In this document: positions 1 to 29,352 of the stretch, piece after piece
Numbering within the stretch: the first letter of the stretch is position 1
Layout: every line of letters starts with the position of its first letter
Program-made: the position numbers and the translations under genes
Notes under the pieces: model-generated
Seen by the model: only the letters and a program-made list of their open reading frames with translations
Told to the model about the DNA's origin: nothing
Databases searched by the model: none
IMG/VR virus record: IMGVR_UViG_3300023170_000124
Coordinates: 1 to 29,352 of that record
Reading direction: 5' to 3' (one strand)
Source of the DNA: a virus
DNA length: 29,352 bases

Positions 1-13
1 AGAAAGGAATAAA

Positions 14-373
14 ATGCGACAATATACAGACAGTGCAGATGCTATCAAAGCATATGCAGAGGAAGTTAACTTTGACTTTACAAATGTAAAGGTTGAGGAA
101 CTAACCGAAGGCGAAAATAATGAGAGAGGTGGATTAAAACTTGCGTTTAAAAACTACCAAGGTGACGACATGGAAGTAACTGTTATACATACATGGTTTG
201 ATACCTTTGCTGTTACATTTTGGACAGAAGAAAAAGGTAGTGAAACTATGCAAGATATATATTTCCCAGAATTAATGGAACTATTCAAGGGTTTAAAAGT
301 TGCTTTAACCGGAGTAACAAAAGATGAATGGAATAAAATTCTAAATCACCAAAGTCAATTGGAGGAAGAATAA
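14..373 (+). CDS. hypothetical protein (119 aa)
   Basis: I do not recognise this acidic 119-residue protein. It starts at ATG 14, with AGAAAGGA at 1-8 as a good Shine-Dalgarno. It has no predicted membrane segment, no cysteines and a mixed helix/strand composition (a Trp/Phe-rich strand stretch around residues 58-75). Its stop TAA shares its last base with the ATG of the next gene (TAATG), so the two are probably translationally coupled. It opens the visible part of a run of very small accessory genes. Its promoter would lie left of the window. Confidence 0.8.
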   Translation: MRQYTDSADAIKAYAEEVNFDFTNVKVEELTEGENNERGGLKLAFKNYQGDDMEVTVIHTWFDTFAVTFWTEEKGSETMQDIYFPELMELFKGLKVALTGVTKDEWNKILNHQSQLEEE

Positions 374-522
374 TGGCTAAGAAATATAAAATATATTTTA
401 TAGGCGAACGTACATACACAGCATCAAGTGAAGACCAAGCTATACGTATGGCGGAAACACACCTAGAAAATCTACCACCACAATTTAAATTAGATATAGG
501 AGGTGTACGTAGTGAAGACTAA
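373..522 (+). CDS. small hypothetical protein (49 aa)
   Basis: This 49-residue reading frame starts at the ATG that overlaps the preceding stop by one base. GGAGGAAG at 361-368 lies inside the upstream gene's last codons and serves as a strong Shine-Dalgarno. The N-terminus is basic (MAKKYKIYFIGERTYTA) and strand-like; the middle is helical. The pattern of a short beta strand followed by 'SSEDQAIRMAE' resembles small phage proteins that adapt to surfaces of larger proteins, but no family can be named. It overlaps the next GTG-started gene by 11 bases. Confidence 0.72.
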   Translation: MAKKYKIYFIGERTYTASSEDQAIRMAETHLENLPPQFKLDIGGVRSED

Positions 523-628
523 TAAAGAACATTCAATGTATCCAAGCTATATATATTGGAAAGAAAATGAACGTACAATTAAGGATAGAATAAAGGTAAG
601 ATTTGAATTGGATTACGATTTAAAATGA
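512..628 (+). CDS. small hypothetical protein (38 aa, GTG start)
   Basis: A 38-residue frame begins with GTG at 512. The start is supported by GGAGGT at 499-504, seven bases upstream and inside the preceding gene. The product is charged and aromatic (YPSYIYWKENERTIKDRIKV) with no membrane segment. Its TGA stop overlaps the ATG of the next frame in an ATGA arrangement. The chain of overlaps with good ribosome binding sites on both sides is the main reason to believe this tiny gene is real. Function unknown. Confidence 0.6.
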   Translation: MKTNKEHSMYPSYIYWKENERTIKDRIKVRFELDYDLK

Positions 629-732
629 GTAGCCCAACTGGACAACCTTACCCACAATGTTACAAATGTTTAGAATACACAGAGTATCCATTAGAAGAAG
701 ACGAACTTTGTTTTAATTGTAACGTTATCTAA
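625..732 (+). CDS. mini zinc-ribbon protein (35 aa)
   Basis: This 35-residue protein has two CxxC knuckles (CYKC near residue 12, CFNC near residue 30) separated by an acidic linker. That is the layout of a single treble-clef or rubredoxin-like zinc ribbon. It is coupled to the upstream gene through ATGA. No classical SD is evident directly before its ATG, so translation probably depends on coupling. It is the last gene before a bulged hairpin at 746-782. Phage mini zinc ribbons often bind nucleic acid or host polymerase, but nothing in the sequence fixes the role. Confidence 0.6.
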   Translation: MSSPTGQPYPQCYKCLEYTEYPLEEDELCFNCNVI

Positions 733-745
733 ATGAATACTTGGC

Positions 746-782
746 GTTCTTTTCTTTTTCTTTATGGAAAATAGAAAAGAAC
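746..782 (+). promoter_or_regulatory. bulged hairpin with UUUAU loop (copy I)
   Basis: Bases 746-755 pair perfectly with 773-782 (10 bp). A 2-nt bulge (A771, U772) follows on the 3' side, then 756-760 pairs with 766-770 (5 bp, one U-G), closing a UUUAU pentaloop (761-765) with C-G. The same architecture recurs at 2337-2377 and 6686-6722 with different stem sequences. No U-tract follows, so it is not an intrinsic terminator. It lies 28 nt before the ATG of the gene at 811, ahead of the AGAAAGGGA ribosome binding site. RNase processing site, mRNA-stabilising cap or protein-binding operator are all possible. Confidence 0.72.
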
Positions 783-810
783 TTATTATTAATTATAAGA
801 AAGGGAATAT

Positions 811-1014
811 ATGGATATTGATGACAAGCTAGATAATCTAACTAATACACAGTTACGTACTGTTATTAAGTGGACACTAGCAGATACACATAATGCAGCT
901 AAAAATTACTCAGGACTTGATGAGAGAGTCAAGGGTTGGTGTGCAATGCTTAATGAAGCTATTGAATATCAAATTGATAAAGCTGTTAATAAAAATAATA
1001 GAGAGGAAGAATAA
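811..1014 (+). CDS. hypothetical protein (67 aa)
   Basis: This is a 67-residue, mostly helical, hydrophilic protein with no recognised domain. The start at 811 is supported by AAGAAAGGG at 798-806. It is the first gene after the UUUAU hairpin at 746-782 and heads a tight four-gene run to 2084. Its stop overlaps the next ATG by one base (AATAATG), with GAGAGGAAG as the next gene's SD. The C-terminus (NREEE) is nearly the same as that of the next gene, because the SD sequence is embedded in the last codons of each. Function unknown. Confidence 0.75.
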   Translation: MDIDDKLDNLTNTQLRTVIKWTLADTHNAAKNYSGLDERVKGWCAMLNEAIEYQIDKAVNKNNREEE

Positions 1015-1280
1015 TGAGTACTAAAGAAATATTAGAACACGTTAAACAATTATCTATGCGTATAAATGTGTTAGCTGATATGCAGATGTTAGTTATGGAA
1101 GAATTGGGTGATAAAAATCCAAGGTTTCAAACAAAAGCTATAGCAAAAATATTATCGCACGATGAACTTAGAGAAGACTTTACTGAGTTTGTACAAACTG
1201 AAAAAGGTATGTCAGATAATGTAAAACTATTTATGCAAGATATAAATGAGATGATTAAAGATATAAGAGAGGAAGAATAA
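1014..1280 (+). CDS. hypothetical helical protein (88 aa)
   Basis: This 88-residue protein is rich in Lys, Glu, Leu and Met. The heptad-like spacing of hydrophobics in residues 8-30 suggests an N-terminal helix pair or short coiled coil. No membrane segment or metal site is visible. It starts one base inside the previous stop and ends 'DIREEE', again carrying the GAGAGGAAG SD for the following gene. It probably belongs to a co-translated accessory cassette with its neighbours. No family recognised. Confidence 0.73.
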   Translation: MSTKEILEHVKQLSMRINVLADMQMLVMEELGDKNPRFQTKAIAKILSHDELREDFTEFVQTEKGMSDNVKLFMQDINEMIKDIREEE

Positions 1281-1864
1281 TGCCTAACATATGTAGAAAT
1301 AGCGTTGAAATTACAGGTGATACAAAAGATATTACTAAATTTTTAAATACTATTACAAAGAAAGATGATAATGGTGAGTACTATTACAGCTTCACAGAGG
1401 CTAGTCCTATGCCAAAAGAATTACAAAACTTACACCAAGGTTTAAGAACTATTGATGGTGTTAGATGTAACGTATGGTATGAAGATGATGATGGTGCTAG
1501 GCCAATGCTTGATATAACTAAAGATGAATTGATAGATAAGTATGGTACATATGAACCAATTAGTTGGCAGTATGACTACTGGGGTACTAAATGGGGTGAT
1601 ATGTCAACACAATTAGTATCAGATACAACAATTGATGGTAAAAGAACTGTGCAATTTTGGTTTGAATCTGCATGGGGACAACCATTTATATTATTACATG
1701 ACATATGTACTAAGTTTAGTTTAACTATGAAAAATACATATGACATTGAGTTTGAAGAAGAACTTAAAACAGATACGTATCCTATAGAAAACGCAGAAGA
1801 AATGTTTAATGAATACAGAAATAGTATGCGTGATATGAGAAGTAGCGTACGTGATGTTGTATAA
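1280..1864 (+). CDS. Api92/YubB-like ferredoxin-fold protein (DUF1281-type)
   Basis: The 194-residue product has the signature layout of the Api92/YubB family (ferredoxin-like alpha/beta fold, DUF1281-type). It opens with MPNICRNSVEITGDTKDI, continues with a 'PMPKEL' segment near residue 45, then 'YWGTKWGD' near 99-106 and 'FWFESAWGQPF' near 126-136. These W-G-T-K-W and aromatic-SAW-P patterns are what I recognise from phage and plasmid members. The biochemical role of the family is not known to me; plasmid members sit in early-transferred accessory regions. Length fits a full-length member. The gene overlaps the next by up to 14 bases. Confidence 0.72.
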   Translation: MPNICRNSVEITGDTKDITKFLNTITKKDDNGEYYYSFTEASPMPKELQNLHQGLRTIDGVRCNVWYEDDDGARPMLDITKDELIDKYGTYEPISWQYDYWGTKWGDMSTQLVSDTTIDGKRTVQFWFESAWGQPFILLHDICTKFSLTMKNTYDIEFEEELKTDTYPIENAEEMFNEYRNSMRDMRSSVRDVV

Positions 1865-2084
1865 AGAAAACTTAATAGTACAATATGCACACTGCGGTGA
1901 ATGTTTACAATCTAAACCACCACATTATTCGCCAATGGAATGGCAAGATATATCAGTAGGTTTAGTTGAAGATATGCAACACTTACAAATATGGTGTAAT
2001 AGACATGATGCTGAAGTTGCTTTGTTAGCTTTAGCAAGCAAAGTTACACCAGATATGCAGTGTGATTGTAGTGAACATGATTAA
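1854..2084 (+). CDS. Cys/His-rich hypothetical protein (76 aa)
   Basis: This small protein contains CGEC near residue 15, CNRH near 49 and CDCSEH at the C-terminus. Together these could hold one or two zinc ions. ATG 1854 is chosen; GTG 1851, directly in front and in frame, is an alternative. The ribosome binding site is weak (GAGAAG) and lies inside the upstream gene, so coupling to the 1280 gene, whose stop is at 1862-1864, is likely. It ends this module and is followed by a 315-nt stretch without genes. Function unknown. Confidence 0.65.
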   Translation: MLYKENLIVQYAHCGECLQSKPPHYSPMEWQDISVGLVEDMQHLQIWCNRHDAEVALLALASKVTPDMQCDCSEHD

Positions 2085-2399
2085 AGTCAATGCAGCAATA
2101 CTGTAATTGAAACGCAGAGCTATTTACATTGTTGACTTCCCCTTTGTCAACCGATAGACCATAATGTAGATAGCTTGTAGCACATAGGTAGTAACTCAAT
2201 TTCCAACTTCTACTTGTGTGTTACAAGCTATCTATGAATGTTTTAGAAACGATGTAATATCTACAACTACAATTCATAGATGCAAAGCTAGTTATGTGTA
2301 TTCATGCCCAGTCTAAACAACATAATTAGCGTCTATGTATGTAAGCCTTTCTCTTTATGAGCCAAAGGCTTACATACTATAAAAAAAGAAAGGAGATAT
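2085..2399 (+). ncRNA. structured leader with long hairpin and alternative pairings
   Basis: This 315-nt gap has no credible gene but is dense in complementary segments. Hairpin A: 2131-2136 with 2146-2151, competing with 2085-2090:2132-2137. Hairpin B: 2165-2191 with 2210-2236, 27 consecutive pairs including six G-U. Hairpin C: 2275-2283 with 2329-2337 and 2289-2296 with 2321-2328, with a 5-nt bulge. Hairpin D: 2337-2350 with 2364-2377, the UUUAU element. An alternative helix 2229-2239:2272-2282 would break the bases of both B and C. The G-U pairs would be C-A mismatches on the other strand, so the structure belongs to plus-strand RNA, the sense of the downstream MoxR/VWA module. Whether it is a cis-acting leader or a released small RNA cannot be told. 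Confidence 0.65.
2337..2377 (+). promoter_or_regulatory. bulged hairpin with UUUAU loop (copy II)
   Basis: Bases 2337-2350 pair perfectly with 2364-2377 (14 bp). A 2-nt bulge (C2362, C2363) follows on the 3' side, then 2351-2353 pairs with 2359-2361 (CUC/GAG), closing a UUUAU loop at 2354-2358. Geometry matches the hairpins at 746 and 6686 although the lower stem sequence is unrelated. It ends 22 nt before the start at 2400, just ahead of the strong GAAAGGAGATAT ribosome binding region. The tract after it is A-rich rather than U-rich, which argues against a terminator. Confidence 0.78.
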
Positions 2400-2870
2400 A
2401 TGCCATCAGGTGATTACTTAGAAGTACACGAACAAGATGACATTGAGTTCATGGTTACTCTTACATATTTAGATATGCCAGGAGCACCAAAAGAACATAA
2501 TGCTAGAACTGTACGTGTGTTGTTAAAAGCCAAAGATATAATTCAAGCTGTAACTATGGCTACAACAATTGACATGGTAAACAAAGCAGAAATGATGACC
2601 GATTTTATCGGTTCACATCCATCGCTAATAAATAAACAAGTATTTACTAGAGATGAGATAAATAATCTAAGGCAGCAAGCTATAGATAATGGTGTATTTG
2701 CTAGCTGGCTAATGCATCCAGCATCTGCAATACAAGTTGTTCAATATGATAAGAGTCAAGAAATGAATGATATCGTATTGAATGACGTAATGGAACATGC
2801 TTCTCACTTGGGTGACCAAGCTGAGGAGTTCTTAAAAGATATAGACGAAGGAAAGGAAGGTACAAAATGA
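2400..2870 (+). CDS. hypothetical protein upstream of MoxR/VWA pair (156 aa)
   Basis: This 156-residue acidic protein has no recognised domain. An N-terminal strand-rich part (residues 10-45, 'IEFMVTLTYLDMPG') is followed by helices and a charged Glu/Lys-rich tail. The start at 2400 is well supported by AAAGGAG at 2388-2394. Its stop forms ATGA with the ATPase start at 2867. The overlap and the shared leader suggest it is made together with the AAA+ ATPase and VWA protein. It could be an adaptor or substrate-specificity factor of that pair, which is inference from position only. Confidence 0.75.
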   Translation: MPSGDYLEVHEQDDIEFMVTLTYLDMPGAPKEHNARTVRVLLKAKDIIQAVTMATTIDMVNKAEMMTDFIGSHPSLINKQVFTRDEINNLRQQAIDNGVFASWLMHPASAIQVVQYDKSQEMNDIVLNDVMEHASHLGDQAEEFLKDIDEGKEGTK

Positions 2871-3577
2871 ATTGTTGGGAATTACTTGACAATGTAATAA
2901 GTGTATCAAATAGAATATTACTATATGGGCCACCAGGTACTGGTAAAACATATAGTGCTGTAAAGCAAAATCAACCTATAAATGCGTTTGGCGAACCAAA
3001 TGTGTTTCAAATTACAATGACAGAAGATACTGCTTCTGCTAATTTAGAAGGCTTTTATAAACCAAGTAAAGATGGTGGCTTTCAATGGCATGACGGTATC
3101 GCTATACAGGCATGGCGACATGGTGGTAGATTGGTAATCAATGAGATTGACCACGCATCACCAGACGCTATGACTTTTCTGCATGCAATTTTAGATGACC
3201 CAGAGATAGCAGGTATCACTCTTAACAATGATAAGAGAGAAACTGTTAGACCAGCAGATGGTTTCCAGGTTATCGCAACAACTAATAGTCCACCTGAGAG
3301 TTTACCTTTGGCACTCAAAGATAGATTCCCAGTTAAAATTAATATGGATACAATACATCCAAAAGCTTTGGCTGTATTTCCTACTGAGTGGCATAAAGTT
3401 ATTAATGAAACTACATTAGTTGATGACCCAGAACAACGTGTATCTATACGTGCATGGAAAGAGTTCTTTATGCTTAAAGACCAAGACTTCAGTCAAGAAG
3501 TTGCAGCTAAACTTATATTTGCTGATAAATCAGAAGAAATTATCGATGCAATACTACTAGCTAAAGCTAATGACTAA
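2867..3577 (+). CDS. MoxR-type AAA+ ATPase (CobS-like)
   Basis: This is a 236-residue single-domain AAA+ ATPase of the AAA_5/MoxR type. Walker A GPPGTGKT is at residues 21-28, Walker B RLVINEID at 88-95, sensor-1 Asn140 lies in ATTNSPP, and an arginine-finger-like Arg153 sits in LKDRF. All key residues are present, so it should hydrolyse ATP, probably as a hexameric ring. The family includes CobS, the magnesium-chelatase BchI subunit and MoxR, which remodel partner proteins with a VWA subunit. It is coupled to the preceding gene (ATGA) and overlaps the VWA gene by 8 bases, the classical two-component arrangement. In marine phages such genes are often labelled cobS, but no other cobalamin genes are here, so a chaperone-like role is more likely. 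Confidence 0.92.
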   Translation: MNCWELLDNVISVSNRILLYGPPGTGKTYSAVKQNQPINAFGEPNVFQITMTEDTASANLEGFYKPSKDGGFQWHDGIAIQAWRHGGRLVINEIDHASPDAMTFLHAILDDPEIAGITLNNDKRETVRPADGFQVIATTNSPPESLPLALKDRFPVKINMDTIHPKALAVFPTEWHKVINETTLVDDPEQRVSIRAWKEFFMLKDQDFSQEVAAKLIFADKSEEIIDAILLAKAND

Positions 3578-5006
3578 AGCATATCCATATCCAGAGATTG
3601 TAACTGGAGAAGACTGGACTGTTTATGGTACTAGCGAATTTAATTCAACACCACGTACTGACAATGTCAATAACAAGATGGTTGTACCACTTGATAGAGA
3701 ATGTGAGGCATGTGGTGTTAATCATAGTCGTATGGTACGTAGACATCAGTTAGGTCGTGCTAAATGGTCACCTAAAACATTAGGTAAGTTTGGTCCAGAT
3801 GTAAGACAAGAAGCTGTAGAAATACTAGAACGTATGCGTATTGATTGGCTACTTGGTTATGCAGGTAGAGGTATAACAGACCCTTATGTATGCCAAGAGT
3901 TTACAGATATGCAAGTACTTAAAGTAATCTATGAAGGTTCTATTGCAGAACTAATTACTTGTTTTCTTAATTTAGTTACATGGATTGATTCAAAACATCC
4001 ACGTGCATATTATTCTACTAGTGCTAACTTAACTGGTAGAGCACAATGGTACTTAAGTGTACTAAGTAATTGTGCAGATGATATGCGTTTTACTGAGGCA
4101 AGACGTATGGAATATCTATTTGTTTATCATCAAGTATATAAGTTTATGAGAAAGCTTATAGACGATAGACGAGCTGATTTACCTACGTTTGCTGCTGTAA
4201 AAAGACAAGCAAAACTTTTGTCAATACTATTAGAAATGGATGAACGTCCAGATAAACAATATGTATTTAAACCTATGCCTAAGAAAGGTGAAGGTAGTGG
4301 CGAAAGTTCTGATGAATCTGAACAACAACAATCAGGTGGTTATGGTAATGGTTCTGCTAAAGACTTAGAAAAACGTATGAAACGTAAACTTATGGAAGAC
4401 ATGTCATACTATACAAGTTCTAGTATGGGTCAATGGGGTGAAATGAGAATACATGAACCACCATTGTCAGTTAATCTACAAGCTAGATTAAAGAATGGCA
4501 GAGATTATAGACCACAAGATTATGGTTACAATCCTAAATACATTAATAGATATTGTATTGACAAGAAGATATTCAAACAAAGACAACGTGTCAAAGGTGG
4601 CACAATATTGATTGACGCTTCTGGTTCAATGCGATTTGATGGTAAAGATATCTTAGATATTATGATGATATTACCTGCAGTTAACATTGCTATGTACAAT
4701 GGTAGTGGTAACTGGGGTGACTTACGTATCATTGCTAAGAATGGACTACGTGTTAATGATGATTATTTAAACATACACTCTGGCAGAGGTAATGTTATAG
4801 ATGGTCCAGCATTACGCTGGCTAGCTGAACAACCAGCAAGACGTATATGGGTTAGTGATATGAAAGTGTTTGGTAGAAACGATAGCAGTGTTGGTTACAA
4901 TTTACTTAGAGATTGTATAGACACATGTACTAAAGCACAGATAATTAACTTAAAAAACGTAGAGGAAGTAAAAGAACACGCATTAAAACTAAGCGTGCTA
5001 AACTAA
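3570..5006 (+). CDS. VWA-domain protein, partner of MoxR ATPase (CobT-like)
   Basis: The 478-residue protein ends in a von Willebrand factor A domain with a MIDAS metal motif DASGS at residues 349-353. Before it comes a low-complexity hydrophilic linker (around 235-265, Gly/Ser/Glu/Gln-rich) as in CobT. The N-terminal half contains CEACGVNH near residue 46 and a Trp/Arg-rich helical region of unknown role. MIDAS VWA subunits bind a protein or metal substrate and present it to the MoxR ATPase encoded just upstream with an 8-base overlap. The stop codon at 5004-5006 coincides with the first bases of the structured RNA at 5005-5161. Cobaltochelatase activity is unlikely without the large subunit. 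Confidence 0.88.
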   Translation: MTKAYPYPEIVTGEDWTVYGTSEFNSTPRTDNVNNKMVVPLDRECEACGVNHSRMVRRHQLGRAKWSPKTLGKFGPDVRQEAVEILERMRIDWLLGYAGRGITDPYVCQEFTDMQVLKVIYEGSIAELITCFLNLVTWIDSKHPRAYYSTSANLTGRAQWYLSVLSNCADDMRFTEARRMEYLFVYHQVYKFMRKLIDDRRADLPTFAAVKRQAKLLSILLEMDERPDKQYVFKPMPKKGEGSGESSDESEQQQSGGYGNGSAKDLEKRMKRKLMEDMSYYTSSSMGQWGEMRIHEPPLSVNLQARLKNGRDYRPQDYGYNPKYINRYCIDKKIFKQRQRVKGGTILIDASGSMRFDGKDILDIMMILPAVNIAMYNGSGNWGDLRIIAKNGLRVNDDYLNIHSGRGNVIDGPALRWLAEQPARRIWVSDMKVFGRNDSSVGYNLLRDCIDTCTKAQIINLKNVEEVKEHALKLSVLN

Positions 5007-5161
5007 ATAGCAGGTAAGGTACTAGCAATAGTGACGTGTTCCTTTCCACGTAACCCTTACTAAGTAATGGAATAGAGTCGGAGGAGAACTCCGGACGAGG
5101 TTTTTCGCACATCTTGTGCAAGTCAATCCCTATAGTGAACACCATTACGCTATTTTTTTTT
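5005..5161 (+). ncRNA. compact multi-branched structured RNA with terminal U-tract
   Basis: No gene fits between the VWA stop and the next start, but hand pairing gives a closed fold. P1 5005-5011:5149-5155 encloses everything. P2 5013-5019:5055-5061 holds a hairpin with a GCAA tetraloop (5020-5024:5029-5033) and P3 5034-5038:5047-5051. P4 5064-5070:5142-5148 abuts P1 directly, allowing stacking. It encloses P5 5072-5075:5130-5133, P6 5079-5083:5089-5093 and P7 5107-5111:5115-5119. A run of eight U (5153-5160) follows. G-U pairs (5013:5061, 5020:5033) support the plus strand. It does not match tRNA, tmRNA, RNase P or hammerhead cores that I know. Function unknown. Confidence 0.7.
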
Positions 5162-5170
5162 ATATAAAGT

Positions 5171-5197
5171 TTGACTAAATATCAATGAAAGTATAAT
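5171..5197 (+). promoter_or_regulatory. sigma70-like promoter, probably leaderless
   Basis: TTGACT (5171-5176) and TATAAT (5192-5197) are separated by 15 bases, slightly short. The -10 box is followed by exactly seven bases and then ATG 5205. No Shine-Dalgarno is visible, so transcription would begin at or next to the start codon. The same TATAAT-N7-ATG layout occurs at 6500-6515 and, on the minus strand, at 14880-14865. The site lies right after the U-tract of the structured RNA, so one unit ends and another begins here. Confidence 0.55.
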
Positions 5198-5204
5198 GAA
5201 TAGT

Positions 5205-5447
5205 ATGAATATAGATGATATGCTTTACGAAGCAGAAAATGGTAAAAGAAGTCCGATACTTGACAGGATAACTGAAGAAGCTGAACCTTTTTGGCATGGC
5301 TGCGAAGAACGTGTTAAGTCAGGACGCAACATAAAACCATATGTTGTTTCAAGATTATTGAAAGAACAATATGGTATCAAAATAAGTGAGAGTGCAGTGC
5401 GTAATCACTTTGAAAACTTGGCGAATCTAGGTTCACAATATGAGTGA
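5205..5447 (+). CDS. small HTH-like DNA-binding protein (80 aa)
   Basis: The protein is small and helical. Residues about 40-70 (YVVSRLLKEQYGIKISESAV) look like a helix-turn-helix with a following RNHFENL recognition-type helix; the assignment is by pattern only. ATG 5205 is preferred because TATAAT ends seven bases before it; the in-frame ATG at 5196 lies inside the -10 box and would add three residues. The stop overlaps the phosphoesterase start by 8 bases. The pairing suggests a DNA-recognition subunit or N-terminal module for that nuclease-like enzyme; a small-terminase-like role is another possibility. Confidence 0.68.
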   Translation: MNIDDMLYEAENGKRSPILDRITEEAEPFWHGCEERVKSGRNIKPYVVSRLLKEQYGIKISESAVRNHFENLANLGSQYE

Positions 5448-6498
5448 TAAAGATATTGATAAGCTATTTATAGAAGCTGAATCTAAATTAGTTCAAGAAC
5501 TCAAAGCTGATAACCTTAAACTACTTAAGTCATTAGAAAAAGCTAAAAATAAAAAAGCTGATATGATTGAAGCAGTTTATGAAGCTGTATCTACTAACCT
5601 TCGTACATGGGACAAACCAAATATCCCTAAACCTAAATTACATAAACGTAATAAGAACGAAGAAGTAGCTGTAGCTGTACTCTCAGATGTACAATTGGCG
5701 AAGGTAACGCCAGATTATAACACACAAGTAGCAGAAGAACGTGTAATTGAATATGCAAATAAGATAGTTGAATTGACAAATGTTCAACGTTCTGCACATC
5801 CAGTTAATAAATGCGTAGTCCTAGCTGCTGGTGATATCGTAGAAGGTGAGCTTATATTCCCAGGTCAAACACATTTGATTGATGCAAGTTTGTACAATCA
5901 AGTAACAATAGATGGCCCAAGAATACTTACCAAATTCTTTGATACATTATTGGCGAACTTCCAAGAAGTAGAAGTACATTGGGTAATAGGTAATCATGGT
6001 TCATTAGGTGGACGTGCAAGAAAAGATTATCACCCAGACTCTAACGCTGATAGAATGCTAGGCAAAATAATGGATATGGTATATGAAAAAGATAAACGAA
6101 TATCATTTGTTATTCCTGATAGTGAAGGCGATAATCATTGGTTTGATATTGCTGATTTGGGTAAGGGATGTAAATTCTTTGTATGGCATGGCGATAATGT
6201 AAGAGGACACAGCGGTTTTCCATGGTATGGCTTTGGTAAAAAGTTATTAGGATGGAAAGCACTAGCGTCTAGAGGTTTAATGCCTGACTTTGATTATGCT
6301 ATTGCTGGACACTGGCATACACCTACAACTATGTATGTTAATGACATAAGATTGTGGGTAAATGGTAGTACTGAAAGTTACAATACATATGCATTAGAAC
6401 AATTAGCGAGCATGGGAAGACCATGTCAATGGTTATTGTTTGCTAAACCTAATCATGGAGTAACTGCAGAATACCTTGTAAAATTGTCACATAAGTGA
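5440..6498 (+). CDS. calcineurin-like metallophosphoesterase
   Basis: A 352-residue protein with a Lys/Glu-rich helical N-terminus (1-70) and then a full calcineurin-like phosphoesterase core: SDVQ (Asp83, Gln85), GDIVEGE (Asp132), GNHG (Asn185, His186), WHGD (His250) and GHWH (His291, His293). Gln replaces the usual His in the first D-x-H motif, a substitution I associate with phage members. The family comprises two-metal phosphodiesterases such as SbcD/Mre11 nucleases and nucleotide hydrolases. Here a DNA end-processing or nucleotide-cleaving role is plausible given the nearby Rad52-like annealing protein. No SbcC-like partner is in the window. It is coupled to the HTH-like gene by an 8-base overlap. 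Confidence 0.87.
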   Translation: MSDKDIDKLFIEAESKLVQELKADNLKLLKSLEKAKNKKADMIEAVYEAVSTNLRTWDKPNIPKPKLHKRNKNEEVAVAVLSDVQLAKVTPDYNTQVAEERVIEYANKIVELTNVQRSAHPVNKCVVLAAGDIVEGELIFPGQTHLIDASLYNQVTIDGPRILTKFFDTLLANFQEVEVHWVIGNHGSLGGRARKDYHPDSNADRMLGKIMDMVYEKDKRISFVIPDSEGDNHWFDIADLGKGCKFFVWHGDNVRGHSGFPWYGFGKKLLGWKALASRGLMPDFDYAIAGHWHTPTTMYVNDIRLWVNGSTESYNTYALEQLASMGRPCQWLLFAKPNHGVTAEYLVKLSHK

Positions 6499-6505
6499 CT
6501 ATAAT
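6476..6505 (+). promoter_or_regulatory. sigma70-like promoter, probably leaderless
   Basis: TATAAT at 6500-6505 is followed by seven bases (GAATACT) and ATG 6513. The downstream string is nearly the same as at 5192-5207 (GAATAGT, then ATG). A -35-like TTGTAA lies at 6476-6481 with an 18-base spacer, inside the end of the phosphoesterase gene. No Shine-Dalgarno precedes ATG 6513. The close match to the 5192 site and the identical spacing are the main support; the -35 is weak. Confidence 0.5.
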
Positions 6506-6512
6506 GAATACT

Positions 6513-6683
6513 ATGACAAACATAGACACTAAGTCTAGTTGGGAGTTAACAGGCATAGAGTACAGTGGTTTAGGTGATAAGCCATACTTTATTCTGACCA
6601 ACATAAATGGCGAGTGCAAGCTTGTACCCATAGAAAAAGGGGTACATAACTTGCGAAGTTTATTAGACTTAGATAAAGAATAG
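6513..6683 (+). CDS. small hypothetical protein (56 aa)
   Basis: A 56-residue protein with alternating strand-like segments (SWELTGIEYSGLGDKPYFIL) and one Cys; no family recognised. The frame can start at GTG 6495, ATG 6504 or ATG 6513. The last is chosen because it lies seven bases after a TATAAT box and no site offers an SD. It is the only gene between the phosphoesterase and the third UUUAU hairpin, which begins three bases after its stop. Function unknown; an early host-takeover peptide would fit the position but is only a guess. Confidence 0.65.
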   Translation: MTNIDTKSSWELTGIEYSGLGDKPYFILTNINGECKLVPIEKGVHNLRSLLDLDKE

Positions 6684-6685
6684 AA

Positions 6686-6722
6686 GTATTTGTTTTTCTC
6701 TTTATGAGAAAAAAACAAATAC
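6686..6722 (+). promoter_or_regulatory. bulged hairpin with UUUAU loop (copy III)
   Basis: Bases 6686-6697 pair with 6711-6722 (12 bp). A 2-nt bulge (A6709, A6710) follows on the 3' side, then 6698-6700 pairs with 6706-6708 (CUC/GAG) around a UUUAU loop (6701-6705). Because of the A-run the bulge could slide, but its size is fixed. It ends 13 nt before the Rad52-like start at 6736, ahead of the AGAAGGGA ribosome binding site. This copy and copy II share the CUC-UUUAU-GAG cap exactly, while their lower stems are unrelated. Confidence 0.75.
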
Positions 6723-6735
6723 AGAAGGGAATGTT

Positions 6736-7302
6736 ATGACTAATAACGTTGACTTACTATCCCCATTTCCACAGGAGATAGTTAGGAAAGCACCAGCTGG
6801 TAAGTTTGGTGATTATGTTCCACACGCACACTACGTTGAGCGTTTAAGGGACAGTGGAGTTAAATACACATGGCAATGCGAACCTGTATATGGTACATAC
6901 AATGGTGAAAAACGTATTGTCGGTGCTAAAGGTACTATAACAATTGATGGCATGGGTAGCTATGATGGCTTCGGTGACGTTGATACATTTAAGCTAGGTA
7001 ATGCTAAGTTTAATGATGGTACTAATCTTAAAGATGCAGAGTCTGATGCATTTAAACGTGCATGTATGAGATTTGGTCTAGGCGTAGAGCTATGGTCAGG
7101 TTCAGTACAATCAGAAGAAGAAGCTACATCTTATGGAACTGATGGTTACACTCAAGAAATGGCTGACAAAGATGCCAAGGTTGAAGTAACTAAAGTAGAT
7201 ATGCGTAAAAAAGAGAACAAACCTACTAAGGAAGATGTTCAACGCATGAATGACATTATGGATAGTATCTTAGATACTGAAAATAATGAAGCACCATTCT
7301 AA
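6736..7302 (+). CDS. Rad52/Erf-like single-strand annealing protein
   Basis: The 188-residue protein shows the phage Rad52/22 (single-strand annealing) pattern. A 'FGDYVPHAHYVERLRDSG' helix lies near residues 24-41, followed by a beta sheet (YTWQCEPVYG, GAKGTITIDG), then 'KDAESDAFKRACMRFGLGVELW' split over residues 103-124, the most conserved family signature. The C-terminal 60 residues are polar and end in NEAPF, a short acidic-hydrophobic tail as often seen in proteins that contact SSB. It would anneal complementary ssDNA during phage replication or repair. It leads the 6736-9256 module, directly behind the third UUUAU hairpin. Confidence 0.85.
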   Translation: MTNNVDLLSPFPQEIVRKAPAGKFGDYVPHAHYVERLRDSGVKYTWQCEPVYGTYNGEKRIVGAKGTITIDGMGSYDGFGDVDTFKLGNAKFNDGTNLKDAESDAFKRACMRFGLGVELWSGSVQSEEEATSYGTDGYTQEMADKDAKVEVTKVDMRKKENKPTKEDVQRMNDIMDSILDTENNEAPF

Positions 7303-7844
7303 TGCAGGACTTAAACTTTATAGTAAATACTATACAGTCTATGACTGCATCAGTACAAAATAAAGAAACTCTAAACAAAATCATAGGTACTGCTAATCAA
7401 TACGCAGTTACTATGAAGTTTCCTGCTGATAAAACAACATGGTCAGATAAACAATTAACAAAGTATTTCGATATGATTGAAAGACTTGTTGATATGCCTG
7501 TTGAGTATACACAAGATGAGTTTGATAGCTTATCAATACAAGAAAAACTATCAGCAGTTGGTATAGAGTCAGAAGATATCACACCAGGATTACAAGATTC
7601 TAGTGGAGTGATAGGAGGAATAGTAAATAAAATGGAACAACAAAATAAGTATAGAGATGACTTAAAATGTCCATATTGTGGAGAAATGGTTTATGATAAT
7701 CGTAACTCTAAAAGGTCAGATAAAAGTCCAGACTTTACATGTAGCACAAATGACCCTGCAAAATGCGGAGGACATAGTGGTAAGTGGCGTAAGTCTTGGT
7801 GGTTAGACAACTCAGATATACCTGAAGAATGGGGTATTAACTAA
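7302..7844 (+). CDS. zinc-ribbon hypothetical protein (180 aa)
   Basis: The first two thirds are helical and polar. The C-terminal part carries CPYCG near residue 123, a Cys near 143 and another near 151 in 'KCGGHSGKWRKSWW', a four-Cys zinc ribbon with flanking basic and aromatic residues suited to nucleic acid. The start overlaps the Rad52-like stop by one base (TAATG). Position next to the annealing protein suggests a recombination accessory or replication factor, but no family is recognised and no enzymatic motif is visible. Confidence 0.73.
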   Translation: MQDLNFIVNTIQSMTASVQNKETLNKIIGTANQYAVTMKFPADKTTWSDKQLTKYFDMIERLVDMPVEYTQDEFDSLSIQEKLSAVGIESEDITPGLQDSSGVIGGIVNKMEQQNKYRDDLKCPYCGEMVYDNRNSKRSDKSPDFTCSTNDPAKCGGHSGKWRKSWWLDNSDIPEEWGIN

Positions 7845-8116
7845 TGATACCTGAATACTTTAGAGGCAGAGAAATACCTGCTTTTATTAAATCTAAAACA
7901 CAGTTAGTTGCTTGGGCATTAACTGAGTTTATTGATGATGAACCAATTAGTAATTGGGAGTTTGTGGCAGAACTACATTGCCATAGGTTTGGTGGAATAA
8001 TACATAATCTTAGAGCAGAAGGTTATGAAATTACTACCTTACCTAGTAAGAAACGTGGGTTAGTACATTACTACTGTACTAAATTACCTACTAAGAAAGC
8101 TGCTACCATTAGCTAA
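7844..8116 (+). CDS. helix-turn-helix domain protein (90 aa)
   Basis: The 90-residue protein reads as a winged-helix/HTH unit: helices in residues 12-38, then 'NWEFVAELHCHRFGGIIHNL' followed by RAEGYEI and a wing-like YYCTKLP. I recognise the 'HRFGG-I-NLR-EGY-I' pattern from small phage HTH proteins found in recombination or replication blocks. It is coupled on both sides through TAATG overlaps. It may regulate the module or help load proteins on DNA; targets are unknown. Confidence 0.72.
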   Translation: MIPEYFRGREIPAFIKSKTQLVAWALTEFIDDEPISNWEFVAELHCHRFGGIIHNLRAEGYEITTLPSKKRGLVHYYCTKLPTKKAATIS

Positions 8117-8553
8117 TGATAGAAGTATTGGTCGGTTGTATGATACCCCTGTTGATTACAACCGATACATTACCAGAGTACAGGGACTGTATGGAAGTGG
8201 CTTCTAAAGTCGAGTATGTGTTAGAACATACAGACCTTGTACAAAGGTACTTTAAGGAGGACGACATCTTGCAGGCACTAAATGTAATTTACTGTGAAAG
8301 TTCAGGAAAACCTGATGCAGTAGGCAAGAACACAAATGGTACTGCAGATGTTGGACTCTGGCAATTTAATGATAATACATGGGCTTGGTTAAAACCTAAG
8401 CTTGATATAATAAGTAATAGGACTAATCCAAAAGTATCTACAGCTGTAGCTAGTTGGTTAGTCTACAATGATGGATGGCATCATTGGAATAGTAGCAAGC
8501 ACTGTTGGAAAGATTACAATAACAGATACTTGTATATGGAGGAAACTAATTAA
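8116..8553 (+). CDS. lysozyme-like transglycosylase / endolysin
   Basis: The C-terminal 90 residues match a lysozyme-like soluble transglycosylase fold: 'YCESSGKP' with probable catalytic Glu61, then DVGLWQFND near 74-82 and 'NPKVSTAVASWL' with DGWHHW further on. It should cleave the glycan strand of peptidoglycan. Residues 4-16 (VLVGCMIPLLITT) are hydrophobic and may act as a weak signal or membrane anchor; LVGC resembles a lipobox but lies too close to the N-terminus. A strong internal ribosome binding site could give a second, shorter form from TTG codon 52. It sits far from the holin at 10027, in the opposite transcription block, so it may be virion-unrelated or used at another stage. Confidence 0.83.
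   Translation: MIEVLVGCMIPLLITTDTLPEYRDCMEVASKVEYVLEHTDLVQRYFKEDDILQALNVIYCESSGKPDAVGKNTNGTADVGLWQFNDNTWAWLKPKLDIISNRTNPKVSTAVASWLVYNDGWHHWNSSKHCWKDYNNRYLYMEETN
8254..8271 (+). promoter_or_regulatory. internal Shine-Dalgarno and TTG start in endolysin gene
   Basis: AAGGAGG at 8254-8260 is the best Shine-Dalgarno in this gene and stands eight bases before an in-frame TTG (8269-8271, codon 52). Translation from it would give a product of about 94 residues with the whole catalytic domain but without the hydrophobic N-terminus. The Lys-Glu pair is written AAG GAG although AAA and GAA dominate in this AT-rich genome, which hints at selection for the site. Confidence 0.4.
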
Positions 8554-8738
8554 TGAATGAGTATTATAAATCGTATACATCTAACAAATGGAACATATGG
8601 CGTAACCAATTAGATTCAAATACGTATGATATTAGATGTAAAAATTGTCGTAAAAAATTTGAATCTGATTATATGTACACAGAGAGATGTGTATCTTGTG
8701 AACAGAAAATGTTTGACGAATATTTTGGAGAGGAATAA
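8553..8738 (+). CDS. zinc-finger hypothetical protein (61 aa)
   Basis: A 61-residue protein rich in Tyr, Asn and Trp in its first half, then CKNC near residue 30 and CVSC near 48, a treble-clef/zinc-ribbon spacing. No enzymatic motif. The start overlaps the endolysin stop by one base, with GGAGGAAAC as SD at 8538-8546. The stop is directly followed by the next ATG. Probably nucleic-acid or protein binding; function unknown. Confidence 0.72.
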   Translation: MNEYYKSYTSNKWNIWRNQLDSNTYDIRCKNCRKKFESDYMYTERCVSCEQKMFDEYFGEE

Positions 8739-8981
8739 ATGGCGAAAATAGACATAAATAAAATAAATATATTTACACACCATAAGTATTTAAAAGTATG
8801 GGCTACACAGTTTAATCAAGCATGTGGTAGTGATACATTTAAAGTACAACCTGATATGAAAAAATTAAGGTTTCTTATGGATAAGTTTGTAGCAGATTAC
8901 AATTGGCATCTAGAACAATTAGAATCAGAGTTTCAACAAGATGCTCATGTAAAAGATTACAGACGTTTAGAAGAAGAATAA
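8739..8981 (+). CDS. hypothetical protein (80 aa)
   Basis: An 80-residue helical protein with aromatic positions (HHKYLKVWATQFNQACG) and no recognised domain or membrane segment. ATG 8739 follows the previous TAA immediately and has GGAGAGGA at 8727-8734 as SD. The end (RRLEEE) contains GAAGAAGAA, which serves as a weak SD for the HNH gene, and the stop overlaps the HNH start by one base. Its tight placement before the nuclease suggests co-translation. Confidence 0.72.
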   Translation: MAKIDINKINIFTHHKYLKVWATQFNQACGSDTFKVQPDMKKLRFLMDKFVADYNWHLEQLESEFQQDAHVKDYRRLEEE

Positions 8982-9256
8982 TGGAAAGTTTATCACCAAT
9001 AAGAGAAGAAGCTATGAAACGTGCAGGTGGTCGTTGTGAGTGGGCTTATTGTAATGATAACAAGTGGCTAGAGCTAGCACATATACAAGGCATAGGTATG
9101 GGTGGCAACAAAAAACGTAAGTATGATATTAATAATGTTGCCATACTATGTAAATGGCATCATGATATATATGATGGTAGGCAATCAAGTGGACATAGTA
9201 AAGCTATAAGAGATTTATTAAAAGGATTTCTAAAAAGAGAAAGTACTATAACTTAG
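8981..9256 (+). CDS. HNH endonuclease
   Basis: A 91-residue HNH nuclease. Cys19 and Cys24 flank the first strand, LELAHIQG gives the first His (34), Asn51/Asn52 follow in 'DINNVAILC', and Cys57 with HH at 60-61 completes the beta-beta-alpha metal site. Length is that of a stand-alone phage HNH protein. ATG 8981, which overlaps the previous stop, is chosen over an upstream in-frame ATG at 8903 because only the short form starts at a coupled position. The 3' end lies inside the terminator hairpin at 9239-9263 and overlaps the convergent gene by 11 bases. In many phages such proteins assist packaging or cleave host DNA; here it ends the early block. Confidence 0.85.
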   Translation: MESLSPIREEAMKRAGGRCEWAYCNDNKWLELAHIQGIGMGGNKKRKYDINNVAILCKWHHDIYDGRQSSGHSKAIRDLLKGFLKRESTIT

Positions 9257-9277
9257 TATTTTTATTTTTTTTATTTC
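9239..9277. terminator. bidirectional intrinsic terminator between convergent blocks
   Basis: Bases 9239-9248 pair with 9254-9263 (10 bp including G-U, loop UAACU). On the plus strand the hairpin is followed by a T-rich run to 9277. On the minus strand the bases after it read UUUCUCUUUUU, also U-rich. It overlaps both stop codons (HNH 9254-9256; minus gene 9246-9248), so each block terminates inside the last codons of the other. Confidence 0.62.
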
Positions 9278-9782
9278 TATCTTCCCATACTGGAAGGGTT
9301 GGTGAACTATTTAAACGTGTAATAGTATTACCTGCATTACTACCCCAAGGATTTACTGGTTTAACACCACCAGGAAGTAATCCATAGTTTATAGCATCTA
9401 ATACTTTGTAACCTTTAGCAATATTTTTAGCCCATTTTTTAGCAGTACCTTTGTAACCTTGAACAGTCATATCCCATGCTCTTTTAAGACCATCTTTATT
9501 TATAGTAGGAGATACACCAGGAATTATAGGTTTATTATCTTTTTGTTTAGGAAAAGAATATGTTTTATCACCTATAGATTGCATTAATTTAGCATCATTT
9601 TTTAATTTAATACCACGATAAATGTTAGCTACATCAGCAGCAGTAAGTTGTTCTTTACCTTTAACACTAGCAAATGCTTTCTCAGCTAATGCATTGTGTT
9701 GTTTTACACGCCTTTTAAGTTCGTCTTTACCAAGACCAGCTTTACCTTCACCTACTAATTTATTGTAATTAGGACTTCCCAT
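9246..9782 (-). CDS. hypothetical basic protein, last gene of late block (178 aa)
   Basis: A 178-residue, Lys-rich protein. Helices fill residues 15-70; a Gly/Pro-rich segment (GLLPGGVKPVNPWGSNAG) follows and the tail is very basic. No catalytic motif is visible. It is the promoter-distal gene of the minus-strand late block and its 3' end overlaps the HNH gene. The start overlaps the preceding stop by one base. A minor virion or DNA-associated role would fit the composition, without direct evidence. Confidence 0.72.
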   Translation of the reverse strand: MGSPNYNKLVGEGKAGLGKDELKRRVKQHNALAEKAFASVKGKEQLTAADVANIYRGIKLKNDAKLMQSIGDKTYSFPKQKDNKPIIPGVSPTINKDGLKRAWDMTVQGYKGTAKKWAKNIAKGYKVLDAINYGLLPGGVKPVNPWGSNAGNTITRLNSSPTLPVWEDRNKKNKNTKL

Positions 9783-10027
9783 TATAGATTTTCTAATGTA
9801 TATACGTTACGTTCGTCTATTTTTGGAGCTGCAACTGCAGCAGCAACTGAGTTAACAGATACTTGACCATCACTTTTACCATGTGATACAGGTTCTTGTA
9901 CTAATCCCATGTCAGTAAGTACACTATGACTAGCGATTTTTTCAAAGTTAATACCTGATTCTACAATAGATTCTTCATCTTTATTTTCTAAAGATATTTC
10001 GTGTTTGTTATGATAATGTCCAGGCAT
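9782..10027 (-). CDS. hypothetical protein (81 aa)
   Basis: An 81-residue polar protein with an Ala/Val-rich stretch (VNSVAAAVAAPK) near residues 57-68 that is too short for a certain membrane segment. No domain recognised. It is coupled by one-base overlaps to the holin-like gene upstream and to the 178-residue gene downstream. The position next to the holin leaves open a lysis-accessory role, but it lacks a lipobox or a clear membrane anchor. Confidence 0.68.
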   Translation of the reverse strand: MPGHYHNKHEISLENKDEESIVESGINFEKIASHSVLTDMGLVQEPVSHGKSDGQVSVNSVAAAVAAPKIDERNVYTLENL

Positions 10028-10236
10028 TATTTACTCACTTTCTTAACAGGTTTAGCTAATTGTTTTTTAGCAAACTCTTTAATTACTACTAAAGCTGCAG
10101 ACGCACCTGATATTGCAGCTAACTGTACTGTATCAGCATCTACACCAACTAATGGTGCTACTGTTAATGCACCAATAAATGCTTCAACAAATGTCCATAA
10201 TGTTTTTTCTAATATATCTTTATATTCTTTACTCAT
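10027..10236 (-). CDS. r1t-like holin
   Basis: A 69-residue protein with two hydrophobic segments, about residues 13-30 (LWTFVEAFIGALTVAPLV) and 38-53 (LAAISGASAALVVIKE), and a basic Lys-rich tail. This size, the two short helices with 'SGASAA' and the C-terminal charge match r1t-type phage holins. It would form pores in the inner membrane at the end of infection and so release or activate endolysin. A modest AGGATAATT precedes the ATG. Surprisingly, the recognisable endolysin (8116) lies on the other strand. Confidence 0.8.
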   Translation of the reverse strand: MSKEYKDILEKTLWTFVEAFIGALTVAPLVGVDADTVQLAAISGASAALVVIKEFAKKQLAKPVKKVSK

Positions 10237-10238
10237 AA

Positions 10239-11303
10239 TTATCCTAACTTAGAAACTAATCTTATTATTTTTGGAATACCTTTTTTAGATTTCCAAGCTT
10301 GAAATTCTTTAAGACCTTTTTCATAATTAACTTTAGTTAATTTTTCATCAATCCATTTTTTCTCACCAATAGGTCCACGAATCATATGGTCTATTATAGC
10401 CGCAGGAGTTTTAGCAGTATCACCAACGATAGTTGCTGCATACTGTGATAATGAACTGTAATTTCTACTTATATCAGATGCTTCATCAGTAAAAGAAATC
10501 ATTTTTTGTAATTGTCTTTTAGCTTCTTTTTTACTTGCATCATCAGGAAAATATTTATTTTCTAATTCATTATTTGAAAGTGGTTGTCTTCGTTCAGAGG
10601 AAAATATATTATCATTTACTGCCTCATCAACTTCATCTAATAAACCACTTTTAACTTCATTAATAAAATCATAAACAGTCCCTTTAAATTCCATAGCAAA
10701 ATCTCTTGTTCTAGCTTTACGTGCTTGTAGTTCTTGATTGACACCAGCGACTGTATTAGGCATTGGTTTATCTTTTAAAAATTCCATAGTTTCTTCATTC
10801 CAACCTTTAATACCTCTAAAACTACCTGTATCAAATGCTCTAGTTTTATTTTCTGATACTACTTTATCTGGTAATCTAAACACTTCTTCAAAAAATGTAT
10901 CTGGATTAGTTGGGTCATAAGAGAAACCAAACTTAGCTAATTTATCACTTAATGATGCAGGTTTAGAAAACTTAGGATTAATTTGTGGACCACCAACTCC
11001 ACCTGGGTTTAAACGTTCACGTTCTCTAGCTCTAAAATAAGATACAGTATCGCTTGTTTGTTTATCAGCTTTAACTTTATCATAAGCTGCTTCACCTTCT
11101 GCTTCTATAACATCATCATATTCACCTGCACCAACTTCGTAATATTGATAATTTGCAGTTTCTGCCCAGTCAGCTGATTTGTTAGCTTGATTTTTAATGT
11201 AATCTGTAGAAGACTTACCATCTTTTTTAGGGTCATAATTAGGATTATCATAATAATCTACATTCTGACCACCTGTATTATTGCCGCCTTTAAATGCTAC
11301 CAT
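10239..11303 (-). CDS. hypothetical, probable virion-associated protein (354 aa)
   Basis: The protein begins with a Gly/Asn/Asp-rich disordered stretch (residues 1-40), followed by charged helical regions and a basic C-terminus. No family recognised and no membrane segment or catalytic motif seen. AGGAG precedes the ATG. It lies two bases upstream of the holin gene and eight bases after the 567-residue protein, and is transcribed with both. Large helical, charged proteins in late blocks are often internal or ejected virion proteins; that is inference from context. Confidence 0.75.
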   Translation of the reverse strand: MVAFKGGNNTGGQNVDYYDNPNYDPKKDGKSSTDYIKNQANKSADWAETANYQYYEVGAGEYDDVIEAEGEAAYDKVKADKQTSDTVSYFRARERERLNPGGVGGPQINPKFSKPASLSDKLAKFGFSYDPTNPDTFFEEVFRLPDKVVSENKTRAFDTGSFRGIKGWNEETMEFLKDKPMPNTVAGVNQELQARKARTRDFAMEFKGTVYDFINEVKSGLLDEVDEAVNDNIFSSERRQPLSNNELENKYFPDDASKKEAKRQLQKMISFTDEASDISRNYSSLSQYAATIVGDTAKTPAAIIDHMIRGPIGEKKWIDEKLTKVNYEKGLKEFQAWKSKKGIPKIIRLVSKLG

Positions 11304-11311
11304 TTATACTC

Positions 11312-13015
11312 CTAAAAAAACTTACTAAGGTTTAACAATAATTTTTTATTAACTGGTAAACCATATTCTTTTTCCATATTTCTTAACGCTAGTCTAACAA
11401 GATTATTTTTATTTGCAACGTTTGGATACATTGCCTTTAATTGATTCATTTGATTAACTAAAGATTCTTGTGTTTTATATTCAGCTTTAGATATTCTAGG
11501 TGTACTCTCATCAATAGCACTAGGTACATATGTTTGTTTAGGTTTGTATTCTCTTTTTGTTTTATCATAAATTTCTATTTTACCTGGTTGTTCTTTACTA
11601 GCTCTTTCAGCTTGTACATCTGAGTCGTATCTTACACCTGATAATCTATCAGTACCAAAAGAAGTAATACCAGTACCTATTGGTTTTGCTTCATCAACTT
11701 CAGGTCCTACTTTTAAAAATATTGACTTACCTTTTTTATCAATACCTACAGGTAATTTATCTCCAACATTAAAACCCATTTCTTTTATAGTTTTATTTCC
11801 TGCAGCAGTTGGATGTTTAAAATTAATAGGTATTGTATTATCACCATAAGCTTTTTCATAATTTATTTTTGCTGCAGCTTCTAAATCTTCTTGAGTTTTA
11901 TTCATAAATCCACCACCTATTTTCATATCACCAAAGTTTTCTGTAAGCATAGGTTTAGTTTGTGTACCCATAGCTTGTCCTTCTAGTAAACCACCCTTAC
12001 CTTGTTCTATAATATTTGCTTGTGATTCGTCTAATGATTTACTTAATTTTTGTGCACGTTTAGTTTCAGTAGATAAATCTATTTTGTCAAAATCTTGTAC
12101 CATTTTGTTGTATTCTTTAATTTCAGCACTACTTTCAAATGGCATTTGTTTACCAATGTTGCTTTCATTTGCAGTTTTAATTAAATTATATTGTTTTACA
12201 TGACTATCTACAGGTCCGTAATACTTATCATCATATAAACCTGATTCTCTTTGTAAATATTCTAAGTCTTCAGTTGCTTGATTAGCAGCTTCTACTGCTT
12301 TTGTTAAAGCACTGTCACCAACTGAAGGTAATGTTTTTGATATGTCAGTTCCAGATGTACGTAACATACGACTAATACTAGATTTAGTTACTTTTAATGC
12401 AAGTTTATCTGATAGTCCTTTGTTTTTAGCAGTAAAATATTGTTTAGTTAAACGCAATTCATTGTCACTAAAATCATTCAATGATTTATAAACAGGTACA
12501 TATTTTTCTACAAAACTAGGTCTAGGACCAGCTGAACTTACATCTTTTAACATAGGTGTATAACCTCTACGAAGTTGTTTACCTATATCAATGTCAGCTT
12601 GTATATCTGACAAACCTCTAGATACAGTAGTTTCTATATCACCTACTTTTCTAGGTACATCTCCTTTACTTTGTTTAAATATTTGTTTACTTTTTACACC
12701 ACCTATATTTTCTACATCACTTATATTTGCTAAGTTACTATCTTTAAATTCACCTAAGCCATGATTACCTGTTGATTCTAAAATTTTATTTATAATTGCT
12801 GTATCAAATGCATCATCAGCACCTTCAGATATTAATTTACTTGCATCTACTGAACCTAATGCTACTTCACCACCTAATTTTAATTCAGCATGTATGCTTT
12901 TTAATACAGGTAAATCTTTTTTACTAACATTAAATTTATTAGATAAACGAACAGAACGACTACCACCTTTAGTTAATTGTTCTATAATGTATTCTATTCT
13001 GTCTATGTCACTCAT
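11312..13015 (-). CDS. large hypothetical, probable virion protein (567 aa)
   Basis: A 567-residue protein, hydrophilic and Lys/Asp/Ser-rich, with predicted long helices around residues 180-330 and few aromatic residues. I cannot assign a domain. Residues about 395-445 (IPINFKHPTAAGNKTIKEMG, KLPVGIDKKGKSIFLKVG) look like a small beta domain. It overlaps the DUF5675 gene by four bases (ATGA type). Length, helicity and late-block position are compatible with an internal virion or ejection protein; an alternative is an uncharacterised tail component. Confidence 0.75.
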   Translation of the reverse strand: MSDIDRIEYIIEQLTKGGSRSVRLSNKFNVSKKDLPVLKSIHAELKLGGEVALGSVDASKLISEGADDAFDTAIINKILESTGNHGLGEFKDSNLANISDVENIGGVKSKQIFKQSKGDVPRKVGDIETTVSRGLSDIQADIDIGKQLRRGYTPMLKDVSSAGPRPSFVEKYVPVYKSLNDFSDNELRLTKQYFTAKNKGLSDKLALKVTKSSISRMLRTSGTDISKTLPSVGDSALTKAVEAANQATEDLEYLQRESGLYDDKYYGPVDSHVKQYNLIKTANESNIGKQMPFESSAEIKEYNKMVQDFDKIDLSTETKRAQKLSKSLDESQANIIEQGKGGLLEGQAMGTQTKPMLTENFGDMKIGGGFMNKTQEDLEAAAKINYEKAYGDNTIPINFKHPTAAGNKTIKEMGFNVGDKLPVGIDKKGKSIFLKVGPEVDEAKPIGTGITSFGTDRLSGVRYDSDVQAERASKEQPGKIEIYDKTKREYKPKQTYVPSAIDESTPRISKAEYKTQESLVNQMNQLKAMYPNVANKNNLVRLALRNMEKEYGLPVNKKLLLNLSKFF

Positions 13016-13620
13016 ATTATTCTTTTTCCATCAAGCTTAGCAGATAATATTTTGACTTCACCACTTATCTCTTGCAATTTTTCCATAACTTGTTTAGGTT
13101 GTATCATATCTGGTGGAGCTGCATTAGAAACTTCAGGTGTAGGTAACTTACCATCATAATCTATATATTCTACTTCTACATCTAATCCTGATTCAATAGC
13201 AGCTAATACACGAGGATATACAAGTGCATATGCATCACGACTTGAACCAATAAACCCATCTTTAGCTACTAAATTGCTAGTTTGTGTGTTACCTAACAGC
13301 AAACAACCTGCAGTATTTTCATCTGTATTACCTGAATGCCATAGTATCCATTCAAATCCAGGTACATCTAATACCCATATCATACCTTTATGAAAGTCTG
13401 CACCATATCTGGACAGATAACGATTATGAAAACCACCTTCTGTACGTAAACCTAGCTTATAAGTACCAGCAGGTATGCGTGTTTCACCCCAGACTTTAAC
13501 ATCACGTTGTTCATCTTCTAATGTATAACAAAGAAATGTACGCTTACCATTGTTGACTTCAAATAACAAACCTGATGTAGAGTCTTTTTGACTACTAACT
13601 CTTAATACTTCGTATTTCAA
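13012..13620 (-). CDS. DUF5675 family protein
   Basis: Residues 1-155 match the DUF5675 pattern: YTLEDEQRD, 'ETRIPAGTYKLGLRTEGG', GMIWVLDVPGFEWILWHSGN and the highly conserved 'TAGCLLLG'. The His-Ser-Gly ... Gly-Cys arrangement recalls L,D-transpeptidase-like active sites, so a peptidoglycan-related or virion role is possible, but the family is formally of unknown function. The C-terminal 50 residues form a helix (MEKLQEISGEVKILSAKL) suited to oligomerisation. The start is TTG at 13620; no strong SD precedes it, and it lies inside the end of the upstream Cys-rich gene. Confidence 0.83.
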   Translation of the reverse strand: MKYEVLRVSSQKDSTSGLLFEVNNGKRTFLCYTLEDEQRDVKVWGETRIPAGTYKLGLRTEGGFHNRYLSRYGADFHKGMIWVLDVPGFEWILWHSGNTDENTAGCLLLGNTQTSNLVAKDGFIGSSRDAYALVYPRVLAAIESGLDVEVEYIDYDGKLPTPEVSNAAPPDMIQPKQVMEKLQEISGEVKILSAKLDGKRII

Positions 13621-13762
13621 TTGATTCCCACACTTTACACCAACCTCCTGGTGCTACTTGTTCTTTGAATGCAATGCAATAGTTATTAATATAATGTTTG
13701 CAATTAGAACAATACTGACCAGTTGTATTACTTCTGTTAACATATGCTCCTGGTAACGCCAT
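13595..13762 (-). CDS. HiPIP-like four-Cys small protein (55 aa)
   Basis: A 55-residue frame from ATG 13762 contains YCSNCKHYI (Cys18, Cys21), CIAF (Cys29) and GGWCKVW (Cys42). The spacing C-x2-C-x7-C-x12-G-W-C resembles the cysteine ligands of high-potential iron-sulfur proteins, although zinc binding is equally possible. Its 3' end overlaps the TTG start of the DUF5675 gene by 26 bases in another frame, and its start overlaps the preceding stop by one base. Such mini-proteins occur in late regions of marine phages; role unknown. Confidence 0.62.
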   Translation of the reverse strand: MALPGAYVNRSNTTGQYCSNCKHYINNYCIAFKEQVAPGGWCKVWESIEIRSIKS

Positions 13763-13890
13763 TACTTTTTCTTACGAATCTTTTTAATTTTATTGTTATG
13801 TGTTTTAGCATAAATAAAATTTTTAGTTTCACGAGTGACTGTACCTTCATAGGTTTTGTCACCCCATTTCCAACTTACTGTTTTAGCCAT
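13762..13890 (-). CDS. small basic SH3/Tudor-like protein (42 aa)
   Basis: A 42-residue frame: VSWKWGDKTYEGTVTRET is a compact beta pattern like the core of small SH3/Tudor-like barrels (DUF2945-like), followed by a strongly basic tail ending KKIRKKK. It starts one base inside the stop of the DUF5872-like gene and ends one base into the next gene (TAATG at both ends). The basic tail suggests nucleic-acid binding. Too short for a firm family call. Confidence 0.62.
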   Translation of the reverse strand: MAKTVSWKWGDKTYEGTVTRETKNFIYAKTHNNKIKKIRKKK

Positions 13891-14183
13891 TACCACTTAA
13901 CCTTATGTGACCAATACTTAGCAGATAATTTAGATTTAGGTTTACCTTGTGCATTATGTCTAGCATAATACGACTTTTTACGTGCTTTATCTTTTTTACT
14001 TTTAGGATTTTTACCAGCACCTTTAACACCTTGTTGTCCAAATCTAATTAACTTATACTTGTTACCTTCTTTAGCCATAACAACATGTGATTTTGTTTTG
14101 TGACTAGGTGTAAGCTTAGGTTTATTAACACCTTTAAGGCCGTTCTTTTTCATAATAGCTTTAACTCTATCTGGAACTGCCAT
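13890..14183 (-). CDS. DUF5872-like basic phage protein
   Basis: A 97-residue, highly basic protein. The segment 'HVVMAKEGNKYKLIRFGQQG' (near 33-52), then KDKARKKSYYARHNAQ and the end 'SAKYWSHKVKW' form a pattern I recognise from DUF5872 proteins of marine and other phages. The N-terminal VKAIMKKNGLKGVNKPK resembles a helix for nucleic-acid contact. Function of the family is not established. AGGAGATATA precedes the ATG. A possible weak promoter (TATACT at 14215-14210) lies upstream. Confidence 0.78.
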   Translation of the reverse strand: MAVPDRVKAIMKKNGLKGVNKPKLTPSHKTKSHVVMAKEGNKYKLIRFGQQGVKGAGKNPKSKKDKARKKSYYARHNAQGKPKSKLSAKYWSHKVKW

Positions 14184-14236
14184 TATATCTCCTGTTTTCT
14201 CGTTTAACTAAGTATAATGATAGTATATTACTAAAG

Positions 14237-14323
14237 CTAGTTATTAGTGCAGTTATCACTGCCGTGCTTACAATTACAAATTTGTACAAACGAACCATCT
14301 TCTTTTTCTTTTACCATACACAT
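14237..14323 (-). CDS. Cys-rich micropeptide (28 aa)
   Basis: A 28-codon frame starts at ATG 14323 with GGAGG five bases upstream (inside the end of the previous gene, whose stop is at 14325-14327). It contains Cys2, CNC at 16-18 and Cys25 with a His at 20, enough for one metal site. The excellent SD and intergenic position favour a real gene despite the size. I have a general memory of similar 'VQICNCKH' micropeptides in marine phages but cannot name a family. Confidence 0.55.
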   Translation of the reverse strand: MCMVKEKEDGSFVQICNCKHGSDNCTNN

Positions 14324-14324
14324 A

Positions 14325-14528
14325 CTATCCTCCTATTTTAAATAATAACTCTGTAAAATTAGATTCTAACATATCTAGTTCACTATTCATTTCCATAACC
14401 ATAGCATCACAAGCGTTCTGATGTGATTTAATTTCTTCTATCGAGTTGAATACCCAACCAAATGCACTAATTACTATTGTTGCAATTATTGGAATGATTG
14501 TTTTTGTGTCTATTTTTAATGTTGCCAT
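14325..14528 (-). CDS. small membrane protein (67 aa), possible lysis accessory
   Basis: One clear membrane segment (about residues 11-28, IIPIIATIVISAFGWVFN) is followed by a charged helix (SIEEIKSHQN, MVMEMNSELDMLESNFTELL) with heptad character. That topology, one N-terminal helix plus a coiled coil, is seen in spanin-like or holin/antiholin proteins. Its last codons contain the SD for the micropeptide. It is one of three consecutive small membrane proteins (14325-14867), a grouping typical of a lysis cassette. Confidence 0.7.
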   Translation of the reverse strand: MATLKIDTKTIIPIIATIVISAFGWVFNSIEEIKSHQNACDAMVMEMNSELDMLESNFTELLFKIGG

Positions 14529-14535
14529 TATTCTC

Positions 14536-14709
14536 CTACATTAAGGCAGCAACAACAACACCACCTACTGCTACCAATAATCCTAATACTTTATAAAATT
14601 CTGCTTTGTCTAGTTTTGCGTCTAGTTTACTATCTATTTCATCAAGGCGTTTTAATACCATATCTAACATCTCCTTCTGTGTATAACCATTACCGAGATA
14701 GTCAGACAT
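14536..14709 (-). CDS. XhlA-like coiled-coil/membrane protein (57 aa)
   Basis: A 57-residue frame from ATG 14709 has a short coiled coil (MLDMVLKRLDEIDSKLDAKL) and a C-terminal membrane segment (LGLLVAVGGVVVAALM). This matches the topology of XhlA-type haemolysin/lysis proteins, which are small, with a coiled coil followed by a C-terminal helix. It overlaps the stop of the preceding frame by one base. A lysis-accessory or membrane-anchor role is likely but not proven. Confidence 0.65.
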   Translation of the reverse strand: MSDYLGNGYTQKEMLDMVLKRLDEIDSKLDAKLDKAEFYKVLGLLVAVGGVVVAALM

Positions 14710-14867
14710 TATGGAAGGTCATCCTCTGACATATAGATGTCATCACTCCAGGTGTATGCTTTATCGTAGTAGTTACGATTTTCCCAATCCCAAGTACTTA
14801 ATCTTTTAAGAGTTGATACAATATCTTTTAAAAAAATACCTAATAAAAACCCAATTATAAAATCCAT
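14709..14867 (-). CDS. small N-terminally anchored membrane protein (52 aa)
   Basis: A 52-residue frame starts with a membrane helix (MDFIIGFLLGIFLKDIV), followed by a Trp/Tyr/Asp-rich cytoplasmic or periplasmic part (WDWENRNYYDKAYTWSDD). There is no Shine-Dalgarno before ATG 14867. Instead an extended -10 box, TGTTATAAT, ends seven bases upstream, so the mRNA is probably leaderless. The stop overlaps the next start (TAATG). It heads the small-membrane-protein cassette. Confidence 0.65.
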   Translation of the reverse strand: MDFIIGFLLGIFLKDIVSTLKRLSTWDWENRNYYDKAYTWSDDIYMSEDDLP

Positions 14868-14874
14868 AAGCAGG

Positions 14875-14902
14875 ATTATAACATATTATAACTTTTTGGA
14901 AA
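14875..14902 (-). promoter_or_regulatory. extended -10 promoter for membrane-protein cassette
   Basis: On the minus strand TTTCCA (14902-14897), a 16-base spacer and TGTTATAAT (14883-14875) form an extended -10 promoter. The -10 hexamer ends seven bases before ATG 14867, matching the two leaderless-type starts on the plus strand. A second TATAAT lies at 14890-14885. The site overlaps the end of the 78-residue gene. Confidence 0.58.
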
Positions 14903-15122
14903 TCATTTTAGAACTTCTACCAGTTTTAGTATTTTTATTTTTTTCTATAACTTCAGAAGTTAAATATTTTTTAATATCTTCTTCTTTTAATATTAATTCA
15001 TTAGTTGCATAACTAACAATTTTTTCTACTTCTTCAGGATTGTGCATATCTATTTCTTTATCAACTAAAATATCATCAATCCATAAACTAAATTTAACTG
15101 AATAACTTATATATTCTTTCAT
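14886..15122 (-). CDS. hypothetical protein (78 aa)
   Basis: A 78-residue charged protein with strand-forming N-terminus (YISYSVKFSLWIDDILVD) and helical, Lys/Glu-rich remainder. No domain recognised. AAGAAAGGATT precedes the ATG. It overlaps the 241-residue gene by four bases and closes the four-gene overlapping run that holds the three tandem paralogs. Its end overlaps the extended -10 promoter at 14875-14902. Function unknown. Confidence 0.7.
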   Translation of the reverse strand: MKEYISYSVKFSLWIDDILVDKEIDMHNPEEVEKIVSYATNELILKEEDIKKYLTSEVIEKNKNTKTGRSSKMISKKL

Positions 15123-15844
15123 TCTATAATCCTTTCTTTTATTTTAGCTAAAGTTTTATTTAACATTTTACTTTCGTGAAATCTAGCATATCTATTTATT
15201 AACGGTACATTGCTTTCCCAAGAACTTGCAGTACTACAAACATTCATAATTTTTGCTAAATCATTTGACATTTCAAACATTTTAAATTTAATTTTTTTAT
15301 TTGTTAAAAAATTAATAAAAGCTAAAGGTTCATTTTGTTTAATAATAAATTCATCTACATTTGACCACAAGTTAAATTCTACTTGTATAGGTCTAAACCA
15401 TTTACCAATATTATATTGTCCAGGAGTTACTGAACCATATTGCATATGAGGTGCATTAATAAAATAAGGAGCTGTAAATTGAACTTCTAAACTTTCATCA
15501 GCAAATAATATTATTGGATAACTATATTCTAATAATATTTGATTATTTAATTGTGGTTCTCTTTTTATTGTTGCACTTAAAGAATTTTTACCAGTAGATA
15601 AAGCAACGTTTGTTATTTTATAACTAGATTCTATAGGATTTTCTAACACATATAAATTTTTAGATAAGTTTTGATAAGCAGTACAAGATAAATAAGCTCT
15701 ATTATTTAGTTCTTTACTACGAGTTTTATTTATATTTTTATTTAATAAACTACTTAAACTAACAGGTTCTTTATAAAGTATTGACCAATCTTCTGTTTGA
15801 TGTAAATTATCAGGACTTGCATAATATACAGTTATTTCTTTCAT
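15119..15844 (-). CDS. diverged paralog of PWWK-type phage protein (copy 3)
   Basis: A 241-residue beta-rich protein. Three segments align by eye with the two genes upstream: 'YLSCTAYQNLSKNLYVLENP' (about 51-70), 'PGQYNIGKWFRPIQVEF' (about 140-156) and 'IIKQNEPLAFINF' (about 165-177). The corresponding parts of the best-preserved copy are YCPSFADIFNLGYVLPAP, PYGVIDIDIHHEV and 'IKAGTPLCYYIPF'. The N-terminal PWWK motif is missing. It overlaps both neighbours by four bases. The family's role is unknown to me; position between tail fibre genes and lysis genes suggests a virion or host-interaction function. Confidence 0.7.
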   Translation of the reverse strand: MKEITVYYASPDNLHQTEDWSILYKEPVSLSSLLNKNINKTRSKELNNRAYLSCTAYQNLSKNLYVLENPIESSYKITNVALSTGKNSLSATIKREPQLNNQILLEYSYPIILFADESLEVQFTAPYFINAPHMQYGSVTPGQYNIGKWFRPIQVEFNLWSNVDEFIIKQNEPLAFINFLTNKKIKFKMFEMSNDLAKIMNVCSTASSWESNVPLINRYARFHESKMLNKTLAKIKERIIE

Positions 15845-16527
15845 AATAATTTATTAGGTCTTTTATTAATTATGTTATTAATTATAGGTCTAACATTTTT
15901 ATAGTAACTTACAATATTGTTACTGTATTTATAATATTTATTTATATTATCTGTACTATCTATATAATTTAAATCTACTTTGTAATTGAACATTAAGTTA
16001 GCAAATGATTTACCAAGTGTTAATGTTACAGTTGCTGATTTATCTGTTGTTTGCATATAAGTAGGATTTATTTCTCTTATCCAATTATTAATATAAAAAC
16101 CTCCAGGTACAAATACACAATTATCATAAGTTTTTTCATCAGGTGGTAACATAGTAATTTCAATATCTTTAGCATCATCAGTAGCAAACACTAAATAAGT
16201 ATGCAATTGCAAAACAGCTCTACCATTATGTAGCTGTACATTAATTATATGATTAAATACATCACTGACTTCATCTGTTACTTGCATATCTTTATTATTA
16301 AAATTCCAATAAGCAAATGGTTTTGCATTGTTATCAAGACCAAAAGTAATTTCTACAGTGTATGGAGATAATAAGTTATACAATTTATTATGCGTAGATT
16401 TAATAGCAGGACAACCAAAGTCAATTGTTTTTCTTTTAATAATTTCAGGTAACAAAAACTTAGGTATTATTGAGTTAGGACTTTGCGTGTAAGATACTTT
16501 ATGTTTTTTTTTATCATTAAATATCAT
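15841..16527 (-). CDS. diverged paralog of PWWK-type phage protein (copy 2)
   Basis: A 228-residue protein in the same run. It keeps 'FGCPAIKSTHNKLYNLLSP' (about 37-55) followed by a strand (YTVEITFG), and FVPGGFYINNWIREI (about 133-147), which align with copies 1 and 3. The GTP-L-Y-IPFKR element is replaced by LGKSFANLMFNY. The C-terminus is a basic Asn/Ile/Lys-rich tail. There is no clear SD; translation is probably coupled through the 11-base overlap with copy 1. The DNA is more AT-rich than the capsid genes. Function unknown. Confidence 0.7.
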   Translation of the reverse strand: MIFNDKKKHKVSYTQSPNSIIPKFLLPEIIKRKTIDFGCPAIKSTHNKLYNLLSPYTVEITFGLDNNAKPFAYWNFNNKDMQVTDEVSDVFNHIINVQLHNGRAVLQLHTYLVFATDDAKDIEITMLPPDEKTYDNCVFVPGGFYINNWIREINPTYMQTTDKSATVTLTLGKSFANLMFNYKVDLNYIDSTDNINKYYKYSNNIVSYYKNVRPIINNIINKRPNKLL

Positions 16528-17254
16528 ATTTACGTTTTTTAAAATATCCTTTACTAAAACTTCTATGTGCTAAATATTGTGATTTAATAACTTTATTTTT
16601 AAGTTCTTCATCCATAGGTTTCATTTCTACTTTTGTATCAGTTCTTTTAAATGGAATGTAATAACATAGTGGTGTTCCAGCTTTTATATACACTTCATCT
16701 TTATCACTAACATAAAATATTTGTGGATTAACTTCGTGATGAATATCAATATCTATAACACCATATGGTACATACCAATCATCCATTTGGTCATAATGAT
16801 AAAACATTGGTAACTGCATTAAACTATAACCAGGAGGACCTATTATTTGTATTGGATTTACAAATTTAAATACTTTTTTAATTGGACTATTTATGTGTTG
16901 TATCATTTGACTATCGTGATGTATTTCTATTTCAAATGCTTCATTAGCAATTTTCCAATAATTAATATCGTGATTATCTTTAGCTACAGAAAACCACATA
17001 TCTACAGGTGCAGGTAATACATAACCTAAATTAAATATATCAGCAAAACTAGGACAATATTTTACAGTTCTACCATTAGGTATTATTTCTTTTCCTACAA
17101 CAGGAAATGACAAACCTTCTTCATTTATATCTCTTGGGATATTTTTCCACCAAGGTGGTATAAATTTATTAGCTGGTTGTAAATGCACATCTAATGATGA
17201 ATAAACACCCATATTAAATGTACAGGTTATTATTTTATCTTTTTTGAATTTCAT
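16517..17254 (-). CDS. PWWK-type conserved phage protein (copy 1, best preserved)
   Basis: The 245-residue protein has the full set of family marks: PPWWKNIP near 33-40, 'KYCPSFADIFNLGYVLPAP' near 65-83, a His-containing middle (EIHHDSQ), PPGYSLMQLPMFYH near 138-151, GVIDIDIHHE near 165-174, and 'IKAGTPLCYYIPFKR' near 194-208. I recognise this combination (WWK, CP, H-Q, GY, IDTD-like, GTP-IPFKR) as a widespread uncharacterised family of marine phages, probably all-beta. AAGGTGGAAC precedes the ATG. It heads the overlapping run 17254-14886. No catalytic mechanism can be assigned. Confidence 0.8.
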   Translation of the reverse strand: MKFKKDKIITCTFNMGVYSSLDVHLQPANKFIPPWWKNIPRDINEEGLSFPVVGKEIIPNGRTVKYCPSFADIFNLGYVLPAPVDMWFSVAKDNHDINYWKIANEAFEIEIHHDSQMIQHINSPIKKVFKFVNPIQIIGPPGYSLMQLPMFYHYDQMDDWYVPYGVIDIDIHHEVNPQIFYVSDKDEVYIKAGTPLCYYIPFKRTDTKVEMKPMDEELKNKVIKSQYLAHRSFSKGYFKKRKYDI

Positions 17255-17280
17255 AGTTCCACCTTACTATAGTTAATATT

Positions 17281-17655
17281 TTATTCTTGAACTTCCCATT
17301 GTTGTAGTTCTTCATTCCAATGTTTATAAACACCTACAGGTTCAACTGGATATTCAACAGGTGCTACCCATTCAGCATTATCAACATCTAATGTCCAACT
17401 ATCAAAAGGTTTTGGAGGCATAAATATATCGTGTTCTCTAATATAAAGATACCCTTCACTAGCATAGTTACCACGTATATTATTATTATAAGAAGTTTTT
17501 AACCAAATTGTTTCTTCACCATATAATGATTTACAAAAAGCAATACCTGCTTCTTCTGTTTCTAATTGTGTTACAGGGTCTAAGTTGTCATTATCATTAA
17601 CTGCAATAACTCTTAATACATTATCTTGGTTATCTAATTCTGCGTAATAAGCCAT
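17281..17655 (-). CDS. tail-fibre-associated conserved protein (124 aa)
   Basis: A 124-residue acidic, aromatic protein: MAYYAELDNQDNVLRVIAVN at the start, 'GYLYIREHDIFMPPKPFDSW' split near 74-95, and a W-rich end. I recognise this from marine phage tail regions, where copies sit beside fibre genes; strand-rich architecture suggests a small structural or assembly protein. It lies two bases downstream of the glycine-rich protein, so a chaperone or attachment role for that tip protein is plausible. RBS is modest (AGGAAATAAC). Confidence 0.75.
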   Translation of the reverse strand: MAYYAELDNQDNVLRVIAVNDNDNLDPVTQLETEEAGIAFCKSLYGEETIWLKTSYNNNIRGNYASEGYLYIREHDIFMPPKPFDSWTLDVDNAEWVAPVEYPVEPVGVYKHWNEELQQWEVQE

Positions 17656-17657
17656 AG

Positions 17658-18539
17658 TTATTTCCTATACTTTACTATAACAACACCTTTACCACCTGAA
17701 CCGCCACCAACGTTACCAGCGTATGAAGTACCTCCACCGCCACCTCCTCCAAGGTTAGCTGTTCCTGATTGTCCACCACCGCCACCAGAGCCGCCATTTC
17801 CACCGCCTCCGTCACCGCCTGGTTGACCACCACTTAATTCTCCACCAGCACCACCGCCACCATAAGTAACAGCTGTACCAGTTATGCTTGAAGTACGTCC
17901 TTCACCACCGTGACCATCACCATCATTATCTCCTACAGTTCCTGCACCACCGCCAGAACCACCAGAACCTGAACCATAACCACCATTATATCCTTCAGGA
18001 GTACTGTCATAAGAGGAGTTACCGCCTATATTACCTGAACCAGGAGAACGTCCTCTACCACCGCCACCGCCAGTTCCTCCATTACCACCATTATTATTAG
18101 GTGCAAATCCACCTCCGCCTCCTCCATAAGATGAAGCAAAGTTTGAGAAAGATGACATACCACCTCTAGATGCAGTAGCTGCGTATCCAGAACCACCAGA
18201 ACCATTACCAATAGTTATTGTATAACTACCTGGTCCTAAAGGAGTTGTTGTTGTACCAGTACGAAAGCCTCCACCTCCGCCACCGCCACCTTCGTTAGAG
18301 CCTTCAGTAGCTAATCCACCACCAGCTCCTCCTCCAACAACGACAAACTCAACAGCTCTTTTACCAAAAGTAATATTAAAACTTCCACTGTTATTAAATT
18401 TATGCACTAAATAACCATTAACTTCGGTTACTACATCACCACCTGATGCTTTAAAACCACCACCATATTCATTACCAACACTAGCTGCACGGAATGAACC
18501 TCCGTTAACTCCTTGTCCTCTAGCAGACTTTACGCTCAT
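17658..18539 (-). CDS. glycine-rich tail tip / adhesin-like protein
   Basis: The 293-residue protein has an N-terminal beta domain (residues 1-75, including VNGYLVHKFNNSGSFNITFG and VEFVVVGGG) and then a very glycine-rich body made of GGG-type repeats that ends in GVVIVKYRK. This fits the glycine-rich domain family of phage tail fibres and receptor-binding tips. Polyglycine-rich sandwiches of helices are known from phage adhesins such as those of S16. It probably sits at the far end of a tail fibre and contacts the host. GC content is locally raised by GGN codons. AGGAGT precedes the ATG. Confidence 0.83.
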   Translation of the reverse strand: MSVKSARGQGVNGGSFRAASVGNEYGGGFKASGGDVVTEVNGYLVHKFNNSGSFNITFGKRAVEFVVVGGGAGGGLATEGSNEGGGGGGGGFRTGTTTTPLGPGSYTITIGNGSGGSGYAATASRGGMSSFSNFASSYGGGGGGFAPNNNGGNGGTGGGGGRGRSPGSGNIGGNSSYDSTPEGYNGGYGSGSGGSGGGAGTVGDNDGDGHGGEGRTSSITGTAVTYGGGGAGGELSGGQPGGDGGGGNGGSGGGGGQSGTANLGGGGGGGTSYAGNVGGGSGGKGVVIVKYRK

Positions 18540-18547
18540 TTAAACTC

Positions 18548-18880
18548 CTAAGCTGTTATTACTGTACCAAATGCACTAAAACTTACATCTGCTGTGCTAG
18601 CTGTTGCTTTAAGAACATCACCATCAGCAAGTGTTATACCTAATGTAAGAAATAATGTATCGTTTGCAGGAACTGGTACATCTTTAGAAATGTAATGTTC
18701 ATCACCTGCTGTTTCTCCTGCAGGTACAACTTGCAAGTCATAAGTTTTTTCTGCTGATGACCTATTGCAAATTACAACAGTAGAAACAATTACTTCTCCG
18801 TCTTGGTCAGGTATTAAATCAACAGGTGCGCTTGTAAAAGCGTCTGCTGTTTGTCCTAGTACTTTATATGCGTTTGCCAT
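18548..18880 (-). CDS. Ig-like phage structural protein (110 aa)
   Basis: A 110-residue all-beta protein. The segment 'EVIVSTVVICNRSSAEKTYD' (near 29-48) with later 'HYISKDVPVPANDTLFL' and LADGDVLKATAS is a pattern common in small virion proteins of marine phages, where an immunoglobulin-like sandwich decorates tail or fibre. TTGGAGATAAAAT gives a good SD. A possible promoter (18904-18930) lies upstream, so this gene and the fibre genes below it may also be transcribed separately. Confidence 0.75.
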   Translation of the reverse strand: MANAYKVLGQTADAFTSAPVDLIPDQDGEVIVSTVVICNRSSAEKTYDLQVVPAGETAGDEHYISKDVPVPANDTLFLTLGITLADGDVLKATASTADVSFSAFGTVITA

Positions 18881-18903
18881 ATTTTATCTCCAATTATTTT
18901 TCT

Positions 18904-18930
18904 ATTATACTACACATCTACTAAAAGCAA
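18904..18930 (-). promoter_or_regulatory. possible promoter ahead of fibre genes
   Basis: On the minus strand TTGCTT (18930-18925), a 15-base spacer and a perfect TATAAT (18909-18904) lie at the end of the 65-residue gene, about 25 bases before ATG 18880. The short spacer and imperfect -35 keep confidence modest. Confidence 0.4.
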
Positions 18931-19107
18931 GGAATAATCATCAGATAAATAATCTAATGTTAAAGCTGGTGTCCACATAGTTTTTTGTAGAACGTAGCTT
19001 ATTGTTGAACCTTCAGGTAATAAATCTATATCTTCATCTATAGGTTTATTTCCAATAGTATCTATTCCTAAACTTCCACCTTCTTTAAGCATTAATAACA
19101 TACCCAT
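18910..19107 (-). CDS. hypothetical protein (65 aa)
   Basis: A 65-residue acidic protein with no membrane segment or recognised domain. It starts one base inside the preceding stop (TAATG) and ends at the putative promoter for the next genes. Sequence is strand- and turn-rich (GSLGIDTIGNKPIDEDIDLL, LTLDYLSDDYSLLLVDV). As part of the tail block it may be a minor structural component. Confidence 0.65.
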   Translation of the reverse strand: MGMLLMLKEGGSLGIDTIGNKPIDEDIDLLPEGSTISYVLQKTMWTPALTLDYLSDDYSLLLVDV

Positions 19108-19775
19108 TATGAACCCATCACTAAAAATGGATGAACTTCAACAGGTGCAGCAACTTGATTAACATAAACTTTTTTTGAAGTGCTATCAGTTGCATCATAA
19201 ACTAAAACATAATCTGCTGCAGTATCTACTGTAATAGAAGTACCATCAGTAGCATTACTTATCATAGCTGTAGCTGATGAAGCATTAATAGCTGCTATAG
19301 CATCATCACCATCACTATTAAAATCTGATATAGCTGTTGTACTGTCTGTATCAAAATCTGTTAAAGCATCAGATAATGATGTAATATTTGTAGCAACTCT
19401 ATCGTTTTGGTCTTGTATATGTTGTGCAAGTACAGCCATTCTAACTGTAGTACCAATACCGTGTGATATACCTGTATCAGCTGCAGCACCTGCTGCTTCT
19501 TGTCTACCATCATAATCTCTTTCAACATCACTAAATGTTGTAGAACCTGATGTATGTGTTTTAACTACTACAATTTCTCTGTTAGATGTACTGTCTGGGT
19601 CAATAACTAAATATACCCAAGTATCTGCATCACCAGTTGTAGCTGATGTAATACCATTAGTACCATCTATTGTTGGTGTAGATGCAACGTCAAATGATGT
19701 AGCACCTGCACTAAAATCTGAATTAGCAATTGTAGATTCATAAAAGTTAAATACTTGTGTTGCTCTATCTGCCAT
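19107..19775 (-). CDS. tail fibre/stalk-like protein (222 aa)
   Basis: The start ATG 19775 is chosen over an upstream in-frame ATG at 19802 because it overlaps the previous stop (TAATG) and has GGAG five bases before it. The first 110 residues are beta-rich (TSFDVASTPTIDG, TWVYLVIDPDSTSN, REIVVVKTH); 'SHGIGTTVRMAVLAQHIQDQ' near 112-131 resembles a tail attachment element. Then comes a Ser/Asp/Ala repeat stretch (ITSLSDALTDFDTDST..) like a trimeric coiled stalk, and a C-terminal beta part. Fits a fibre or fibre-connector. Thr/Ser/Asp are strongly over-represented. Confidence 0.72.
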   Translation of the reverse strand: MADRATQVFNFYESTIANSDFSAGATSFDVASTPTIDGTNGITSATTGDADTWVYLVIDPDSTSNREIVVVKTHTSGSTTFSDVERDYDGRQEAAGAAADTGISHGIGTTVRMAVLAQHIQDQNDRVATNITSLSDALTDFDTDSTTAISDFNSDGDDAIAAINASSATAMISNATDGTSITVDTAADYVLVYDATDSTSKKVYVNQVAAPVEVHPFLVMGS

Positions 19776-21790
19776 TATGCTCCGTATCTCATTATACCCC
19801 AAGAAGCTATACCTGGTGTATGTATTGATGTTACTTCTTCAATAGTACCTTGTCTAGTACCACGCACTGTAATAATAGCATACATTGTATCACTTCCAAC
19901 TACATCATTAGATTGTATAGGATAACTTATTTGTTCTACTACACCTTTAATAATTTCTTGTGGTTCAAATATTTCTAATGTTACTGAATCACCTTCTTTA
20001 GCACGTAATGCTTTATATAAAGTATCTCCAAGACCTTTAACTTTTAATGGTTTTCTACCAGGTCTTTCTACTCTATCACTAATGTTTATAGGTATTTGTG
20101 CTACTACAAGTTCTGGTCTAGCTAATGCACGAAACTGTACTGATTTGACTTTAGGAGTTGACACACCATCTGTACTTTTAAGTATGACTTTACCTATAAT
20201 ATATCTTGACACTTCTGCTATTTGTTTTTCTTCGTCACCTGTACCACCAAGTTGTGTTAAAGCATTAGTAAACGTAGCAGACTCAGGTGCATCTAAATCT
20301 TCAAATCTAGTTGAGTATTGTAAACTTACTTGTGTATCTGCAGGCATTGTAACTGTAGATATTTCTGCACCTACAAACTGTTTACTTTCTGCTGTAAAAA
20401 AATCTGCAGCAGATAATACTAAATAACCTTCAGCTTCATATGTAGATGTTTCTTTATATACATCAGAACCTTCAACTACTACTACAAACTTACCATTAGA
20501 TTGTGTAATACCTGATACATAACTATTACCAACTGTTTGTAAATCTCTAGCCAAACCACCTGTTGGTAGATAATATCGCCACAAATTTACTTCATTAGTT
20601 GCTTCTTTAACACCCATATACACACTATCACGGCTTACAAACATAGCGTGTGGTGTTGTATCTACGTTATTAACAACCCATTCTTTTACTAATTGTCTAT
20701 TAGCAAGTACATATAAATCATCAGCATTAACAAGTTCTGCTCTGTATAACCTACCTACACTTCTTGTATTTTCTTTAGTACCAAAAAATATAATTCCTTC
20801 TGCAGCAGCAATAGAATGTATTTCTTCAAAAGGTATTTTGGTTTGTCCTTGATTTACAAATATTCCACTAGATAATTTAAATGAATATACATTACCATCA
20901 GTACTAGCAGCTAAAACTACAGCACCACCATCAACAATACCTGTTATTTGATGTGTAGGTTCTACTTCTATTATTGCATCTCCTGTTGCAAAAGCTGATG
21001 CCCAACTGTCTGCAAATGCATCACCTTCCCAAACATACTCTGCAGTACCATCATTACCAGTAACAAACAAAGTATTTTTAACAAACCATACGCCTGTTAA
21101 TCCACCTAATGTATTAAAAGCTGTGTTATGTGTAGACCAACCGTGTCCATCTGGTTCATAATGTATAAACTCTGAGTTAGAATTAGTAGCATCAGCAGTA
21201 GTAAAATATACTGTGTTTCCAAATGCAGCAGCACCTGTAAAGTTATAAGTTGCACCATTAGTTGCAGCTAATATAGAACTCCAAGTTCCTGCAGTAGCAT
21301 CATATTCGTGTACAGTTGTACCATCAGTAACGTATATATTACCATTAGTAGTTTGTGTCATATAGTTATTTGTATATGTACCACTTAATATTGCAGTGTC
21401 AGTAGTACCTTCATCAACATCTTTTGCTTGGTCAGTCGTATATAACAAATGTATATGATATGCAGTTTCATCATCTCCGTGAAATACATCAATACCTTTA
21501 CTATCCCAAAATCTATTAACATCATCTGGTTTACCATCACTTCTATGTGCAGTATCTAATCCTTGACCTGCAGAAAAATTGTTTCTTGAATATATACGAC
21601 CTAAGTTAGATGTAAAATCTTCAGGATTTTGTTTAACATTAACTTGTTGTCCTTGTTGTACATCAGATGATTGTATTGTCATAGCTCTATCAGGACCTAC
21701 AGCTGTACGTAAATATATATTATCTAATCGTATGTCATAACCAAATCGTCTTGGATTACGAACATTAGAAGTTGATGCAACTCTAGCCAT
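19775..21790 (-). CDS. large tail protein, beta-propeller-like (671 aa)
   Basis: A 671-residue beta-rich protein. The N-terminus (RRFGYDIRLDNIYLRTAVGP) leads into a long series of 40-50-residue strand clusters. Examples are 'TNGNIYVTDGTTVHEYDA', FGNTVYFTTAD and 'GIIFFGTKENTRSVGRLYR', which look like propeller blades. The last 200 residues (from about 470) form a different domain ending 'HTPGIASWGIMRYGA'. It is the largest gene of the tail block and follows the connector-like protein, so a tail tube/nozzle or hub is likely. I cannot name a family. Confidence 0.75.
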   Translation of the reverse strand: MARVASTSNVRNPRRFGYDIRLDNIYLRTAVGPDRAMTIQSSDVQQGQQVNVKQNPEDFTSNLGRIYSRNNFSAGQGLDTAHRSDGKPDDVNRFWDSKGIDVFHGDDETAYHIHLLYTTDQAKDVDEGTTDTAILSGTYTNNYMTQTTNGNIYVTDGTTVHEYDATAGTWSSILAATNGATYNFTGAAAFGNTVYFTTADATNSNSEFIHYEPDGHGWSTHNTAFNTLGGLTGVWFVKNTLFVTGNDGTAEYVWEGDAFADSWASAFATGDAIIEVEPTHQITGIVDGGAVVLAASTDGNVYSFKLSSGIFVNQGQTKIPFEEIHSIAAAEGIIFFGTKENTRSVGRLYRAELVNADDLYVLANRQLVKEWVVNNVDTTPHAMFVSRDSVYMGVKEATNEVNLWRYYLPTGGLARDLQTVGNSYVSGITQSNGKFVVVVEGSDVYKETSTYEAEGYLVLSAADFFTAESKQFVGAEISTVTMPADTQVSLQYSTRFEDLDAPESATFTNALTQLGGTGDEEKQIAEVSRYIIGKVILKSTDGVSTPKVKSVQFRALARPELVVAQIPINISDRVERPGRKPLKVKGLGDTLYKALRAKEGDSVTLEIFEPQEIIKGVVEQISYPIQSNDVVGSDTMYAIITVRGTRQGTIEEVTSIHTPGIASWGIMRYGA

Positions 21791-22800
21791 TAGGTTGGAT
21801 ACAATATACTATTTAACTGAACTGGTTCTGGATATTTAGACCTTAAATTACTTCTAGCTTGTTGTATTAATAACTGTTGATAACGTAATAAACTACTGCT
21901 AATACTATTAGAACTACCTACAGGATAGTTTTGTGCAGCCATTTGTTCTGTAATATACCTAGCATCAACATTTTTAATATCTTTACCAACTAACATTTGA
22001 GCAGCTACACCAGCCATAACAATAGGTTCATATTCTGTTTCTAAACCTACACTAGATAATGTTGTAGCTTCTGATGTAGGTGCTACAAATTTCTTTTTAA
22101 AAGTTACATACACAGTATGACCTGCTGATATACCTACAAACTGTACAGCATGAACTACGTTAGGACCTGAAGTATAAGTTTTAGTTCTTTCTGTTTGTGT
22201 ATCATCAGTCCATACAAAAGGATTAGGAAGGTCAATCATTTCTATAGCTACACCATTATATTTAAGTCCTGTTTGGTCTGAGCCTGATTGCCAATCTGTA
22301 TATTGTGATATAGCTTTTAATGGTGCTATTAAATAATTATTAGTATCTACATCACTACCATATGTACCAAGTAATTTATAACCTGTACTAGCAGTAAGTT
22401 CTATTGTTTCTACGGCAAATAATGTAGGATAAAGATTTTTAATTTGGTCTGATACTGCATCATATACTGCTTGTCTTGTAAATGCAGGAGCTATTTTAAT
22501 TATATCGTTTGCATCATGTGTAGTAGCAGTAGTACCTCTAACTCCACGTTCAACTGTTATTTCATTAGTAACGGCATTAAGAGATTTAGAAAACATTAAT
22601 TCTCTATTAACTTCTATAATTGCACCAGCACCTAATGCGTCTTCTTCTTCTGTAGAAAACAGACCTTCTTCATAGTTAATGGTGCTTTGTGTTGTAGTTG
22701 TTACATCACCAGTTAAATAAGAATAAGATTCAACAGAATCCATTGGCTCTAGGTATTCTCTAAATACCCTGTCTACTAGGTTGCCTATTGTGTCACTCAC
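21790..22800 (-). CDS. head-tail connector / adaptor-like protein (336 aa)
   Basis: A 336-residue protein. The start (VDRVFREYLEPMD) and the sequence GAIIEVNRELMFSKSLN, ITVERGVRGTTATTHDAND and 'VYDAVSDQIKNLYPTLF' (about residues 111-127) match a pattern I know from neck or adaptor proteins encoded a little downstream of the capsid gene in marine phages. The C-terminal half is beta plus helix and ends in PEPVQLNSILYPT. It overlaps the large tail protein gene by one base and probably joins head and tail. Confidence 0.72.
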   Translation of the reverse strand: MSDTIGNLVDRVFREYLEPMDSVESYSYLTGDVTTTTQSTINYEEGLFSTEEEDALGAGAIIEVNRELMFSKSLNAVTNEITVERGVRGTTATTHDANDIIKIAPAFTRQAVYDAVSDQIKNLYPTLFAVETIELTASTGYKLLGTYGSDVDTNNYLIAPLKAISQYTDWQSGSDQTGLKYNGVAIEMIDLPNPFVWTDDTQTERTKTYTSGPNVVHAVQFVGISAGHTVYVTFKKKFVAPTSEATTLSSVGLETEYEPIVMAGVAAQMLVGKDIKNVDARYITEQMAAQNYPVGSSNSISSSLLRYQQLLIQQARSNLRSKYPEPVQLNSILYPT

Positions 22801-22808
22801 AATGACTC

Positions 22809-23141
22809 CTAACTTTGTTTAAATATAAGTTGTATATTTCTATCAGCTAATTCAGTTGCATCTGAAGATACTCTAATAAATCCAGCAGTAGCAAAAGCCC
22901 AACCACTAGGGTCAACTCTTACAACATCACCAGCTGTAACTGTATAAGTTACTTCAGTACCATCAGTTTCTACTACATCTACCCAAGTACTTCCATCAAA
23001 TGAAAAATCAAATGTTACGGCTGTACCTGTCATAGCTGCAGGAAATACTATACCAGATAGTAATAAACCATCTGCTTGTACACCTGTAGAGTTAACTGCA
23101 TCTTCTGATATATCTATTAAAACTTTTTTTGATAATTGCAT
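22809..23141 (-). CDS. small capsid-decoration-like protein (110 aa)
   Basis: An all-beta 110-residue protein (VKLE-type strands: LLLSGIVFPAAMTGTAVTFD, STWVDVVETDG, 'FIRVSSDATELADRNIQLIF'). Size, strand content and position directly after the major capsid gene fit a head decoration protein or head-closure subunit. GAGGAC is the SD. A terminator hairpin (23167-23188) separates it from the capsid gene, so its level is probably lower than that of capsid. Confidence 0.68.
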   Translation of the reverse strand: MQLSKKVLIDISEDAVNSTGVQADGLLLSGIVFPAAMTGTAVTFDFSFDGSTWVDVVETDGTEVTYTVTAGDVVRVDPSGWAFATAGFIRVSSDATELADRNIQLIFKQS

Positions 23142-23166
23142 ATTGTCCTCACTATAGCAGAAGAAA

Positions 23167-23188
23167 TGGGAGGAAGGTGGATTCCCCC
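23167..23188 (-). terminator. terminator-like hairpin after capsid gene
   Basis: On the minus strand GGGGGGAA (23188-23181) pairs with UUCCUCCC (23174-23167), 8 bp with one G-U, loop of six. It is G/C-rich, unlike anything around it, and is followed by the moderately U-rich AUUUCUUCUGC. The G-U pair would be A-C on the plus strand, so it works in the late-block direction. Probably a partial terminator that sets the capsid to downstream ratio, or a 3' mRNA stabiliser. Confidence 0.62.
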
Positions 23189-23205
23189 CAAATCTTCAAA
23201 ATAAA

Positions 23206-24324
23206 TTAAGCTACGTCAGTAATCTTCAAATGGTATGAAGGAGGACCAAAGTCGTATCCCATTTCCATGTAGATTGCTTTAGCAACTTGTGCATTTGCAT
23301 CTTGGTCAATATCTCTTACGAATACTGTTCCGTATCCAGGGATATTTGTAAAGACTGGCTGTATAAAAGCAAAGTCTATGATGAATGCAGTATTTGCAGG
23401 AATGATATTAGGGTCAATAACCATCATACCAATTTGTCCAAATGGTGTGACAATTACGTCAATATCAATACCGGCTAAGTTTCTATCTCTAGGAAGAATA
23501 GCACCTGTAATACCAACGTTACCTGCTAGTAATTCTTTGTTAAGGTCCAATAATTGTTTTGGACTTAAGCAAAGTACTGGTTGTACCATTGGTGCGTGTG
23601 CATCATACAATCTCTTTAAAGAGTTTGCAATAGTATCCCAAGAAAGAACTTGGTCTGTTCCTGAACCATCTCCAGCTGTATCGTTGTAGTATACGTTACC
23701 ACCAACGAATGTTGGAGCTGTGTCATTATCTGCGTTAGCATTTAATGCACAGTATTCAGAAAGACCACGCATTTCTCTAGTACCAGCTCCTGGAGTTACA
23801 TTAGCTCCATCAGCAAAAGTACCATTGAATGCGAACCATTCTACTTCTCTAGCTACTTTTTCAAGAGCTAAAGACATTTGCTCTGCAAATTCATCAACGA
23901 TTGGATTAGAACCAGCTAGTCCAAGTTGTGTAGATGCGGATGTTGTACCATCTCCATCAGAAGCGTCAAAAGCTGCAGCTCCTAATGTGAAAGTATTTTG
24001 TTGTTGAAATGTTGCCATTGCAGTGTAAGTCATCTTGACACCTTTATGGAATATCTGTGTCACACCTGTGTAAGCAACTCTATCTCTACCGAGATATTCA
24101 GTTGGTGTATTACCTTCTTGACCTTTAGTAGGCTCAGAAGATACAGTGTGTGAGTCAGCAGCTTGGATTTGCCAGAAAGTAGATTGTAAAACCTTACCTC
24201 CGTTTAATCCACCTGTTGCAGATAAGAAAGGAGTTCTTTGACCACCTACACGGAATAGCTCCCCAGAAAAGTTATTAATATTCTGGGAGTAAATTGCGTT
24301 ACCTGTCAGAGTAATCTCTGCCAT
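23206..24324 (-). CDS. major capsid protein (SU10-like/DUF5309 type)
   Basis: A 372-residue HK97-fold-type capsid protein. 'LEKVAREVEWFAFNGTFADG' near 153-172, the region 'LCLSPKQLLDLNKELL' near 246-261, then RDRNLAGIDIDVIVTPFGQIG and 'NIIPANTAFIIDF' agree with the SU10/DUF5309 capsid pattern. Full length, with GGAGGTGTACA as a strong SD. It lies just after the scaffold gene and before a terminator-like hairpin. Compared with neighbours it uses more C/G-ending codons (for example runs of GCT, GGT, AAC), as expected for a very highly expressed gene. Confidence 0.88.
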   Translation of the reverse strand: MAEITLTGNAIYSQNINNFSGELFRVGGQRTPFLSATGGLNGGKVLQSTFWQIQAADSHTVSSEPTKGQEGNTPTEYLGRDRVAYTGVTQIFHKGVKMTYTAMATFQQQNTFTLGAAAFDASDGDGTTSASTQLGLAGSNPIVDEFAEQMSLALEKVAREVEWFAFNGTFADGANVTPGAGTREMRGLSEYCALNANADNDTAPTFVGGNVYYNDTAGDGSGTDQVLSWDTIANSLKRLYDAHAPMVQPVLCLSPKQLLDLNKELLAGNVGITGAILPRDRNLAGIDIDVIVTPFGQIGMMVIDPNIIPANTAFIIDFAFIQPVFTNIPGYGTVFVRDIDQDANAQVAKAIYMEMGYDFGPPSYHLKITDVA

Positions 24325-24362
24325 TGTACACCTCCGTATTGTGTCGTATTAAATTCTTTTAC

Positions 24363-24824
24363 TTATTTTTTTTGTTGTTCCATAGCATTTAACCTAGCTC
24401 TAAGTGAATCTTTAACAGACGCACCTTTTAATGCTTTAGCTAATTGCTCATTAACATCAAGAGGTATTTCTGAAGTAGAATTTGCATCAAGTGCAGCTAC
24501 TCTAGCACGTGCATCATCTTGTACAACCGGTTCAGGTTCAGATTGTGGTATAACCTCTACCTGTCCTGTTGGTTCAAAACCATACTCATCCTTAGCAAAC
24601 TGTGCGATAGACTCTAAATCTACAGGGCCATCATACACTTGTTTTAACGCCTTGCCGAAACCTTTGTCAGTAGATAATCCTAACTTACCAAAGACATTGT
24701 TAATTTCTTTATCTTTAAAAGAAGCTAACTCAGCCTCAAGTTTTTTGATAGTTTCATCTTTTCTATCAATTGTTTCTCTCATTTGTTTTACACCATGTTC
24801 TTGCGGTGCATCAAATTCTTCCAT
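24363..24824 (-). CDS. capsid scaffold protein
   Basis: A 153-residue, highly charged protein. It has a coiled-coil stretch (MRETIDRKDETIKKLEAELA, about 15-34), a helical middle (FGKALKQVYDGPVDLESIAQ), a Pro/Glu/Val-rich linker and a basic C-terminal helix (SLRARLNAMEQQKK) that would bind the capsid protein. This composition and the position directly upstream of the capsid gene are characteristic of scaffolds. GTGGAGGTACAAG is the SD. It is the first gene of a unit that has its own promoter and a structured leader (24825-25031). Confidence 0.8.
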   Translation of the reverse strand: MEEFDAPQEHGVKQMRETIDRKDETIKKLEAELASFKDKEINNVFGKLGLSTDKGFGKALKQVYDGPVDLESIAQFAKDEYGFEPTGQVEVIPQSEPEPVVQDDARARVAALDANSTSEIPLDVNEQLAKALKGASVKDSLRARLNAMEQQKK

Positions 24825-25018
24825 CTTGTACCTCCACTATGTATTAACCTATCAGACAAGACCATAGGCATCTTGCCGTGGTGCTACCTTTACCACTTGA
24901 CTTATCTCTCTGGTAGCTACAAGCTATAAGTCCATTACTCTACGATTTTAATACGAGCTTTCAACGTAGGCTTCGAAAGCTGATTTGCAGGTCTATTTGT
25001 AGCGGACCACGCAACGCT
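24825..25018 (-). ncRNA. structured leader of scaffold/capsid unit
   Basis: About 195 nt separate the promoter at 25026-25053 from the scaffold ATG. By complementarity (plus coordinates) four stems stand out: 24956-24962:24975-24981 (7 bp), 24899-24905:24926-24932 (7 bp, with an inner 4-bp stem), 24878-24882:24892-24896 (5 bp) and 24857-24861:24871-24875 (5 bp). Alternative pairings 24883-24888:24912-24917 and 24867-24870:24874-24877 compete with some of them. No gene fits. A 5' leader that controls translation or stability of the capsid messenger is the simplest view. Confidence 0.5.
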
Positions 25019-25025
25019 TAAACTT

Positions 25026-25053
25026 ATTATACACTAATCTTCTATTAGTCCAA
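25026..25053 (-). promoter_or_regulatory. promoter for scaffold/capsid unit
   Basis: On the minus strand TTGGAC (25053-25048), a 16-base spacer and TATAAT (25031-25026), preceded by TG. The -35 lies in the last codons of the 332-residue gene; the start point would be near 25019, leaving a leader of about 195 nt before the scaffold ATG. Confidence 0.6.
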
Positions 25054-26032
25054 CTATATTACCATCTTTTTGAATAGCTCCTAAAGTTGCTCCTTGCATT
25101 GATTGCATTTCTGCATTTATTCTTGTAACTCTTTTAGTTGCATCTGCATCTCCTAACGCAGCTTCTTCTAATGTTGTTATATCTAAATCTCTACCAATAC
25201 TTGAAGCACTACTTATAATTCCACTAGCATTTTCATACAATTGTCTAGCCATTTGCAAGTCCATACCTCGTTGTTTTAATTCATTAAATCTACCAAATGA
25301 ATATGAAAAACCTCTACTTACAGCTTCTGCACCTAATGTAATTGTATCTATAGCTCCATTTAATACTTTATCTTCTATTTTAGGATTAATTAAAGATGCA
25401 AATATTGTTGCATCATCATATTCTACACCTAAATAATCAGCTAACATATTTTTAACTTCAGGTATACGATTATTAATTGCAGCATATACTGTATCAATTC
25501 TTTGTTGAAATTCTACAGGTGCAACATCTCCAACCATTTCATTAAATTCATCTTCAAAATCAGAAAAATCTTGTATACCTATTTCTCTTAATGTATTTTT
25601 AAAACTTTCTTTTACACCTATAGCTTCTATTTCTGACATTTTAAGTGTTATTCCATCATCATTAAACAACCAACCAAATTCTTTTTTATATTCACTTGAT
25701 GCTCTTGTAAAAGATAAAGCTAAATCTTTATCACCACCATAATTTGCATAACCTTCAGCATATTTTTTAACTATTGATTCAGGTAAAAATCCATATAATG
25801 TTCTAGCAACAGATAAAGCATACTGATAATCTCCTCCAGATTGTGATTGAGATTGAGATGATTGTTGAGGTGGAGTATATTCTTTATAACCATCTCTTTC
25901 ATATCTTTCAAATTCAGATAATCCACCTGGGTCGTTTTGCCTAAGGTCTGTATTAACCATTTTGACATCACCACCAGGTCCTTGTACATAAATTTGACCT
26001 CGTCTTACTTCAATTACTGGATTTTCTGCCAT
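25034..26032 (-). CDS. probable virion protein (332 aa)
   Basis: A 332-residue mostly helical protein. An N-terminal strand part (PVIEVRRGQIYVQGPGGDVK) is followed by a Gln/Ser-rich low-complexity linker (residues 55-67) and then helices, among them 'SVARTLYGFLPESIVKKYAE'. No enzyme motif. It overlaps the 450-residue gene by one base. With its two upstream neighbours it forms a set of large helical proteins placed before the scaffold, possibly internal or portal-associated proteins ejected with the DNA. Confidence 0.72.
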   Translation of the reverse strand: MAENPVIEVRRGQIYVQGPGGDVKMVNTDLRQNDPGGLSEFERYERDGYKEYTPPQQSSQSQSQSGGDYQYALSVARTLYGFLPESIVKKYAEGYANYGGDKDLALSFTRASSEYKKEFGWLFNDDGITLKMSEIEAIGVKESFKNTLREIGIQDFSDFEDEFNEMVGDVAPVEFQQRIDTVYAAINNRIPEVKNMLADYLGVEYDDATIFASLINPKIEDKVLNGAIDTITLGAEAVSRGFSYSFGRFNELKQRGMDLQMARQLYENASGIISSASSIGRDLDITTLEEAALGDADATKRVTRINAEMQSMQGATLGAIQKDGNIVGLIED

Positions 26033-27384
26033 TATCTAATCCTTTGTGTTGACGGTTCTAAGAAATTTTGACTTCGTATAATGTTTCCACCAAAAGAAGA
26101 TATCATATCTCTTGCAAAATCATTAACTACACTACCTATATTATTTGCTAAACCTTCTTGTACTAAATATTTATTAGCTTCATTAACATCATTTAATGTA
26201 GCTACTTTGTTATAAACATATCCATACTTACCATCTGGGTCTATTTCCATATCCCATTTGTTTTTAATAGTATTTTTTGTAATTCTATCTATAACACTCC
26301 ATTTAGTTTCTTTATCGTATTGTGGATATAAAGCATATCTTGCATCTTTTAATTCATTTTCTAAAGTTTCTAAATATGAAGCATCTTGTCTATATTCACC
26401 AGCATGTTTTCCAATTTCATCTATGTAATCTTTTTTTGCAGAAGGAGGTAACCAGTCATCTATAACAGTCATAACTTCTTTTTCACCAACTGTAGTTTGT
26501 TCAATAGTAGAATTTGTTATAAACGATTCTAAATCTTTATCTAACGGTGTATCTCTATATTTATCTACTAATCTAAATAATTGACTTCTAGCTTTATTAT
26601 TATCCCATGAACCCATAACAACTTTATTTGCTATCCATTCCATAGTTTTATCATCAACACTTGCACCACTAGGTAATAAATCATATAAATATCCTTTTTG
26701 TGCTGATAAATCTAAAGCATATTGTGCTTCATTAACATTGTAAAAATCTAAAGCAGTAATTTCAGGTTCTGTCAAATTAAGTTCTTTTAATACTTGACTC
26801 ATAACTCCTGCAGTATTTACATAATCATTAGCTGAAGCTATATCTTGAAATAATAAATATCCTTCTTGCCATTTTCTTCTATAAGTTGGAGATTTAAATT
26901 TAGTAGTTCCTTCATTTAATTTATTAAAACTATTCATTGCTATATCTATTTGGTCTGAAATAGTAAAATCAGTAGTAGACATTACTACAGCTTCTTCAGG
27001 TGTTAATGTTCCAATTTGTGTTTGAAAGAAATTTTCTGGTACTTCTATCCAGTTTTCTGTTTGAACATACATACTATCGTATTCAGTTGGAGTAACGTAA
27101 TGAGCTGTTTCATCTTTTACCATATCTTTAATGTATTCAAATGGATTTCCACCTTTATAATCAATAACATCTGTATAATCTTCTGCTGGATTAAATGCTA
27201 AATATTCTCCAGTTTCTGTGGGAACTATTATTTTATAAGTTAAACTTGATAAAAAAGCTTTGTTTAATTCAAATTTACTTGTACCTCCAGCTTGATATAA
27301 TTCTTTTTCTATTTCTTCTAATGATTTAGGACCAACAATAATTATTACTGCTCCAGGAGGTAATTTAGTTTTATCTAAAGCCAT
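26032..27384 (-). CDS. probable virion protein (450 aa)
   Basis: A 450-residue, acidic, helix-rich protein with many aromatic residues. The N-terminal segment (PPGAVIIIVGPKSLEEIEKE) contains a short hydrophobic strand, not a P-loop, as the Gly-Lys-Ser/Thr is absent. Internal repeats were not seen. It lies two bases downstream of the 595-residue gene and overlaps the 332-residue gene by one base. Context suggests a structural or ejection protein; no family recognised. Confidence 0.72.
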   Translation of the reverse strand: MALDKTKLPPGAVIIIVGPKSLEEIEKELYQAGGTSKFELNKAFLSSLTYKIIVPTETGEYLAFNPAEDYTDVIDYKGGNPFEYIKDMVKDETAHYVTPTEYDSMYVQTENWIEVPENFFQTQIGTLTPEEAVVMSTTDFTISDQIDIAMNSFNKLNEGTTKFKSPTYRRKWQEGYLLFQDIASANDYVNTAGVMSQVLKELNLTEPEITALDFYNVNEAQYALDLSAQKGYLYDLLPSGASVDDKTMEWIANKVVMGSWDNNKARSQLFRLVDKYRDTPLDKDLESFITNSTIEQTTVGEKEVMTVIDDWLPPSAKKDYIDEIGKHAGEYRQDASYLETLENELKDARYALYPQYDKETKWSVIDRITKNTIKNKWDMEIDPDGKYGYVYNKVATLNDVNEANKYLVQEGLANNIGSVVNDFARDMISSFGGNIIRSQNFLEPSTQRIR

Positions 27385-27386
27385 TA

Positions 27387-29174
27387 TTAAGACCCACTTT
27401 CTGCATTATTGTACATTTGTATATCATACCCTGCCATTTCCATTATACCAGGTCCAAACCTATCTTTAATTTTTTGTAGCTTTTTCCAAGTGTCTACATG
27501 ATGATTTGCATTACCAGGAACTAAATCTGGATTATTAACTTGTGCAAAATAACTAGGATTTACTCCAAATTGTCCTGTTTGTTCAATTTCATTTTTCCAC
27601 CAACCAAAAAAACCATCTTGATTTCTTATTTTAAATTCTCTTTGCCCACTAATAATATCCCAATAATCTTGTTCATCAGCATCTAATTCAAATCTTTGAG
27701 GAAACTGGGACATAACCATTTTATTTATACCCCAGTTATGTGGAGTATTACCTGTTATTTTTGCAGGTAACATAGTATCTAAGATATACCATAAAGATGT
27801 AAGTTTTGAACCTTGCCAACCAGCACTTTGCCAATATCTACTTTGATGTGCTAAATGTTTATTTAAATCTTCATAGGGTATTACATCAATATTTTCTTTT
27901 ACAAATTTTGGTAACAAACCATATTTATCTAATACACTATTTAAAGCATCTGAAGCATTAAGTGTTGTAGCAACTATAGCAGCAGTTCCTTGCCATGCTA
28001 ATTGATTATATAATTCATACCAAAGATTACTAGCTATTCCTCCTAGTCTACCAGTAAGTGCACCTGTTGCTTTAGCTCCTTTAGCAGCTTTTCTACCTTG
28101 ATTAGCAGCTTTTAAAAGGCTATCACCCATTGCATGTCTTCCTTTAATAGCATCTTTAATTATACCTGTTTTAACACCTATTCTTACAGCTGTTTCTATA
28201 CCTTCTCCTATTGGGTCTAATATAGATATAATTCCTCTATACAATACTTTGCTTAATTTACCACTTATTTTTACAGGATTAAATTTACTTAAAGAATTGT
28301 ATTTATCAAAAACATCTGCACCAAATGTTTTAACTAATCCTAGTAATAAACTTTCGCCATTTAATTTTGCATTTTGCATAGTAGGATGATTGTTAATATA
28401 ATCTAAAGCTCTACGTTCAGAATCAGTCATTTTATCTAATATTGATTCTTTAAAACTTTTATGTATATCAGGGTCATATTCTTCTATTTTTTCTGGAAAT
28501 ATATTAGGGTCATTTAATTTAGCTGCACCAAGAGAACCACCAAAACCTTGATTATTAAGTATATTAGTTAATGCTTCTGCTTGATTAACTGTTTTATTAG
28601 GGTCACCTGCAAAACTATCTACTAAATTGTAACCTTCATCTACTTTAGCTTTTAATTGATTTATTAATTTAGGATTTTCATCTGCCCACATTTGCCAAAG
28701 TTTTTGATATTCATCTTTACTTACTTGGTAATCTTTACCAAATAAAATACTATTTTGTGCAGGAGGTTTACCTTTACCAGATTTTTTAATTTCATTTTGC
28801 CATACATCTTCTATAGTTCTACCTTTGTATGGTCCTTCTTTAAACGTAGCATTTAATGCAGAAAATTGTTTACCTAAGTCATCACCTTTAGTAGATACTT
28901 CAAATGTTTTATTAGCTGTTTCTTGTTTTGCAATATCTTCTACAATTAATTCATCAGGTATAGTGTCAGGTATTCCTATATTTGCACGATACTTTACACT
29001 ATCAATTAAATCATCTGCTAACTGTTGTAATAAATCATTTTTGTCTTCTAACAATGGAATTAAATCTTCAAACTGTAATACAGCTCTATCTATTTCTATT
29101 TGAGGTATATTAAATTCTTTTTGTAAAGCATTAAGTTCGTCTAAAACTTTTTGTCTAATTTCATCTTTGTCCAT
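27387..29174 (-). CDS. probable virion/ejection protein (595 aa)
   Basis: A 595-residue protein. The N-terminus is a long charged helix region (1-85), the middle contains a basic, Ala/Gly/Lys-rich stretch (AANQGRKAAKGAKATGALTG near 354-373) followed by amphipathic or weakly hydrophobic helices (LWYELYNQLAWQGTAAIVAT), and the end is aromatic-rich. Membrane-active amphipathic helices within a large late protein are typical of ejected internal virion proteins. It overlaps the upstream truncated gene by one base (TAATG). Assignment rests on composition and position. Confidence 0.72.
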   Translation of the reverse strand: MDKDEIRQKVLDELNALQKEFNIPQIEIDRAVLQFEDLIPLLEDKNDLLQQLADDLIDSVKYRANIGIPDTIPDELIVEDIAKQETANKTFEVSTKGDDLGKQFSALNATFKEGPYKGRTIEDVWQNEIKKSGKGKPPAQNSILFGKDYQVSKDEYQKLWQMWADENPKLINQLKAKVDEGYNLVDSFAGDPNKTVNQAEALTNILNNQGFGGSLGAAKLNDPNIFPEKIEEYDPDIHKSFKESILDKMTDSERRALDYINNHPTMQNAKLNGESLLLGLVKTFGADVFDKYNSLSKFNPVKISGKLSKVLYRGIISILDPIGEGIETAVRIGVKTGIIKDAIKGRHAMGDSLLKAANQGRKAAKGAKATGALTGRLGGIASNLWYELYNQLAWQGTAAIVATTLNASDALNSVLDKYGLLPKFVKENIDVIPYEDLNKHLAHQSRYWQSAGWQGSKLTSLWYILDTMLPAKITGNTPHNWGINKMVMSQFPQRFELDADEQDYWDIISGQREFKIRNQDGFFGWWKNEIEQTGQFGVNPSYFAQVNNPDLVPGNANHHVDTWKKLQKIKDRFGPGIMEMAGYDIQMYNNAESGS

Positions 29175-29352
29175 TATCTACCAAACATAGCTTTTAACAT
29201 AGCTTCATCCATTTTCATTTTTTCCTGAGCATATGTAGCTGCATTAATATCATCTCTATATGTTGCTCTAAAATCTTCTTGTGTTGTTTGTGTTGCTGTA
29301 TCAACAAATTGATTTAATACTTCATCAGTAGGTTCTACTTGCCATGATTGAG
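29174..29352 (-). CDS. C-terminal part of a truncated late gene
   Basis: The frame is open from the right window edge to the TAA at 29174-29176, giving the last 58 residues of a protein whose start lies outside. The visible part is helical and charged (FRATYRDDINAATYAQEKMK) and ends in a Met-rich helix MLKAMFGR. Its stop overlaps the next start. By position ahead of the virion protein set it could be the end of a portal or another head protein, but the fragment is too short to say. Confidence 0.65.
   Translation of the reverse strand, partial: QSWQVEPTDEVLNQFVDTATQTTQEDFRATYRDDINAATYAQEKMKMDEAMLKAMFGR

Follow-up and report, generated by a model that had tools for sequence, protein, structure and literature searches.

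The ESAS/SAS elements of cluster K mycobacteriophages are inverted repeats found upstream of start sites (PMC3203893, PMC12699233), and by host group and position ESAS is the closest described element to the hairpins analysed here. Like them, it occurs in actinobacteriophages (a host that we infer here), stands just upstream of the starts of a subset of non-structural genes, is kept at orthologous genes with a consensus that differs between subclusters, and has a function that is only proposed. ESAS, however, conserves the sequence of its 17-bp repeat, which often adjoins the 13-bp SAS, whereas here the stems vary freely and only the apex and the geometry recur within one phage. The CUUCGG hairpins of T4-like phages, such as that of the gene 32 leader, are likewise stable, intergenic and provided with short conserved loops, and phage 7-11 has a hairpin before its sigma gene (PMC8948821). 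The CUUCGG hairpins have a UUCG loop, while those described here have UUUAU or UUUAC plus a 3' bulge. The promoter early stem-loop (PeSL) cassettes of T4-type phages (mentioned in PMC4503421) combine a promoter with a terminator-like stem-loop and resemble the present hairpins in that stem-loops bound early gene modules; they have a promoter, whereas none is evident here, nor a U-tract. The T4 gp43 translational operator is a hairpin that precedes the initiation codon and whose loop bases a phage protein reads; a likeness to the hairpins here is that the apex is kept between relatives while the length differs (PMC3014915). That operator serves one autoregulated gene; here up to five copies stand before different genes, and a reader is only proposed. 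The gp43 operator would be the best model for loop reading, as Rnt1p would be for a loop-selective nuclease. In the early mRNA of phage T7, RNase III sites lie in intercistronic hairpins between early genes. The hairpins here share the intercistronic position and the early genes, but have shorter stems and a shared loop, and their cleavage is putative. None of the known systems that we compared fits them as a family.

The stretch of DNA analysed here (the window) is a 29,352-base IMG/VR virus record from a marine virus that infects bacteria. Plus-strand genes up to about 9.25 kb include those for an AAA ATPase, a metallophosphoesterase/exonuclease (phrog_284) and a single-strand annealing protein (SSAP), and the structural genes lie on the minus strand. 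Named homologs of the major capsid protein are mostly in phages of Mycobacterium, Propionibacterium and Bifidobacterium, and the best match of the metallophosphoesterase among named phages is in Streptomyces phage Dagobah (43.8%), which makes an actinobacterial host likely; the phage family as a whole probably infects actinobacteria. No SSAP homolog was found among named phages, and a host search in GTDB genomes returned no relative of the metallophosphoesterase. The three hairpins and the genes that follow them are these:

746-782, plus strand: hairpin 1, 37 nt (sequence and RNAfold)
746-755/773-782, plus strand: hairpin 1, lower stem of 10 bp with a GU..AC base
756-760/766-770, plus strand: hairpin 1, upper stem
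761-765, plus strand: hairpin 1, UUUAU loop
771-772, plus strand: hairpin 1, 3' bulge AU
798-805, plus strand: Shine-Dalgarno AGAAAGGG of gene 811 (read from the sequence)
811-1014, plus strand: gene 811, first of module 1, 67 aa, no family match
2337-2377, plus strand: hairpin 2, 41 nt (sequence and RNAfold)
2337-2350/2364-2377, plus strand: hairpin 2, lower stem of 14 bp
2351-2353/2359-2361, plus strand: hairpin 2, upper stem CUC/GAG
2354-2358, plus strand: hairpin 2, UUUAU loop
2362-2363, plus strand: hairpin 2, 3' bulge CC
2388-2395, plus strand: Shine-Dalgarno GAAAGGAG of gene 2400 (read from the sequence)
2400-2870, plus strand: gene 2400, first of module 2, 156 aa, without assigned function
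2867-3577, plus strand: AAA ATPase gene, next after gene 2400
3570-5006, plus strand: phrog_33218 homolog gene, module 2
6686-6722, plus strand: hairpin 3, 37 nt (sequence and RNAfold)
6686-6697/6711-6722, plus strand: hairpin 3, lower stem of 12 bp
6698-6700/6706-6708, plus strand: hairpin 3, upper stem CUC/GAG
6701-6705, plus strand: hairpin 3, UUUAU loop
6709-6710, plus strand: hairpin 3, 3' bulge AA
6723-6730, plus strand: Shine-Dalgarno AGAAGGGA of gene 6736 (read from the sequence)
6736-7302, plus strand: gene 6736, first of module 3, single-strand annealing protein-like (phrog_3290, E 2.6e-10)

Each hairpin folds in RNAfold both alone and in its local context, with energies of -14.4, -21.4 and -12.9 kcal/mol for hairpins 1, 2 and 3. 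A sequence-only reading of the window had described these structures, and we find them where it placed them, folding as it described, 28, 22 and 13 nt before the starts at 811, 2400 and 6736 and with a purine-rich Shine-Dalgarno (SD) in each spacer. Hairpin 1 has an alternative minimum-energy register with a 1-nt bulge and a UUAU tetraloop closed by U-G; its counterpart in a near relative (L006/L085), with UUUAC and GAAAAAU, regains the 5-nt loop and the 2-nt bulge. Hairpin 3 starts 2 nt past the stop codon of a small ORF upstream, and genes 1014 and 1280 come after gene 811 via overlapping stop and start codons.

We defined the hairpin class by a C-UUUAU-G loop, an upper stem of at least 3 bp, a 2-nt 3' bulge and a lower stem of at least 8 bp. 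This class occurs three times in the window, always on the plus strand and never on the minus strand; 1500 dinucleotide shuffles of the window, both strands counted, produced it a single time. The possibility that such hairpins are as common inside coding sequence or in shuffled DNA was therefore not borne out, coding sequence and the other strand being free of them. The loop motif YTCTTTATGRR, with one mismatch allowed, is found 6 times in the window against 6.7 expected; it is the long bulged stem, rather than the loop motif, that makes the hairpins exceptional.

With two protein anchors we collected 146 related loci, and 13 long contigs were taken whole. A near-identical contig of 50.5 kb, G001, contains the window region at an offset of +27,996 and carries five copies, namely the three of the window plus two outside it (26698-26734 and 27554-27590). 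The loop is UUUAU or UUUAC in 5/5 copies, closed by C-G and accompanied by a 2-nt 3' bulge. Both the lower stems and the upper stems (AAUUC/GAAUU, UUUUC/GAAAA, CUC/GAG) differ in sequence, and four of the five copies total 15 bp (10+5, 10+5, 10+5 and 12+3), the fifth being 14+3. The sequence-only reading held that the lower stems share no sequence. It was right that the arms differ between copies, but all five G001 copies have a 5'-GU...AC-3' base and the 5' arms are pyrimidine-rich. A common arm sequence of the ESAS type was not found, the arms differing and the similarity of stems within a genome being at chance; up to 3 mismatches, the 13-bp SAS GGGATAGGAGCCC has 0 matches in the window, and CTTCGG is absent from the three window hairpins.

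Related phage DNA, about 2 Mb in all, contains 13 distinct UUUAU/UUUAC hairpins, 13/13 of which are followed by an SD and a start codon, and no UUUAY hairpin of the window geometry was found away from SD/start sites. IMG/VR was scanned for CTCTTTATGAG followed by an SD and ATG, giving at least 123 matches. Among the matches listed, 12 have a lower stem of at least 8 bp and the 2-nt 3' excess and all belong to this phage group (one, on a short contig, was assigned via its Zn-finger gene only), while 3 others with stems of at least 8 bp are without the 2-nt 3'-excess geometry. A scan against Rfam 15 (E up to 1) gave no match at the hairpins and a single sub-threshold match elsewhere. A geometric scan of the 146 loci with fixed bulge classes was set aside; since relatives carry other apices, just three UUUAU sequences fell into its 0x2 pentaloop class, and an outer-stem search was used instead.

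Conservation was assessed with homologs chosen by protein similarity alone, from which redundant leaders were removed; the 75 nt before each gene were then searched for their longest stem. Stems of at least 8 bp precede gene 811 in 78% of non-redundant relatives (7% in shuffles), gene 2400 in 81% (4%) and gene 6736 in 97% (19%). Thus the three genes proposed from the window as heads of modules are the same ones that carry conserved stems in relatives, and copies before genes in related phages, which the sequence-only reading made a check on itself, do exist. Among the other early genes such stems occur in 0-33% of leaders and rarely reach 9 bp, most being near background; the highest values are those of gene 1014 (25%) and gene 8116 (33% of 12 leaders, all short of 9 bp). 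The late-strand genes, where numbers suffice, do not rise above background (capsid, 0/10 leaders).

For the SSAP leaders, RNAalifold gave a hairpin with compensated pairs in 6/6 alignable clusters; run on the SSAP leaders of the whole family it gave no structure, since the stems cannot be aligned. In the UUUAY set (13 sequences, fixed-length extracts) 143/143 cells are paired and there are 35 double changes against 11.1 +/- 2.4 in shuffles, a covariation that is partly built in because the 13 sequences were picked by a scan that requires pairing. The protein-homology leader test and the SSAP clusters are less biased. Position and fold of the hairpins are thus conserved across the family, in dozens of relatives.

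The apex behaves differently from the stem. Elsewhere in the family it reads TTCYGACTTATGAAGTC (G010), a 13-nt CTGACTTAAAAGT type (G011), ATCCTTCGA (G006), TTTCG (G013) or TACCTTACGT (G009), and several relatives have large, unstructured apical loops. Apex similarity is 0.47 within and 0.42 between genomes, a difference reached in 2/2000 label permutations; the effect is modest overall, and the automatic apex list includes unrelated palindromes, which partly accounts for the small within-genome difference. Within-genome similarity of the lower stems is not above chance (363 and 1176 of 2000 permutations). Across lineages, a U-rich loop followed by G is enriched, TTNYG making up 42% of distinct apices versus 14% in shuffles and TTATG 20% versus 2%. 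At orthologous positions across lineages, apex similarity (0.56-0.61) is not above that of the stems (0.62-0.68), so that the apex is no slower than the stem to diverge. There is thus no universal loop signal, and any reader would have to change between lineages. The UUUAU loop marks the lineage of the window phage, the wider family keeping the stem with other apices. The proposal of a phage-specific cis element therefore stands as regards the place at module heads and the non-terminator character, but what the family keeps is the long stem and not the UUUAU loop.

On the long contigs, 28/42 copies start 0-18 nt past the previous stop codon, so that they look intercistronic. This position would suit an element that terminates or attenuates transcription where the upstream module ends, comparable to the T4-type PeSL cassettes. 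In G007 and G008, T7-8 tracts and then TTGAC/TTGAT do follow a few of the left-arm copies, and strong U-tracts are perhaps dispensable in actinobacteria. However, the window hairpins are followed by TTATTATTAA, TATAAAAAAA and AGAAGGGAAT, with no U-tract on the plus strand (0/3) and no plus-strand terminator call at any of the three, and for these copies we reject termination, as the sequence-only reading had done. Moreover, the downstream gene begins 13-28 nt away, which leaves no room for a new promoter, and the region has 40 sigma-70-like sites against 45.2 in shuffles, counted with a model that may not suit the promoter type of the host; -10-like hexamers upstream of the copies are in slight excess (mean 4.43 versus 4.04 matches). 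We consider a terminator function quite improbable.

The same stop codons bear on a passive role, in which the hairpin would only shield a 5' end from decay or insulate the SD from upstream structure and translational coupling. There are precedents in the T4 gene 32 leader hairpin, which stabilises its mRNA, and in the CUUCGG hairpins common in phage intergenic regions (PMC8948821). The window hairpins also stand at junctions where the neighbouring genes do not overlap, most genes inside modules overlapping. But the idea of a 5' cap is weakened by the position of most copies 0-18 nt after a stop, since the promoter would fall inside the upstream gene, and there is little promoter room between the stop codon and most hairpins. 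Were the leader passive, there would be no need for several copies in a genome to share an apex, and as a loop UUUAU has no special stability. We therefore regard a purely passive leader as unlikely.

Since palindromes pair equally well as DNA, a cruciform, a protein operator or a recombination point for module exchange might also be considered, and the modules are mosaic, one relative being 97% identical in SSAP (partial) and 78% in AAA. The hairpins nevertheless have one orientation only, stand close to the SD at a regular spacing, are restricted to the early strand in the surveyed genomes, and have no common binding sequence in their stems beyond the GU/AC base, all of which makes an element acting as DNA very improbable. 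They are probably a control or cutting signal on the viral mRNA.

A close rival to apex reading is that host RNase III, or a similar enzyme, cuts the stem at operon junctions, separating the modules and leaving a structured 5' end upstream of each SD with no apex reader involved. Loop-preferring enzymes of this type exist, as yeast Rnt1p shows (PMC4334505). The intercistronic position and the early-strand restriction would both fit, as would the duplexes: the window copies offer about 15-17 bp, and many left-arm copies of relatives reach 20-30 bp, interrupted by one 1x1 mismatch. Asymmetric internal loops are common, and total stem length is kept in G001 while the split between lower and upper stem varies. 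On the other hand, 15-17 bp is short for a bacterial RNase III, whose sites would be expected to have near-continuous duplex of about 20 bp or more, and a generic enzyme leaves the same loop on unrelated stems of one genome unexplained; we take RNase III processing to be a serious but rather doubtful alternative.

The reading that we tentatively prefer, and which we regard as quite possible, is a post-transcriptional signal at operon junctions whose apex is read by a lineage-specific trans-acting factor. In an early polycistronic transcript, the hairpin would fold between the upstream stop codon and the first SD of the next module. The long lower stem, for which pairing alone would be required, would present the apex (the 2-nt 3' bulge, the short upper stem and the C-UUUAU-G loop) to the factor, and binding or cutting 13-28 nt before the start codon would set the translation of the module or the half-life of its mRNA. 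We infer action as RNA, a reader in trans that is specific to the phage lineage and encoded by the phage, and the direction of its effect from the features above; the reader idea draws on the within-genome apex comparison, since between orthologs the apex is no better conserved than the stems. A family search among the early proteins recognised no RNA-binding domain or nuclease as reader. One could go further and envisage a diverging RNA 'loop code', in which each phage lineage would match its own apex with a phage-encoded partner, either an RNA-binding protein or a nuclease that reads loops. Apex and partner would together single out the starts of early modules for joint control and would change quickly from lineage to lineage, an RNA counterpart to the repressor/operator specificities of temperate phages. 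This extension of apex reading is speculative, and we think it doubtful.

The hairpins are a concrete element with fixed coordinates and a strong comparative signal in a large family of uncultured marine phages, conserved at genes that start recombination (SSAP) and AAA-ATPase modules. A loop-specific reader, should there be one, could find use in an orthogonal RNA-protein pair. It would also show how early modules are coordinated post-transcriptionally in phages that have few recognisable regulators. For similar elements (ESAS, the intergenic T4 hairpins) good explanations are scarce; with the comparative data that this family adds, the choice between reader, nuclease and passive cap can be tested directly.

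We also considered sequestration of the SD as a general mechanism and rejected it, as the SD lies outside the stem in 3/3 window copies. The SD is inside the stem in a few relatives and in the first G001 copy, where an extended 30-bp stem takes in the SD of a small Zn-finger gene.

In some relatives the hairpin is longer than in the window. A copy in the near-identical 50.5-kb contig G001 (26698-26734; 6698-6734 of locus L150), which lies 5' of a small Zn-finger gene, has its stem extended to 30 bp with the SD inside it, unlike the window copies. In the left arms of five other long contigs (G002, G006, G010, G011 and G012; loci L152-L178), a second-tier AU-rich stem, for example ATATCA/TGATAT, continues past a single mismatch and brings the hairpins to a total of 20-30 bp. 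Another locus, L272, carries TTGACATAGTCTCTTTATGAGACTATGTT twice, each copy 5' of a gene; this is a promoter-like palindrome with a chance match to the 11-mer and lies outside this family.

Two features lie upstream of window hairpins 2 and 3:

2167-2234, long palindrome, TAGATAGCTTGTAGCACA...TGTGTTACAAGCTATCTA, within noncoding 2085-2336
6476-6505, promoter-like TTGTAA-18-TATAAT (10/12), immediately 5' of the small ORF at 6504

The noncoding stretch, 5' of hairpin 2, is possibly a structured RNA or an origin-like region. Comparable gaps in most relatives also hold palindromes, with differing sequences and often with AGCTTGTA-like repeats. Transcription from the promoter-like site would yield an mRNA that includes hairpin 3 and could be leaderless.

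Window 2867-5006 encodes an AAA ATPase and, after it, a large protein resembling a VWA-domain partner; by eye the pair is MoxR/CobS-T-like. The large protein had no Pfam match and is homologous to phrog_33218, of unknown function. Noncoding 5007-5195 appears structured and ends with a T-tract near 5153, after which a promoter-like TTGACT...TATAAT stands immediately 5' of a gene starting at 5196 or 5205, possibly leaderless.
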